Source of the DNA: Caulobacteraceae bacterium PMMR1 | Lineage (GTDB): Bacteria > Pseudomonadota > Alphaproteobacteria > Caulobacterales > Caulobacteraceae | DNA length: 64,000 nt | Reading direction: 5' to 3' | NCBI GenBank assembly: GCA_000733915.1 | Contig: JPOM01000001.1 | Span: forward strand, 186,001 to 250,000 | In this document: piece by piece, positions 1 through 64,000 of the stretch | Layout: the number at the start of each line of letters is the position of its first letter | How positions within the stretch are numbered: position 1 is the stretch's first letter | The notes under the pieces: model-generated | Told to the model about the DNA's origin: nothing | What the model saw: only the letters and a program-made list of their open reading frames with translations | The model's database searches: none | Translations under genes and position numbers: made by a program

Positions 1-813
1 GTGCCGGCCTTCGTCCGCCGCTACGAGGAGGCCGAGCCGCAGCGGGTGAACCGCTGGCTGGCGCAGGCGGGCGTGTGCTCCCGGCGCGAAGCCGAGGCGC
101 TGATCGCGGCGGGGCGCGTGCGCATCGACGGCGAGGTGGTGGCCGACGCCGGCCGAAAGATCGCGCCAGGCCAAACCCTGACGCTCGAGCCGGATGCGGG
201 CGACGCGCCCGCGGACGGGTTCAGCCAGCCGGGCCCCTTCACCGCCGTGCTGCATAAGCCGGTCGGGGTGGTCTCCGCCCAGCCGGAGAGGGGTCAGACG
301 CCGGCCGTGCGCCTGCTCACCCGCGAGGCCCTGGTGGGATCGAGCCCGCTGATCCCCGGCCGGGAGGTGCGCCTGGCGCCTCTCGGACGTCTGGACCAGG
401 ATTCCCGGGGGCTGCTGCTGCTCTCCACCGACGGCGTGCTGGCCAAGGCGGTGATCGGGCCGCAGTCCGCGCTGGACAAGGAGTATCTGGTGCGGGTCGA
501 GGGACGCATTGACGCCGGGGTCATGGCGCGCCTTCGGCACGGGCTGAGCCTGGACGGCCGGGCGCTGAAGCCCGCGGAGGTCACGACGGTCGCCGCCGGC
601 CGGCTGCGCTTCGTGCTGCGCGAAGGGCGCAACCGCCAGATCCGCCGCATGTGCGAGCTGGTCGGCCTGCGCGTGACGGACCTCTACCGCACCCGCATCG
701 GTCCCCTGCGCCTGCTTGACCTGCCCGAGCGCCGATGGCGGGTCCTGACGCGCGAGGAGCGGGCGGCCCTTCTGGCTGTGTCCGACCCTAGAACAGCACC
801 CGCGGGTTCATGA
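1..813 (+). CDS. rluF: RluF-like 23S rRNA pseudouridine synthase (RsuA family)
   Basis: Isomerises a uridine in 23S rRNA to pseudouridine. An N-terminal S4 RNA-binding domain (residues 14-60, starting RVNRWLAQAGVCSRREAE) is followed by the RsuA/RluB/E/F catalytic domain. The catalytic Asp is D132 in GRLDQDSRG, followed by LDKEYLV and the C-terminal EGRNRQIRRMCE block. The GRLDxDS form and RTRIGPLRL favour RluF over RluB, by family knowledge. The frame opens with GTG at base 1, so the true start may lie outside the window. The last 26 bases overlap the 3' end of the convergent oxidoreductase gene. The exact target uridine cannot be read from sequence. Confidence 0.85.
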   Translation: MPAFVRRYEEAEPQRVNRWLAQAGVCSRREAEALIAAGRVRIDGEVVADAGRKIAPGQTLTLEPDAGDAPADGFSQPGPFTAVLHKPVGVVSAQPERGQTPAVRLLTREALVGSSPLIPGREVRLAPLGRLDQDSRGLLLLSTDGVLAKAVIGPQSALDKEYLVRVEGRIDAGVMARLRHGLSLDGRALKPAEVTTVAAGRLRFVLREGRNRQIRRMCELVGLRVTDLYRTRIGPLRLLDLPERRWRVLTREERAALLAVSDPRTAPAGS

Positions 814-2242
814 TCCCCTTGGGGTCGAGCGCGCGGCGGATCGCGCGCATGGTCTCGACCTCCACCGGGTCCTTGTAGCGCAGCGCCTCCTGCGACTTCA
901 TCGATCCGAGGCCGTGCTCGGCGGAGATCGAGCCGCCCAGGCGATGCGCCACATCGTGCACGGCCCGGGAGCCCTGATCCCGCAGCGCGGCGTGCGCCTC
1001 GGGGTCGCCGCCCTCGGGCCCCAGCACGTCGTAGTGGATGTTTCCGTCGCCCACGTGGCCGAAGGCGACGATGCGGGCGCGGGGCGAGAGCGCGCGCACG
1101 GCCGCGTCCGCCTGGGCCAGGAAGCGCGGGACCTCGGCCACCGGCACGGCGACGTCGTGCTTCCAGGCGGGCCCCTCGGGCTTCTGGGCGGCGGACTGGC
1201 CTTCGCGCAGCGCCCAGAAGGCGTGCGCCTGGGCCTGCGAGGCCGCGATCGCCGCGTCCTGCACCAGGCCGTCCTCCAGCGCGCGCGCGAGCAGGCCTTC
1301 CAGCACGGCCTCCGCCTGGCCCTCCGCGGCCGTGGCGAGCTCGATCAGCACGTACCAGGCGTGCAGCTGAGCCAGGGGCTCGCGGGCGGCGGGGATGCGC
1401 TCCACCGCAAGGCCCACGCCCAGGCGTCCCATCAGCTCGAAGGCCTCCACCGCCCCGCCGCTCTCCGCCTTGGCGCGGCCGAGCAGGGCCAGCGCCGCCT
1501 CCGGGCTCGCCAGCCCGACGATGGCCACGGCGCGCGAGGCCAGCCGGGGGAAGAGCTTCAGCGCCGCCGCCGTCACCACGCCCAGGGCGCCCTCCGCCCC
1601 GATCAGGAGCTGCTTCAGGTCGTAGCCGGTGTTGTCCTTGCGCAGCCGCTTCAGGCCCCTCAGCACGCGGCCGTCGGGCAGCACCGCCTCCAGCCCCAGG
1701 ACCAGGGCGCGCATGGTCCCGTAGCGCAGCACGGCGGTCCCGCCCGCATTGGTCGAGACCAGGCCGCCGATGGTCGCCGTCCCCTGCGACGCCAGGCTGA
1801 GGGGGAAGGTCCGCCCGGCCGCCTCCGCCGCGTCGCGCACCGCCTGCAGGGTGCAGCCCGCCTCGGCGACCAGCACGTCGTCGTCGGGCGAGACGGCGCG
1901 GATGGCCCGCATCCGCTCCAACGAAAGCAGCACCTCGCCCTGCGGGATCTGGCCGCCGACCAGGCCGGTGTTGCCGCCCTGAGGGGTGATGGCGAGCCCC
2001 GCCTCGGCGCAGATCCCGACCGCGGCGGCGACCTCCTCGGTCGTGCGGGGCAGGAGCAGCAGCGGCGTCGCGCCCCGCCAGCGGCCCCGCCACTCGACCA
2101 GCTTTGGGGCGAGGCGCTCGGGGTCCTGGCTCCAGCCCTCCGGCCCGAGCGCGGCCTTCAACCGGTCCAGGCCGGCGGAAGCGGCGGCGGACGCGGCGGC
2201 GGGCGCATCGGGGGCGTCGGGTGCGGGACGGGGTTTCAGCAT
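788..2242 (-). CDS. FAD-binding oxidoreductase, D-2-hydroxyglutarate/D-lactate dehydrogenase type
   Basis: Flavoprotein of 484 residues expected to oxidise a D-2-hydroxyacid (D-2-hydroxyglutarate, D-lactate or glycolate) and pass electrons to an acceptor. The PCMH-type FAD domain is marked by PQGGNTGLVGG (87-97), GGLVSTNAGG and GYDLKQLLIGAEGALGVVT. The FAD-oxidase C-terminal domain contains VAFGHVGDGNIHYDV and the near-terminal ISAEHGLGSMK, which carry the metal/substrate histidines of the family. The Ala/Pro-rich first 22 residues look like linker, so a slightly later start is possible. The gene stands alone and converges with the pseudouridine synthase. The substrate is not decided by sequence. 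Confidence 0.85.
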   Translation of the reverse strand: MLKPRPAPDAPDAPAAASAAASAGLDRLKAALGPEGWSQDPERLAPKLVEWRGRWRGATPLLLLPRTTEEVAAAVGICAEAGLAITPQGGNTGLVGGQIPQGEVLLSLERMRAIRAVSPDDDVLVAEAGCTLQAVRDAAEAAGRTFPLSLASQGTATIGGLVSTNAGGTAVLRYGTMRALVLGLEAVLPDGRVLRGLKRLRKDNTGYDLKQLLIGAEGALGVVTAAALKLFPRLASRAVAIVGLASPEAALALLGRAKAESGGAVEAFELMGRLGVGLAVERIPAAREPLAQLHAWYVLIELATAAEGQAEAVLEGLLARALEDGLVQDAAIAASQAQAHAFWALREGQSAAQKPEGPAWKHDVAVPVAEVPRFLAQADAAVRALSPRARIVAFGHVGDGNIHYDVLGPEGGDPEAHAALRDQGSRAVHDVAHRLGGSISAEHGLGSMKSQEALRYKDPVEVETMRAIRRALDPKGIMNPRVLF

Positions 2243-2492
2243 CCCCTCAGTCTATCACAAGCGGCGCGCCACCTGCGGCGGCGACGGGCGTTGAAGCGCG
2301 GAGGGAATGGGAGTATCGCGACGCGCCGCGCGACCTAGGGCGTGGTGTTTCGGGAGCGGGCCGTCCTCCCCTCGCACGGCTCCTCCGGAGGTCTTGAATG
2401 GCTCTCGCAGCCACGCCGCGCCGTGCAGGCCGCGCCTTTGACGGGCGTCCCCCGACGGACCATCTCTTGGCAATGCCGCCGGCGATGCGCCC

Positions 2493-4544
2493 GTGACCAC
2501 CCTCACACAGAGCGCCGACGTCCCTGCGCCTGCCGAAAGCGCCGCCGACGCGACCCCCGACCCGGTCGACAGCCCGGTGGCGGCGTCCCCTAGCGACGTC
2601 ACCCGCGCCAACGAAGAAGCAACCCTGCACGGCGCCGCCGGCGGCAAGGGCAAGCACGCCGGCTACTGGGGCCTGGCGCTGGGCTCCCTCGGCGTCGTCT
2701 ACGGCGACATCGGCACCAGCCCGCTCTACGCCTTCAACGCCGCCATCGGCCAGGCGATGAAGGACCCAGTGACCACGCCCGCGGTCCTGGGCGTCGTGTC
2801 GCTGGCGATCTGGGCGCTGCTGATCGTCGTGACGGCCAAGTACGTGCTCTTCGTCATGCGCGCGGACAACAAGGGCGAGGGCGGGATGCTGTCGCTGATG
2901 GCCTTGGCGCAGCGCGCGCTCGGCAAGCGGACGCGGCTCGTGTTCGTGCTGGGCCTGATCGGCGCGGCGCTGTTCTATGGCGACAGCATCATCACCCCGG
3001 CGATCTCGGTCTTAGGCGCCTTCAAGGGCCTGCAGGACGTCCCGGCGCTGAAGGGGCACGTCACTCCGCATCAGATCACCGCGCTCGCCTTCGTGCTCCT
3101 GGTGTTCCTGTTCCTGGTGCAGTCGCGCGGGACCGCGGGCGTCGCCCGCATCTTCGGTCCGGTGATGGTCGTGTGGTTCCTGTCCATCGCCGTCCTGGGC
3201 GCGATGCACCTGTTCGACGACCCCGGCGTGTTCTGGGCGCTCAGCCCGCACTATGCGGTCAACTTCATGATCCACCACGGCCTGGTGGGCTTCCTGGTGC
3301 TGGGCTCGGTCTTCCTGACCGTGACCGGGGCCGAGGCGCTCTATGCCGACATGGGCCACTTCGGCCGCTGGCCGATCCAGTCCGCCTGGCTGTTCTTCGC
3401 CCTGCCGGCCCTGGCGCTGAGCTACCTCGGCCAGGGCGCCTTCGTGTTGAAGACCCTGCACTGGAGCCAGGCGCACGGTCGACCGCTCGAGAACCTCGAC
3501 TGGTTCTTCGTCATGATCCCGCCGGTGCTGCGCATCCCCATGGTGGTGTTGGCTGTGATGGCGTCGGTCATCGCGAGCCAGGCGGTGATCACCGGGGCCT
3601 ATTCCCTCAGCCAGCAGGCCATCCTGCTGGGCCTGCTGCCCCGCATGGAGGTGCGACGCACGTCGGAGACCCAGTCGGGGCAGATCTTCCTGCCGCAGGT
3701 CAACAACATGCTGATGGTGGGCGTGCTGGCGCTGGTGCTGATCTTCCAGAACGCCGAAAATTTGACCAACGCCTATGGCCTGGCCGTGACCGGCACCATG
3801 GTCGTGACCACCATCCTGGCCTTCATCGTCACGCGCCACATGTGGAAGTGGCCGCTCTGGATGTCCGCCTCGATCGTCGCCCCGCTGCTGACGCTGGACG
3901 TCGTGTTCCTGGTCGCCAACGGGCTGAAGATCGCGTCCGGCGGCTGGCTGCCCCTGAGCATGGGCGGCCTCTTGTTCTTCGTCATGTCGACCTGGGTGCG
4001 CGGCAGCCAGATCCTCACCGAGAAGACGCGCCGCGACAGCGTGCCGCTCAAGGACCTCATCGACATGTTGGCCGCGCGCCAGCCGCACCGGGTGCCGGGT
4101 ACGGCGATCTTCCTGACCTCGGACCCCGAGGTCGCCCCGGTCGCCCTGATGCACAATCTGAAGCACAACAAGGTGCTGCACGAGAAGAACGTCATCCTGA
4201 CCGTGCGCATCGCCGAGACGCCGCGTGTGCCGGAGTGCGACCGGGTGCGCCTGGAGCGTGTCTCCGACGACTTCATGAAGGTCTATGTGAACTACGGCTT
4301 CATGGAGACGCCGAACGTGCCCAAGGCGTTGGGGCTTTGCCGCAAGCAGGGACTGAAGTTCGACATCATGGCGACGTCGTTCTTCCTGGGCCGCCGCTCG
4401 GTCGTGCCCTCGGCCCAGTCCGGCATGCCGCTCTGGCAGGACAAGGTGTTCATCTTCCTGCTCAAGAACGCCGGCAACCCGACCGACTTCTTCCGCATCC
4501 CGCCCGGCCGCGTGGTGGAGCTGGGGGCGCAGGTCACGGTCTGA
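2493..4544 (+). CDS. kup: Low-affinity potassium transporter Kup
   Basis: KUP/HAK-family K+ uptake system of the inner membrane, usually a K+/H+ symporter. The 683-residue product has a hydrophilic N-terminal extension of about 55 residues. The family signature YGDIGTSPLYA follows at 70-80, then about 12 hydrophobic segments and a cytosolic C-terminal domain from about residue 500. The start is GTG at 2493, because the only nearby ATG (2485) runs into a stop after three codons. Codon use matches the neighbours. The 250 bases upstream have no recognised element. Confidence 0.93.
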   Translation: MTTLTQSADVPAPAESAADATPDPVDSPVAASPSDVTRANEEATLHGAAGGKGKHAGYWGLALGSLGVVYGDIGTSPLYAFNAAIGQAMKDPVTTPAVLGVVSLAIWALLIVVTAKYVLFVMRADNKGEGGMLSLMALAQRALGKRTRLVFVLGLIGAALFYGDSIITPAISVLGAFKGLQDVPALKGHVTPHQITALAFVLLVFLFLVQSRGTAGVARIFGPVMVVWFLSIAVLGAMHLFDDPGVFWALSPHYAVNFMIHHGLVGFLVLGSVFLTVTGAEALYADMGHFGRWPIQSAWLFFALPALALSYLGQGAFVLKTLHWSQAHGRPLENLDWFFVMIPPVLRIPMVVLAVMASVIASQAVITGAYSLSQQAILLGLLPRMEVRRTSETQSGQIFLPQVNNMLMVGVLALVLIFQNAENLTNAYGLAVTGTMVVTTILAFIVTRHMWKWPLWMSASIVAPLLTLDVVFLVANGLKIASGGWLPLSMGGLLFFVMSTWVRGSQILTEKTRRDSVPLKDLIDMLAARQPHRVPGTAIFLTSDPEVAPVALMHNLKHNKVLHEKNVILTVRIAETPRVPECDRVRLERVSDDFMKVYVNYGFMETPNVPKALGLCRKQGLKFDIMATSFFLGRRSVVPSAQSGMPLWQDKVFIFLLKNAGNPTDFFRIPPGRVVELGAQVTV

Positions 4545-4650
4545 TCCCGCCCGCCTCGCCCGCTTTTTGAGCGCGTCTACGGAACGAAAGCCGCAGCCGA
4601 GCTCTTAGCCCCCGAAGCTACAAAGCTGACGGGAGCTGAAGGCGCGGGGC

Positions 4651-5113
4651 ATGGATGGCAGTCTGCCGCTGAGCGAAGCCAAGGTCCGCGTCGGGCTGGT
4701 GGGGGTCGGCAACTGCGCCTCCTCCCTGGTCCAGGGCCTGGTCTAGTACGCCGACACCCGCTCCAACGAGCCCGTGCCCGGCCTGATGAACGTGGAGTTG
4801 GGCGGCTATCATGTCGCCGACGTGCAGGTCGCCTCGGCCTTCGACGTCTCCCGCGCCAAGGTCGGGTTGGACGTGTCCGACGCGATCTTCGCCGCGCCCA
4901 ACAACACCCACGTCTTCGCCCGGCCGCGCCGCACCGGCGTCACCGTGCGCCGGGGCCCCACCTTGGACGGCCTGGGCGAGTACCGTCGCGAGGAGATCGC
5001 GGAGAGCGCCGAGCCGGTCGTCCCCCGTGGCCGAGGTGCTGCGCGAGTCCCGCACCGACGTCTTGGTGTCCTACCTGCCCGTGGGCTTGCAGGCGGCCAC
5101 CGAGTTCTACCAG
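4651..5113 (+). pseudogene. Remnant of myo-inositol-1-phosphate synthase (N-terminal part)
   Basis: Decayed gene. From ATG 4651 the frame reads VRVGLVGVGNCASSLVQGLV and hits an in-frame TAG at 4744-4746, where a Tyr would be expected. It resumes with VPGLMNVELGGYHVADVQV and RRGPTLDGLGEYRREEI. A frameshift in the C5 run near 5025 moves the rest (AEVLRESRTDVLVSYLPVG) to another frame. These are the NAD-binding and following motifs of the actinobacterial/archaeal-type inositol-3-phosphate synthase. The match stops at about one third of the usual 360 residues and runs directly into unrelated coding sequence at about 5114. Confidence 0.75.
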
Positions 5114-5254
5114 GCGGAGCGGATCGCCGAACGCCTCGCGCGCCAGGCTGTGGCCGAGGTGCACGCCAGCCCGCTGGAGCGCACGCTTGAGACCGCCCGG
5201 CCCATCGCGGCCCGCTGCGGCGCGCCGCTCAAGGCCGTGGACGCCTTGACCGCT
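5114..5254 (+). pseudogene. Internal fragment of a histidine phosphatase (phosphoglycerate mutase superfamily)
   Basis: About 46 codons reading AERIAERLARQAVAEVHASP and then LERTLETARPIAARCG. This is the region after the lost RHG catalytic motif in histidine-phosphatase proteins, where the SPLxRTxETA block is characteristic. It is fused in frame to the preceding inositol-phosphate-synthase remnant, and neither the catalytic N-terminus nor the C-terminus is present. It ends abruptly where the glycoside-hydrolase-like fragment begins in a different frame. No function is expected. The family call rests on one conserved block. Confidence 0.6.
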
Positions 5255-5606
5255 CTATTGATCCGGACTTCGTCCAGCGCCTGGCCGGCTATGGCCTGAT
5301 GGACGAGATCGACATCGTGGCCGTGCACGGCTTCCCCCTGGACTGGAACCTGTGGCCGATCCATCACTGGCCGCAGAAGCTGGGCGAGATCAAAGCGGTG
5401 ATTTCCAAGCCGCTCTGGGTTTCGGAGGTCGGCGTGTCGTCCTTCGGCGCCGAGGAGGTGCAGGACTGGGCCTGAAGCGCACCGCTGAGCTGCTGATCGG
5501 CCGCACGCCGCGGATCCACTGGTACTCGCTCTACGACCTGCCCCGCGCTTGGGAGGCCACCACCCGCCACAAGGAGGCGGAGGGGTCGAGCTATTACCGG
5601 CACTTC
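5255..5606 (+). pseudogene. Fragment of a glycoside-hydrolase-like protein (C-terminal part), frameshifted
   Basis: Reads IDPDFVQRLAGYGLMDEIDI, then VAVHGFPLDWNLWPI and KPLWVSEVGVSSFGAEEVQD. It stops at TGA 5473-5475 and continues one frame over with LKRTAELLIGRTPRIHWYSL and HKEAEGSSYYRHF. The WVSEVG(V)S block resembles the catalytic Glu strand of TIM-barrel glycosidases such as family 39 beta-xylosidases (inference). Restoring one G in the tgggcc run around 5467 would rejoin the frames. The N-terminal two thirds are missing. It is joined to phosphoribosyltransferase-like sequence right after YYRHF. Confidence 0.6.
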
Positions 5607-6060
5607 GACATGGTCACGATCAAGACCGCCGAGGGCTACGCCCACTACGCGGTCTATCCGGAGCTCTACGCCGAAGCGGCGCGGGGCATGGACGCGCCGC
5701 CCGTCGTCATCGGCCTGCGCAGCATCGGGCTCGGCCTGGCCTGCATGGTCGCTGCGGCGTGCGGGGCGGAGCCGCCCGTGACGCTGCGTCCCGTCGGCCA
5801 TCCGTTCCGCGGACCCTGCGGCTCTCTCCCCCGCTCGAAGACCTCTCCGCCGGCGCCTGGGCCCGCGGTCGTTCCGACGCGGACGTCGACCCGGCGCGGG
5901 AGCGACGCAAGTACCGGGTCACGACGGCGCAGGGAACGTGCCTTCTGAGGTTCGCCGGGCCTGGGGCGGGACGGCGCGCGCACGCTCCGCCACGCCGAGG
6001 CTCTGGCTCGGGCCGGCTGGGCATGCGAACGCGCCGGAGCGGCTGCTCCGACGCGTCCGG
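5607..6060 (+). pseudogene. Remnant of a phosphoribosyltransferase-like protein, frameshifted and internally deleted
   Basis: From ATG 5610 the frame reads MVTIKTAEGYAHYAVYPELY and PPVVIGLRSIGLGLACMVAA, then VTLRPVGHPFR. That is an orotate-PRTase-like fold segment in my reading. The match then shifts frame near 5810 (TLRLSPPLEDLSAGAWAR), followed by ERRKYRVTTAQGTCLLRFAG, which in related proteins lies much further along. This implies a large internal deletion. The tail around 5980-6056 degenerates into arginine-rich sequence and ends at TAG 6069-6071 in one frame. The exact family is uncertain. Confidence 0.5.
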
Positions 6061-6076
6061 CTTCGCCTCTAGGCGC

Positions 6077-6245
6077 TCAGGCGCCGTTGTGGCGCTCCCA
6101 GCGGACCAGGTCGCGGATGTAGTCGAGCCGGCGCTGGATGAAGGCGGCGTGCGCGGGCGACAGCCGGCCGCCGTCGTAGCGCCGGAAGCGCTGGACCTGC
6201 ATGCGCGTGCGGCGGACCTCCTGCCAGGCGCGGCGCGCCGCCGCC
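6077..6245 (-). pseudogene. Small decayed gene fragment on the minus strand
   Basis: On the minus strand a coherent helical, charged C-terminus reads AWQEVRRTRMQVQRFRRYDG and then RLSPAHAAFIQRRLDYIRDL, ending ERHNGA at TGA 6077-6079. Going upstream in this frame a TGA follows within about 25 codons with no ATG, GTG or TTG before it, except an internal ATG that would give 41 residues. It resembles the tail of small exported helical proteins common in Caulobacterales (inference). It is either a broken gene or a 41-residue product. Confidence 0.35.
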
Positions 6246-6296
6246 CTTGACCCGCCCGCTCCGACGCCGCCTCATGGGCCAAAGCGGGAGAGGACC

Positions 6297-7115
6297 ATGG
6301 CTGGGGCGGCGCACGCGAACGGGCGCAAGAGCATCTTCATCACCGGCGCGGCGAGCGGGATCGGCCTAGCCTCGGCCAAGCGGTTCGCCGCCCAGGGCTG
6401 GTTCGTGGGGCTGAGCGACATCGACGCCCCGGGGCTTGAGCGCGCCCTGGCCGTCATCGGGCCGGAGAACGGCTTGAGCCTCAGCCTCGACGTGCGCGAG
6501 CGGGCGCAATGGGCCCAAGCGCTGCAGGCGTTCGGCGCGGCCACGCGCGGGCGGCTGGACGTGCTGCTGAACAACGCCGGCATCGGACGCTACGGCTGGT
6601 TCGAGGAGGTCGCGCCCGACGAGGCGGACCTGATTATCGACGTCAACGTCAAGGGCGTGATGAACGGCGCCTACGCCGCCCTGCCGCTGCTCAAGGCGAC
6701 GCCCGGCGCGCGGCTGATCAATGTGGCGTCCTGCGCAGGCCTGGCCGGCGCACCGCGGCTGGCGGCCTATGCGGCCAGCAAATTCGCCGTGCGCGGGCTG
6801 TCAGAGGCGCTGGACGCGGAGTTCAGCCGCTTCGGCGTCCGCGTCGCCTGCATCATGCCCTGGTTCATCGACACGCCGATCCTGAACATGGGCGCCCAGG
6901 GCTCGAACGTGAACATGAAGGACGTTATCGCCGCCTCGGGCGCGGAGGTCTATCCGGTCGAAGACGCCGCCGAGGCGATCTGGCGCGCCGCCCACGGGAC
7001 GGACCTGATCTACACGGTGGGCAAGGCCGCCCAGCGGCTGCGCTTTGCGGCCCGGTTCATGCCGAACCAGCTCCGCCGCCAGCTCAGGCGGCAGGCGCAG
7101 GCGCAGGCGTCGTAG
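6297..7115 (+). CDS. SDR-family oxidoreductase
   Basis: Classical short-chain dehydrogenase of 272 residues using NAD(P)H; substrate unknown. The Rossmann glycine motif is TGAASGIGLA, the structural motif is NNAGIG, and the catalytic Ser and YxxxK lie in ASCAGL and AAYAASKFAVRG. The start is ATG 6297, preceded by gggagagg at about 4-nt spacing; a longer frame upstream has no family similarity. The 3' end overlaps the convergent cell-wall hydrolase gene by 32 bases. The nearest neighbours are the decay island upstream and an unrelated hydrolase, so context does not suggest a pathway. Confidence 0.88.
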   Translation: MAGAAHANGRKSIFITGAASGIGLASAKRFAAQGWFVGLSDIDAPGLERALAVIGPENGLSLSLDVRERAQWAQALQAFGAATRGRLDVLLNNAGIGRYGWFEEVAPDEADLIIDVNVKGVMNGAYAALPLLKATPGARLINVASCAGLAGAPRLAAYAASKFAVRGLSEALDAEFSRFGVRVACIMPWFIDTPILNMGAQGSNVNMKDVIAASGAEVYPVEDAAEAIWRAAHGTDLIYTVGKAAQRLRFAARFMPNQLRRQLRRQAQAQAS

Positions 7116-8181
7116 CCGCGGGCGGCTTGGCGGCGGGATCAGGCGTCGGCACCGTCGCCTGGACGGCAGGCTTGTCGGACTTCTCGACCGCCTTCTCCAC
7201 CTTCGGCGTCTCGGCGGCGGCGGGCTTGACGACCGCGCCGACAGCCTGGGCCGCCTTGTCCACCACCGCCCCGGCCTGGGCCGCCAGCGCGCCTGGGTCG
7301 GGGGCCTTCACGCCGAAGCTGAAGCTGGCGAGCAGCGGCTTGGCTTCGGCCGCCTTCTCCGAGGGCAGGGGCTCGCTGTGGAACATGGACGGCCGCCCGC
7401 CCTTGCCCGCAAAGGCGTAGAAGATGTGCGAACCGATCTGGGCCACGCGGCTCAAACCGCTCGTCCAGCCGCTCCCGACATAGGTGGCGTGGAAGTGCGT
7501 CGCATTGCCGACCTCGGGCATCACAAAGCCGTCCAGCGCCCGGGCCGCGACCCGGCGCGCCTGGCGCCAGGCCTCGGACTCCATCGGGCGATGGGCGGAG
7601 CCGTCGCAAGCGAAGCTGAACTGGCAGCCGGAGCCGGCGCGCTGGAACACGACGCCGCAGACCGACTTCGGGAAGGCCGGGTGGCGGACCCGGTTCAGGA
7701 TCACCTGGGCGACGGCGGCCTCGCCGGTCTGCCCCTCGCCGCGCGCTTCGTAATAGACGGCCTGGGTGAGGCACTCCAGGTCGCGGGACTCGTCCAGCGC
7801 CCCGCGGAGCTTGAAGGGCTGGGCGGCGACGGGGCGGGCGAGGCTCGCCCGCATGACCGCGCCGGCCGTGGGCGGGGCGCTGTGCGGGGCCGGCGCGTCG
7901 GCGGCGTGGGGAGCCGGACTTAACGCGGGAACCGGCGCGAACTGGCGCGCGATGGCCAGGGCGCCCGGGTCGGCCTTGGCCTCGGCGGCCAGGGCGGAGT
8001 CTGAGAAGTCCTGGCCGGCGACGGCCGCCAGGCGTTGAACGCGGGTCCGAGCGTCGGCATGCTCCGCCAGGCTCCCCGCCAGATAGGCGCCCCCGATCGC
8101 CAGGCCCACGACGGAGCCCAGCGCAGCAGCCCCCACCAGGGCGCGCGCCTCTGCGGCGCGCACCTTCGCGATAATCGACAA
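7084..8181 (-). CDS. SleB-type cell wall hydrolase
   Basis: 365-residue envelope protein with an N-terminal membrane anchor (about 15-36) and a Pro/Ala-rich linker. A SleB/CwlJ hydrolase domain (about 135-245) contains LECLTQAVYYEARGEG, with the proposed catalytic Glu at E145, then VAQVILNRVRHPAFPKSVCG and FSFACDG. The tail after residue 275 is low-complexity Ala/Pro/Lys. Family members cleave peptidoglycan as lytic transglycosylases. Location in the periplasm, anchored to the inner membrane, is inferred from the single N-terminal segment. A Caulobacter-style promoter lies about 110 bases upstream. Confidence 0.88.
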   Translation of the reverse strand: MSIIAKVRAAEARALVGAAALGSVVGLAIGGAYLAGSLAEHADARTRVQRLAAVAGQDFSDSALAAEAKADPGALAIARQFAPVPALSPAPHAADAPAPHSAPPTAGAVMRASLARPVAAQPFKLRGALDESRDLECLTQAVYYEARGEGQTGEAAVAQVILNRVRHPAFPKSVCGVVFQRAGSGCQFSFACDGSAHRPMESEAWRQARRVAARALDGFVMPEVGNATHFHATYVGSGWTSGLSRVAQIGSHIFYAFAGKGGRPSMFHSEPLPSEKAAEAKPLLASFSFGVKAPDPGALAAQAGAVVDKAAQAVGAVVKPAAAETPKVEKAVEKSDKPAVQATVPTPDPAAKPPAATTPAPAPAA

Positions 8182-8290
8182 AATCCTCTAGTCCCCTGCG
8201 GCGAGAGCGTCCCGCTCCCCGACAGTCGCGGCCCCGGGAATCATCCGTCTGGGGCGGCAGGCCGGCAATATGGCCCCGGCTGATGCCGGT

Positions 8291-8315
8291 GTTATAGCCG
8301 ACCAATCATGGCCAA
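8291..8315 (-). promoter_or_regulatory. Candidate housekeeping promoter for the SleB-type hydrolase gene
   Basis: On the minus strand TTGGCC (8310-8315) is followed after 11 bases by GCTATAAC (8291-8298). The latter matches the Caulobacter housekeeping-sigma -10 consensus GCTANAWC exactly, and the spacing falls in the usual 10-14. It sits about 110 bases upstream of the hydrolase start. An alternative TTGACA further upstream (8321-8326) is too far from this -10. Confidence 0.4.
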
Positions 8316-8383
8316 ATTGTGTCAAACGCCTCCCGCTTCTGCTGCACTGCAACAAAGCCTAACATTAACAAGGCCTTAGCGGG

Positions 8384-8773
8384 TCAGGCTGCGAGTCGTC
8401 GCCAGACATGGCGGTCGGCGGAGACGGGGTCGAGCACCCCGTCGCGATGTCGGGCGTAGAGATTCGCCATGGTCTCCATCGAGACTTCGGCCAGCCGCCA
8501 CTGCACCTGGTCGGGGTCGCAGTTCTCCGCCGGGGCGACGAACAGGGCGGCGTTCACCTCCGGCCGCTTGCAGCGGATCAGAAAGGCCAGCCGGCGCGCC
8601 CGCTCAGGGTCCGTGCGGTGCAGGAGCGGCGCCTCGGCATAGAGCTCGCGTGCCAGCTCCACGACGAAGTTCAGGCTCAGGGCCTTGAAGCGGACCGGTC
8701 CGGGCGGCGTGGGAAAGGCCTGCGGGCTGATGTCCAGGACCGCGTCGTTCATCAGGAACAGCATGGGCGGCAT
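8384..8773 (-). CDS. Conserved hypothetical protein
   Basis: 129-residue soluble protein of unknown function with no signal peptide or membrane segment. It has an alpha/beta-looking composition, with the block FKALSLNFVVELARELYAEA and two Cys residues (LIRCKRP, AENCDP). It is not a family I can name. Codon use matches the neighbours and no larger frame competes, so it is likely real. It is transcribed in the same direction as the DUF1491 gene upstream, separated by 38 bases, so the two may share a transcript. Confidence 0.65.
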   Translation of the reverse strand: MPPMLFLMNDAVLDISPQAFPTPPGPVRFKALSLNFVVELARELYAEAPLLHRTDPERARRLAFLIRCKRPEVNAALFVAPAENCDPDQVQWRLAEVSMETMANLYARHRDGVLDPVSADRHVWRRLAA

Positions 8774-8811
8774 TTATCGCGTCCCGCTTTCGGCGCGGTT
8801 GAGGAACGGCG

Positions 8812-9165
8812 TTAACGCGTCTCAACCGCCTCGGTCAGGAAGTGGCGGCCCTCGCGGTCCTCGATCTCCACCACCCACAGGTCGGGATCGATGCGAGCCT
8901 GGCGCTCGGCATAGAGGTCGAGCTCGGCCTCCTCGCGGGAGTCCGCCGGCTGCATCCAGACCCGCTCTCCATCGCCGCGCGTGGCTTCGCTATAGAGGCG
9001 CGCCTCGCGGGTGAGGGGGTTGTAGGTCTTCACCAGCACCGCGCCCGCCTGCGGATCGCCCTTGCGCGCGACCATGGCGAAGGCCCCGCCGAGCTCGGCG
9101 CGGCGGATCAGGGCGGAGACCCAGAGGTCGGTGGACAGCAGCAAGGCCTTAACCCTTCCCGTCAA
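8812..9165 (-). CDS. DUF1491 family protein
   Basis: 117-residue protein matching DUF1491, a small alphaproteobacterial family of unknown function. Recognised from LWVSALIRRAELGGAFAMVA, then RKGDPQAGAVLVKTYNP, a central Glu-rich helix (REEAELDLYAERQARIDPDL) and the ending WVVEIEDREGRHFL. It is typically a cytosolic single-domain protein of about this length. It lies 34 bases upstream of the divergent exported-protein gene, so the two promoters are close or overlapping. Confidence 0.8.
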   Translation of the reverse strand: MTGRVKALLLSTDLWVSALIRRAELGGAFAMVARKGDPQAGAVLVKTYNPLTREARLYSEATRGDGERVWMQPADSREEAELDLYAERQARIDPDLWVVEIEDREGRHFLTEAVETR

Positions 9166-9199
9166 CCGCGTCGCAAGTCGCCCTGTGTAGGGTCAGGGC

Positions 9200-10024
9200 A
9201 TGGACAAGACCACCCTTCTCGCCCTGGGCCTCGCGGGCGCGGCGGCGCTGACGCCGGCCGTGGCGCAGGCCGACGTGGGCGCGGCGCTCTATCAGCGCGC
9301 GCTGATCGCCTCCGCTGACAGCCGCTGCCGCCTCTTCGCCTCCCCGGTGTCTGCGGTCGTGTCGGCCGGCGTGGACCAGGCCCGCGGCGACGCCCTGCGT
9401 GCGGGGGCGGCGGACGGCGCCGTCGCCCAGCTGATCGCCCAGGCGCGCCTGACCGCCCAGGCGGTGGACTGCGCCTCGCCCAGCCTGCGCCTCGTCGCCG
9501 ACCGGGTGCAGAAGGCCTATGCCGGCTATGCCCGCCTGCCGAGCGAGCGCTTCCCTGGCCAGTTCGCCGCCTGGCGCGCTGATCGCCAGGGCCGCGGCGG
9601 CTGGCGATTGGTGCAGACGGCCCAGGGCGCGCCCACCGGGCTTAGCGTCGCCTTCGGCCTCGGGCCGAGCGGGCGCCCCGAGGCGCAGGTCGCAGGTCCC
9701 GGCGCCGATCGCCTGGCCGGCGCGCGCCTGCTGTTTCGGGACGAGCGCATCGCCGCCCAGCCCTACATCGACCCCCGGGCGCCGGGGCTGGCGGGTCGCG
9801 CCGCGCCGGCGTCCGTCTCCCGCGCCGTCTACGCCCAGGACCGCGACACCGAGGCGAACCGCGCCACCTTCCGCTTCTCGCCGGCGGCGCTCGACGCCCT
9901 GGCCGAGCTCGACCCTCGGGAGGCGGCGACGCTGGAGCTGATCGCGCCCGACCAGAGCGTGCGTCGGGTGTTCATCGAGGCGGGGGACCTGCGCGCCGCC
10001 CGGGCGTTCCTGGCCGCGCGCTGA
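9200..10024 (+). CDS. Exported hypothetical protein
   Basis: 274-residue protein with a clear signal peptide (hydrophobic core at about 5-20, cleavage after AQA at about 24). The mature part is Ala/Arg-rich and reads as a single domain with two Cys (SRCRLF, VDCASP) that could form a disulfide. The function is not recognised. A periplasmic location is inferred from the signal peptide. It converges with the SIMPL-domain gene (gap of 8 bases) and is divergent from the DUF1491 gene. Confidence 0.7.
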   Translation: MDKTTLLALGLAGAAALTPAVAQADVGAALYQRALIASADSRCRLFASPVSAVVSAGVDQARGDALRAGAADGAVAQLIAQARLTAQAVDCASPSLRLVADRVQKAYAGYARLPSERFPGQFAAWRADRQGRGGWRLVQTAQGAPTGLSVAFGLGPSGRPEAQVAGPGADRLAGARLLFRDERIAAQPYIDPRAPGLAGRAAPASVSRAVYAQDRDTEANRATFRFSPAALDALAELDPREAATLELIAPDQSVRRVFIEAGDLRAARAFLAAR

Positions 10025-10032
10025 GCCTCAGC

Positions 10033-10761
10033 CTAGCGCGTCAGCTCGAAGACGCCGCTGACGTCGATCCGCACCTTCAGTTCGCCGGGCGCCACCGGCG
10101 TGCTCTCGGCCCGGGCCGGGGCCGCGGCGAGGCGGAACATCGGCCGGGGCGGCGAACCGTCGCCGCCGCCCTCCGTCAGGTTCACCAGCCGCGCGATGCG
10201 GTAGCCCGTCGCCTTGGCGTAGAGTTCCGCCTTGGCCTGCAGCGCCGTCACCGCCTCGCGCCGGGCGGCGTCCTCGGCCGCGCGGGGCGATTGCAGCCCG
10301 AAGGCGATGCCCTGGACCTGGTTGGCCCCCGCAGCGACGACGGCGTCCACGGTCGCGCCGAGCTTGCCGAGGTCGCGCACCGTCGCGGTCACCTGGTTGG
10401 ACGCCTCATAGCCGGTCAGCTTCGGCGGCTGCCCCTGGGCGTAGACGTACTGCGGGTTCAGGTTCAGGCCCGAGGTCTGGATGTCCCGCTCGGCGATCCC
10501 CTGGGCGGCCAGGCTTCTCAGGGTGGCCGCCATGCGGGTGCGGTTGGCCGCCATGGCCGCCGCGGCGGTCGGGCCCGGGGTGGTCACGCCGAGGGTGATC
10601 GTCGCCTGGTCGGGCGCGAGCGTTGTCTCGCCATAGGCCGACAGGCTGAGCGTGGTGGCCCGGAAGGCGGCGTCTTCCGCCCGCGCGGCTTGGGCTAAGG
10701 CGGGGGCGGCGGCGCTGGTCGCCAGTCCGAGGGCGACGAGGGCGGCGGCGAGGGGGCGCAT
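10033..10761 (-). CDS. SIMPL (DUF541) domain periplasmic protein
   Basis: 242-residue exported protein with a signal peptide at 1-24 (ends PALAQAA). The SIMPL domain is recognised from LSAYGETTLAPDQATITLGV, TTPGPTAAAAMAANR, the IQTSGLNLNPQYVY block and GYEASNQVTATVRDL. Family members (YggE, BP26) form periplasmic oligomeric rings and are linked to oxidative-stress tolerance, though the mechanism is unresolved. The gene lies divergent from pgk with 170 bases between. Confidence 0.88.
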   Translation of the reverse strand: MRPLAAALVALGLATSAAAPALAQAARAEDAAFRATTLSLSAYGETTLAPDQATITLGVTTPGPTAAAAMAANRTRMAATLRSLAAQGIAERDIQTSGLNLNPQYVYAQGQPPKLTGYEASNQVTATVRDLGKLGATVDAVVAAGANQVQGIAFGLQSPRAAEDAARREAVTALQAKAELYAKATGYRIARLVNLTEGGGDGSPPRPMFRLAAAPARAESTPVAPGELKVRIDVSGVFELTR

Positions 10762-10931
10762 GGGCGTGGAGCTCCGAGGGCGAGGTCAGATAGCGCTATT
10801 TAGCTCAACTTGGCCGTGAACGTCTCCTGAATGCGCCGGCGATCGCGTCGGGCGCGACGAACGGACTACCCAGTCGGGTCGCATCGTGCTCTAGCGCGCC
10901 TCTCGACCCAGCCCCTGACGGACTTCGCCGC

Positions 10932-12125
10932 ATGCGTTTTCGCACCCTGGACCAGGCCCGCGACCTGAGCGGACGTCGCGCCCTCGTGCGCGTCGACTTC
11001 AACGTGCCCATGGCCGAGGGCCGGGTCAGCGACGACACTCGGCTGCGCGCGGCTCTACCGACCATCCGCTGGCTGACGGAGCGCGGGGCCAAGGTGGCGC
11101 TGCTGGCCCACTTCGACCGCCCCAAGGGCAAGCGCGTGGACAGCATGAGTCTGAAGCCGGTGGTCGCGCCCCTGTCGGCTCTGCTGGGCCGGCCCGTCGC
11201 CTGGTCGGACGACTGCGTGGGGCCTGAGGCCGAGGCGACGGTGAACGGGCTGGAGCCGGGCGGGGTGGCGCTCCTGGAGAACCTGCGCTTCCACGCCGGC
11301 GAGGAGGCCAACGACGAGGGCTTCGCGCGCCAGCTCGCCGCGCTTGGCGACCTCTACGTCGACGACGCGTTCAGCGCGGCGCACCGGGCGCACGCCTCCA
11401 CCGAGGCCGTGGCGCACCTGCTGCCCGCCTATGCGGGCCTGTCGATGCAGCGCGAGCTCGAGGCGCTGGATGCGGCCCTGGGCTCGCCCAAGCGGCCGGT
11501 GATCGGGATCGTGGGCGGCTCCAAGGTCTCCACCAAGCTCGACCTCCTGAAGAATCTGGTGACCAAGCTCGACAAGCTGGCCATCGGGGGCGGCATGGCC
11601 AACACCTTCCTCTACGCCCAGGGGCACGACGTGGGCGCTTCCTACTGCGAGACAGAGCTGGCGGAGACGGCGCGCGACATCATCCGCCTGGCGGGGCGGA
11701 ACAACTGCAAGCTCTTCCTGCCGCTGGACATCGTGGTGGCCGAGAAGATGGCGCCCGGCGCGCCGGCGCGGGTCCGCGGGCTGGGCGAGGTGGACGAACA
11801 CGAGCGCATCCTGGACGCCGGGCCGGAGACCGTGGCGCGGCTGAAGCGGGCGATGGACAATTCCGCCACCCTGATCTGGAACGGCCCGCTTGGCGTGTTC
11901 GAGATGCCGCCCTTCGACGCTGCGACGGTGGAGGCGGCGCGCCATGCCGCGGCGCTCGCCAAGGCGGGCCGGCTCATCGCCGTGGCCGGCGGCGGCGACA
12001 CCGTGGCGGCCCTGCACCACGCCGGGGTGGCGGGCGACTTCACCTTCGTCTCCACCGCCGGGGGCGCGTTCCTGGAGTGGATGGAGGGCAAGGCGCTGCC
12101 CGGCGTCGACGCCCTGAAGGGCTAG
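10932..12125 (+). CDS. pgk: Phosphoglycerate kinase
   Basis: Glycolytic enzyme that transfers phosphate from 1,3-bisphosphoglycerate to ADP. The 397 residues match the usual bacterial length. Signatures are VRVDFNVPMAEGRVSDDTR (substrate-binding Asp/Asn/Arg), the basic-patch region LAHFDRPKG, GGSKVSTKLDLLKNLV (hinge) and the nucleotide loop VAGGGDTVAAL near the C-terminus. The start ATG 10932 begins the conserved N-terminus directly. In many alphaproteobacteria pgk follows gap; here gap is absent and the upstream gene is a divergent SIMPL protein. Confidence 0.97.
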   Translation: MRFRTLDQARDLSGRRALVRVDFNVPMAEGRVSDDTRLRAALPTIRWLTERGAKVALLAHFDRPKGKRVDSMSLKPVVAPLSALLGRPVAWSDDCVGPEAEATVNGLEPGGVALLENLRFHAGEEANDEGFARQLAALGDLYVDDAFSAAHRAHASTEAVAHLLPAYAGLSMQRELEALDAALGSPKRPVIGIVGGSKVSTKLDLLKNLVTKLDKLAIGGGMANTFLYAQGHDVGASYCETELAETARDIIRLAGRNNCKLFLPLDIVVAEKMAPGAPARVRGLGEVDEHERILDAGPETVARLKRAMDNSATLIWNGPLGVFEMPPFDAATVEAARHAAALAKAGRLIAVAGGGDTVAALHHAGVAGDFTFVSTAGGAFLEWMEGKALPGVDALKG

Positions 12126-12136
12126 GGCGCCATTCG

Positions 12137-12166
12137 CAGGGGCCCGAAGATCAGGGGCCCGAAGAT
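12137..12166. repeat. 15-bp tandem repeat, two copies
   Basis: The unit CAGGGGCCCGAAGAT occurs twice head to tail (12137-12151, 12152-12166), with a partial third copy running into the stop of the convergent membrane-protein gene. It fills the 41-base gap between pgk and that gene. Each unit holds the palindrome GGGGCCC. It may act in transcription termination between the convergent genes, but there is no T-tract. Confidence 0.7.
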
Positions 12167-12610
12167 TCAGGGGCTGGGCGTCTTGCGGACGTTGATCACC
12201 TCGAAGGAGCCGCGGCTGGCGCGCGCGAGCTGACGCTTGCGCTGCGTCTTGCGGCGGAAGACGAGGTGCAGCGCCCAGTTCGCGATGCTGACCAGCAGAC
12301 CTCCGACCAGAGCCGCGACGAAGCCGTGCACATGCAGGCCCGGCAAGAACACCGAGGCGAGCCCGAAGGTCGCCGCGTTCAGCACGAACACGAAAAGGCC
12401 GAGGCTCACCAGCACGATCGGCAGGGTGATGATGAACAGAAGCGGGCGCACGATCGCATTGACCAGCGCCAGCACGAGCGCCGCCATCCCGAGGGTGACC
12501 CACCCGGGCATGGCGGTCAGGGAGTCGATCACGACCCCGCCCGGCAGGAGGACGGTCGCCAGCCAAATGCCCAGCGCGTTGGCGGCGATCCGGACCAGTA
12601 ACGACATCAT
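12167..12610 (-). CDS. Phage-holin-4 (YvlD/DUF360-like) family membrane protein
   Basis: 147-residue inner-membrane protein with four hydrophobic segments (about 4-24, 33-50, 55-80 and 90-118) followed by a basic cytosolic tail (FRRKTQRKRQLARASRG). The arrangement, with ALVNAIVRPLLFIITLPIVL at its centre, is that of the YvlD/phage_holin_4_2 family found in many chromosomes. It is not a sign of prophage here. The function is unknown. It converges with pgk. Confidence 0.8.
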   Translation of the reverse strand: MMSLLVRIAANALGIWLATVLLPGGVVIDSLTAMPGWVTLGMAALVLALVNAIVRPLLFIITLPIVLVSLGLFVFVLNAATFGLASVFLPGLHVHGFVAALVGGLLVSIANWALHLVFRRKTQRKRQLARASRGSFEVINVRKTPSP

Positions 12611-12696
12611 CCCCGTGGCTCTCCGGCTTTCGTTGCTCCAAGCTTAGCCGCAGCGCACAGAGAGGGCGACGGGGCGCGCCCCTCTCCCCGCCGGGC

Positions 12697-13449
12697 TCAG
12701 CGGTTGGCGCCGCCCTTGGTCCCGCCCCCGACCTTGTCTTCCTTGTTCTTGATCGCCGCGTCGAGCGCCTTGGCCATGTCCAGGTGCATCTGCACCGTGG
12801 GCGCGGTCTTGGCGGCGAAGGCTTTCAGCTGGTCGTTGTCGCCGTGGTCGGCGAAGCCCTTCATCAGGGTGACGGCTTCCTCGTGCGCGGCGACCTGCTG
12901 GTCCGCGTAGCGCACGTCGAGGTCGTCCGCCGAGGCGGACTTCAGGTTGTCGACCAGCCCCTGGCGGCGCTGGTCCAGGGCGGTGGGGATCTGCTCCTTG
13001 ATGTTTCCGCCCTGGACGAGGGAGGTCAGCTCCTTGGTCGTCTTGGTGTGGTCCTTGATCATCTGGGCCGCGAACTTCTTCACGGCCGAGGACTTGGAGC
13101 GCTGCTCGACGACCTTGGCGGCGTCGATCTCGTACAGGTCGCTGCGGGCGGCGTTCAGCACGAACTCGTGGGTGTTCACCGAGCCCAGGGTCGAGGCGGA
13201 GACGGCGCCGACGCCGGCCGCCGCCGTGTCCTGCGCCTTGTCCACCACGTCGGAGATCTTGGCCATCGCCGCGTCCGTGGCCGACAGGTTGTTGCCCGAG
13301 CCCGAGTTGGTCTCAGGATTGGCCGGGGCGGAGGCGTTGGTCAGGTTGTCGTTGCTGGCCATCCCGTTGGCGGCGGAGTTCCCGCTCTTGCTGCACGCGG
13401 CGAGCGCAAGGGCGGCGAGGGCGGCGCCCAGAAGCTTGGGACCGATCAT
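12697..13449 (-). CDS. DUF4142 domain lipoprotein
   Basis: 250-residue envelope lipoprotein. The start at ATG 13449 gives a short signal peptide ending in the lipobox LAAC with Cys at 19; an in-frame GTG seven codons upstream (13470) is a weaker alternative. A Ser/Asn-rich linker precedes the DUF4142 helical-bundle domain (about 90-235), recognised from HEFVLNAARSDLYEIDAAKV and FAAQMIKDHTKTTKELTSLV. It is a ferritin-like fold of unknown role, often seen in soil alphaproteobacteria. It ends in a Gly/Lys tail. Confidence 0.85.
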   Translation of the reverse strand: MIGPKLLGAALAALALAACSKSGNSAANGMASNDNLTNASAPANPETNSGSGNNLSATDAAMAKISDVVDKAQDTAAAGVGAVSASTLGSVNTHEFVLNAARSDLYEIDAAKVVEQRSKSSAVKKFAAQMIKDHTKTTKELTSLVQGGNIKEQIPTALDQRRQGLVDNLKSASADDLDVRYADQQVAAHEEAVTLMKGFADHGDNDQLKAFAAKTAPTVQMHLDMAKALDAAIKNKEDKVGGGTKGGANR

Positions 13450-13542
13450 GGCGTGGCTATCCTGAGACACGGCAGAGCCGAAACACGCGCTCGTGATCGA
13501 AGTTCCTGCGACGCTGCCGCAACGGGCGCGGCGACGGGCGCC

Positions 13543-13899
13543 TCAGGCGACGCGCTTGATCCGATTGCCCTCGTCGAGCAGCACGACGCTGGGGTTGTAG
13601 TTGCGGGCCGTCTCGGCCTCGAGCTGGGCGTAGGCGACCACGATCACCTTGTCCCCGGTCTGGACGAGACGGGCGGCGGCGCCGTTGACCCCGATAGTGC
13701 GCGAGCCCCGCGGCGCCTCGATGGCGTAGGTCGTGAAGCGCGCGCCGGTGGTGATGTTCAGGACGTCGACCTGCTCGTGGGGCAGGATGCCGGAGGCGTC
13801 CAGCAGGTCGCGGTCCACGGCGATGGAGCCCTCGTAGTGGAGATCGGCCTGGGTCACCGTGGCCCGGTGAAGCTTGGCCTTCATCATCGTGACCAGCAT
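13543..13899 (-). CDS. panD: Aspartate 1-decarboxylase
   Basis: Makes beta-alanine for pantothenate and coenzyme A from L-aspartate. It is a pyruvoyl enzyme that self-cleaves between Gly24 and Ser25 in [10 protein letters not shown]. The 118-residue length is normal for the family. Further motifs are [12 protein letters not shown] at the N-terminus, [19 protein letters not shown] and [13 protein letters not shown]. The start ATG 13899 sits just before the conserved N-terminus; a codon six residues later is also possible. The frame extends upstream but with no family similarity. Confidence 0.96.
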
Positions 13900-14017
13900 G
13901 CGGCCCCCCGTCAGGGCGGACGCGCCCCCCAGAGCGGGCGGCATATAGAGGGCTCGGCGGTCTTTCGCAATCGCAGCGAAGCCGCCCGCTGACGCTGCGT
14001 CAGCCCGCCCGCTCCGG

Positions 14018-14227
14018 TTAGGCCGCCTGCGGGGTCCCCGCGGCGGCGTTGCGTTCCCGCGCCTCAGCTTCAAAGATGGCCTGCAGGTTCTCCGCGGGCC
14101 AGCGCTGGTTGAAGGCGGATTGCTGCGCCGCACGGGCCCGCCGCTCGATGGCGCGCCTCTGCTCGGGCGTGAGCGCGCGCAAGGCCCGCTCGTGCTCGCT
14201 ACGGATGTGTTCGGCCGTGAAGATCAT
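14018..14227 (-). CDS. Small hypothetical protein (69 aa)
   Basis: Short Ala/Arg/Glu-rich, probably fully helical cytosolic protein reading [20 protein letters not shown], with a conserved-looking [19 protein letters not shown]. The function is not recognised. It lies upstream of panD in the same orientation with a 118-base gap, and downstream of argG with an 82-base gap. The consistent third-position GC and the absence of a better frame support it moderately. Confidence 0.5.
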
Positions 14228-14309
14228 GGGACCTGCTCCCGATCGGGCCCGCAGTCTGCACCGGGGGCCCTGAACCCGCGCGGGCCGCTCCGGTCATCTA
14301 CGGTTCACC

Positions 14310-15551
<1,242 letters not shown>

Positions 15552-15653
15552 GGGCAGGGTCCCCCGGGGGCGCCGCCCGATGCCATGGTGCTCAGGCGAC
15601 GGCGCGCTTTAGGGACCACGGGCCCGGGGGTCAACGGCGGAGCCGCTCGGGCC

Positions 15654-17263
15654 TCAGTGGCGGAACACGCGCACCCCGGTGAAGGCCATGGCCAGGCCGT
15701 GGGCGTCGGCGGCCGCGATCACCTCGGCGTCGCGGATGGAGCCGCCGGGCTGGATCACCGCCGTCGCCCCCGCCTCCGCCGCCTGCAAGAGGCCGTCCGC
15801 GAAGGGGAAGAACGCGTCCGAGGCGCAGGCGGAGCCCTTGGCCAGCGACTGCGGCGCGCCTGCGGCCTGCGCCGCCTCCCGGGCGCGCAGCGCGGCGATG
15901 CGCGCAGAGTCCCGCCGGTTCATCTGGCCCGCCCCGATGCCGGCGGTCTGACCGTCCTTGGCGTAGACGATGGCGTTGGACTTCACGTGCTTGGCGACAG
16001 TGAAGGCGAAGAGCATGTCGCGCACCTCCGCCTCGGTGGGCTGGCGCTGGGTCACGACGGTCAGGTCGGCCGCGCGCACCCGGGCGACGTCGCGGCCCTG
16101 GACCAGCAGGCCCCCGCCACCGAGCGCACCGTCTGGCCGGGCTGGGCGGGATCGGGCAGGCCGCCGGTCAGCAGCAGGCGCAGGTTCTTCTTGGCCGCAA
16201 AGACGGCGACGGCGTCCTCGTCGGCGTCGGGGGCGACCACCACCTCGGTGAAGATGTCGGCGATGGCGCGGGCGGCGGCGGCGTCCAGCTTGCGGTTCAC
16301 CGCCACGATGCCGCCGAAGGCCGAGACCGGGTCGCACTGCAGCGCGCGCCGGTAGGCGGTCTCGAGGTCGCGCCCCAGCGCCACGCCGCAGGGATTGGCG
16401 TGCTTGACGATGACGGCGGCGGCGCTCTCGCCGGGGTCGAACTCCGCGACCAGCTCGATGGCGGCGTCGGTGTCGGCCACGTTGTTGTAGGACAGCGCCT
16501 TGCCCTGCAGCTGGCGCGCGGTGGCGACCCCGGGCCGCACCTCGCCCGTGCGGTAGAAGGCCGCGCCCTGGTGGGGGTTCTCGCCGTAGCGCATCGCCTG
16601 GATCAGCTCGCCGGCGACGCTCATCCGGGCCGGGAAGAGGTCGTCGAGCTCGCGGGCGAACCAGGCGCTGACCGCGGCGTCATAGGCGGCGGTGCGGGCG
16701 AAGGCGCGGGCGGCCAGGCGCGTGCGCAGCTCCAGCCGCGTGGCGCCCTCGGCGTGCAGCGCGTCGAGCACCTCCGCCATGCTCTGCGGATCGACGCAGA
16801 CCGCCACATAGCCGTGGTTCTTGGCGGCCGAGCGCGTCATGGCCGGGCCGCCAATGTCGATGTTCTCGACCGCCGTGGCGAAGTCCGCCCCCGCCGCGCT
16901 CACCCGCTCGAAGGGGTAGAGGGTGCAGTAGAGGATATCGATGCCGCCGATCCCGTGCGCCGCCATGGCCTCGGCGTGGGCGGGGGCGTCGCGGACGCCG
17001 AGCAGCCCGCCGTGCACCATCGGGTGGAGCGTCTTGACCCGCCCGTCCATCATCTCCGGGAAGCCGGTCAGCTCGGCCACGTCCCGCACCGGCAGGCCGG
17101 CCTCGGCGATGGCCGCGCGCGTGCCCCCCGTGGACACCAGCTCGACGCCGAGCGCGTGCAGGGCGCGGGCGGTCTCCACGAGCCCGGTCTTGTCGAAGAC
17201 GGAGAGAAGGGCCCGGCGGGGCTGAACCCGGTCGGGCGGCGGTGGAAAGACGGCGTCAGGCAT
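15654..17263 (-). CDS. purH: Bifunctional AICAR transformylase / IMP cyclohydrolase PurH, with a -1 frameshift
   Basis: Catalyses the last two steps of de novo IMP synthesis. The N-terminal MGS-like cyclohydrolase domain reads [28 protein letters not shown] and [16 protein letters not shown]. The transformylase domain shows [11 protein letters not shown] and KHANPCGVA (catalytic Lys-His). The frame breaks near 16111-16115 after VRSVAG and resumes one frame over with [20 protein letters not shown]. The end [15 protein letters not shown] is normal. Restoring one base to the C5 run (plus strand) gives 536 residues. Because the enzyme is needed for purine autotrophy and all other motifs are intact, a sequencing error is likelier than a pseudogene. 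Confidence 0.9.
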
Positions 17264-17377
17264 GGGAGAGCGCCCTTAAGCCGCGTCACGCGCCAAGGGA
17301 AGCCGCTCCGTTAACCGCTCCGTAGCCGCGCCGCCCTAGAGTGCAGGCAAGAACCGGGCCAAAGTCGGGGAGAACGC

Positions 17378-18882
17378 ATGGCGCTGTCGGCGCGTCTGGA
17401 GCTGCGGCAAGGCCAGGGCCTGGTCATCACGCCCCAGCTGCAGCAGGCGATCAAGCTGCTCCAGCTCTCCAACCTGGAGCTGGAGGCCTATGTCGACCAG
17501 GAGCTTGAGCGCAATCCGCTGCTGGTGCGCGAGGAGCCGGACGCCCTTGAGCCGGACGGCGAGGCGGCCCCCCGGTCGCGGCCGAGATGCGGCTGGACGA
17601 GGCGCCCGGCGGCGAGGCGCACCGCGACCTGGACGCTTCCGCCGCCGACCTCGCGCCCGAGGCGGCGCCCGGCGACTTCGCCGAGCAGCAGCTGTCGGGG
17701 CCTGCGGGGGGCGCGGTGGACTGGTCCCGCGCCGGCGCCGGCGGCGACTTCGAGGGCGAGGGCGATCCGCTCGAGACCCGCCTCAGCGGGCCGCCCTCCC
17801 TGCGCGAGCACCTGCAAGGCCAGCTGGCGCTGGCCGGCTTCGACCCCGCCCGGCGCGTGATCGCCGCCCAGCTCCTCGATGCGGTGGACGAGGCGGGCTA
17901 TCTCCGCGCCGACCTCGCCGAAACGGCGAACCGCCTGGGCTGCGCGCCTGCGGAGGTCGAGGCGGTGCTGGCGCGCCTGCAGGGCTTCGAGCCGACCGGC
18001 GTCTTCGCGCGGGATCTCAAGGAGCGGCTGGCGCTGCAGCTGAAGGAGCGCGACCGGCTGGACCCGGCCATGGCCGTCCTGCTCGACAATCTGGAGCTCC
18101 TGGCCCGTCGGGACGTGCTGGCGCTGCGCCGGCTCTGCGGCGTGGACGACGAGGACCTGCGCGAGATGATCGCGGAGGTGAAAAGCCTGAACCCCCGTCC
18201 CTGCGCCGGGTTCGAGGCGGACGCCTCGCCGCCCGTCGTGCCCGACATCTTCGTGCGCGAGGACGCCCAGGGCGCCTGGCGGGTGGAGCTGAACACCGAT
18301 ACCCTGCCCCGCGTCCTGGTGGACCACAGCTATCAGGCGAGGATCGCCCGGGGCGCCCGCACCGAGGCCGACCGAGCGTTTGTCAGCGATTGCGTCGCCT
18401 CCGCCAACTGGCTGGTGCGCAGCCTCGACCAGCGCGCCCGCACCATCCTGAAGGTCACCAGCGAGATCGTGCGCCAGCAGGACGCCTTCCTGGCCTACGG
18501 CGTGGCGCACCTGCGCCCGCTGAACCTCAAGCAGGTCGCCGAGGCCATCGGCATGCACGAGTCCACCGTCAGCCGGGTGACGTCGAACAAGTACATGGCC
18601 ACCCCCCGGGGCGTGTTCGAGCTGAAGTTCTTCTTCACCTCCGCCATCGCCGCCACCGACGGACGAGAGGCGCACTCCGCCGAGAGCGTGCGCCACCGCA
18701 TCAAGCGCTTGATCGACGGCGAGCACGAGACGTCCGAAGGCGTCTTATCCGACGACCGCATCGTGGAGATCCTGAAGGGCTCAGGGGTCGACATCGCCCG
18801 CCGCACCGTCGCCAAGTATCGGGAGGCGCTCAGGATTCCGTCTTCGCTCGAGCGTCGCCGCACGATGCGCGCCGCGGTCTGA
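17378..18882 (+). CDS. rpoN: RNA polymerase sigma-54 factor RpoN, with a -1 frameshift
   Basis: Alternative sigma factor for nitrogen, flagellar and other -24/-12 promoters. The N-terminal activator-interacting region reads [29 protein letters not shown] (two adjoining blocks). The core-binding domain includes [16 protein letters not shown] and LNPRPCAGF. The DNA-binding part has [20 protein letters not shown], and the RpoN box is [10 protein letters not shown] near the end. The frame breaks in the acidic Region II at the C6 run 17567-17572; one added C rejoins it and gives 501 residues. The start ATG 17378 has gggagaac upstream. It is followed by hpf and ptsN, the classic rpoN neighbourhood. 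Confidence 0.93.
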
Positions 18883-18977
18883 ACCCAAGGCCGTCCGCCT
18901 GAGTTTCCGCCATCTCCGGGCCGCCGCCGAGCCGTTCCCGGCTTGACAGGCCCCCCACACGGACGTGCACTCTCCCC

Positions 18978-19676
18978 ATGGCGACGAGCAACCCCACCCC
19001 CATCACCGTCAAGGTTTCCGGCAAGCACGTGGACGTCGGCGATGCGCTGCGAACGCGGATCCAGGACGAGTTGAACGCGGGCGTGGGCAAGTACTTCGAG
19101 CGGGGCGGCACCGCCGAGGTCGTGGTCAGCCGCGACGGCCACTTCTTCTGCGTCGACACCGTCATGCTGCTGGCCTCGGGACAGCAGCTCGTCGCGCGGG
19201 GCCAGGGGCCCGACGCCCACGCCGCCTTCAGCCAGGCGCTGAACAAGATCGAGACGCGCGTGCGCCGCTACAAGCGCCGCCTGAAGAACCACCACGCCCA
19301 GCCGAGCGCGCGGGAGAGGGTGGAGACCCTGCCCTACGCGGTGCTCCGCGCGCCGGAGGCGTTGGACGAGGGCGACGAGGGCGAGGACTGGGGCGCGGAC
19401 GGCTCCGCCGGCCACGGCGCGCCGGAGGCCATGATCATCGCGGAGAGCCAGGCGGAGGTGAAGACCATGACCGTCATGATGGCCGTGATGGAGCTCGACC
19501 TGACGGGCGCGCCCCTGGTGCTCTTCCGCAACGCCGCCCACGGCGGCATGGCGGTGGTGTATCGCCGCAACGACGGCAATATCGGCTGGATCGACCCCCA
19601 GCGCACGGCCGCCAAAGCCGGGCGCAGGCCGCCGCCGGGGCGGGCGCCCAGACCGCCGGCGGGAACGGAACTGTGA
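18978..19676 (+). CDS. hpf: Ribosome hibernation promoting factor, long form
   Basis: Binds the 30S subunit in stationary phase and drives 100S dimer formation. The 232-residue length marks the long HPF type. The N-terminal RaiA/HPF domain (about 7-105) reads ITVKVSGKHVDVGDALRTRI to LNKIETRVRRYKRRLK. A linker leads to the dimerising C-terminal domain (about 140-205) with GAPLVLFRNAAHGGMAVVYR and RNDGNIGWIDP. The Pro/Arg tail after residue 212 looks atypical. Reading one frame over gives an Ala/Gly-rich ending to TGA 19700-19702 instead, so a further single-base error near 19620 is possible. A TTGACA at 18943-18948 may be the promoter -35. Confidence 0.92.
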   Translation: MATSNPTPITVKVSGKHVDVGDALRTRIQDELNAGVGKYFERGGTAEVVVSRDGHFFCVDTVMLLASGQQLVARGQGPDAHAAFSQALNKIETRVRRYKRRLKNHHAQPSARERVETLPYAVLRAPEALDEGDEGEDWGADGSAGHGAPEAMIIAESQAEVKTMTVMMAVMELDLTGAPLVLFRNAAHGGMAVVYRRNDGNIGWIDPQRTAAKAGRRPPPGRAPRPPAGTEL

Positions 19677-19749
19677 ACGGGGCCGCGCAAGCCAGCGCTT
19701 GACCTCGCGCGTTCCAGGGTCGAATGCCCGGCGACGAACGCCGGGATCC

Positions 19750-20247
19750 GTGTCAACATCCAAGTTCTCGGGAGCTTCGCCTTTGGATATCGGCGAATGG
19801 CTCGAAGCGGGCGCGATCGCGCACCGCTCGAGCGCCGACAGCAAGCGTCAGGCCCTGGCGGTGATCGCCGACCTGGCCGCCAAGCGGTTCAATCTGAAGT
19901 CCGGCGAGGTGCTGGACGCCCTGCTCGATCGGGAGAGTCGCGGCTCCACCGGCGTCGGCCACGGCGTGGCCCTGCCGCATGCGGTCCTGCCCGGGCTCGA
20001 CGGCCTGCGCGCGGTCTTCATGCGGCTGGAGACCCCGGTCGCCTTCGACGCGGTGGACGACCAGCCGGTGGATCTGCTGTTCGCGCTCTTCGCGCCGGAA
20101 GGGGCGGGGACCGAGCACCTGCGGGCGCTGGCCCGCGTCTCCCGCCGCCTGCGCCAGGGCGAGCTGCGCCAGCAGCTGCGCCAGGCCCGCTCGGCGGACG
20201 CCATCCGCGCCCTGCTCGCGGTGACGCCCGCGTCGAGCGCGGCCTAG
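19750..20247 (+). CDS. ptsN: PTS IIA-like nitrogen-regulatory protein PtsN
   Basis: Phosphoacceptor of the nitrogen PTS, regulating potassium, nitrogen and stress responses rather than sugar uptake. The PTS EIIA type-2 domain spans about 12-155. The phosphorylatable histidine is H77 in GVGHGVALPHA. I chose GTG 19750, giving 165 residues; an earlier in-frame TTG (19699) would overlap hpf-side sequence, and TTG 19782 is a shorter option. The position after rpoN and hpf is conserved across proteobacteria. It converges with the B12 receptor gene. Confidence 0.93.
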   Translation: MSTSKFSGASPLDIGEWLEAGAIAHRSSADSKRQALAVIADLAAKRFNLKSGEVLDALLDRESRGSTGVGHGVALPHAVLPGLDGLRAVFMRLETPVAFDAVDDQPVDLLFALFAPEGAGTEHLRALARVSRRLRQGELRQQLRQARSADAIRALLAVTPASSAA

Positions 20248-20265
20248 CGGCCCCGCCCCCGCGCC

Positions 20266-22128
20266 TCAGTAGCTCACCGCCACGCCGACGTAACCGGAGC
20301 GGCCGGGCTCGCCGTAGCCCAGCGCCTGCTCGTAGTGCGTGTCGGCCAGGTTCTCGATCCGGCCGAACAGGCGCAGGCCCGGGCGCAGCCGCCAGCTTCC
20401 CGACAGGTTGGCCACGGTGAAGCCGCCGTTGCGCCCGCCCACGTCCGGAAAGCCCGACTGGCTGCGCACCAGCAACAGCGCGCTGAACGGCCCGCCGCTC
20501 CAGCCCAGCTCCGCCGACCCGGCATGGCGCGGGATGCGCAGCAGCGGCTGGCCCGTCGTGGCGTCGCGGCTGTCGGTGTAGGCGTATTCCGCGCCCAGGC
20601 TGAAGCCCCGGGGCAGGGCCGTGCGCGCCTGCGCCTCCAGCCCGGAGGCCTTGGTCCGCTCGAGGTTCCTGTAGCGCGCGGCAAACGTCGCGGGGTCGAA
20701 CGCATAGGTGATCTGGTTTCTGACCCGCAGGCTGTAGCCCGTGAGCGCCACGGCGGCCGCCCCGCCCGGCGCCGTCCAGCGCACGCCGCCGTCATAGCCC
20801 TCCGCCGTCTCCGGCTTGAGGTCGAGGGCGGGCCCCGCGGGGAAGCAGAAGTCGCAGGCCGTCTCGCTGATCGTGGGCGTCTTGAAGCCCTGGCCGAAGC
20901 TGGCGTTCAGCGACAGCCCGTGTCCGAACTCATAGACGCCGGACGCCCGCGCGGTGGTCCTGGACGCGAAGCGGTCCGGATCGTCCCAGCGCAGGCTGGC
21001 CGTCAGCGTCAGGGCCGCGATGGGCCGCACGCGCCCCACCAGGAAGGCGCTGTCGGTATTCAGGCTCTGGCTCTGGCCGGTGGAGAGGTCGGCGGCGTCC
21101 TCGGTCCGCTCCACCCCGCCCTGCACGGCCCAGGCCTCCCCCGGGCGGTCGCGTTCGACGCTCAGGCGGTAGACGCGCCGGTCGGCGGTGTAGCGGTCGG
21201 GGAAGTCGGTGGCCACGTCAGCCCGGTCGATGCCGGAATAGGCGACGCTGAGGCTGTGATGCAGGCCCAGCGCCTCGCCCTGCAGCCGTACGAAGCCGGA
21301 CACGCTGCGGCTCTTGTACCGGGAGGGGTCGTCGGCCAGCACATAGGCGGGCGCGGGATAGCCGTCCGTGTCCACGTGCGCCTCCGCATAGCGCAGCTGG
21401 CCGTCCAGGCGCAGCTGCGGCGCGAGCTGGTAGCGTCCGCGAAGGCCGAGCGTCGCCTCGTCCATGCCGTCGCGCTCGCGGGCGCCGTTCGCCGCATCGG
21501 CCTTGGAGATACCGTCGCTGCGCAGGCCCGAGGCACTGACGCCCAGGCCCCACCGGTCCCGGCTCAGCCCCGCCGAGACCGCGGCGCGCGCCGTGCCGTA
21601 GCTGCCCGCTTCCAGCAGGGCCGAGACGCCCTGAGGCTCGCGGGTGATGATGTTGATCACGCCGCCGATCGCGCTCGATCCCCAGAGCGAGCCCTGGGGC
21701 CCGGAGAGGATCTCGATCCGCTGCACGTCGGCCAGGTCGAAGGTCCCGAGGTCGAAGGCGCCGGTCGGCTGGCTGGGGTCGTTCACCGGCACGCCGTCCA
21801 CCAGCACCAGCGATTTGTCCGACGAGGCGCCGCGGATCCGCACCGACGTCACGCCGCCGAAGGCGCCGGCGCGGGTCAGGGCCACGCCGGGCACGGTGGA
21901 GAGGACGTCGGCGGCGAAGACCGCCTGTCGGGCGTCGATCTCGGCGCGGTCGATCACCTTGGCGTCGGGCGCGTCGGCCGGGGTCGCAGGCAGGCGGGTG
22001 GTCACCACGACCTCGCTGACCGGAGCCGGCGAGGGGGCCGGAGAGGGGGCGTCCTGGGCCGAGGCCGGCAGGACGGCGGACGCGAGGGCGCAAAGGCTCG
22101 CCGACGCGAGCAGGGCAGGGCGGATCAT
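20266..22128 (-). CDS. btuB: TonB-dependent vitamin B12 receptor (BtuB-type)
   Basis: Outer-membrane receptor importing cobalamin with energy from TonB. The start ATG 22128 opens a signal peptide (1-24, ending PASAQ), then a Pro/Ala linker and the TonB box-like SEVVVTT. The plug domain carries VLSTVPGVALTRAGAFGG, SVRIRGASSDKSLVLVDGV and GPQGSLWGSSAIGGVINIIT. The 22-strand barrel ends in an aromatic residue (VGVAVSY), as outer-membrane barrels do. The 620-residue length is typical of BtuB. The cobalamin riboswitch upstream strongly supports B12 as the cargo. Confidence 0.93.
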   Translation of the reverse strand: MIRPALLASASLCALASAVLPASAQDAPSPAPSPAPVSEVVVTTRLPATPADAPDAKVIDRAEIDARQAVFAADVLSTVPGVALTRAGAFGGVTSVRIRGASSDKSLVLVDGVPVNDPSQPTGAFDLGTFDLADVQRIEILSGPQGSLWGSSAIGGVINIITREPQGVSALLEAGSYGTARAAVSAGLSRDRWGLGVSASGLRSDGISKADAANGARERDGMDEATLGLRGRYQLAPQLRLDGQLRYAEAHVDTDGYPAPAYVLADDPSRYKSRSVSGFVRLQGEALGLHHSLSVAYSGIDRADVATDFPDRYTADRRVYRLSVERDRPGEAWAVQGGVERTEDAADLSTGQSQSLNTDSAFLVGRVRPIAALTLTASLRWDDPDRFASRTTARASGVYEFGHGLSLNASFGQGFKTPTISETACDFCFPAGPALDLKPETAEGYDGGVRWTAPGGAAAVALTGYSLRVRNQITYAFDPATFAARYRNLERTKASGLEAQARTALPRGFSLGAEYAYTDSRDATTGQPLLRIPRHAGSAELGWSGGPFSALLLVRSQSGFPDVGGRNGGFTVANLSGSWRLRPGLRLFGRIENLADTHYEQALGYGEPGRSGYVGVAVSY

Positions 22129-22296
22129 GGGCTCAAGGGCTCCGTCGTGAAGCGCCGCGCCCGCCGCCATCGGGACTCGGCCGGGTTCAGCGACGGCCCG
22201 CACGCATGGACGCGCACGATGGCGGCCGGCCGCTGTCGCTGCGACGGTCTCCCCGCGCCTTGGGCCTGGTCCCGGGCCAAGGACGAGCGACGTGGG

Positions 22297-22507
22297 CGGC
22301 AGGTCTCCTGGCTCGCGGCCATCGCCCGGCGCCCTCGCCTTCCCGGAACCCGGAGGTCCCAGTGACGCCGCCCCCGCGCTCGCGGAGACGGACGGACGTC
22401 GGGCCGAGGCGAGCATCTCCGCCTCGACCGCTTACAGTTGCGGGCACAGCCGGGGCGTCACACCCCGTTCCCTCTTAGCTTCCGGTCGCCCGGAAGCACC
22501 GCCACGG
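22297..22507 (-). promoter_or_regulatory. Cobalamin riboswitch (AdoCbl type)
   Basis: On the minus strand the conserved blocks occur in order. AAGAGGGAAC lies around 22467-22476. The B12 box GGCTGTGCCCGCAACTGTAA lies at 22433-22452. GTCACTGGG is near 22355-22365, GGGAAGGC near 22340, and the closing GAGCCAGGAGACCTGCC at 22298-22314. Ligand binding normally shuts off translation or transcription of the gene downstream, here the B12 receptor 169 bases on. A mismatched 11-bp stem-loop at 22258-22282 lies between aptamer and gene and may be part of the expression platform; it has no T-tract. Confidence 0.95.
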
Positions 22508-22577
22508 CCCTAGATGCCGGACCCGCGCCGCCTTGGCAATGGGATGTCCGGGACCCAACCCGAACGGGAGCGCGGCC

Positions 22578-26153
<3,576 letters not shown>

Positions 26154-26158
26154 CGTCC

Positions 26159-27172
26159 ATGCCGACCATGAACATGATCCAGGCGCTGAACTCCGCCCTG
26201 GACGTCAAGCTGAACGACGACCCCAATGTCCTGATCTTCGGCGAGGACGTGGGCTATTTCGGCGGCGTATTCCGCGTGACCGAGGGGCTCCAGAAGAAGT
26301 ACGGCGCGACGCGCTGCTTCGATGCGCCGATCGCGGAGGGCGGCATCGTCGCCGCCGCCATCGGCATGGGCGCCTATGGTCTGCGCCCGGTCGTGGAAAT
26401 CCAGTTCGCCGACTACATCTACCCCGCCTATGACCAGCTCGTGTCGGAGGCGGCGCGCCTGCGCTACCGCTCCGCCGGCGACTTCACCGCGCCGCTCACG
26501 GTGCGCAGCCCCTACGGCGGCGGGATCTTCGGCGGCCAGACCCACAGCCAAAGCGTGGAAGCCCTCTTCACCCACGTGGCGGGCCTGAAGACCGTGATCC
26601 CCTCCACGCCCTACGACGCCAAGGGCCTGCTGATCGCCGCCATCGAGGACGACGACCCGGTCATCTTCCTGGAGCCCAAGCGCATCTACAACGGCCCCTT
26701 CGACGGCCATCACGAGCGGCCGGTGCAGCCCTGGTCCAAGCACCCCGCCTCCGAGGTGCCCGAGGGCCGCTACACCGTGCCTCTGGGGCAGGCGGCGGTC
26801 GTGCGCGAAGGCGCGGACGTCACCGTTCTGGCCTATGGCACCATGGTGCACGTGGCCCTGGCCTCGGCGGCGGAGGCGGGGGTGGATGCGGAGGTGATCG
26901 ACCTGCGAACCTTGATTCCGCTGGACATCGAGACCGTCCAGGCCTCGGTGAAGAAGACCGGGCGCTGCGTGATCGTGCACGAGGCGACGCGGACGTCCGG
27001 CTTCGGGGCGGAGCTCTCGGCCCTGGTGCAGGAGCACTGCTTCTTCCATCTGGAGGCGCCCATCGAACGCGTGACCGGCTGGGACACGCCCTATCCGCAC
27101 GCCTTCGAGTGGGACTACTTCCCCGGGCCGGCCCGGGTGATCGCGGCGCTCCGCCGCGTGATGGAGGGCTGA
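26159..27172 (+). CDS. bkdA2: Branched-chain 2-oxoacid dehydrogenase E1 component, beta subunit
   Basis: Beta subunit (337 residues) that pairs with the alpha chain to form the E1 active site. Typical blocks are NMIQALNSALDVKLNDDPNV, FGEDVGYFGGVFRVTEGLQ, DAPIAEGGIVAAAIGMGAYG, FADYIYPAYDQLVSEAARLR and SPYGGGIFGGQTHSQSVEA. They are followed by the transketolase C-terminal domain with DLRTLIPLD. The GGVFRVT loop is characteristic of the branched-chain type. ATG 26159 is chosen, with ATG 26168 as an alternative. The E2 gene begins 3 bases after its stop. Confidence 0.95.
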   Translation: MPTMNMIQALNSALDVKLNDDPNVLIFGEDVGYFGGVFRVTEGLQKKYGATRCFDAPIAEGGIVAAAIGMGAYGLRPVVEIQFADYIYPAYDQLVSEAARLRYRSAGDFTAPLTVRSPYGGGIFGGQTHSQSVEALFTHVAGLKTVIPSTPYDAKGLLIAAIEDDDPVIFLEPKRIYNGPFDGHHERPVQPWSKHPASEVPEGRYTVPLGQAAVVREGADVTVLAYGTMVHVALASAAEAGVDAEVIDLRTLIPLDIETVQASVKKTGRCVIVHEATRTSGFGAELSALVQEHCFFHLEAPIERVTGWDTPYPHAFEWDYFPGPARVIAALRRVMEG

Positions 27173-27175
27173 GCC

Positions 27176-28515
27176 GTGGGCCGTTACGTCTTCAAGCTGC
27201 CCGACGTGGGCGAGGGCACCGCCGAGGCGGAGATCGTGGCCTGGCACGTGGCCGTGGGCGACGAGGTGCGCGAGGACCAGCCGCTCGTCGACGTGATGAC
27301 CGACAAGGCGACGGTGGAGATGACCGCGCCTGTGGCCGGCAAGGTGGTGGAGGTGCACGGGGCCCCGGGCGACATGCACCCGGTCGGCGCGCCCATCGCC
27401 GTCTTCGAGGTCGAGGGCGCGGGCAATGCGGCCGCCCGGCCCGAACCCCCGGTGGTCCCGAACCCCGCCGGCCAGCGCAACATCGACCCCCGCGACCCGC
27501 CGCCGACGACGCCCGCTGCGGAGCGGCCTGAGCGCGAGGATCATCACCCGCCCCCGGCCTTCGAGGCCCCTCCCCCGCCGGGGCGCGCGCCCCGGAGGCG
27601 CCGCCCGCCTTCCCGAACCGCAGCCCGGGCGAGCGTCCGCTGGCCTCGCCGGCCGTACGCGCCCGCGCCGAGGAGCTCGGGATCAAGCTCGCCTATGTCG
27701 CGGGCTCCGGGCCAGGGGGGCGCATCACGCATCAGGACCTGGACGCCTATGTCGCCGCCGCGGGCGCAGACCGCCGCAGCCCGTCGCCGCCGTCCGCCGG
27801 CGCGCGCCTCGCCCCGCGGGACGGGGTGGAGGCCGTCAAGATCATCGGCCTGCGCCGCCGCATCGCCCAGCAGATGCAGGAGGCCAAGCGCCGCATCCCG
27901 CACTTCATGTACGCCGAAGAGGTGGACGTGACGGAGCTGGAGGCGCTGCGCGCCCACCTGAACGCCGCCAGGAGCAAGGACCAGCCCAAGCTGACCCTGC
28001 TGCCGTTCCTGATCACCGCGCTCTGCAAGGTGCTGCCGGACTATCCCAACATCAACGCGCGCTTCGACGACGAGGCGGGCGTGCTGCACCGGCACCGGGC
28101 GGTGCACCTCGGTATGGCGACCCAGACGGCCAACGGCCTCATCGTGCCGGTCATCCGCCACGCCGAGGCGTTGGACCTTTGGGGGCTCGCCGCCGAGATC
28201 GCGCGCCTGGCCCAGGCCACCCGGGACGGCTCGGCCAAGAAGGAGGAGCTGTCCGGCTCCACGATCACGCTCACGAGCCTCGGCCCCCTGGGCGGGGTCA
28301 CGCACACGCCGGTGATCAACCATCCGGAGACCGCGATCGTCGGTCCGAACAAGATCATCGAGCGCCCCGTGGTCCGCCACGGCCAGGTCGTCGTGCGCAA
28401 GATGATGAACGTCTCCTCCAGCTTCGACCACCGGGTGGTGGACGGCTGGGACGCCGCCGAGATGATCCAGAAGCTCAAGGGCCTGCTGGAGCACCCGGCG
28501 ACGCTGTTCATGTGA
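27176..28515 (+). CDS. bkdB: Dihydrolipoamide branched-chain acyltransferase E2, with a -1 frameshift
   Basis: Core acyltransferase of the complex. The lipoyl domain (1-80) contains the lipoylated Lys in DVMTDKATVEM. A Pro-rich linker leads to the E3-binding domain (SPAVRARAEELGIKLAYVAG, then GPGGRITHQDLDAYV). The catalytic domain ends with SSSFDHRVVDGWDAAEMIQK, which contains the active His/Asp. The frame is lost in the linker near 27571-27583 (C5 or G4 run) and regained with one added base, giving 446 residues. As it stands the first frame misses the catalytic domain. The start is GTG 27176, 3 bases after E1 beta. Confidence 0.9.
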
Positions 28516-28532
28516 TCGGGGGCGCGCTGGAG

Positions 28533-29945
28533 ATGACCGAGACGATCCAGGCTCAGGTGCTGGTGGTGGGCGGGGGCCCGGGCGGCTACGTCGCGGCGAT
28601 CCGCGCGGGCCAGCTCGGCCTGAAGACCGTGCTGGTCGAGGCCGACCGGCTGGGCGGCACCTGCCTCATCCGCGGCTGCATCCCGTCCAAGGCGATGATC
28701 CACGTCGCCTCGGAGTTCGACACCATGGTCAAGGCCGCCGCCAAGGGCCGGCACGGGGTGCGCCTGTCCGCCCCGCCGGCGCTCGACCTCGCCGAGACGG
28801 TGGCCTGGAAGGAGACAGTGGTCGGCAAGCTGAACGGCGGCGTGGGCGCCCTGCTCAAGCGCGCCAAGGTGCAGGTGGTCGAGGGCTGGGGCGTCTTCTC
28901 CGACGCCAAGACCTGCCGGGTGCAGACCCCGGGGGGGGCGGTCAGCATCGCGGCTGAGAATGTCATCCTGGCCACGGGCTCGCGCGCCGTGGAGCTGCCG
29001 CACATCCCCTTCGGCGGGCCGGTGATCTCCTCGACGGAGGCGCTGAGCCTGGCTGAGCTGCCCCGGCGGCTGGCGGTGGTGGGCGCGGGCTATATCGGGC
29101 TGGAGCTCGGCATCGCGTTTCGCAAGTTCGGCTGCGAAGTGACGGTGGTGGAGGCGCAGGACCGCATCCTGCCGCTCTATGACGACGCCCTGACGGCTCC
29201 GGTGCGGCGCTGGCTGGAGAAGGCGGGCGTGGCCCTGCACCTGCGCGCCAAGGCCAAGGCGGTGGAGACCCGCGGCAACGCCACCGAGCTGGCGATCGAG
29301 GACGCCGACGGCGCGGAGCAGCGGATCGCGGCGGACCGGGTGCTGGTCACCGTCGGCCGCCGCCCGCTCACCGAGGGCTTCGGCCTGGAGGCCATGGCCG
29401 TGGACATGGACGGCCGGTTCGTGAAGGTCGACGGCCAGTGCCGCACCTCCATGCGCGGCGTCTACGCCATCGGCGACCTGGTGGGCGAGCCGATGCTGGC
29501 GCACAAGGCCTCGGCCCAGGGCGAGATGGTCGCCGAGATCATCGCCGGCAGGAAGCGCCGCTTCGATCCGGTCGCCGTCGCCGCGGTGTGCTTCACCGAG
29601 CCCGAGATCGCGTCCGCGGGCCTCCTGCCCGAGGAGGCCAAGGCGGCCGGCCACGACGTCATGACCGCAGTGTTCCCCTTCCAGGCCAACGGACGGGCGC
29701 TCTCCATGGAGGCGGGCGACGACGGCGGCTTCGTGCGGGTGGTGGCACGCCAGGGCGACCATCGCCTGTTGGGGGTGCAGGCCGTGGGCGCGCATGTCTC
29801 CGAGCTCAGCGCCGAGTTCGCCGCCATGCTGGAGATGGGCGCGGTGCTGGAGGATGTGGCGCACACCATCCACGTGCACCCGACCCTGTCGGAGGGCTTC
29901 CACGAGGCGGCCCAGCGCGCGCTCGGCCACGCGATCCACATCTGA
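28533..29945 (+). CDS. lpdA: Dihydrolipoyl dehydrogenase (E3)
   Basis: FAD-dependent E3 that reoxidises the lipoyl groups of E2 and makes NADH. 470 residues: FAD-binding VVGGGPGGYVAAIRAGQLGL, the redox disulfide in GGTCLIRGCIPSK, NAD-binding VVGAGYIGLELG, the second FAD motif MRGVYAIGDLVGEPMLAHKA, and the C-terminal His/Glu pair in HVHPTLSE. LIRGC replaces the more common LNVGC, a variant often seen in branched-chain operons. ATG 28533 is used; an in-frame GTG 28512 overlapping the E2 stop would add 7 residues. Last gene of the operon. Confidence 0.95.
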   Translation: MTETIQAQVLVVGGGPGGYVAAIRAGQLGLKTVLVEADRLGGTCLIRGCIPSKAMIHVASEFDTMVKAAAKGRHGVRLSAPPALDLAETVAWKETVVGKLNGGVGALLKRAKVQVVEGWGVFSDAKTCRVQTPGGAVSIAAENVILATGSRAVELPHIPFGGPVISSTEALSLAELPRRLAVVGAGYIGLELGIAFRKFGCEVTVVEAQDRILPLYDDALTAPVRRWLEKAGVALHLRAKAKAVETRGNATELAIEDADGAEQRIAADRVLVTVGRRPLTEGFGLEAMAVDMDGRFVKVDGQCRTSMRGVYAIGDLVGEPMLAHKASAQGEMVAEIIAGRKRRFDPVAVAAVCFTEPEIASAGLLPEEAKAAGHDVMTAVFPFQANGRALSMEAGDDGGFVRVVARQGDHRLLGVQAVGAHVSELSAEFAAMLEMGAVLEDVAHTIHVHPTLSEGFHEAAQRALGHAIHI

Positions 29946-29955
29946 GACCCGCATT

Positions 29956-29977
29956 CGACGCCCCGGCTGAGGCGTCG
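29956..29977 (+). terminator. Stem-loop after the bkd operon
   Basis: A perfect 7-bp stem CGACGCC/GGCGTCG with an 8-base loop begins 11 bases after the E3 stop. No T-tract follows, so it may be a weak terminator or a 3'-end stabilising hairpin. Confidence 0.35.
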
Positions 29978-30113
29978 CGCCCTGTTGAACGGCGGTCACA
30001 GCCAGCCTTTATCGCACCCTGACGGGTCCGGGGCGGGGCCGCGCGCTTGACCCCGGCGGTCTGGCGTCGGAACGGACGCGGATGCCGCACGCTAAGCCGA
30101 GGGAGCCGCGGGG

Positions 30114-31819
30114 GTGAGGTCGTCTCGTCGAATGCGTCGAATGCTGTCCTGGGCGGTCGCGCCCCTTCTCGCCCTAGCCGTCTTCGCCCTGCCCGGCGTG
30201 GCCGCGCTTGCTCAGGTGCAGGTCGCGCGCCTGCCGCCGGGCTACGTCCCGCCGCCGGCCCGGCCTGCGACCCGCAAGCCGGCGCGTCCCCCGCCCGGCC
30301 CAGCCTCGCCGCCCCGGCCGCGTTGCGTGCGCCCGGCGCCGCAGCGCCCTTGACCTCCCGCCCCGCGCCCGCCCAGGCCGTGGCGACCGCCGGGACGCAG
30401 CCCGCCGCCACCGCGCCGCGCGAGCCCGCGATCCTCGCCAAGCCCATGCCGATCCCCACCGTGACGCTGCGTCCCGAGCAGATCGGCGCCATGGTGCGCA
30501 CCCTGCGCGAGGCGCCCCAGCACGGTTTCGGCGCCGACGAGTTCGCCCCGGCCAATCTCGACGAGATGCTCCGCTCCCCTGACCCCGCGGCGCGCACCAG
30601 GGGCGCGACCCTGCTGGAGGTCGCCATCCTGAACTACGCCCGGGCCCAGCGCGGCGGGCGCATCCGCGAGTGGCCGGTGGAGTGGTCGATCCGGCCGGAG
30701 CCCTACGATCCCACCCAGGACTTCCTGGACGCGGTGAACGGGGGCAAGGTCGACGCGTGGCTGGCCTCGCTGCCGCCGCCCTTCGAGGGCTATCGCGCTC
30801 TGAAGGAGGCGCTGGTGCGCTATCAGGCCATCGCGGCGCGGGGCGGCTGGGGCGAGATCCCGGACGGCCCGGCGCTGCAGGCCGGGTCCAAGGGCGCCCG
30901 CGTCCGGCAGCTCCGCCAGCGCCTCGCGGTGGAGGACGGGGCGCAGGCCGCCGACGGCCCGGGCGCGGCGGTCTTCGACGACCAGCTCGCCGACGCCGTG
31001 CGCAACTTCCAGGGCCGCCACGGCCTGACGGAGACCGGCGTGGTCGGGCCGGAGACCCTGGCGGCGCTCAACGTCAGCGTCGAACAGCGCCTCACCCAGC
31101 TCGGGCTCAACATGGAGCGCTGGCGCTGGATGCCGCGCACCCGCCCCGCCACGCGCATCGAGGTGAATGTGCCGGCCGCCGATCTCTTCGTCTACCAGAA
31201 CGGCAAGACGGTCCTGACCATGAAGGCCGTGGCGGGTCGGCCTACGGACCGCACGCCCATGCTGGCCTCGGCCATTCACTCGATCGTGTTCAACCCGACC
31301 TGGCACATCCCGACGAGCATCGCGACCAAGGAGATCCTGCCCAAGGCGCGCCGCTCCCCCGGGTATCTGGCCGCCCATGGCTATGTCTTGCGCAAGGTGG
31401 GCGAGCCCGGCCACGAAACCGTGCAAATCCAGCAGAAGCCGGGGCCCAAGAATGCGCTGGGCCAGATCAAGTTCGACTTCGACAACCGGTTCGGCGTCTA
31501 TCTGCACGACACCTCGGCCAAGTCGGCGTTCAATCGTCAGAGCCGCGACGTCAGCCACGGCTGCGTCCGCGTGGAGAAACCCCGCGACCTCGCGGCCCTG
31601 CTGTTGCAAGACAATCCTGAATGGTCGCCAGACCGGATCAGCGAGACCATAGACCAGGGCGACACCATGAGGGTCAAGCTTCAGCAGCCTATGCCGGTAT
31701 ACCTGCTCTATTGGACGAGCTTTGTGGATGCTTCCGGCGATATCAACTTCCGGAGCGACTTCTACGACTGGGATCCGCTGCTCCTGCAGCTTCTCGACGC
31801 AGGGCGCCGGCCCGCTTAA
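30114..31819 (+). CDS. YcbB-like L,D-transpeptidase, with a -1 frameshift
   Basis: Periplasmic enzyme forming 3-3 peptidoglycan crosslinks or attaching proteins to peptidoglycan. The signal peptide (GTG 30114; hydrophobic core LSWAVAPLLALAVFALPG) is in one frame. The rest lies one frame over, joined if one C is added to the C5 run at 30288-30292; the result is 568 residues. Domains are a scaffold region, a PG_binding_1 domain (QLRQRLAVEDG to GVVGPETLAALNVS), then the YkuD domain with RIEVNVPAADLFVYQNGK, FNPTWHIPTSIATKEILPK and the catalytic motif SHGCVRVEKP. The DUF882 gene next door supports an envelope role. Confidence 0.88.
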
Positions 31820-31911
31820 CGGATTGACCACGCCTGCGCCGTAAGGATACTCAGGCGCGTTCCCGCCGGACCGCGCGCGGAACGTCCCAGTTCCCAGCGT
31901 GAGGTGAGTGC

Positions 31912-32499
31912 ATGCTCCACGCCCGCCGTGATCTTCTGCGCTTCGGCCTGGCCGGAGCGAGCGCCGCGGCGAGCGGCCTGGCCCCCAAGGCGGCTCTGGC
32001 CTCCAACAGCGGGTCAGACCCCTTCAGCGTGCTGCAGCCGCGCCGGGTGGCGCTGCACAACCTGCACACCGACGAGCGCCTCGACATCGTCTACGCGGAG
32101 TGGGGCCGATATGTTCCCGACGCGCTCTCCCTGGTGAACCGCGTGCTGCGCGACTACCGCACCGGCGACGAGCATCCGATGAACCCCGAGCTCTTGGACC
32201 TGCTGGCCAGCCTGGCCCAGGCGACCGGCTCCAAGCAGCCGTTCCAGGTCATCTCGGGCTACCGATCGCCGAGGACCAACGCCATGCTGCACGAGCACAC
32301 CTCGGGGGTGGCGAACAACAGCTTCCACATGAAGGGCATGGCGATCGACATCCGCCTGCCCGACGTGCGCCTGGATCACCTGCACCGGGCGGCGCTCAGC
32401 CTGCGGCGGGGCGGGGTGGGCTACTATCCGGCGTCCGATTTCGTGCACGTCGATGTCGGGCCCGTGCGCCAGTGGGGCGCGGACGTCCACCACGACTGA
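31912..32499 (+). CDS. DUF882 / M15-like peptidase, Tat-exported (MepK-like)
   Basis: 195-residue zinc peptidase-like protein. A twin-arginine signal (ARRDLLRFGLAGASAAASG) suggests Tat export. The peptidase M15A/DUF882 domain shows FQVISGYRSPRTNAMLHEHT, then NNSFHMKGMAIDIRLPD (zinc His and Asp) and FVHVDVGPVRQWG (zinc His and end of domain). E. coli MepK (YcbK) of this family cleaves the 3-3 crosslinks made by L,D-transpeptidases. Its position 92 bases after such a transpeptidase gene fits a make-and-break pair (inference). Confidence 0.88.
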   Translation: MLHARRDLLRFGLAGASAAASGLAPKAALASNSGSDPFSVLQPRRVALHNLHTDERLDIVYAEWGRYVPDALSLVNRVLRDYRTGDEHPMNPELLDLLASLAQATGSKQPFQVISGYRSPRTNAMLHEHTSGVANNSFHMKGMAIDIRLPDVRLDHLHRAALSLRRGGVGYYPASDFVHVDVGPVRQWGADVHHD

Positions 32500-32539
32500 G
32501 CGGTCCGCTCGGCCCCGCTGAAAGACTGAAGCTCAAGCC

Positions 32540-34369
32540 TCAGGCCGCGTCCTGGAACTGCAGCCGGGCCAGGCGCGCATAGAGCCCGCCGCGGACCACG
32601 AGCTCGCCGTGGCGGCCCTCCTCCACGACCCGGCCCTGGTCCATGACCACGATGCGGTCGGCCTTCAGCACGGTCGCCAGGCGGTGGGCGATCACCAGGG
32701 TGGTGCGCCCCTGCATGGCGGTCTGCAGGGCCAGCTGCACCAGGCGCTCGTTCTCCGCGTCCAGCGCCGAGGTCGCCTCGTCGAGCAGCAGGATGGGCGC
32801 GTTGCGCACCAGGGCGCGCGCGATGGCCAGACGCTGGCGCTGGCCGCCGGAGAGGGTCTTGGCGCGCTCGCCCAGCGGCTCCTCCAGCCCCCGGGGCAGG
32901 GCCAGCAGGAAGCCCTCGGCCTCCGCGGCCCGGGCCGCGGCGCGGGCGTCGACCTCGTCCGCGTCCTCCCGCCCGAAGCGGATGTTGTCGAGCGCCGAGC
33001 CCGAGAACAGGCCGGCGTCCTGGGCGACCAGGGCCATGCGGCCGCGGACCTCGGCGGGGTCGGCCTCGCGCAGGTCGACGCCGTCGACGCTGACCCGCCC
33101 GGCGTCCGGGTCGTAGAAGCGGAGCAGCAGCCTCAGCGCCGTGCTCTTGCCCGCGCCGGAGGGGCCGACCAGGGCCACCGTCTCCCCCGGGCGCACGCGC
33201 AGGCTGAAGCCGTTCAGGGCGGGCAGGTCGGCGCGGCCGGGATAGGCGAAGGTCACGTCCTCGAAGGCGATCTCGCCGCGGGGCGGGACGGGCAGAGGCC
33301 TCGGCGCAGGGGGCGCGGCGATGCCGGGGCGCGCGCGCAGCAGGGCGTCGATACGCTCCATGGCGCCGGAGGCCTTCTGCACCTCGCCCCAGACCTCGCC
33401 GAGCGCCCCCACCGAGCCCGCCGCCAGCACCGAGAGGAACAGAAACTGCAGCAGCGCGCCCCCGCTCATGGAGCCGCCGGACACGAAGTGGGTGCCAAGC
33501 CAGAGCACCGCGGCGACGCCCAGGAACACCAGGCTCATCACCAGGAAGGTCATCATCGCCCGCGCCCTCACACGCGAGAGCGAGGCGGCGAACGCGCCCT
33601 CCACCGCCGCGCCGAACCGCGCCTGCGCAGCGCGCTCGCGGCCGAAGGCCTGGACGGTTTCGAGCTGATCCAGGCTCTCGCCCGCGAAGCCCATGGCGGC
33701 GGCGAACTCGTCCTGCGCCTTCACCGATAGCCGACGGACGTTGCGCCCCACCACGAACAGCGGGACCAGCACCACCGGCACGATCGCCAGGACGCAGAGG
33801 GTGAGGAGCGGGCTGACCACGAGCAGCAGGCCGATCGCGCCCACGAGCGTGATGGCGTTCCTGAGCGCGATGGAGGCCGAGCTCCCGACCAGGGTCTCCA
33901 GGATCGCGATGTCGGTGGACAGGCGCGACAGCACCTCCCCGGTGGTCATCTTCAGGAAAAAGGCCTGGTCCAGCCCCAGCACATGGTCGTAGACCGCACG
34001 GCGGAGGTCCGCGACCACGCGCTCGCCGAGCTTGGTGACGAAGTAGAATCGCAGCGCCGTCGCCAGCGCCAGGGCGATGGCGACCGCCGCGGCGATCAGG
34101 AAATACTCGCGCCGGAAGCCGTGATCGAGCACGAGGCGCGAGGCGCCGGTCAGGCCCAGCGTCGCCGAGGTCGAGCCCAGCAGGAACACGCCGGCCAGGA
34201 TCGCCTCGAGCTTGTGCCGGGCGACGAACGGCCAGAGCCGGAGCAGCGGACGGGCGTCGCGCGCCTTGGGCCGGGCGGCGGCGGCCTCCGTGATCTTCTG
34301 GGCGAAGCTCTGCCCGGTGGACGGGCGGCCGGCGGCGGAGGTCGTCTCGGAGGCGTCGTTCAAGCTCAC
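32540..34369 (-). CDS. ABC transporter, fused permease/ATPase (MsbA/LmrA type)
   Basis: 609-residue half-transporter of the inner membrane. Six transmembrane helices (about 50-330) carry the exporter fold with SRLSTDIAILETLVGSSASI. The nucleotide-binding domain has Walker A GPSGAGKST, signature LSGGQRQRLAIARAL, Walker B ILLLDEATSALD and the switch His in IVIAHRLATVLKAD. It is probably a lipid or drug exporter acting as a homodimer; the substrate is not evident. The first 35 residues are a soluble extension. It converges with the DUF882 gene and diverges from rpmE. Confidence 0.9.
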   Translation of the reverse strand: MSLNDASETTSAAGRPSTGQSFAQKITEAAAARPKARDARPLLRLWPFVARHKLEAILAGVFLLGSTSATLGLTGASRLVLDHGFRREYFLIAAAVAIALALATALRFYFVTKLGERVVADLRRAVYDHVLGLDQAFFLKMTTGEVLSRLSTDIAILETLVGSSASIALRNAITLVGAIGLLLVVSPLLTLCVLAIVPVVLVPLFVVGRNVRRLSVKAQDEFAAAMGFAGESLDQLETVQAFGRERAAQARFGAAVEGAFAASLSRVRARAMMTFLVMSLVFLGVAAVLWLGTHFVSGGSMSGGALLQFLFLSVLAAGSVGALGEVWGEVQKASGAMERIDALLRARPGIAAPPAPRPLPVPPRGEIAFEDVTFAYPGRADLPALNGFSLRVRPGETVALVGPSGAGKSTALRLLLRFYDPDAGRVSVDGVDLREADPAEVRGRMALVAQDAGLFSGSALDNIRFGREDADEVDARAAARAAEAEGFLLALPRGLEEPLGERAKTLSGGQRQRLAIARALVRNAPILLLDEATSALDAENERLVQLALQTAMQGRTTLVIAHRLATVLKADRIVVMDQGRVVEEGRHGELVVRGGLYARLARLQFQDAA

Positions 34370-34413
34370 CGGTTGCGCATCCTGGGGCTGATCGTGTATA
34401 GCCGCGCGCTCAC

Positions 34414-34437
34414 GGCCCGCCGCCCGCTCGGCGGGCC
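34414..34437 (+). promoter_or_regulatory. Strong GC hairpin in the rpmE leader
   Basis: A perfect 9-bp stem GGCCCGCCG/CGGCGGGCC with a 6-base loop lies 60 bases upstream of the L31 start, followed by ttcgtcatt. It could be a leader attenuator, an autoregulatory L31 site, or a terminator-like element between divergent units. Only the hairpin itself is certain. Confidence 0.4.
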
Positions 34438-34496
34438 TTCGTCATTGCGTCGGTCGGGCGGTGCGCCGCTGGGCCCTATGTCGGTCGGACCTGGTC

Positions 34497-34721
34497 ATGA
34501 AGCAAGACATCCACCCGGACTACCACTTCATCACGGTCGTGATGACCGACGGCACGACCTATCTGACGCGCTCGACCTACGCCAAGGAAGGCGCGACGCT
34601 GAACCTCGACATCGATCCGAAGACGCATCCGGCGTGGACGGGCGGCAACGCCACCCTGCTGGACCGCGGCGGCCGCGTCTCGCGCTTCGCCGCCAAGTAT
34701 GGCGGCTTCCTGCGCAAATAA
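34497..34721 (+). CDS. rpmE: 50S ribosomal protein L31
   Basis: bL31 type A, 74 residues: [20 protein letters not shown] at the N-terminus, then [14 protein letters not shown] and AKYGGFLRK at the end. It contains no cysteine, so it is the zinc-free (C-) form common in alphaproteobacteria and should not take part in zinc storage. ATG 34497 begins the conserved N-terminus; the 12 extra codons of an upstream frame have no family similarity. Confidence 0.95.
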
Positions 34722-34722
34722 G

Positions 34723-34741
34723 CGACCGGAGTGCTCGGTCG
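34723..34741. terminator. Possible bidirectional terminator between rpmE and DUF4112
   Basis: CGACCG/CGGTCG 6-bp stem with a 7-base loop, starting right after the rpmE stop. Minus-strand readthrough is followed by CTTATTTG. Convergent placement suits a shared terminator, but the T-tract is poor. Confidence 0.35.
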
Positions 34742-34761
34742 GGAGGGCGTTAGGGGCGGCC

Positions 34762-35226
34762 TCAGCCCAGAAAGACCACCCGGCGGGTCTCCTTGCCCGT
34801 CTTGATCCGGGTCATCAGGTCCTGGAATTCCGGCGAGACCTCGGCCTCCTTGCGGGTGCCCTCGACATAGACGGTCTCGTCCATCGCCTTGGCAAGCATG
34901 TCCGCCGACCACTTGTGGGCGGTGAAAAGATCGACCGCCAGGTCTGCGATGGGCAGGGGGATCTCGCTAACGAAAGTGCGGATGCCGATCAGGACCGCAG
35001 CGGTCATCAAGGTCGTAGGGGCGATCCGTGCACGGACGCCCTCGACGATCAGCAGCACGCCCGCCCCGGCCGAGTAGAGTCCGCCAAGCCCCGGAATCCA
35101 GGTCAGAATCCCGTCCAGGCCGATCTTCACCGGTCCTAGGTGGACGATGTTGTCCGAAAGGTTGCCGATGCGCTCGATCGAATGACGGATGTTATGCAGA
35201 TCAAGGTGGGACCGCGCAAAAAACAT
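34762..35226 (-). CDS. DUF4112 domain membrane protein
   Basis: 154-residue inner-membrane protein matching DUF4112, whose function is unknown. The hallmark is GPVKIGLDGILTWIPGLGGL, followed by two hydrophobic segments (about 48-65 and 68-90, the latter with TLMTAAVLIGIRTFVSEIPL) and a cytosolic tail. The charged N-terminus RSHLDLHNIRHSIERIGNLS may form an amphipathic helix. It is divergent from the YbjQ-family gene, with 92 bases between. Confidence 0.82.
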   Translation of the reverse strand: MFFARSHLDLHNIRHSIERIGNLSDNIVHLGPVKIGLDGILTWIPGLGGLYSAGAGVLLIVEGVRARIAPTTLMTAAVLIGIRTFVSEIPLPIADLAVDLFTAHKWSADMLAKAMDETVYVEGTRKEAEVSPEFQDLMTRIKTGKETRRVVFLG

Positions 35227-35318
35227 CCCTCAACTCTCCCCCGCCACGCGAACGCCTCTGGCATCCGCCTAAGCCATTCTGCATTATAGTTAGCGGGTCA
35301 GCAAAGCGAGGGTTCCAC

Positions 35319-35825
35319 GTGGCCAAGTCGAAGCAGCCGCTGCTGCTCACGACCACCGCGGTGGTCGAGGGCCGCCCTGTGGTGGAATACATCGACGTGG
35401 TCGCCGGGCAGTCCATCATCGGTGTCAACGCCGTCAAGGACCTGTTCGCCTCCATCCGCGACCTCGTGGGCGGTCACTCCAAGACCTACGAGCGCACCCT
35501 GGACAAGGCGCGCAACGAGGCCCTGAAGCGGCTGGAGGACCGGGCCGCGGAGATGGGCGCGGACGCTGTGATCGGCATCGACATCGATTTCTCCACCATG
35601 GGGCCGCACGGCGGGCTGATCATGGTCAGCGCCTCCGGCACGGCGGTGAAGCTCGGAACGCTCGCCGACCGTCGCACCGCGCCCTCGCCCGCCTTCACGC
35701 AGCCCGCTCCGCCGCCGCCCGGCGCCGGCCGTCAGAGCGCACCCTACGAGTCCGCCGCCCCGCCTGCGGCCGCGCCCCAGGCGACCTCTACCGCCCATTC
35801 CTTCCCGCACAGCCTGCAGTCCTGA
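35319..35825 (+). CDS. YbjQ/UPF0145 heavy-metal-binding-domain-like protein
   Basis: 168-residue cytosolic protein. The YbjQ-type domain (about 6-110) is recognised from LTTTAVVEGRPVVEYIDVVA, GQSIIGVNAVKDLFASIRDL and KARNEALKRLEDRAAEMGAD followed by AVIGIDIDFSTMG. The family forms pentameric beta-barrels; the heavy-metal-binding name is historical and the role unknown. A Pro/Ala-rich disordered tail follows. The GTG start 35319 has agcgagg upstream and begins the conserved N-terminus. The RNase P RNA starts 47 bases after its stop. Confidence 0.85.
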   Translation: MAKSKQPLLLTTTAVVEGRPVVEYIDVVAGQSIIGVNAVKDLFASIRDLVGGHSKTYERTLDKARNEALKRLEDRAAEMGADAVIGIDIDFSTMGPHGGLIMVSASGTAVKLGTLADRRTAPSPAFTQPAPPPPGAGRQSAPYESAAPPAAAPQATSTAHSFPHSLQS

Positions 35826-35871
35826 CCCGCCGTTGACCGCCGGCGCGCAGGCGGGCAGGGTCGCGCCGGAT

Positions 35872-36267
35872 CAGACGGCCGGACGGTCGCGGCGCCGGCG
35901 CAAGCGGGCGTCGAGGAAAGTCCGGGCTCCACGGCGACAAGGCGGCGGGTAACGCCCGCCGGGGGCGACCCCAGGGACAGCGCCACAGAAAGCAAACCGC
36001 CGGACCGCCTTAGGGCGCTCCGGCAAGGGTGAAAGGGTGGGGTAAGAGCCCACCGCGGACCTGGCGACAGGGACGGCATGGCAAGCCCCGCCTGGAGCAA
36101 GACCGAATAGGGATCGCGCGCCGCAGGCCTGGCCTGGGGCAGGACCGTCGCCGGTCCGAGCGGTCCGGGTTGGTCGCGCGAACCGGTCCGCAAGGGCCGG
36201 TCCAGAGGAATGACCGTCTCGCGCCGTCTCAGGCGTATGACAGAACCCGGCTTACAGGCCGTCTGAT
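35872..36267 (+). ncRNA. rnpB: RNase P RNA (bacterial class A)
   Basis: Catalytic RNA that matures tRNA 5' ends. The 5' end ATCAGACGGCC pairs with GGCCGTCTGAT at 36257-36267 (helix P1). Conserved core blocks occur in order: GAGGAAAGTCCGGGCTCC (35919-35936), ACAGAAAGCAAACCGCC (35986-36002), AAGGGTGAAAGGGTGGGGTA (about 36025-36044) and the P4 3' strand ACAGAACCCGGCTTACAGG (36240-36258). The length of about 396 nt is normal. It lies between the YbjQ gene and a helical-repeat protein gene on the same strand. Confidence 0.96.
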
Positions 36268-36373
36268 CCCTCGCCTCGCCCCGCCCCGCCCGCGACGACG
36301 GCCCCGCACTTGCCCCCGGCATTCCGAAACCGGCGCGGGCGTTCCGCAGCGGGACAGCGAAAGGCTTTGCGGG

Positions 36374-37657
36374 ATGCGCGCGTGGGTCAGACGGGGCGGA
36401 GCAGGGCGCGAGCGGACCTTGGACGGGGCCGCGCTGGAGCTGCTGGACATCGGCGCGCTGCAGGGCTTCATGCCTGAGCTCGGCCGGGCCGCGACCCTGA
36501 CCGACCGCGCCGCGATCGCGCTGGAGCTGGCGCGGCGCTGCGGCGACCCCGCCTTGCTCGACCGCGCCACCGCCGCCATCGAGCGCGCCGCGACGGCGGC
36601 CGGACCGTCCCAGGCCTTGCAGACGCTCCGCATCGAAACCTGGCGACTGCGCCTGGACTGGACCGGCGAGCCTCTGGCGGAGGCGGCGCTGGCCGCGCTG
36701 GTCGCGCCCGCCGACCTGGTCAGCTCCGATCCCGCCCTGAAGGCGCGCGCCCTGGCGCTCTCGGCTTGGCTGGAGGCGCGCGCCGCCCTGGCCTGCGGCG
36801 ACCTGGAGCTCGCCACCCGCGCCGGGGGCGCCTTCGACCGCGCCGTCCTGAGCTACCTGGAGGCGGCGCGCCGCGGTCGCCCCGACGGCGAGGGCCTGGT
36901 CCGCGCCCGCCTGGACCGGGCCGCCCTGCTCACCGGCTTCGCGATGCGCCTGGCGGACGCACGCCTGGCGGACCTGGCGGCCGAAGAGCTGCGTCGCCTG
37001 GCCCGCGAGGTCGATCCCGACTATCGCCCCCTCACGGCGTTGCGGCTCGAGGCCCAGCTCGCCGAGGCGCTCATGGCCCAGGGCGAGGCGACCGGCGAGG
37101 CGGCCTATCTGCTCGAAGCCGCGAGCGTCGCCAGCGCGGCCCTGGAGCTCGCGCCTGCGGATCATTCCCCCTTCGACCATGCCTCAGGCCTCGCGACCCT
37201 CGGACGAGCGCTCTCCGCCGTCGGCGAGTCGACCGACGACCTCGCCTCCCTGGACCGGGCCTGCGAAGCCCTCAGCGCCGCAGCCCAGCTGGCCGAGGGC
37301 CTGCGCGCGCCGCAGCTCGCCGAGCAGGCGCGCTGCGACCTCGCCCTGGCCTGGCTGCGCCGGGGCGAGCGGGCGGGCGCCGATGCGGAGCTCGTCCGGG
37401 CCGAGCAGGCGTGGCTGAAGGCGCTGACCCGGCCTGCAGCGCGTGAGCCGGTGGTCTGGGCGGGGCTTCAGCTCCTGCTCGCCCGCACGCGCGAGGCGCG
37501 ACAGGCGCTGGGCGCCGCGACCGGCGATGCGGCCGGCCTGCACCTGGCCCTGTCGGCGGCCTTCGACGTCTTCGCCGAATGCGGCCTGCGCTCGCCCGCC
37601 GCCGAGGCCGTCATGGCCCTGAAGCGGCTGGAGCGCGCCCGGGGCCACCCCGCCTGA
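36374..37657 (+). CDS. Hypothetical all-helical (TPR-like) protein
   Basis: 427-residue Ala/Leu/Arg-rich protein with no signal peptide, membrane segment or catalytic motif. Repeated helical pairs of 30-40 residues (for example YLEAARRGRPDGEGLVRARL, then YLLEAASVASAALELAPADH and LDRACEALSAAAQLAEGLRA) suggest degenerate tetratricopeptide-like repeats. The A-L-G-x-A and DH spacing fits TPR consensus only loosely. The start ATG 36374 is the first after the RNase P RNA; the frame itself continues back into the RNA gene, which cannot be coding. The role is unknown, possibly scaffolding. Confidence 0.6.
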   Translation: MRAWVRRGGAGRERTLDGAALELLDIGALQGFMPELGRAATLTDRAAIALELARRCGDPALLDRATAAIERAATAAGPSQALQTLRIETWRLRLDWTGEPLAEAALAALVAPADLVSSDPALKARALALSAWLEARAALACGDLELATRAGGAFDRAVLSYLEAARRGRPDGEGLVRARLDRAALLTGFAMRLADARLADLAAEELRRLAREVDPDYRPLTALRLEAQLAEALMAQGEATGEAAYLLEAASVASAALELAPADHSPFDHASGLATLGRALSAVGESTDDLASLDRACEALSAAAQLAEGLRAPQLAEQARCDLALAWLRRGERAGADAELVRAEQAWLKALTRPAAREPVVWAGLQLLLARTREARQALGAATGDAAGLHLALSAAFDVFAECGLRSPAAEAVMALKRLERARGHPA

Positions 37658-37666
37658 GCCGCGCGA

Positions 37667-39154
37667 TCAGCCTCCGGCGAAGCGCCTGCCGCCGCCGCCG
37701 CGGTTAGGCGCCCGCCCCTGAGGCCGGGAGGCCTGACCCTCCGGGCGGGGCTGGCGGTTCGCCTGGCCCTCGCCGCGCGGGTGCTGGCCGGGACCATGCT
37801 GGCCGTGAGCTTGTCCGTGGCCGTGACCGTGACCTTGCGGCCGTCCGGGAGCGCGGCCCTGCGGTCGCGCCTGCGGACGGGCTTGCGGACGCGGCTTGGC
37901 GGACGCGGTCTCGGGCTGGGGCTCCCAGCCGCCGTCCTGCTGGTCCAGCGCCTTGTTGGCCTTGGCCATCACGGCCAGGGCCGGGTCGCGGCGGCGGTCG
38001 AGGGCCGGGATGGTCTGGCGCGTCACCCGCTGGATGTCGCGCAGCAGCGGCCGCTCATCGTCGGCCACCAGCGCGATGGCCGAGCCGTCCGCGCCGGCGC
38101 GGGCGGTGCGCCCGATCCGGTGCACATAGCTTTCCGGCACGTGCGGCAGCTCGAACTGGACCACGTGGCTAACCGCGTCCACATCGATGCCGCGCGCGGC
38201 GATGTCGGTGGCCACCAGCACGCGCACGCGCCCGGCCCTGAAGGCCGCCAGCGCCCGCTCGCGCTGGCCCTGCGACTTGTCGCCATGAATGGCGGCGGCG
38301 CCGACGCCGGCGACCTCCAGGTGCTTGGCCACCTTGTCAGCGCCGCGCTTGGTGCGCGTGAAGACGATGGTGCGCGTCAGTTCGGGGTTGGCGAAGAGCT
38401 CGACCAGGAGCTCGCGCTTGCGCGCCCCTTCCACGAACAGCACCTGCTGGTTGATGCGCTCCACCGTCGTGGCCTGGGGCGCGACGGAGACCTTGGCCGG
38501 GTCTTTCAGCAGCTCGCCCGCGAGCTTGCCGATCTCCCCCGGCATGGTGGCGGAGAAGAACAGGTTCTGGCGCGACTTGGGCAGGTGCTGGGTGATCTTG
38601 CGGATCGGCACGATGAAGCCGAGGTCCAGCATCTGGTCGGCCTCGTCCAGGACAAAGATCTCGGTCTCGCCCAGGAAGCAGGTCTTCTCGCCGAGGTGGT
38701 CGAGCAGGCGGCCGGGGGTGGCGACCAGCACGTCCAGGCCGGGGGCCAGCGCGCGCACCTGCGGTCCGTACTTGGCGCCGCCGAACACGACGGCGACGCC
38801 GAGCCCCAGGCCCTGGCCGTAGGTGCGGAAGCTGTCGGCGATCTGGCTGGCGAGCTCGCGGGTGGGCGAGAGCACGAGGCAGCGGGCGCCGCGGCGCGGT
38901 GCGGGGCGCTTGCGGTGGATCAGCCGTTGGATGATCGGAAGGGCGAAGGCCGCCGTCTTGCCGGTGCCGGTCTGGGCGATGCCCAGGAGGTCGCGGCCTT
39001 CCAGCACATAGGGGATGGCCTGAGCCTGGATCGGGGTGGGGGTCTCATAGCCCTGGGCGGCCAGGGTCTTCAGGATCGGCTTGTCGAGGCCGAGGTCGGC
39101 GAATTGAGTCAAGAGGGTGTCTTTCGGACAGGCGCGCGAGGCGGCGCCGCTCAT
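37667..39154 (-). CDS. DEAD-box ATP-dependent RNA helicase
   Basis: 495 residues, RhlE-like. The Q motif lies in TQFADLGLDKPILKTLAAQG, motif I is AQTGTGKT, Ia PTRELA, Ib TPGRLLD, II DEADQMLDLGF, III SAT and VI HRIGRTARAG. The C-terminal 110 residues are low complexity, with RPQARPQ-type repeats, an HGHGHGQAHGQHG stretch and RGGGGRRFAGG. This is a basic RNA-binding, probably disordered tail. It is likely to act in ribosome assembly or RNA decay in the cold (family knowledge). The start ATG 39154 is chosen because sequence upstream of it has no helicase similarity. Confidence 0.9.
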   Translation of the reverse strand: MSGAASRACPKDTLLTQFADLGLDKPILKTLAAQGYETPTPIQAQAIPYVLEGRDLLGIAQTGTGKTAAFALPIIQRLIHRKRPAPRRGARCLVLSPTRELASQIADSFRTYGQGLGLGVAVVFGGAKYGPQVRALAPGLDVLVATPGRLLDHLGEKTCFLGETEIFVLDEADQMLDLGFIVPIRKITQHLPKSRQNLFFSATMPGEIGKLAGELLKDPAKVSVAPQATTVERINQQVLFVEGARKRELLVELFANPELTRTIVFTRTKRGADKVAKHLEVAGVGAAAIHGDKSQGQRERALAAFRAGRVRVLVATDIAARGIDVDAVSHVVQFELPHVPESYVHRIGRTARAGADGSAIALVADDERPLLRDIQRVTRQTIPALDRRRDPALAVMAKANKALDQQDGGWEPQPETASAKPRPQARPQARPQGRAPGRPQGHGHGHGQAHGQHGPGQHPRGEGQANRQPRPEGQASRPQGRAPNRGGGGRRFAGG

Positions 39155-39384
39155 GGCGGCCGCGCAAACGCAGGCGCAGATTGGGAGCGCCCGCGTGTGG
39201 CCTGGGCGAACGATGCGGCGGCTTTGATCTGCTCGACAGGCTGGATGCGGAAGCCGCATCCTCCACGCGACGAGAGCGCCGGAAAACCTCGCGCCGGCCG
39301 GCGGCCGCAACGAAGCGAGGCTTACATCGGCCGTAACGCCTGCAAAGTCAAGGCGCGTTGGCGGATCGCGGCGAACGTGCGGGC

Positions 39385-39783
39385 TCAGTTGACGCTGACC
39401 GCCTCGCCGGGGCGCACCAGCGGGAAGGTCGGGATGACCACGGTCAGGCCTTGGCCCTTGTCGCTGACCATCTGGTAGCTGCCGGCCATGACTCCGCTGG
39501 GCGTGGGCAGCGGGCAGCTGGAGGTGTAGCGGAAGCCCTCGCCAGGCTTCAGCACGGGGGTCTCGCCCACGACGCCCGGCCCTCGCACCTCTTCATGGCG
39601 GCCGAGGGCGTCGGTGATGATCCAGTGGCGCGAGATCAGCTGGACCACGTCGGGAGAGTGGTTCTCCACCGTCACGTGGTAGGCCCAGACGAAGCGGCGC
39701 GCCTCGGGGTCGGACTGGTCGGGCAGGTACTGCGGGCGCACCCGCACGGTGATGCCGGCCGTGGTGGCCGAATAGCTGTCCAT
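39385..39783 (-). CDS. apaG: ApaG family protein
   Basis: 132-residue fibronectin-III-like ApaG protein of uncertain function, linked in other bacteria to metal ions and diadenosine tetraphosphate. Family blocks: ITVRVRPQYLPDQSDPEARR, then FVWAYHVTVENHSPDVVQLI, SRHWIITDALGRHEEVRGPG, and VVGETPVLKPGEGFRYTSSC with PSGVMAGSYQM. The start ATG 39783 is at the conserved N-terminus. It follows metZ on the same strand after 28 bases and is probably co-transcribed with it. Confidence 0.93.
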   Translation of the reverse strand: MDSYSATTAGITVRVRPQYLPDQSDPEARRFVWAYHVTVENHSPDVVQLISRHWIITDALGRHEEVRGPGVVGETPVLKPGEGFRYTSSCPLPTPSGVMAGSYQMVSDKGQGLTVVIPTFPLVRPGEAVSVN

Positions 39784-39811
39784 GGCCGCCGGCCCCTGTT
39801 TTCCGACCAGC

Positions 39812-41008
39812 TTACGCCCGATCCAGCGCCCGCGCGATATCGCGCGCCAGGTCGCCGGCGTCCTCCAGCCCCACCGACAGGCGCACATGCCCAGGCCGCA
39901 AGCCGATCAGCGCCTGCTCCTCGGCGGGGACGGCGCGGTGGGTGGTCGTGGCCGGGTGGGTCGCCATCGACTTGGCGTCGCCCAGGTTGTTGGAGATGTC
40001 CACGATCCGCAGCGCATTGAGGAAGCGGAACGCCGCCGCCTGATCGCCGAGGTCGAAGGCGACGAGGCTGCCCCCGCCGCGCATCTGCTTCACCGCCGTC
40101 GCGTGCTGCGGGTGATCGGGGCGGAAGGGGTAGAGCGTCTGGCGCACCTTGGGGTGTGCGGCGATCATGTCGGCGAGGCGCCCGGCGGTCTCGGCCTGGC
40201 GGCGGACCCGCAGATCGAGCGTCTCCAGCCCCTTCAGCAGCACCCAGGCGTTGAAGGGCGACAAGGCGGGGCCGGTGTGGCGGATGATGTCGCGATAGGC
40301 GCTTTCCAGCAGGTCGCGCGCCCCCAGGATGGCCCCGCCCAGGACCCGCCCCTGGCCGTCGATGTGCTTGGTGGCGGAATAGACCACCACGTCGGCGCCG
40401 AGCGTCAGGGGACTCTGGAAGATGGGCGTGGCGAAGACGTTGTCGACGACCACCTTGGTCCCGACCGCGTGGGCCAGCTCGGCGATAGCGGCGATGTCGG
40501 CGATGTCCAGCAGGGGGTTGGCCGGCGTCTCCAGGAACGCCACCCGGGTGGTGTCGCGGATCGCGCCCCGCCAAGCGTCCAGGTCGGCGGCGTCCACGAA
40601 GGTCGTCTCCACGCCGAACCGCGAGGCCCACTCCTTCAGGATCCAGCGGCAGGAGCCGAACAGGGCGCGGCCCGCCACCACGTGGTCGCCGGCCTTGAGC
40701 AGGCCCATCAGCGCCGTGTGCACCGCCGCCATGCCGGACGCCTGGGCGCGGCAGAGTTCGGCCCCTTCGAGCAGCGCCAGCCGGTCCTCGAACATCTGCA
40801 GCGTCGGGTTGCCGTAGCGCGTGTAGACATAGCCCGGCGCCTCGCCCTTGAAGCGCGCCTCCGCCGCCTCCGCGCTGTCATAGACGAAGCTCTGGGTCAG
40901 GAAGAGCGCCTCGGACGTCTCGCCATAGGCGCTGCGCTGCAGCCCGCCGCGGACCAGGCGGGTAGCGGGAGCCCAGTCTTGCGGGCGCTCTTCGGATGGG
41001 TCGCTCAT
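39812..41008 (-). CDS. metZ: O-succinylhomoserine sulfhydrylase
   Basis: PLP enzyme of the Cys/Met metabolism family that makes homocysteine from O-succinylhomoserine and sulfide. 398 residues from ATG 41008. The N-terminus ATRLVRGGLQRSAYGETSEA is followed by YTRYGNPTLQMFEDRLALLE and the PLP-lysine region VVYSATKHIDGQGRVLGG. The C-terminus has HPATTTHRAVPAEEQALIGL and VRLSVGLEDAGDLARDI. The HIDGQGR loop favours MetZ over cystathionine gamma-synthase. An acetyl- rather than succinyl-homoserine substrate cannot be excluded. Confidence 0.92.
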   Translation of the reverse strand: MSDPSEERPQDWAPATRLVRGGLQRSAYGETSEALFLTQSFVYDSAEAAEARFKGEAPGYVYTRYGNPTLQMFEDRLALLEGAELCRAQASGMAAVHTALMGLLKAGDHVVAGRALFGSCRWILKEWASRFGVETTFVDAADLDAWRGAIRDTTRVAFLETPANPLLDIADIAAIAELAHAVGTKVVVDNVFATPIFQSPLTLGADVVVYSATKHIDGQGRVLGGAILGARDLLESAYRDIIRHTGPALSPFNAWVLLKGLETLDLRVRRQAETAGRLADMIAAHPKVRQTLYPFRPDHPQHATAVKQMRGGGSLVAFDLGDQAAAFRFLNALRIVDISNNLGDAKSMATHPATTTHRAVPAEEQALIGLRPGHVRLSVGLEDAGDLARDIARALDRA

Positions 41009-41148
41009 GGGCGGCGTATCGACCCCGCCTCGCCCCGCGGTCAAGGCGAGGACGGCGAAAGGCGCTCTCGGCGGGCGGCGACGGCGCGCGCTCGCGCCCA
41101 GCCCGGCGAAGGGCTAGACTGGCGGCGAGGTCTCCGGGGCGGAGCGGG

Positions 41149-41889
41149 ATGGCGCGCAGGCTGGGCGGGCGGGTGCTGGATGCGGATCGGGTGGTCGAGA
41201 CCCTCGACCGGCTGGAGGCGCGCGTCCAGGATCGCTTCCCGAACTCGGGCCTGGCGGCGGTCTGCGCCGATCTCGCCGACGTGGCGGAGCGCACGGCGGA
41301 GCAGGCCGAGCGCCTCTCGCGGCCGATCATCTGGCTGCGCGTGCTGCTGGTGCTGCTCTTGGGCGCCGCCCTCGCCGCGGTCGCGTTGATCGTGCAGGCC
41401 GCGGGCCAGAGAGGCGTTTTCCTTTCCGAGCGGTTGGACGCGATCAACCTGGCCCAGGGGCTGGACGCGCTGGTGAACCTGGGCCTCCTGGTCGGGGGCG
41501 GCGTCTGGTTCCTCTGGACGGCGGAGATGCGGCTGAAGCGGGCCAGGATCCTGGCGCAGCTCTACGAGCTTCGCTCCTTCGCCCACGTCATCGACATGCA
41601 TCAGCTGACCAAGGACCCGACCCTCATCCTGGGCGGCGGGTCGCCGACGCCGGCCTCGCCGGTGCGGCGCATGACCCGCTTCGAGCTCGCGCGCTATCTC
41701 GACTACTGCTCCGAGATGCTGGCCCTGACCGCCAAGCTGGCCGCGCTCTACGCCGACCACAGCCGCGACGCCGCGGTGATGGCGGCCGTCAATGATGTGG
41801 AGGTCTTGGCGTCGGACCTCGGGCGCAAGGTCTGGCAGAAGATCACCATCCTGAGCGACCTGGAGGAGCGGGCGCCGGCGGGCGGCTGA
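41149..41889 (+). CDS. Hypothetical membrane protein with two TM helices
   Basis: 246-residue protein of unrecognised family. The soluble helical N-terminus (1-60) is followed by TM1 (about 62-86, IWLRVLLVLLLGAALAAVAL) and TM2 (about 107-124, ALVNLGLLVGGGVWFLW). A larger C-terminal helical domain contains RILAQLYELRSFAHVIDMHQ and a SEMLALTAKLAALYADHSRD segment. The ATG 41149 start follows ggagcgg. It is divergent from metZ and convergent with the GumN-family gene (gap 6 bases). The orderly amphipathic pattern supports a real gene. Confidence 0.72.
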   Translation: MARRLGGRVLDADRVVETLDRLEARVQDRFPNSGLAAVCADLADVAERTAEQAERLSRPIIWLRVLLVLLLGAALAAVALIVQAAGQRGVFLSERLDAINLAQGLDALVNLGLLVGGGVWFLWTAEMRLKRARILAQLYELRSFAHVIDMHQLTKDPTLILGGGSPTPASPVRRMTRFELARYLDYCSEMLALTAKLAALYADHSRDAAVMAAVNDVEVLASDLGRKVWQKITILSDLEERAPAGG

Positions 41890-41895
41890 GGGCGC

Positions 41896-42908
41896 TCAGC
41901 CCGGCGGCACGTCGATCTGGTCGCCGGCCGCCTTCAGCCGGTCCAGCACCCCATTGGGGCGCAGCAGGTAGTGAAGGTCGATCACCGCCACGCTCCGCCC
42001 GCCGGCGCTGAGCGCGTCCTGGATGGCGGCCACGCCCTGGGCCGTGCCGCGCTCGAGCACGCTCTCCCAGGCGGGCAGCTGCGCCAGGCAGGGCTCCAGC
42101 GCCGGGGGCGGATAGTGGGCCCGCACCCCCGCCAGGTCGCCCCGGGCCCAGGCCTCGCCGGCGGCGGGGGCGTTGCCCGCCTCGCTCTCGATCTGGTCCA
42201 GGGCCGCGGCGAAGCAGGCCAGGTCCTGCGCCCGGGTCAGACGGCGCGCGGAGTCGTAGAAGTCCATCAGCCGCACCCCGCCCACCTCGCGCACGCGCAC
42301 GTGGGCCGCCTTGGCCATGCGCGCCACCGTGCTGCCGGGCTTGGCCTCCGAGAGCCCGCCCTGCTCGCGGAAATCCGCCAGCATCAGCAGCCCCGCCGCC
42401 GCCGGTCGCCACTCGCGATAGCGCAGGGGATCGCTGCGGAAGCTGTCGCGCACCCGGGCGTAGCGAGCGCGCAGCTCGGGCGTCAGCACCGCCTCCAGGC
42501 TCTGGCCGCGCGGCAGCTTCAGCGCGCCCTGGCGGAAGAAGAAGGAAGCCGCGTCGAGCAGGCCGAACTTGGCCCGGGGCGGCAAGAGCAGTTCGCGGGC
42601 CCCCTCCAGCGCGCGCTCGACCCGCCGCCGGTCCCAGGCCTGCATGTGGCGGATCGGGGTCACGCCGCCCAGGATCACGACCTCCGCATCGCCGCGCCTC
42701 ACCCGCCAGAGCGCCGGCCCGGGCGGGCGCGCCACCACGGTGAGCTCCTGCACGACTGTGGAGACCCCAGGGTCCAGGGCGGGGTCTGGGGCGGGGCCGG
42801 CGGGCGCGCGGGCGGAGTGCTTTGGGCGGCCGCGCAGAGCACCAGAGCGGCGAGGAGGAGCAGGGGCCGGGGCGGCCTACACTTGGGCGGCGGGAGCTTG
42901 GGCGGCAT
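41896..42908 (-). CDS. TraB/GumN family protein, with a -1 frameshift after the signal peptide
   Basis: TraB/GumN-type putative metalloprotease-like protein. From ATG 42908 a signal peptide (RPLLLLAALVLCAAAQS) is read. After a Pro-rich stretch the frame is lost near the G4 run 42793-42796 and, with one base added, continues into GVSTVVQELTVVARPPGPAL. Domain blocks are WRVRRGDAEVVILGGVTPIR, ELLLPPRAKFGLLDAASFFF, RYREWRPAAAGLLMLA and the C-terminal VIDLHYLLRPNGVLDRLKAA. Restored length 337. Without the correction the product would lack secretion. An in-frame GTG at 42753 could still give a 285-residue cytosolic form. Confidence 0.78.
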
Positions 42909-43030
42909 AAGGCTAGCATAGCACCGCGGCGCGGGTTGGGGGCGACGCGCCTTGCACGCGCGCGCCGGCTCCGCATAACTCGGCGAAAGGCCGCACCCAC
43001 GCACAGAGACAAAGAGCGCCGGAGGAACGC

Positions 43031-45001
43031 ATGCCCGAGGTCCAAGGCCGCCCGCCCGAAGTGTTTCCCGTGCCCGCGCACTGGCGGAGTGCGACGGGGA
43101 TGGACAAAGCCGCCTATGACGAGATGCGCGCCCGGGCCGCGGCGGACCCGGTCGGCTTCTTCGGCGAGGCGGGCCGGCGGCTGGACTGGATGCAGCCCTA
43201 CACCGTCGTGAAGGATTGCGCCTTCGACCTTCAGGACTTTCGCATCCGCTGGTTCGCCGACGGAGTGCTGAACGTCTCCGCCAACTGCATCGACCGCCAC
43301 CTGGTCGCCCGGGGCGAGCAGACCGCGATCCTGTGGGAGGGCGACGACCCGACCGAGCATCGCGCCATCAGCTACCGCGAGCTGCACCGCGAGGTCTGTC
43401 GCATGGCCAATGTGCTGAAGGCGCACGGGGTGGGCAGGGGCGACCGGGTCACGCTCTACCTGCCCATGATCCCGGAGGCCGCCTACGCCATGCTGGCCTG
43501 CGCGCGGATCGGGGCGATCCACTCCGTGGTGTTCGGCGGCTTCTCCCCCGACAGCCTGGCCGGGCGCATCCAGGACTGCCGGTCCAAGGTGGTGATCACC
43601 GCCGACGAGGGCCTGCGCGGCGGGCGCAAGGTGCCGCTGAAACGCAACGTGGATGCGGCGCTGCAGAGCTGCCCGGAGGTGGAGGTCGTGCTGGTCGTGA
43701 CCCGGACGGGGGCGGACGTGCCCATGATCGCCGGGCGCGACGTCGTCTACGAAGAGGCCGCCCGCGCCGTCTCCGACGACTGCGCCCCCGAGCCCATGGG
43801 GGCGGAGGACCCGCTCTTCATCCTCTACACCTCGGGCTCGACGGGAAAGCCCAAGGGGGTGCTGCACACCTCCGGCGGCTATCTGTTCTGGGCGTCGTTC
43901 ACCCACGAGCTGGTGTTCGACTACCGGCCCCAGGCGGGCGCGCCCGCGCCGGTCTACTGGTGCACCGCCGACGTGGGCTGGGTCACGGGGCACAGCTACA
44001 TCGTCTACGGCCCGCTCGCGAACGGCGCCACGACGGTGATGTTCGAAGGCGTGCCGAACTGGCCCGACGCCAGCCGCTGCTGGCAGGTGATCGACAAGCA
44101 CCAGGTCGAGATTTTCTACACCGCCCCTACGGCCATCCGGGCCCTGATGCGCGAGGGCGACGCGCCGGTGCAGCGCACCTCGCGCGCCTCGCTGCGCCTG
44201 CTCGGCACGGTGGGCGAGCCGATCAATCCGGAAGCCTGGCTCTGGTATCACCGCGTCGTCGGCGAGGGCCGCTGTCCCATCGTCGACACCTGGTGGCAGA
44301 CCGAGACAGGCGCCTGCCTGATGTCGCCGGTCCCGGGCGCAGTGGCGCTCAAGCCCGGCTCCGCCACCCTTCCCCTGCCGGGCGTCAAGCCCGTGATCGT
44401 GGACGCGGACGGGCGGGAGCTGGAGGGCGCGGCCGAGGGCGCCCTTTGCCTGGCCGACAGCTGGCCCGGACAGATGCGCACGGTCTTCGGCGACCACCAG
44501 CGCTTCATCGACACCTACTTCAAGACCTTTCCCGGCAAGTATTTCACCGGCGACGGCTGCCGGCGCGACGCGGACGGCTACTACTGGATCACGGGGCGGG
44601 TGGACGATGTGATCAACGTCTCGGGTCACCGCATCGGCACCGCCGAGGTCGAGTCCGCCCTGGTCGCCAACCGCAGCGTGGCCGAGGCGGCCGTCGTCGG
44701 CTTCCCCCACGACATCAAGGGCCAGGGCCTCTACGCCTATGTCACCCTGAAGCAGGGGGTCGCCGCGACCGAGGCGCTCAAGGACGAGCTGATCCAGTCT
44801 GTGCGTCGCGAGATCGGGGCCTTCGCCGCACCCGACGTGATCCAGTGGGCGCCGGGCCTGCCCAAGACGCGGTCGGGCAAGATCATGCGCCGCATCCTGC
44901 GCAAGATCGCGGAGAACGCCACCGACCAGCTCGGCGACACCTCGACCCTGGCCGACCCCGCCGTGGTCGAGGACCTGGTGAAGAACCGCGCGGGGGCCTG
45001 A
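43031..45001 (+). CDS. acs: Acetyl-CoA synthetase
   Basis: AMP-forming ligase activating acetate, 656 residues. Core motifs are [19 protein letters not shown] (P-loop), [41 protein letters not shown] (adenine site), [20 protein letters not shown] and the C-terminal [16 protein letters not shown], whose Lys is the regulatory acetylation site. Length and motifs favour Acs over the propionyl (PrpE) type. It converges with glnD, leaving 10 bases between stops. A RBS-like cggaggaac precedes ATG 43031. Confidence 0.95.
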
Positions 45002-45011
45002 GCCTCCGGCG

Positions 45012-47855
45012 TCAGCGCGCCGCGCGGGCCGGGGCGCGGGTCACGGACACCCGGAGGGCGGGGGCGGGCGCCTCGGCCTCCATGACGGCGAGAAGCTCGG
45101 CCTTCAGCCCGGCCACGCGCCGGGGATCGGTCAGCTTGCCCCCCTGCTCGTCCACCACATAGAAGGCGTCCACCGCCCGCTCGCCGTAGCTGTCGACATG
45201 GGCGGAGAGCAGGGACAGCCCCGCCCGGGCGAAGGTCTGCGCCAGATCGCCGAGCAGCCCCGGGCGGTCGCGGCAGGAGACCTCGATGACCGTCGCGTGC
45301 TCCGAAGCTTCGTTGTCCAGGGCGACTTGCGCGGGGACGGTGAAGGCGGAGCCCCGCCCGTAGTCCCGCCGGGCCGCCGCCTGGCTGCGCACCGGCTCGC
45401 CGCGGGCGGCGGCCTCCAGGGTGCGGAGCAGGCGCTCCAGCGCGCCTGGACTGTCGGTCCCGAAGGGCTGGCCCACGGCGTCCTGCAGGTGGAAGGTGTC
45501 GAGCGCCTGGCCGGCGGTGGAGGTGTAGATCCGCGCGCCCATGATGTTGGCCCCAAAGCTCGCGATCACCTGGGCGAGGTCGGCGAACAGCCCCCGCCGG
45601 TCGCGGGCGGCCACGGCGACCTCCACGGCGTTGCGGGCCGGGTCGCGCTGGGCCGCGGCGGCCGCGCCGCCCTGTTCGGCGGCCTGGCGCACCAGGGCGT
45701 AGTGCATGGCCTGCTCGGCCTCAGGGAAGGCGGTGAAGTAGGCGTCCTCCATCTCCCGCGCCCAGGCGGTCAGGCCCGGATCGTCGTCCAGCGCAGCGCC
45801 GGCGAGCTTGGCCCGGGCGTTCTCGGCCGCCGCCTGCTGCTCGCGCCGGACGTGGGCGATCGGGTCTGAGCCCCGCCCGCCCCGGAACACCGCCTCCGTG
45901 CCGGCGTAGAGCTCGCGCAGCAGCTGGCCTTTCCAGCCGTTCCAGACCCCTGGGCCCACGGCGCGAATGTCCGCCACGGTGAGGATGAGCAGGAGCCGCA
46001 GGCGCTCCGGCGTCTGCACGATGCGCGCGAAGTCCGAGATGGTGCGGGGGTCCGCGACGTCGCGCTTCTGGGCGAAATCGGACATGATCAGGTGGTGCTC
46101 GACCAGCCAGGCCACCAGGTCGGTGCGCTCGGGCTCGAGCCCCAGCCGCTCGCACGCCGCGCGGGCCGAGCGCGCCCCCGCCAGGCTCTGGCCGCCCTCG
46201 CCGCCCTTGCCGGTGTCGTGCAGAAGCATGGCCAGGTAGAGCGCCTCGCGATCGCCGATCAGCGGGAAGACGGCGGTCGCCAGCGGATGATCCTCCGCCA
46301 GCCGCCCGTGCTCGATGTCGTCGATCAGGCCCACGGCGCGCAGGGTGTGCTCGTCCACGGTGTAGGAGTGGTACATGTTGAACTGCATCTGGGCCACCAC
46401 CCGGCCGAACTCCGGCAGGTAGCGGCCGAGCACCCCGCACTCGTTCATGAGCGTCATCACGCGGTAGGGTTTCTTGGCGTGCGCCAGCACATCGAGGAAG
46501 CAGCGCGCCGCCTCGGGGTCGCGCCTCAGCCGCCCCCCGATCAGGTGCAGCGAGCGCATGGCCGCCGAGACGGCGTCCGGGTGCAGGTCGAGGTCGCGCC
46601 GGTCCGCCACCTTGAACAGGCGCAGGAGGTTGACCGGGTCGCGCTCGAAGGTCTGGACCCCCTCCACGGTCAGGCGGCCGCCCTCCTCCAGGAAGCCGGC
46701 TTCCAGCGGGCGGGGGCGTCGGCGTCGGCGTCCCGGCAGGAAGCGCGACAGGCCCTGGGGCGCGCCCTTGGCCTGCTCCGCCTCCAGCTTGGCGGCGAAG
46801 ATGCGGGTCAGCACCCCCACCTCGCGCGCAATCAGGAAGTAGCGGCGCATGAAGCGCTCCACCGCCGCGGTGTCGGCGTCGCCGCCGCCGCCGGTCGCGC
46901 CGTACCCCATGCGGCGCGCGATCTCGGGCTGCAGATCGAAGCTCAGCCGCTCCTCCGCCCGGCCGGTGGCGAAGTGCAGGTGGCAGCGCACCGCCCATAG
47001 GAAGTCGAAGGCGCGCAGGAAGGCGCGCACCTCGCGGCGGTCGAAGGCCTCCAGCCGCACGAACTCCGACCCGTCGTCGGAGGGGTGCAGGTCGCGGGCG
47101 ATCCAGAACAGGGTGTTCAGGTCGCGCAGGCCGCCCTTGCCCTCCTTCACATTGGGCTCGACGAGATAGCGGGTCGCGCCCGCACGGGCGTGGCGCTCGT
47201 CCCGCTCGGCGAGCTTGGCGGCCACAAAGGCCTGGCCTGCGCCCTCCGCCACGTCCTTGCGGAAGCGCCGCTTCAGCTCCCCCGCCAGCGCCTCGTCGCC
47301 GGTCAGGCGCCGCGCCTCCAGAAGGGCTGTGCGGATGGTGAAGTCCGCCCGCGCCAGGCGGATGCACTCCTCGACCGTGCGCGAGGCATGGCCCACTTTG
47401 AAGCCCAGGTCCCAGAGCGCATAGAGCATGAACTCGATCACGCTCTCGATGTGGGCGGTGGGCTTGTAGGGCCGCAGGAACAGGAGATCGAGGTCCGAGA
47501 AGGGCGCCAGCGCGCCCCGGCCATATCCGCCGACCGCCATGACCGCCATGCGCTCGCCCTCGGTCGGGTTGCGCGCCCGAAAGACGTGCACGGTGGTGAA
47601 GTCGTAAAGCGCGCTGACCACCTCGTCGGTGATGCCGCTGAGCAGGCGCGCGGTCTCGATGCCCCCCGCGCCGGCCTCCAGCCGCTCCTTGGCGATCATA
47701 CGGCCGCGGAACAGGGCGGACTTCAGGATGTCCATCGCCCGGCGGCGCTGCTCGGCGGGATCGCCCGCGGCGTCGAGGGCGGCGGCGCTCAAGAGGGCAC
47801 GCAGCCGGTGCCCGTCGACGACATGCTCCAGGCGCGTGGGCTTCAGGCGGGCCAT
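45012..47855 (-). CDS. glnD: Bifunctional uridylyltransferase/uridylyl-removing enzyme GlnD
   Basis: Senses glutamine and modifies the PII proteins. 947 residues, complete. The nucleotidyltransferase motif is GGYGRGALAPFSDLDLLFL (about 108-126). The central PII-UT domain has EPNVKEGKGGLRDLNTLFWI. The HD phosphohydrolase has MLLHDTGKGGEGG and VEHHLIMSDFAQKRD. Two C-terminal ACT domains begin NAVEVAVAARDRRGLFADLA and ATVIEVSCRDRPGLLGDLAQ. The Arg-rich insert RFLPGRRRRRPRP (about 375-390) is a local oddity. rpoN and ptsN elsewhere in the window belong to the same nitrogen network. Confidence 0.96.
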   Translation of the reverse strand: MARLKPTRLEHVVDGHRLRALLSAAALDAAGDPAEQRRRAMDILKSALFRGRMIAKERLEAGAGGIETARLLSGITDEVVSALYDFTTVHVFRARNPTEGERMAVMAVGGYGRGALAPFSDLDLLFLRPYKPTAHIESVIEFMLYALWDLGFKVGHASRTVEECIRLARADFTIRTALLEARRLTGDEALAGELKRRFRKDVAEGAGQAFVAAKLAERDERHARAGATRYLVEPNVKEGKGGLRDLNTLFWIARDLHPSDDGSEFVRLEAFDRREVRAFLRAFDFLWAVRCHLHFATGRAEERLSFDLQPEIARRMGYGATGGGGDADTAAVERFMRRYFLIAREVGVLTRIFAAKLEAEQAKGAPQGLSRFLPGRRRRRPRPLEAGFLEEGGRLTVEGVQTFERDPVNLLRLFKVADRRDLDLHPDAVSAAMRSLHLIGGRLRRDPEAARCFLDVLAHAKKPYRVMTLMNECGVLGRYLPEFGRVVAQMQFNMYHSYTVDEHTLRAVGLIDDIEHGRLAEDHPLATAVFPLIGDREALYLAMLLHDTGKGGEGGQSLAGARSARAACERLGLEPERTDLVAWLVEHHLIMSDFAQKRDVADPRTISDFARIVQTPERLRLLLILTVADIRAVGPGVWNGWKGQLLRELYAGTEAVFRGGRGSDPIAHVRREQQAAAENARAKLAGAALDDDPGLTAWAREMEDAYFTAFPEAEQAMHYALVRQAAEQGGAAAAAQRDPARNAVEVAVAARDRRGLFADLAQVIASFGANIMGARIYTSTAGQALDTFHLQDAVGQPFGTDSPGALERLLRTLEAAARGEPVRSQAAARRDYGRGSAFTVPAQVALDNEASEHATVIEVSCRDRPGLLGDLAQTFARAGLSLLSAHVDSYGERAVDAFYVVDEQGGKLTDPRRVAGLKAELLAVMEAEAPAPALRVSVTRAPARAAR

Positions 47856-47923
47856 GGCTTTGGAGGTTAAGCCCCCGCCGCCCCCGCGTCACGACGCAAA
47901 GGGCCGCTCAGCGCCGGGCCGCC

Positions 47924-48579
47924 TTACGCGCCGTAGCCCAGCGCCTGCTGGATGAAGCGGTAGGTTTCCGCCCGCTCGCAGGCGCAGCCGTACATCCGTC
48001 CCGCCTTGTCGCTCCAGATTAGGGTGGGGTAGCGCAGCTCGATGCCGTTGTCGGCCAACAGCGGCATGAGCCTGTCGACCAGCACGCGGCTCTTCTCCAC
48101 CAGGGCGGCGCGGGCCGGGTCGGTGTCGCCGGAGGGCAGGCCCTCGCCGGTCAAGGCCTCCACCGGCATGGATGTCCAGCGCTCGTAGGTCTTCCAGTCG
48201 CGCTTGGCCCAGAGCTCGGCGACGCCGGTGCGCTCCGGCGCGGTGGAGCGGGCCCGCCGGGCGACCATGATGACGCGGGTGTCTATCCTGGCCTTGTGCA
48301 GGGCCGGGAACTGCGTCTCCTCAAAGCGGATGCAGTCCGGACAGCTGCGGAAGCTGATCATGTAGAGCGCCCGGTTGGACAGGTGCGGCGAGACCCAGCC
48401 CGCGCCTTGCAGCAGGCGGTGGATCTCGCCGGCGTGCTTGACGATCGGGCGGATGCCGGCGGCCTCGGCGCTGGCGGGGGGCGGGGGCTCGGCCGGGGAG
48501 GCGACCTGCGCGGCCAGCAGGCCGGGGGCGAAAGCGAAGGCCAGGGCGAACCCGGCGGCGAGGGGGCGAGCAGGCGCAT
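47924..48579 (-). CDS. Exported thioredoxin-fold protein with CPDC motif, with a -1 frameshift
   Basis: From ATG 48579 the reading MRLLAP continues, after adding one base to the G5 run (plus strand) at 48562-48566, as LAAGFALAFAFAPGLLAAQ, a good signal peptide. The following region AGIRPIVKHAGEIHRLLQGA and WVSPHLSNRALYMISFRSCP leads to CPDC (C80/C83 in the restored 218-residue protein). The tail is LRYPTLIWSDKAGRMYGCAC. This fits a periplasmic DsbC/thioredoxin-like oxidoreductase. Without the correction only the last 145 residues are read from an internal ATG at the CPDC strand. Confidence 0.7.
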
Positions 48580-48675
48580 GGACGAGGGCTCCGGGCCGGA
48601 CCTGAAGACCGTCATTTGGCCCATCGCGCCGCCGCCGGGAAGGGGCTCGGCCGCCCAGGCTTTCTGAAGCCTGGT

Positions 48676-48801
48676 TCAGCTGTGCGCCAAGCTCAGCACC
48701 GCCCAGGCGCAGGCGGCCACCGCCCCGGTGCAGAGCAGGGCGTAGAGCGCCGGCCGCTGCACCCGCCGGCGCGTTCGGGGCGCCCGATCGGCCTCGCTCA
48801 T
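48676..48801 (-). CDS. 41-residue single-TM membrane peptide coupled to mmsA
   Basis: Short gene overlooked by length filters. ATG 48801 overlaps the mmsA stop as ATGA, and the frame runs to TGA 48676. A basic N-terminus (MSEADRAPRTRRRVQRP) is followed by one hydrophobic helix (ALYALLCTGAVAACAWAVLS) and LAHS. By the positive-inside rule the N-terminus is cytosolic. The stop-start overlap implies translational coupling to mmsA. It might assist an inner-membrane complex. The alternative is a chance frame, but codon use is strongly GC3-biased like real genes here. Confidence 0.6.
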   Translation of the reverse strand: MSEADRAPRTRRRVQRPALYALLCTGAVAACAWAVLSLAHS

Positions 48802-50294
48802 CGCATGGTGGGGATGACGAAGGCGGAATCCTCGACCAGGCCCTCGGGCCAGCGGGCGGTCACGGTCTTGATCTTGGTCCAGAAGCGAACGCCCTCCATG
48901 CCGTGCTGGTTGGTGTCGCCGAAGGCCGAACGCTTCCAGCCGCCGAAGGTGTGGTAGGCGACCGGGACGGGGATGGGCACATTGATGCCGACCATGCCGA
49001 CGTTGACCCGGGCGGCGAAGTCGCGCGCCGCACGGCCGTTGCGGGTGAAGATCGCCACCCCGTTGCCGTACGGGTGCTTGCTGGGCAGCTCCAGCGCCGC
49101 CTCGAAGCTGTCGGCGCGCACCATCTGCAGCACCGGGCCGAAGATCTCCTCCTGGTAGGTGCGCATCTGCGGCGTCACGTGGTCGAACAGACTCGGCCCG
49201 ATGAAGAAGCCCTTCTCATAGCCCTGCAGCTGGAAGCCGCGGCCGTCCACCACCAGCTCCGCGCCTTCGTCCACGCCCAACTGGATGTAGTTTTCGACCC
49301 GCTGCTTGTGCGCGGCGTTGACCACGGGCCCGTACTGGGCGGCGGGGTCGGTGGAGGTCCCGACCTTCAGCGTCTCAATCTCCGCCACGAGCCGCTCGCG
49401 CAGGTCCTCGGCCGTGCGCTGGCCCACCGGAACGACCACCGGCAGCGCCATGCAGCGCTCCCCCGCCGAGCCGAAGGCCGCTCCGGCCAGGTCCTTCACC
49501 ACCTGGTCGAGGTCCGCGTCGGGCAGGACGACGCCGTGGTTCTTGGCCCCGCCCATGGCCTGGACGCGCTTCCCCATGGCCGCGCCGTGAGCGTAGACAT
49601 AGTGGGCGATGTCGGAGGAGCCGACGAAGCTGATGGCCTGCACCGCGGGGTGTTGCAGGATGGCGTCGACGGCGACCTTGTCCCCGTGCACCACGTTCAG
49701 GACGCCCGCCGGCGCGCCGGCCTCCATCATCAACTCGGCCAGGCGCACGGGCACCGAGGGGTCGCGCTCGCTGGGCTTCAGGATGAAGGTGTTGCCGCAG
49801 GCGATGGCCACGCCGAACATCCACATCGGGATCATGGCGGGGAAGTTGAACGGGGTGATGCCGGCCACCACGCCCAGCGGCTGGCGCATGGAGTAGACGT
49901 CGATCCCGGGCCCGGCGCCCTCGGTGAACTCGCCCTTCAGCGCATGCGGGATGCCGCAGGCGAACTCGATGACCTCCAGCCCGCGCTGCACGTCGCCCCG
50001 GCTGTCGGCCAGCACCTTGCCGTGCTCCGAGGAGAGCAGCTCCGCCAGCTCGTCCATGCGCGCCTCCACCAGGCGCTTGAACTCGAACATGACCCGCGCC
50101 CGGCGCTGCGGGTTGACGATGGACCAGTTGGTGAAGGCGCGCTGGGCGGCCTGAACGGCGAGGTCGAGCTCCTCGGCCGTGGCCAGGGGCGCCCGCGCCT
50201 GCACCTCGCCGGTGTTGGGATCGTAGATGTCGCCGAAGCGGCCCGAGCGTCCTTCCAGGGCTTGACCGTTCACGAAATGGCGCACTTCGCGCAT
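48798..50294 (-). CDS. mmsA: Methylmalonate-semialdehyde dehydrogenase (CoA-acylating)
   Basis: Oxidises methylmalonate semialdehyde (valine catabolism) and malonate semialdehyde to propionyl-/acetyl-CoA. 498 residues from ATG 50294. Blocks: NHGVVLPDADLDQVVKDLAG preceded by MGGAKN, which replaces the ELGGK of other aldehyde dehydrogenases and is typical of MMSDH. The catalytic Cys is in GSAGERCMALP; further blocks are ITPFNFPAMIPMWMFGVAIA and GWKRSAFGDTNQHGMEGVRF. The branched-chain dehydrogenase operon at 24.9-29.9 kb feeds the same valine pathway. The 41-residue peptide gene follows with a 4-base overlap. Confidence 0.95.
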   Translation of the reverse strand: MREVRHFVNGQALEGRSGRFGDIYDPNTGEVQARAPLATAEELDLAVQAAQRAFTNWSIVNPQRRARVMFEFKRLVEARMDELAELLSSEHGKVLADSRGDVQRGLEVIEFACGIPHALKGEFTEGAGPGIDVYSMRQPLGVVAGITPFNFPAMIPMWMFGVAIACGNTFILKPSERDPSVPVRLAELMMEAGAPAGVLNVVHGDKVAVDAILQHPAVQAISFVGSSDIAHYVYAHGAAMGKRVQAMGGAKNHGVVLPDADLDQVVKDLAGAAFGSAGERCMALPVVVPVGQRTAEDLRERLVAEIETLKVGTSTDPAAQYGPVVNAAHKQRVENYIQLGVDEGAELVVDGRGFQLQGYEKGFFIGPSLFDHVTPQMRTYQEEIFGPVLQMVRADSFEAALELPSKHPYGNGVAIFTRNGRAARDFAARVNVGMVGINVPIPVPVAYHTFGGWKRSAFGDTNQHGMEGVRFWTKIKTVTARWPEGLVEDSAFVIPTMR

Positions 50295-50406
50295 GGGGCG
50301 TCTCCGGCGGCTGCGGGTTCGGGGTCTGTTTGCCCTGGGTTTAGGCGTCCCCGCGTCCTGAGGCCAGTGCTTGCGTGCGCGCTCCGAACCGGGGCACGCT
50401 CGCGCC

Positions 50407-51309
50407 ATGACGAGCGCCCTGCTCAGCGCCCGGACAGCTCGGCCCGCCCGCGCCGGCGAGCACATTGTGGACGTGCTGATCGCGGAGCGCGCGCCCAAGC
50501 TCACCGCCTCGCCCGCCTGGCCGGTGCTGCGGCCCCTGCTCTACAGCCTGCTCGACTATCGCAAGGCGCGGCGGATGGCGGACGCGCTCGCGCCCATGCG
50601 GGGCCGCGCAGCGCTGGCGCACGCCTCCGCCCTCCTCGGCTTGAAGGTCGAGGCGAGCGGCCTGGAGCGGGTTCCCGCCGCCGGTCCGCTCATGGTGGTC
50701 GCCAACCACCCGACCGGTATCGCGGACGGCGTTGCGGTCTACGACGCCTTGCAGCGCGTGCGCCCGGACCTGGTGTTCTACGCCAATGCGGACGCCCACC
50801 GCGTCTGCCCCGGCTTCGACGAGGTGCTGATCCCCGTGGAGTGGGTCGAGGCCAAGCGCACCCGCGCGCGCACGCGCCTGACGCTTACGCGGACCCAGGC
50901 GGTCCTGGAGGCGGGGCGGGCTCTGGTCGTCTTTCCGGCCGGCCGCATCGCCCGGCGCGGATCGGACGGGCGGCTGCGCGACCCCGCCTGGCAGGCGAGC
51001 GCCGTCAGCGTCGCGCGAAAGGCCGGCGCGCCGATCCTTCCCGTGCACGTGGCGGGACCGAACTCGGCGCTGTTCCACCTCTTCCACAGGGTCTCGCAGG
51101 AGCTGCGCGACATCACTCTGTTCCACGAGCTCCTGAACAAGCGCGGGCGGCGCTATCGCATCGCCGTAGGCGCGCTCCGCGACCCCGCGGCCCTGTCCGG
51201 CGACGCCTCCGAGGCGATCGCGGCTCTGAAGCGCTATGTCGAAGACGAGCTGCCGCAGGAGGCGGACGCGAAGGACGCAGACGCGGCGAGCCGGCGGCTC
51301 GGGCGCTAG
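50407..51309 (+). CDS. PlsC-like lysophospholipid acyltransferase
   Basis: 300-residue glycerophospholipid or lyso-ornithine-lipid-type acyltransferase. The acceptor motif NHPTGIADG (His-Asp pair) follows LMVVANH; later motifs are ADAHRVCPGFDEVLIPVEW, ALVVFPAGRIARRGSDGRLR (FPxG block) and KAGAPILPVHVAGPNSALFH. It acts at the inner face of the inner membrane (family knowledge). ATG 50407 is chosen over an in-frame upstream start lacking similarity. Its TAG stop lies in the CTAG target of the adjacent IS481 element, which therefore did not truncate it. Confidence 0.83.
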   Translation: MTSALLSARTARPARAGEHIVDVLIAERAPKLTASPAWPVLRPLLYSLLDYRKARRMADALAPMRGRAALAHASALLGLKVEASGLERVPAAGPLMVVANHPTGIADGVAVYDALQRVRPDLVFYANADAHRVCPGFDEVLIPVEWVEAKRTRARTRLTLTRTQAVLEAGRALVVFPAGRIARRGSDGRLRDPAWQASAVSVARKAGAPILPVHVAGPNSALFHLFHRVSQELRDITLFHELLNKRGRRYRIAVGALRDPAALSGDASEAIAALKRYVEDELPQEADAKDADAASRRLGR

Positions 51310-51310
51310 G
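51305..51310. repeat. Left target-site duplication GCTAGG of the IS481 element
   Basis: GCTAGG directly precedes the left inverted repeat and is repeated at 52333-52338 directly after the right one. It fits the NCTAGN 6-bp target known for IS481-family elements. Confidence 0.9.
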
Positions 51311-52332
51311 TGTCGAAGCTATGAAGGTTATTCACCCGGGATCGGGCTGAGAGAGTGGGGGTGCGAAGCTCCAACCTCTAGCCGTGAGACCCCGGATGAA
51401 CATGCATAAGAATGCCCGGCTGACGCCGTCTGGTCGAGCCTTGTTGGCCGGTCGTGTTCAGTCTGGCTGGACGGTGAAGGCGGCGGCTTTGGCTGGCGGT
51501 GTATCGTTGCGGACGGCCTATAAGTGGCTGGGCCGGTGTCGTCGGGAGCCGAGCGAAGACTTCAAGGATCGCAGCTCGGCGCCCCGACGATGTCCGCGCC
51601 GGATTTCGCCGCAGCGCTTGGCCGAGATCGAGCGGCTGCGACGCCAGCGCATGAGCGGCGTGGCGATCGCCCGCCAGCTGGACATGCCGCGCTCGACGGT
51701 GGGCGCGATCCTGCGGCGGCTCGGCCTGGGCAAGCTCTCGGCGCTGCAGCCGCGCGAGCCGGTGATCCGCTACGAGCGGGAGCGGCCCGGCGAGCTGCTG
51801 CACCTGGACATCAAGAGCCTCGGCAAGATCGACGGCGTCGGCCACCGCATCACCGGGGATCGCGCCGGTCAGAGCCGCAAGCGCGGCATCGGCTGGGACC
51901 ACCTGCACGTCGCCATCGATGACGCCTCGCGGCTGGCCTACACGGAAGTCCTGCCCGGCCTGACCGGCGAAGACGCCGCCGGCTTCCTGGACCGCGCGCT
52001 CGCCTGGTACGCCCGCCTGGGCGTAAAGGTGGAGCGGGTGATGACCGACAACGGCTCGGCCTACGTCTCAAGGCGCTTCGCCCAGACCCTGACGGCCGCC
52101 GGCGTGCGGCACGTCCGAACCCGGCCCTTCCGGCCGCGCACCAACGGCAAGGCCGAGCGCTTCATCCAGACCAGCTTGCGCGAATGGGCCTACGCACGGC
52201 CCTATGTCTCATCAGACCAACGCGCCGCCGCCATCGGACCCTGGACCGACGCCTATAACCTCGTCCGCCCCCACGCCGGCATCGGAGACCTCAGCCCCTG
52301 GCAAAGGCTGAACAACCTCCTTGGCAACGACA
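51311..52332 (+). mobile_element. IS481-family insertion sequence, complete (1022 bp)
   Basis: Bounded by imperfect terminal inverted repeats: TGTCGAAGCTATGAAGGTTA at the left, and the reverse complement of the right end reads TGTCGTTGCCAAGGAGGTTG (about 16 of 22 positions match, extending two bases further). Flanked by 6-bp duplications GCTAGG. It holds a single transposase gene covering 92% of its length. The element looks intact and recent: the frame is open, both ends are present and the duplications are identical. Only one copy is in the window. Confidence 0.93.
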
Positions 52333-52337
52333 GCTAG
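51396..52337 (+). CDS. IS481-family transposase
   Basis: 313-residue DDE transposase. The N-terminal helix-turn-helix regions read AALAGGVSLRTAYKWLGRCR and RQLDMPRSTVGAILRRLGLG. The catalytic core has HLDIKSLGKI (first Asp), VMTDNGSAYVSRRFAQTL (second Asp) and RPRTNGKAERFIQTSLREW (Glu). ATG 51396 is used; an in-frame codon at 51384 adds four residues. Its last codon AGC and the TAG stop (52335-52337) lie partly outside the element, in the CTAG of the target duplication. The stop is therefore host-supplied, as reported for this family. Confidence 0.93.
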   Translation: MNMHKNARLTPSGRALLAGRVQSGWTVKAAALAGGVSLRTAYKWLGRCRREPSEDFKDRSSAPRRCPRRISPQRLAEIERLRRQRMSGVAIARQLDMPRSTVGAILRRLGLGKLSALQPREPVIRYERERPGELLHLDIKSLGKIDGVGHRITGDRAGQSRKRGIGWDHLHVAIDDASRLAYTEVLPGLTGEDAAGFLDRALAWYARLGVKVERVMTDNGSAYVSRRFAQTLTAAGVRHVRTRPFRPRTNGKAERFIQTSLREWAYARPYVSSDQRAAAIGPWTDAYNLVRPHAGIGDLSPWQRLNNLLGNDS

Positions 52338-52338
52338 G
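52333..52338. repeat. Right target-site duplication GCTAGG of the IS481 element
   Basis: Second copy of the 6-bp duplication. Its CTAG provides the stop codon of the transposase on the plus strand and of the dienelactone-hydrolase gene on the minus strand. Confidence 0.9.
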
Positions 52339-53017
52339 CCCCGCTGTCGCGTCCGCCGGCCGCACGGTGGAAGAGCTGCAGCGTGCGCAGGCGCGCCAGC
52401 TTGGCAGCCTCCGGGGCGTAGTCGGCCCGCCGGTCGGAGTTGAAGCCGTGCCCGGCCTCGTAGAGGTGCACGGGCACGTCCGGATGCGCCGCGCGGATCG
52501 CCGCCACCGTCTCCGGCGGGATGGTCGGGTCGGCGCGCCCGAAGTGCAGCAGGATCGGACAGCGCGGCGTCTCGGCCAGCAGCTCGAGGATGCGCCGCCC
52601 ATAGTAGCTCGACGCCGCCGCCAGACCCCGGCAGCGGCAGGCGGCCAGCCACGCCGCCGTCCCGCCCCAGCAGTAGCCGACCGCGAAGACGGGCGGCGCC
52701 AGGGCGTCCACCGCCGCCTGCAGGTCGCCCGCCACCTGGTCCCAGGGCGCGGCCTCCGAATAGGCCCGGCCCCGCGCGACGCCCTCGGCGTCGTAGCCCG
52801 CCTCGAAGCGGCGCTCGGCACGATCGAACAGGGAGGGAGCGATCACCTCGTAGCCGACCTCGGCGAACTGCCCGGCGAGGTCGCGGATGTGGGCCGTGAC
52901 GCCGAAGATCTCCTGGATCAGGACCAGGCCCCCGCGCCGCGCCTCGCGCGCCGGCTCGCGCCAGGCCGCGAGCTCGAAGCCGTCGGTCGGGCTTTGGAGC
53001 GTGCTCCAGTCGCCCAT
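52334..53017 (-). CDS. Dienelactone hydrolase family protein (paralog 1)
   Basis: 227-residue cytosolic alpha/beta hydrolase. The DLH triad is complete: nucleophile Cys in VGYCWGG, Asp in HFGRADPTIPP and His in YEAGHGFN, with the conserved Glu in LIQEIFGV that holds the Cys in DLH. Family enzymes open dienelactones in chlorocatechol breakdown, but many act on other esters or lactones. It is last of three tandem paralogs, and its ATG overlaps the stop of paralog 2 (TGATG), implying coupling. The stop codon lies in the IS481 target duplication. Confidence 0.87.
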   Translation of the reverse strand: MGDWSTLQSPTDGFELAAWREPAREARRGGLVLIQEIFGVTAHIRDLAGQFAEVGYEVIAPSLFDRAERRFEAGYDAEGVARGRAYSEAAPWDQVAGDLQAAVDALAPPVFAVGYCWGGTAAWLAACRCRGLAAASSYYGRRILELLAETPRCPILLHFGRADPTIPPETVAAIRAAHPDVPVHLYEAGHGFNSDRRADYAPEAAKLARLRTLQLFHRAAGGRDSGA

Positions 53018-53691
53018 CAGAGGGCGCCGTTGGCCCTGAACAGCTCCAGCGTCCGCTCCCGGGCGAGGTGCGCGGCCGCCGCGTCATAGGCGGGGCCGCC
53101 CTCGTTGTTGAAGCCGTGACCCGCCTCATAGACGTAGACCGGCACGTCCGGCCGGGCGCGCTCGAACGCCTCCACCGCCTCGAGCGGGATGAAGCCGTCC
53201 TGGCGGCCGAAGTGGCAGATCACCGGGACCAGCGGTTGGCTCCCGCCGTGCTGGGGCACGAGGCTGCCGTAGTAGGACGAGGCGGCCGATAGCGCGCCGA
53301 TCTTGCAGGCCGCCAGATAGGCCAGCGATCCGCCGTAGCAGTAGCCGACGACGAACACCGGCCCCTGCGCCTTCAGGCGGTCGGCGCAGGTCTCGATGTC
53401 ATGGATCGGGTTGTCCAGCCCGTTCGCCTGGGCGTAGCGGAAGCCCTCCTGGATGCCCTCCGGGGTGTGCGCGGCGCAAAATCCGGGCTCCTGCCGGTCG
53501 AACAGCGAGGGGGCGAGCGCCTCGAACCCCGCCCTGGCCCAGCGGGCGCAGTCCGCCTTCACATAGGCGTCGATGCCGAAGATCTCCTGCAGCACGATCA
53601 CGCCGCCCCGGCGATGGCCCTGCGCCGGCTCATGCCAAGCCTGGAAGGCGAAGTCGTCGATCTTGGATTTCAGCGTGATGAACGCAGCCAC
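53017..53691 (-). CDS. Dienelactone hydrolase family protein (paralog 2)
   Basis: 224 residues, no signal peptide. Triad: Cys in VGYCYGG, Asp in HFGRQDGFIPL and His in YEAGHGFN, with Glu in VLQEIFGID. It is close to paralog 1 over its whole length (shared ASSYYG and GFN-x-x blocks), so a local duplication is likely. It sits 14 bases downstream of paralog 3 and overlaps paralog 1, forming a probable three-gene transcript. Substrate unknown; the window has no catechol or aromatic-ring genes nearby. Confidence 0.88.
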   Translation of the reverse strand: MAAFITLKSKIDDFAFQAWHEPAQGHRRGGVIVLQEIFGIDAYVKADCARWARAGFEALAPSLFDRQEPGFCAAHTPEGIQEGFRYAQANGLDNPIHDIETCADRLKAQGPVFVVGYCYGGSLAYLAACKIGALSAASSYYGSLVPQHGGSQPLVPVICHFGRQDGFIPLEAVEAFERARPDVPVYVYEAGHGFNNEGGPAYDAAAAHLARERTLELFRANGAL

Positions 53692-53705
53692 GGTCGGCTC
53701 TCCGT

Positions 53706-54623
53706 TCAGCCGAACAGGCCGCGCTTGGCGCCCGGCGCCGCGTGATGCGCGCGGAAGTGCGCCAGCATCCGCGTCCAGCCGTCCTGCGCGGCCTTGGCGT
53801 CATAGGTCTCGCGGTAATCCGCGTGGAAGCCGTGCTGCGCCTCGGGATAGACGATGATCTCGTCGGATCGCCCGGCGGCCTTCAGCGCCGCCCGCATCGC
53901 GGCGATGTCGGACGGCGGAATGCCCTTGTCCTGGCCGGCGTAGAGGCCCAGCACCGGGGCGTGCAGCTGGCCGGCCACGTCGGCGGGCCAGGGGCGCTGC
54001 TCGCCGCCCAGGAAGCCGTTCGCCGGCGGGTGCGTCAGCCGGCCGTACCAGGCGACCCCGGCCTTGATCTCCGGAAAGCGCGCCGAGGCCATCCAGACCA
54101 CCGCCCCGCCCCAGCAGAAGCCGGTGATCGCAAGCCGGTCCTTGTCCACGAACGGCTGGCTCTTCAGCCAGTCGAGGGTCGCCCCGACGTCGCCCATGAC
54201 CTGGGCGTTGGAGGCCGTGGCCACGATCTTCTGGATCTTGCCGAAGTCCGTGGTCTTGGCGAGCTCCCCCTCGGGGTCGGCGCGCACGAAGAAGGCCGGC
54301 GCGATGGCGACGTAGCCCAGCTTGGCGAAGCGGCGGCAGACGTCACGGATGTACTCGTGCAGGCCGAACACCTCCGAGACCACGATCACCGCCGCGTAGC
54401 GTCCCTTGGCTTCCGGCCGCGCGACATAGGCGGGCAGGGCGCCGCCGCTTTCGGGGACCTCGACCATCCCCGTGACCAGCCCCTGCTCGTCGGTGTGGAT
54501 CGGCTCGGCGTCCGCGGAAAAGGCGGCCGCGGCGTAGCCGCCGAAGGCCAGGGCCGCCAGGCCGCGGCGCGTCGGGGCGAGGTCGGTAGGCGCGGGCCCT
54601 TCGGGACGCAGCAGCACGGGCAT
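53706..54623 (-). CDS. Dienelactone hydrolase family protein (paralog 3), probably exported
   Basis: 305 residues, longer than paralogs 1 and 2. The N-terminal LAPTRRGLAALAFGGYAAAA resembles a Tat or signal-anchor segment, so this copy is probably periplasmic. Triad: Cys in ITGFCWGG, Asp in YAGQDKGIPP and His in YPEAQHGFH, with Glu in VVSEVFGLH. The more divergent sequence and separate location suggest a different substrate pool from the two cytosolic copies. First gene of the cluster. Its start lies 205 bases from the MFS gene's stop. Confidence 0.85.
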   Translation of the reverse strand: MPVLLRPEGPAPTDLAPTRRGLAALAFGGYAAAAFSADAEPIHTDEQGLVTGMVEVPESGGALPAYVARPEAKGRYAAVIVVSEVFGLHEYIRDVCRRFAKLGYVAIAPAFFVRADPEGELAKTTDFGKIQKIVATASNAQVMGDVGATLDWLKSQPFVDKDRLAITGFCWGGAVVWMASARFPEIKAGVAWYGRLTHPPANGFLGGEQRPWPADVAGQLHAPVLGLYAGQDKGIPPSDIAAMRAALKAAGRSDEIIVYPEAQHGFHADYRETYDAKAAQDGWTRMLAHFRAHHAAPGAKRGLFG

Positions 54624-54828
54624 GGGTCGGCTCCTCTCAGGTCGAGGCCGCTATCTGCGGCGGTCGGGCGCGGCCTGTCAAAGGGATCGGCCGCCCGCTC
54701 CAGCGATTGACCCTGCAACCCCCACCGCCGACGATCCGCACGCCAATATCAGGGGGCGGACCCCGCTGAAGGCGAAGACGGCGAGAAGGGGCTGGAGCGC
54801 GAGCGCAAGGACGCTCTGCCCAAGAGCA

Positions 54829-56358
54829 TCACGCGCTGACCGCCGCCGTCTCGCGCCCGCCGCCTCGCACGAACAGCATGCCGAGGAAGCCCAGCACGAG
54901 CAGGCCGGAGATGGGCGCAAATCCGGCCTGGAGCGTGCCGAACAGGCTCGTGAAGAGGCCGACCAGGGCCGAGCCGAGCCACATGGTCGCCGTGCCCGAT
55001 AGGGCGTAGAGCCCGAAGAAGGACGCGATCTGGTCCGGCGGCGCCAGTCGGGTCAGGAGCGTGCGGCTCGACGCATAGGCCCCGCTGATCGACACCGCGA
55101 TGCCGCAGCCCAGCGCCAGGTAGACGACCTCCGGCAGGGTCCGGAACAGGGGCCCGTTCCAGAGCGCCGGGTGGGCGGCGACGTCATAGGGAAAGAACAG
55201 GATCCGCGTCTTCGACATGCCGAGAAGCAAGAGTTGGATCACGAATGTCGCCGCGATCTGAAGCTGGATGGCGCGCTTGGGCCCGAGCCTCTCGTCCGCC
55301 ACCCCCGCCAGCACGCCGCCGCCCACCGCGAAGATCGACAGCAGGATGCCGTAGGCCAGCATCTCCAGCGCATGCCAGCCCATGACGCCGGCGGCATAGA
55401 CGCCCCCGAACAGCAGGATGGACGTCTTCCCGTCGGTGTAGAGCATCCGCGCGCCGAGATAGACGGCGAGGTCGCGATGGCGCTTCAGGCTCCCCAGCGT
55501 GCGGCGGAGCTCGCCCAGGCCGGCCCGCAGCGCGCCCGACAGGGGCGCGGTGGTGCGCGGCTCATCCGGCGTCAGCAGGAAGAACGGGATCGCGCCCAGC
55601 ACCAGCAGGATCGCGGAGATCGGCCCGACGATACGGTCGGGCTCGTGCTTGGCCGAGCTCAGGCCGAAGAGGGGCGCGTGCGGGACCAGCGGCCAGTCCA
55701 CCTTGCCGGGCAGGGCGAAGGCCCACAGCACCAGAACCAGGCTCAGCACCGAGAAGAAGTTCCCCGCCGCGAGCGCCGCGCCGGAGGCGTGGGGCGCCTC
55801 CCGCGGGCTGGCCGCCCGGGTCAGCAGCGAATTGTGCAGCATGTCGGCATAGTTGATCAGCACGGCGGTGATGGCGAAGTCCACGGGATAGACCCAGGCC
55901 GGAAGGCCCGCGCCGCCGGGCTCGATCCACCACAGCGCGGCCATCAGGGGCGCCATGACCGCGACGCAGAGCGCCAGCAGCGGCTTTCGGGGCCCCAGGC
56001 CATTGACCATCGCCCCCAGGACGGGCGCCGTCAGGGCCACGAACAGGCCATAGAGCGTGCCCGTGTTGGCGATGATCGCCTGGCCCTGGGCCATGCGGGC
56101 GGGGTCGCCGCCGCCCACCACCGTGGTCACATAGTAGGGCGCGAAGATGTAGATGGTGACCAGGATCACCCACGGGTCGCGCCCGCCCTGCATCAGCACC
56201 CAGGCCCAGGCCGAAGCGCTCAGGCCGCGGCGGCTGCGCGCGACCTCGGCGACGGCGGCCGGCGCCGCGCCTGCCCGGGCCTCGCCGTCGATGCTGCCAG
56301 CCAGGGGCGCAGCGATGGGCGGGACCGGAGGAGGGCCGTCGTGGGTGCGCTCGCTCAT
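54829..56358 (-). CDS. MFS transporter (UMF22/Atg22-like)
   Basis: 509-residue major facilitator with about 12 hydrophobic segments after a Pro/Ala-rich cytosolic N-terminus (1-50). Blocks such as GGRDPWVILVTIYIFAPYY, GPRKPLLALCVAVMAPLMAA, YLGARMLYTDGKTSILLFGG and LAPPDQIASFFGLYALSGTA are those of the UMF22 (Atg22-like) branch, whose substrates are mostly unknown. ATG 56358 is preferred to an upstream in-frame start because only the later part has family character. It is co-oriented with the DLH cluster downstream. Confidence 0.85.
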   Translation of the reverse strand: MSERTHDGPPPVPPIAAPLAGSIDGEARAGAAPAAVAEVARSRRGLSASAWAWVLMQGGRDPWVILVTIYIFAPYYVTTVVGGGDPARMAQGQAIIANTGTLYGLFVALTAPVLGAMVNGLGPRKPLLALCVAVMAPLMAALWWIEPGGAGLPAWVYPVDFAITAVLINYADMLHNSLLTRAASPREAPHASGAALAAGNFFSVLSLVLVLWAFALPGKVDWPLVPHAPLFGLSSAKHEPDRIVGPISAILLVLGAIPFFLLTPDEPRTTAPLSGALRAGLGELRRTLGSLKRHRDLAVYLGARMLYTDGKTSILLFGGVYAAGVMGWHALEMLAYGILLSIFAVGGGVLAGVADERLGPKRAIQLQIAATFVIQLLLLGMSKTRILFFPYDVAAHPALWNGPLFRTLPEVVYLALGCGIAVSISGAYASSRTLLTRLAPPDQIASFFGLYALSGTATMWLGSALVGLFTSLFGTLQAGFAPISGLLVLGFLGMLFVRGGGRETAAVSA

Positions 56359-56716
56359 GACGCCTCGCTGGCGGGCCCGGACGTCGCGGCCCTTGGGCAG
56401 CGTGGCGGACCGCGGCGGGCTTGTCACGGGGGGTCGAGCGGGCGAGGGGCCGCGCTGTCTTCGGCCCTCACGCCATGGTGATTAGAACGCCAGCGCGATC
56501 CGTCGTTTAGTGCGGGCCTTGGATGGAGGTCCAAAGTCCCTTGCGTCCGTCGCCTGCCCGGGCGGCGGACGCTCCTTTGTCCGGAGTCTGTTTTGTTCCG
56601 GCCCCTCCGCCGCCCTGCCGCAGATCAGGTGAATGCGACCGGCGCCGCTCTTGAACGGGCCGTCCCGAGCCGCCGGGCAGATCGCCTCGGCTGTGCGATT
56701 TCGGGAGCCGACCCTC
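56359..56716. other. Non-coding divergent interval (358 bp)
   Basis: Separates the minus-strand MFS gene from the plus-strand Tyr/Gly-rich protein gene, so it should hold two divergent promoters. I see a small hairpin TTGGA(N6)TCCAA at about 56519-56534 but no match to a named RNA, riboswitch or good promoter consensus. No convincing reading frame lies here. Confidence 0.5.
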
Positions 56717-57382
56717 ATGAAGCTGATCGCGACCGGCCTGATCGGCGCCCTGCTGTCCCTGTTCGGGACGGTCGAAGCGGCCCTGGCCCAATGCGCCCCC
56801 GCCGCCTGCCCGGGCGCCTACGCCCCGGCGAGCCCGGCCTACGCCTTCGCGCCGCAGGGCTATGCCCGGGCGGAGGCCGCGCCCTACGCCGGGCAGGCCT
56901 ACGGCTATGCGCCGCAGGGCTACGGCTACGGCTACGGCTACGGCTATGGCGCGCAGCCCTGTCCGGTGTGCCAGCCGGCCTACGTTCCGCCGCCCGCCCC
57001 GCCGCCCTGCGGCTGGTACGCGCCCTGCGCCGCGCCGATCGTCTACGATCAGCCGGGCCTGCACCTCCAGGAGGGTGGCTTCGGGGGCGGCGTGGGCGAG
57101 ACCGAGTCGGCCTATGTCGCCGGCGGGGGCGGCGGGTCGAGCCAAGGCCTCCAGGGCTTTGGCGACATCTCAAGCTTCAACGGCCGCATGGAAGCCTACG
57201 CCCAGGCCAGGAGCCAGGCGAACGCATCGGCGACCGCCACGGCCACCGCGACCGCCTCGAGCTGGAGCTGGTCGGGCGGCGCCGGTCACTGGCGCGGCGG
57301 CTGGCGCGGCCACAACGGCGGGCACGACTGCGGCTGCAAGCCTCCGCCCCCGCCCTGCGGCGCCTGCGGCCATCGCCACTGA
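56717..57382 (+). CDS. Exported Tyr/Gly- and Cys-rich repetitive protein
   Basis: 221 residues from ATG 56717. The signal peptide covers about 1-24. A Tyr/Ala/Pro/Gly-rich region with YAPQGYGYGYGYGYG follows. A Cys-containing middle (CPVCQP, PPPCGWYAPCAAP) precedes a Gly/Ser stretch. An Ala/Thr and Trp/Gly/His-rich end has the CGCKPPPPPCGACGHRH tail. The protein is probably disordered and disulfide-linked at the cell surface or in the periplasm. The family is not recognised. The final His/Cys cluster could bind metal (inference). Confidence 0.65.
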   Translation: MKLIATGLIGALLSLFGTVEAALAQCAPAACPGAYAPASPAYAFAPQGYARAEAAPYAGQAYGYAPQGYGYGYGYGYGAQPCPVCQPAYVPPPAPPPCGWYAPCAAPIVYDQPGLHLQEGGFGGGVGETESAYVAGGGGGSSQGLQGFGDISSFNGRMEAYAQARSQANASATATATATASSWSWSGGAGHWRGGWRGHNGGHDCGCKPPPPPCGACGHRH

Positions 57383-57431
57383 GGCCTGAGGCTCAGGCGC
57401 CAGGGCCCCAGGATCAGGCGCTCGGTCTCGA

Positions 57432-58322
57432 TCATCGGGATCCGAACACCCGCTGCGGCGCCACCGCCTCGTAAAGGTCCGTCCGCCGGTCCCGGAAGAA
57501 CCCCCAGGCCGCCCGGTGGGTCTGCAGGAAATCGAGGTCCACGGTCGCGGTGATCACGCCTTCCTCCTCGCGCTCCAGCGCCGCCAGCAGGTCGCCGCGG
57601 TGATCGCAGATGAAGCTCGAGCCGTAGAACCTCTGGCCGCCGCCGGGATAGCCCTGCGGCCCGGGCTCGAAGCCGGTGCGGTTGGCGCCCACCACGGGGA
57701 TGACGTTGGCCACGGCGTGGCCCTGCATGACCCGGCGCCAGGGATCGCGCGTGTCGAGGCTGTCGTCGTGCGGCTCCGAGCCGATGGCGGTGGGGTAGAG
57801 GAGCACCTCCGCGCCCATCAGCGCCATGGCCCGCGCCGCCTCGGGGTACCACTGGTCCCAGCAGATGCCCGTCCCGATCCGCCCGAAGCGCGTCTCCCAG
57901 ACCTTGAAGCCCGTGTCGCCCGGCCGGAAGTAGTACTTCTCCTGATAGCCCGGGCCGTCGGGGATGTGGCTCTTGCGGTAGACGCCAAGCGCTGAGCCGT
58001 CCGCGTCGAGCATGACCAGGCTGTTGTAGTAGTGCGGACCGTCGCGCTCGAAAATCGAGACCGGGATCGCCACGCCGAGCTCGGCGGCCACGGGGCTCAG
58101 GGCCGCGACGCAGGGGTGCTCGCGCCAGGGATAGGCGGTGGCGAACCAGCGCTCCTCCTGGGTGACGCAGAAGTAGGGGCCCTGGAACAGCTCCGAGGGC
58201 AGGATCACCTGGGCGCCGCGGCCCGCGGCCTCCCGCACGAGCGCGACGGTCTTGGCGATGTTGGCCTGCATGTCCAGGCCATAGGAGGTCTGCAGGGCGG
58301 CGAGGGCGAGGGTGCGCGGCAT
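57432..58322 (-). CDS. aguB: N-carbamoylputrescine amidase
   Basis: Nitrilase-superfamily enzyme releasing putrescine, CO2 and NH3 from N-carbamoylputrescine. 296 residues with the full catalytic triad: Glu44 in PSELFQG, Lys117 in VYRKSHIPDGPG and Cys154 in GTGICWDQWYPE. The block YQEKYYFRPGDTGFKVWETR and the ending WGFFRDRRTDLYEA are characteristic of AguB. Its ATG overlaps the aguA stop (ATGA), so the two steps from agmatine to putrescine are translationally coupled. Confidence 0.95.
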   Translation of the reverse strand: MPRTLALAALQTSYGLDMQANIAKTVALVREAAGRGAQVILPSELFQGPYFCVTQEERWFATAYPWREHPCVAALSPVAAELGVAIPVSIFERDGPHYYNSLVMLDADGSALGVYRKSHIPDGPGYQEKYYFRPGDTGFKVWETRFGRIGTGICWDQWYPEAARAMALMGAEVLLYPTAIGSEPHDDSLDTRDPWRRVMQGHAVANVIPVVGANRTGFEPGPQGYPGGGQRFYGSSFICDHRGDLLAALEREEEGVITATVDLDFLQTHRAAWGFFRDRRTDLYEAVAPQRVFGSR

Positions 58323-59326
58323 CAGGCGGGCTCCTGCTGGCTGATGCAGTGGAACGACCCCCCGCCGGTGAGCAGCGCGCGGGAGGGCAGGCCGATCGCC
58401 TGCCGCTCGGGAAACAGGTCGGCCAGGGCCTCCAGCGCCAGGCGGCTGGCGGTCTCCTCGTAGACGGGCACGATCACGGCCTTGTTGGCGATCAGGAAGT
58501 TCATGTGGGACGCCGGGACCGAGAGGCCCGCCTCGTCCTCGATCCGGCCCGGCGAGGGGATGCGCACGACCTGCAGCGCCACGCCGCGGGCGTCGCGCAA
58601 GCTCGCCAGGCGCCGCGCGGCGTCGTCGTAGACGGCGGCGTTGGGGTCGCTCCGGCCATAGGCCATGGGGCAGGCCACCACGCCCGGCGCCACGAAGCGC
58701 GCCAGATTGTCGACGTGCCCGTCGGTGTGGTCGCGCCTCAGTCCTTCGCCCAGCCAGAGCACGCGCCGCGCGCCCAGGGCCTCGGCCAGGGCGGTCTCGG
58801 CCGCGGCGCGGTCCCAGTGCGGATTGCGGTTGGGATTGAGCAGGCACTGCTCGGTGGTCAGGATCGTGCCGTGGCCGTCGTGATCCAGCGCGCCCCCCTC
58901 CAGCACGAAGGGGTGCTCCACCCGGCGCACCCCGGCGGCGGCGGCCAGCTGTTCGGCGACGGTGTCGTCGTCCTCCAGCACGTACTTGCCGCCCCAGCCG
59001 TTGAAGCGGAAGGCCAGCGCCACCTCGTCCTCGCCCTCGCGCGCGAAGATCGGGCCGGTGTCGCGCAGCCACACGTCCCCGAAGGCGCCGCGCACCAGCT
59101 CGATCCCGGCGACGTCGCCGACCTGCGCGCCCGCCGCCTCCCACGCAGCGTCGCCGGCGACCAGCAGGCGCACGCGCTCCCCGCCTTCGGTCGCGAGCGC
59201 TCGGGCGAGTGCGGCCACCTCGGCCTGGGCGGCTTCGAGGTCGTCCTGCCAGAGCTCGGCGTGGCTCGGAAAGCCGACCCACATGGTGCGGTGCGGATCC
59301 CACTCGGCGGGAACGGTCAGCGTCAT
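58322..59326 (-). CDS. aguA: Agmatine deiminase
   Basis: Converts agmatine to N-carbamoylputrescine, the first step of the AguA-AguB route to putrescine. 334 residues of the PPAD-type pentein fold: WDPHRTMWVGFPSHAELW at the N-terminus, DVWLRDTGPIFAR, FNGWGGKY, HPFVLEGGALDHDGHGTILT, RRDHTDGHVDNLARFVAPG, and the catalytic Cys327 in GGGSFHCISQQ. It is first in a two-gene operon with aguB. A terminator isolates it from the TonB receptor upstream. Confidence 0.96.
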   Translation of the reverse strand: MTLTVPAEWDPHRTMWVGFPSHAELWQDDLEAAQAEVAALARALATEGGERVRLLVAGDAAWEAAGAQVGDVAGIELVRGAFGDVWLRDTGPIFAREGEDEVALAFRFNGWGGKYVLEDDDTVAEQLAAAAGVRRVEHPFVLEGGALDHDGHGTILTTEQCLLNPNRNPHWDRAAAETALAEALGARRVLWLGEGLRRDHTDGHVDNLARFVAPGVVACPMAYGRSDPNAAVYDDAARRLASLRDARGVALQVVRIPSPGRIEDEAGLSVPASHMNFLIANKAVIVPVYEETASRLALEALADLFPERQAIGLPSRALLTGGGSFHCISQQEPA

Positions 59327-59383
59327 CGGCGCTCCTCGGGGCGGGCGCAGTTAGGAACCGCCGCGGTCGGGGTCAAGGCATGG

Positions 59384-59413
59384 AAAAAGGGCGGCCCGTC
59401 GCCGGACCGCCCT
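59384..59413 (-). terminator. Rho-independent terminator after the large TonB receptor gene
   Basis: Minus-strand reading: GGGCGGTCCG, loop GCGA, CGGGCCGCCC, then TTTTT. A 10-bp stem with one G-U pair and a five-T tract, beginning 30 bases after the receptor stop at 59443. Confidence 0.9.
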
Positions 59414-59442
59414 TACGCCAGATCGCTGGACTGAGCCGCCGC

Positions 59443-62040
59443 TTAGAAGGTGGCGTTCAGCGTCAGGTAGAAGGTCGACGGCGCCCCGATGTAGTAGCCC
59501 GGCGTGTTGGCGCTGTAGATGAGCGCCGTGCCGGGGATCGCGTACGGGGTATAGTTGGAGTCCGTCGTCGCGCGGCTGATGTAGGACTGGTTGAACAGGT
59601 TCTGGACGTTCACCTGGATATAGCTGCGGCCGCCGAAGTAGGGCAGGTCCACCCGGGCGTCCAGGTTCACGACGGTCGTCGAGCCGATCGAGGTCGAGTT
59701 GATGTCGTCGATGTAGCGGCGGCCGGTGAAGCGGGCCTCCGCACCCAGGCGCACCGGGCCGAACCGGTAGCTCGCCCGGCCGAACAGGGTCTCGTCCGGC
59801 GTCAGCACCAGCTCCTTGCCCTTGGTGGGCAGGGCGAAGGTCGTGGCGCCCGACGCCAGCTGGTAGTTCGACTTCAGCTCGCTGTCGTTGAAGTTCGCGC
59901 TGGCGTAGAGGTTCAGGTTCTCGATCGGGGTGTAGCCGACCTCGATGTCGATGCCGCGGACCGTCGCGTCGCCGACGTTGCGGTCGATGCTCAGCGTCGG
60001 ATCGTTCGGATCGACCGACTGGACGATGCGGTTCTTCCACTCGGTGTCATAGAGGTTGAACGACACGTTCAGCTTGCGGGTCTGGAAGCGGTAGCCGGCG
60101 GTGAAGTTGTCGCTGGTCTCCGGCTGCACCCCGTTCGGCGACGAGGTGTAGAGGTTGTCGGTCTTGGGCGCGTTGAAGCCCCGCGCATAGCCGACATAGA
60201 AGAAGTTCAGGTCGTTGAGGCGGTAGCTCGCCCCCACGTTCGGCAACACCTTGTCGTAGCTGTAGTCGCTCTTGCCCGGGAAGCGGAAGTTCGGCAGGCC
60301 GCTCGCGCCGTAGCGCACCGTGGTCCCGAGGACCCTGCTGAGGTTCGTGGCGGTCGAGCCGGGGGTCCGCGTCGCCGCGCCGGCGTCGGCGGTATAGGCG
60401 GTCTGGACAGCGGTCGGATCGATCGTGTCGCAGTACGCGCTGCTGCCGTTGTAGGTGTAGCAGAACTGGTTCAGGTGGCGCTTGAACTCCGGCGCGCGCA
60501 CGCCGAGCTGGACGTGCAGGTCGTCGTTCAGGAACTTGCCCACATAGCTGGCCGAGAACTGGCTGAGCTCGGCGACCGACAGACGGTTGCGGTTCTGAAG
60601 CACCGCGCCATCCGCCGTGATGATCGGGCGGCCGTAACCCGGACGCGCGCCGAACACGTCGTACGGATTACCCGTCGCGGGATCGACATAGGTGAGTTCG
60701 CCCGTCTGGCGGTGATGGCCGTAGTCGTAGGTGTAGGCGAGGCGGAACTGGTGCCGGCTGTTCAGGTCATAGATCAGCGAGCTGGTCACGCCCCAGCGGT
60801 AGGTCTGGGTGTTGCTGGGGCGATAGACGACCACGGTGTCCTGGCAGTCGCCGTCGCCGTTCAGGTCCACGCCCGTGACGAACCCCCCGGCGGTGCAGGC
60901 CCGGCTTGCGCCCGAGGCGGCCGAGCCGGTCGGGTTGGTCGCGGTCCTGCCATTGCCGATCAGCTGGGCGCTCTTTTCCGACAGGGTCGCACCGCCGCCG
61001 CCGTTGGCCAGGGTGTAGAAGAACTGAGGGTCGAAGGTGAAGGTCAGGTTCTTCAGCAGCGAGAACTTGGACTGGCCGCGGATCGACCCGAAGTCGACGG
61101 GGTTCGGGAAGAGCTTGTAATAGTTGCTATCCGACAAGCCGCGGTCGCTGACCGGGACCGTGTCCGCCACCCCCGGCGTCACCGTCTCGGGCTTGAAGGT
61201 GTAGGCGTCGCCATAGAAGTCCGTGCCGAATTGGTTGATCTGGGCCTGCGTCAGACGGAAGCGCGGATACTGGCGCTCACGCGAGTAGATGCCGGACACG
61301 CTGATGAAGTCGGTGCCGCGCAGGGGCTGATAGACCTTGAAATTGTAGTTGGTCCGGTGGTTCACGCCCGGGACGTCGTTGCCCCAGTTCTGGTTGCGAC
61401 CGTACTCGACGCCGACGTAGGCCTTGGTGCCCCAGGGGCCGAACTGGCCCGACTGCAGCTCCACATAGCCGCGACGGTAGTCGTAGCTGCCGCCGGACAG
61501 CTTCACCGTAAACCCCGGCGTGTTCTGCGGCACCTTGGTCGTGACGTTCAGCGTCGCGCCGAGCGCGGACGCGGTCGGGCTGTCGACGTCGGAGGAGCCG
61601 ATGTTCAGGCGGATGCGGTCGATGGTCTCGCCTATCACATACTCGCCGAAGTAGACCGCGTAGTTGCCGGTGTCGTTCAGCGGCGCGCCGTCCAGGGCGA
61701 CGGCCACGTGGGCGCCGTCGAAGCCGTGGATGCGCAGGTCGCCCGAGTTGAAGCCGCCCGGATCCTCGGTCGTATAGGTCACGCCCGGCAGGGCGTTGAT
61801 GATCTGGCCGACGTTGGCGCTGGGCGCGCGGGTCTCGATGAAGTCCTTCTGGATGATCGCGACGTCCAGGGGCTCGTTGACCTGGGTGGCCAGGCCGGCG
61901 GTGGATGAAGCCTCGCGGCGGCCCGCGACCACCACTTCCTGCACCTGGGTGGCGGTGGACTGGGCGTAGGCTTCGCCGGCGCAGGCCAGGGCGAGTGCGG
62001 ACAGCGCGGCCGAGGCCGCGAGCTGCATTTTGAACGTCAT
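59443..62040 (-). CDS. TonB-dependent receptor (large, unknown substrate)
   Basis: 865-residue outer-membrane receptor. Signal peptide 1-26 (ends GEAYAQ), TonB box-like VQEVVVAGRR, plug domain with VGQIINALPGVTYTTEDPGG, FNSGDLRIHGFDGAHVAVAL, DGAPLNDTGNYAVYFGEYV and SPTASALGATLNVTTKVP, then a barrel ending TFYLTLNATF with terminal Phe. RBS aagagggg precedes ATG 62040. The plug is of the kind expanded in Caulobacterales. No enzyme or regulator next to it reveals the cargo; the PhoB-like box upstream hints at phosphate control. Confidence 0.92.
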   Translation of the reverse strand: MTFKMQLAASAALSALALACAGEAYAQSTATQVQEVVVAGRREASSTAGLATQVNEPLDVAIIQKDFIETRAPSANVGQIINALPGVTYTTEDPGGFNSGDLRIHGFDGAHVAVALDGAPLNDTGNYAVYFGEYVIGETIDRIRLNIGSSDVDSPTASALGATLNVTTKVPQNTPGFTVKLSGGSYDYRRGYVELQSGQFGPWGTKAYVGVEYGRNQNWGNDVPGVNHRTNYNFKVYQPLRGTDFISVSGIYSRERQYPRFRLTQAQINQFGTDFYGDAYTFKPETVTPGVADTVPVSDRGLSDSNYYKLFPNPVDFGSIRGQSKFSLLKNLTFTFDPQFFYTLANGGGGATLSEKSAQLIGNGRTATNPTGSAASGASRACTAGGFVTGVDLNGDGDCQDTVVVYRPSNTQTYRWGVTSSLIYDLNSRHQFRLAYTYDYGHHRQTGELTYVDPATGNPYDVFGARPGYGRPIITADGAVLQNRNRLSVAELSQFSASYVGKFLNDDLHVQLGVRAPEFKRHLNQFCYTYNGSSAYCDTIDPTAVQTAYTADAGAATRTPGSTATNLSRVLGTTVRYGASGLPNFRFPGKSDYSYDKVLPNVGASYRLNDLNFFYVGYARGFNAPKTDNLYTSSPNGVQPETSDNFTAGYRFQTRKLNVSFNLYDTEWKNRIVQSVDPNDPTLSIDRNVGDATVRGIDIEVGYTPIENLNLYASANFNDSELKSNYQLASGATTFALPTKGKELVLTPDETLFGRASYRFGPVRLGAEARFTGRRYIDDINSTSIGSTTVVNLDARVDLPYFGGRSYIQVNVQNLFNQSYISRATTDSNYTPYAIPGTALIYSANTPGYYIGAPSTFYLTLNATF

Positions 62041-62120
62041 GATATCCCCTCTTGCCGACTGCGCAGGCGGAAAGCGGCCTGCTGCCTCGCGCGGTCGTTA
62101 ACCCCGGACTACTAAGGCCC

Positions 62121-62139
62121 GGCGACACATAGGTGACAG
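62121..62139 (-). promoter_or_regulatory. Candidate PhoB (Pho box)-like direct repeat
   Basis: Minus-strand CTGTCAC-CTAT-GTGTCGC: two 7-bp half-sites 11 bp apart, matching the CTGTCAT-N4-CTGTCAT layout of PhoB boxes at 6/7 and 4/7 positions. It lies about 81-99 bases upstream of the receptor start. The second half-site is weak. Confidence 0.3.
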
Positions 62140-62241
62140 ATCGATGACGCCGGCGGGGGTGTGGCGACGCCGCACCTGGATTGGGCCGGTTGCGCCCGCG
62201 CAAGCTGTGGGTCACACCTGGGCTGCGCTACCACACACGGT

Positions 62242-62246
62242 GGAGG
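62242..62246 (+). promoter_or_regulatory. Ribosome-binding site deciding a TTG start
   Basis: GGAGG at 62242-62246 is followed after 8 bases by TTG 62255, in frame with the glycosyltransferase. The in-frame GTG 62240 would place this site inside the gene and has no Shine-Dalgarno of its own. Confidence 0.55.
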
Positions 62247-62254
62247 ACACGGGT

Positions 62255-63877
62255 TTGCAGCCCCAAAATGTGGCCGCCGCGAGGCGCGTGGCGTTTCGGC
62301 CACAGTTGTTCACAATCGTTGTCCTGGCCGTGGGCGGCTTGACCCTGCTGCGGATCGCGGCGCTCTTCGCCACGCCGCTCGAACTCTATCCGGATGAGGC
62401 GCAGTACTGGGTGTGGTCCCGCGCCCTGGACCTCGGCTATTTCTCAAAGCCGCCGATGATCGCTTGGCTGATCCGGCTGACGACCGCCATCGGCGGCGAC
62501 GGCGAGCCGTGGATCCGCCTCTCCGCCCCCCTGCTGCACGCCGCGGCGGCGCTGGCGCTGGCCAAGGCCGGCGAACGGCTGTTCACGCCCGCAGCCGGCG
62601 CGCTGGCCGCGGCCATCTACAGCCTGATGCCCGGCGTCCAGCTCTCCGCCGGGGTCATCGCCACCGATGCGCCTTTGATGTGCGCCCTCGCCTTCGCGCT
62701 CTGGGCCTACGCCAGCCTGGTCCGGGCTGCGACGGCGCGGGCGGCGGGGCAGGCGGCGGTCGGACTGGGCGTGAGCCTCGGCCTCGCCATGCTGTCCAAG
62801 TACGCCGCGCTCTACTTCGTCGTGGGGCTCCTGCTGCACGCAGGGCTCAGCCGCTCCGCACGGGCGGCCTGGACCCGCGGCCGGGTCGCCGCCGCGGCGC
62901 TGGCGGCGCTTGCGGTCCTGGCGCCGAACCTGATCTGGAACGCCGCCCACGGCTTCTCCACGGTCGCCCACACCGCGGCCAATGCGGACTGGAAAGGGTC
63001 CCCGCGCGCCCAGGCGCTTTCGGCGCGGCTGATCAACTGGCGCGGGCCGATCGGCTTCCTCGTCGCCCAGGGGGCGGTGTTCGGCCCCGTGCCCTTCGCC
63101 CTCCTGCTCGGGGCCGGCGGCCGGCTGGCCTGGCGCCGGAGGCTGACGCCGCAGGACGGGCTGCTCCTGGCGCTCGCCGTCCCCGCCCTGGCGCTGGTGC
63201 TGGGCGAGGCGGCGATCAGCCGGGCGAACACCAACTGGGCCGGACCGGCCTATGCCCCGGCCAGCGTGCTCGTCGCCGCCTGGCTGGTGCGCTGGCGGGC
63301 GTGGCGCACCGCGCTGGCCGCCGTGGTCCCGCAGGCCCTGGTCGCCGCCCTGGCCCTGGTCGTGGCCGTCTCGCCGGCCTGGGCTGACGCGGTCGGGCTC
63401 GGCAATGCGCTGAAGCGGGCGCGCGGCTGGGCGGCGTCGGCGCGCGCGATCGCGGCGCGGGTCCGCGAGGCCCGCATGAGCGGGCCCGTGAGCGCGGTGG
63501 CTGTAGACGACCGCTTCCTGTTCAACGCCCTGAGCTACTACGGCCGGGGCGACTTCGGCGGCGAGGGCCAGCCGCCGCTGCGCATGTGGGTCCGCGGCGC
63601 GCGCCCCCGCAACCAGGCCGAGACCGCCGCCCCCCTCACGCCGGCGTTCGGCCTGCGCGTCGTGTTCGCGAGCGCGGTGAAGGACTACCTGCCCCAGAGC
63701 GAGGCGGACTTCGCCCGCGTGGACGACCCCCGGCCGGTGGCGATCCCGCTCGACCGCAAGCACGCCCGCGTCTTGACCCTCTACCTCGGCGAGGGCTTTG
63801 CGCCCCGGCCGCGCGATCCGCTCACCGGGCTCCCGCCCACACCGCCTTCAACGCCGGGCCCCGCCCGCAGCCGATGA
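62255..63877 (+). CDS. GT39/ArnT-like membrane glycosyltransferase
   Basis: 540-residue polytopic inner-membrane glycosyltransferase with about 10 hydrophobic segments. The PMT/ArnT family block DEAQYWVWSRALDLGYFSKP, after TM1, holds the catalytic acidic residue in the first periplasmic loop. Further blocks are LSKYAALYFVVGLLLHAGL and ANTNWAGPAYAPASVLVAAW. Such enzymes use polyprenyl-phosphate sugars to modify lipid A, proteins or polysaccharide; the acceptor is unknown. The start TTG 62255 is set by GGAGG. The C-terminal 100 residues are a soluble periplasmic domain. The 3' end overlaps msrA by 56 bases. Confidence 0.85.
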   Translation: MQPQNVAAARRVAFRPQLFTIVVLAVGGLTLLRIAALFATPLELYPDEAQYWVWSRALDLGYFSKPPMIAWLIRLTTAIGGDGEPWIRLSAPLLHAAAALALAKAGERLFTPAAGALAAAIYSLMPGVQLSAGVIATDAPLMCALAFALWAYASLVRAATARAAGQAAVGLGVSLGLAMLSKYAALYFVVGLLLHAGLSRSARAAWTRGRVAAAALAALAVLAPNLIWNAAHGFSTVAHTAANADWKGSPRAQALSARLINWRGPIGFLVAQGAVFGPVPFALLLGAGGRLAWRRRLTPQDGLLLALAVPALALVLGEAAISRANTNWAGPAYAPASVLVAAWLVRWRAWRTALAAVVPQALVAALALVVAVSPAWADAVGLGNALKRARGWAASARAIAARVREARMSGPVSAVAVDDRFLFNALSYYGRGDFGGEGQPPLRMWVRGARPRNQAETAAPLTPAFGLRVVFASAVKDYLPQSEADFARVDDPRPVAIPLDRKHARVLTLYLGEGFAPRPRDPLTGLPPTPPSTPGPARSR

Positions 63878-64000
63878 AATAGGCCTGGTAGCGCAGCGGG
63901 TTCTTCTTGGTGAACTGCTGGTGATAGGCCTCGGCCGGCCAGAAGGTCTGGGCCGGCAGGATGGGCGTGACCACGCGCTTTCCCTTCAGCTCGGCGGCGA
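63822..64000 (-). CDS. msrA: Peptide-methionine (S)-S-oxide reductase MsrA, C-terminal part (gene runs off the window)
   Basis: The last 59 codons of an msrA gene whose 5' end lies beyond base 64000. The reading TPILPAQTFWPAEAYHQQF continues KKNPLRYQAYFIGCGRGPAL, which matches the conserved FxxAEdYHQ-Y..KNP..Y block of MsrA. The enzyme reduces methionine-S-sulfoxide in proteins and depends on a catalytic Cys outside the window; the Cys seen here is in the resolving position. It overlaps the convergent glycosyltransferase gene by 56 bases. Confidence 0.88.
   Translation of the reverse strand, partial: AAELKGKRVVTPILPAQTFWPAEAYHQQFTKKNPLRYQAYFIGCGRGPALKAVWAGAR

Follow-up and report, generated by a model that had tools for sequence, protein, structure and literature searches.

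The 41-residue open reading frame (ORF) that follows mmsA in the window, by which we mean the whole 64,000-nt stretch of DNA analysed here, is very likely a real gene, and its product is very probably an unnamed small membrane protein with a patchy distribution among relatives of Caulobacter. The first-pass annotation had proposed a gene for a small membrane protein that overlaps the preceding gene; the ORF, the ATGA overlap, the basic N-terminus and the hydrophobic stretch were all verified. The features concerned are the following.

48676..48801, minus strand: 41-aa ORF, predicted single-pass membrane protein (ORF reading, family profile and dN/dS in relatives)
48798..48801, minus strand: ATGA, the 4 nt shared by the stop of mmsA and the start of the peptide ORF (sequence reading)
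48798..50294, minus strand: mmsA, CoA-acylating methylmalonate-semialdehyde dehydrogenase (TIGR01722, PF00171)
48655..48674, minus strand: 8-bp hairpin directly 3' of the peptide stop (fold inspection)
47924..48579, minus strand: DsbG-like thioredoxin-fold protein, next gene downstream (CPDC and CAC motifs, model and fold matches)
45012..47855, minus strand: glnD, next after the DsbG-like gene on the same strand (GlnD, HD and ACT domains)

The ORF runs from ATG to TGA and translates as MSEADRAPRTRRRVQRPALYALLCTGAVAACAWAVLSLAHS, in which the motif QRPALY (residues 15-20) is followed by one hydrophobic stretch, with a best Kyte-Doolittle mean over 19 residues of 2.02. By the positive-inside rule, a single helix preceded by positive charges should adopt the N-in/C-out orientation, and because residues 1-17 of the peptide contain six Arg and only two acidic residues, a Glu and an Asp, this orientation is predicted here. 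Third-position GC (GC3) of the ORF is 95%, the same as in mmsA, which matches TIGR01722 at E 1.6e-205 and whose start was taken as ATG 50294 (its longest frame begins at GTG 50504). The DsbG-like gene lies ~100 nt beyond the peptide on the same strand, and glnD follows it.

A single-sequence search with the window peptide in 149 genomes of its own taxonomic family returned no match of convincing quality in any other genome, the best one (E 0.0021, in one genome of the 149) having a stop inside. Taken alone this search would have suggested that the peptide is not conserved; because it found nothing convincing, the search was moved to the regions downstream of mmsA, which is present in 142 of the 149 genomes. 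There we scanned for ORFs of 28-90 aa with hydrophobicity >1.5 and a start at -25 to +400 nt, using 110 mmsA places, which are part of the mmsA matches; 108 ends could be read automatically, and the place L139 is interrupted by a contig end. The scan gave seven ORFs, all seven with the same motif, and at the other 101 of the 108 automatically scanned ends no ORF fell within these limits; an eighth, in G030, was identified by hand reading. The search downstream of mmsA that the first-pass annotation had suggested therefore finds a short, hydrophobic, motif-bearing ORF at 8 of 110 mmsA places, in five genera. In four of the eight, from three genera, the start of the peptide overlaps the stop of mmsA (ATGA in the window, TGATG in G003 and G024, GTGA in G030), so that conservation of frame and overlap, the point on which the annotation could have fallen, leaves the ORF standing. 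The members share the signature [KRQS]-[RN]-P-x-x-[FY] ahead of one hydrophobic helix and are 32-53 aa long in the own family, and the window peptide fits this signature.

A first profile, of seven rows, picked up additional copies that are not next to mmsA, and a 19-row profile found stand-alone members in at least 22 of the 149 genomes, spread over 10 of 22 genera and all at E 5.3e-11 or better; these 22 carriers are the training genomes of the profile or members of the same genera, and since the best 50 candidates per genome were scored, the carrier counts are lower bounds. With the genus of each row held out, 17 of the 19 rows came out ahead of every untrained frame, at E 8.3e-5 or better. 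The two exceptions were the window copy (E 0.038, seven untrained frames above) and that of G015 (E 0.12, nine above); within its own genome, and with its own genus held out, the window peptide reached E 0.025 at rank 2. Because these held-out values are only 0.025-0.038, the membership of the window copy leans on the gene order mmsA, peptide, DsbG-like gene, which is the same in the window as in G003, G024, G082 and G015. Judged by sequence, the peptide family is solid, with the window copy as a divergent member. Ten weaker profile matches (E 7.8e-5 to 0.0092) rank below the 22 carriers. Two of them are N-termini of DsbG-like proteins (G017 and G032); the remaining eight are other frames, mostly long, and that in G031 outscores both of these putative fusions.

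Moreover, dN/dS was below 1 in 12 of 12 pairs from three genera, ranging from 0.00 to 0.88, where the pairs are not independent and the genera g4 and g17 contribute one pair each with four changes apiece. In genus g2 the substitutions are concentrated in the tail after the helix, and across the family it is the N-terminal motif and the helix that are conserved, the C-terminal tail being variable. The window peptide scored below the cut-off of every Pfam and NCBIfam model. Four other members reached no cut-off in Pfam, three other members had no NCBIfam match of any kind, that to MmpA included, and two peptides of the second family described below had no NCBIfam match at cut-off. In NCBIfam, the window peptide came closest to the morphogenic membrane protein MmpA (NF046122, E 0.0022), with 18.1 bits against a cut-off of 32 bits. 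Literature searches of open-access full text found nothing on the peptide family. We describe the peptide family as new, but as belonging to a known kind, the small single-pass membrane proteins, and not as a new kind of system.

The coupling to mmsA that the first-pass annotation had put forward stands as far as the stop overlap exists, but a tie to mmsA as such fails, since the peptide is not behind mmsA in 14 of the 22 carrier genomes. For G022 this assignment means that no mmsA match was present at E 1e-120, and for G047, G056 and G064 that mmsA is on other contigs, the G064 contig ending upstream of the peptide. The gene upstream of the peptide is folC in G035 (TIGR01499) and, by eye, in G001, sdhB in G012 and in G027 (iron-sulfur domains), and a cyclophilin gene in G011 and G040; the other carriers whose upstream gene was read have varied genes there. 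In two genomes of genus g12 (L180 and L176), the peptide begins a single base beyond the stop codon of a gene for a cyclophilin-type isomerase. Instead of mmsA, the commonest neighbour is the downstream gene: the DsbG-like gene directly follows the peptide in 13 of the 22 carriers, five of them with mmsA upstream, G035 with folC and G027 with sdhB. The peptide and the DsbG-like gene thus recur together in different surroundings. Of the other carriers, three have the DsbG-like gene elsewhere in the genome (G011, G040, G091), and in six it is absent at E 1e-8 (G010, G012, G016, G026, G030, G039). The DsbG-like gene is more widespread than the peptide, being present in 101 of the 149 own-family genomes. 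Among the best 80 of 87 DsbG-like loci, mmsA is just upstream in at least 28, some of the loci being too short to tell, and 19 of these 28 are from Phenylobacterium; seven of the same best 80 have a scoring stand-alone peptide, and all seven come from genomes in the alignment or from their genera.

The domain model of the window DsbG-like protein (192 residues) has a pLDDT of 93, and its top eight Foldseek matches are all DsbG, the E. coli disulfide isomerase, with which it has the thioredoxin fold and a CPxC motif in common (VIA Z 13.7-14.2, 162-163 residues aligned). The identity is only 12-17%, the neighbour protein has an added conserved CAC motif, unlike DsbG, and the model aligns from DsbG residue 59 or 60, leaving uncovered the first ~58 residues of DsbG, whose dimerisation domain is N-terminal. 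CPDC is found in the window protein and in most of 13 aligned rows. Despite many invariant residues in its family, no Pfam or NCBIfam model scored above cut-off for the DsbG-like protein, and a PDB sequence search with its profile gave a chance match only (E 0.44). In genera g18 (1 of 1) and g20 (6 of 6), the N-terminus of the DsbG-like protein is a hydrophobic segment with an RP motif that resembles the peptide, which suggests, by sequence likeness, a fusion of peptide and DsbG-like protein in these two genera. Just two of these segments score with the peptide profile, those of G017 (E 2.2e-4) and G032 (E 0.00115); five of the six g20 segments do not, and those of g20 may simply be ordinary signal peptides.

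In the window, ATG 48579 of the DsbG-like gene and its conserved domain are in different frames, and the gene is intact in relatives. The zapE gene of the same genome (G000:C1:1571118-1572217, L376) is likewise broken, its sequence being divided over two overlapping frames. Together these breaks suggest assembly indel errors, although they may be true frameshifts, or, for zapE, a sign of gene decay. That the peptide and the DsbG-like gene are a single gene split by the assembly was considered and rejected: the peptide has its own stop and the DsbG-like gene its own signal-like segment, which it also has in G027, a genome with both genes intact.

As to function, we infer that the gene product would be a small single-pass protein inserted in the inner membrane, with its basic N-terminus in the cytoplasm and its short C-terminus in the periplasm, and that it would be translated by termination-reinitiation from the preceding gene, here mmsA. 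The partners indicated by gene order (the DsbG-like protein and ZapE, and cyclophilin and sdhB in two genomes each) suggest a service to the maturation of proteins at the inner membrane, and because the peptide has no room for an enzyme and its neighbours point to such a service, a tether or adaptor is favoured as its activity. The peptide would then be a membrane-embedded tether or adaptor that binds a co-transcribed maturation factor of the envelope or of membrane proteins, and in the window genome this partner would be the DsbG-like thiol-disulfide protein encoded next. We hold this assignment, with the DsbG-like protein as the partner, tentatively. Small membrane proteins are often overlooked by annotation and mostly have no partners assigned, and here gene order and a possible natural fusion provide a testable partner list. 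The peptide is a good new target for membrane-protein work.

The DsbG-like protein may not have been the original partner. A rather unlikely alternative is that the peptide originally served ZapE, anchoring this ATPase, which has no transmembrane domain, to the membrane or to YidC, and that copies elsewhere, such as that after mmsA, were relocated. In a sample of 249 genomes of the order, of which the best 30 candidates per genome were scored, the 19-row profile matched at least five genomes, four from the own family and one from outside it (G326, E 6e-4). The G326 relative (L194 1501-1620, 31 residues) shares an ATGA overlap with a tadA-like deaminase gene, not with zapE. A search with the G326 peptide in the taxonomic family of that genome, a second family of the order, matched 13 of 137 genomes at E<=0.05, and in 11 of the 13 the peptide stands directly upstream of zapE, with a 4-nt overlap (xTGA) in 10 genomes and a longer one in the other; the identity of zapE was checked with Pfam for two of the 11 genes and read by eye for the others. 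The exceptions are G326 itself and an unrelated match in G392, and a second match in G404 is also unrelated. Four of the 11 zapE-adjacent peptides have no start codon at the motif, and their frame begins farther upstream. Profile-profile comparison links the peptides of the own family with those of the second family (90%, E 1.6e-6, 32 columns), and the order peptide, DsbG-like gene, zapE in G015 and G035, and by eye in G001, links the two contexts within the own family. ZapE is described as lacking a transmembrane domain, located at the inner membrane and interacting with Oxa1, and YidC is proposed as a possible bacterial partner (PMC7314023).

Several results do not fit an origin with ZapE. 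At E<=0.01 the second-family profile missed all 22 carriers of the own family, its matches in five of the 149 own-family genomes being within longer frames; thus homology of the two sets is probable from their sequences, but not proven, and the only direct link between them is G326, where the peptide overlaps the deaminase gene. In the window genome zapE is 1.3 Mb away from the peptide, with no peptide found before it, so that the 4-nt overlap with the AFG1-like ATPase gene seen in the second family is absent there. Across the class, a motif-bearing peptide was absent from the start of zapE at all of 30 loci, two of which carry an unrelated frame of 107 aa there, and the second-family profile matched two of 240 genomes, by short matches inside long frames only. 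It is likewise doubtful that the peptides form an order-wide family of membrane adaptors of ~30-50 residues that recruit or organise maturation factors (ZapE/AFG1, DsbG-like) at the inner membrane. If they did, adaptors would be translationally coupled to membrane-protein maturation machinery, to ZapE/AFG1 in one taxonomic family and to the DsbG-like proteins, in places as a fusion, in another. The overlap with zapE in the second family, taken with the description of ZapE in that paper (PMC7314023), makes the membrane targeting of ZapE testable there.

Returning to a tether for the DsbG-like protein, the position of the ORF just upstream of the DsbG-like gene would also be expected if translation of the ORF regulated that gene and the peptide itself had no job. 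We regard such a leader peptide as improbable. The arrest motifs of leader peptides are C-terminal, whereas the peptide is conserved in its N-terminal motif and helix and variable in its tail, and nine of the 22 copies have no DsbG-like gene directly downstream. The hairpin after the peptide stop, which might have served such regulation, was not picked up by the terminator scan, and its region is no more stably folded than shuffled sequence (z -0.77). Small leader coding sequences have been reported in Caulobacter (PMC4117421).

It is quite improbable, too, that the window ORF arose by chance and merely resembles a family that is real elsewhere. Long frames arise readily in high-GC DNA, and the held-out scores of the window copy are weak, but its place, strand and order match those of the four relatives named above, and it combines the motif with the 4-nt overlap. 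Motif followed by helix was found in just six of 388 other small hydrophobic ORFs, a set that still includes second-family relatives. We also scanned the window and 385 loci for ORFs of 30-60 aa with hydrophobicity >1.9 with an ATG or GTG start placed at -1 or +2 relative to the stop codon of a long frame (>=200 aa). Among 2,840 frame ends, which include spurious antisense frames, there were 17 instances counting duplicates, or five distinct sequences, and all five are members of the peptide family; in one of them (G040) the long frame differs from the real upstream gene. This count is a biased rate, because many of the loci were chosen for holding family members.

That the peptide is dedicated to mmsA and assists valine catabolism is very unlikely. 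The peptide is behind mmsA in eight genomes of five genera, four of them with the stop overlap, but most mmsA ends scanned have no such ORF and most copies of the peptide are elsewhere. Moreover, MmsA is a soluble cytoplasmic enzyme. Finally, it is extremely unlikely that the peptide is a small divisome inhibitor of the type of SidA and DidA, which are described as tiny inner-membrane division inhibitors of Caulobacter crescentus with 29 and 71 residues (PMC4211646), like the peptide in size and in coming from related bacteria, but induced by DNA damage, whereas the window ORF rides on a metabolic gene, the comparison here being one of descriptions. Elsewhere in the window, an intact frame for an IS481 family transposase (NF033577) is located at 51384..52337 on the plus strand.
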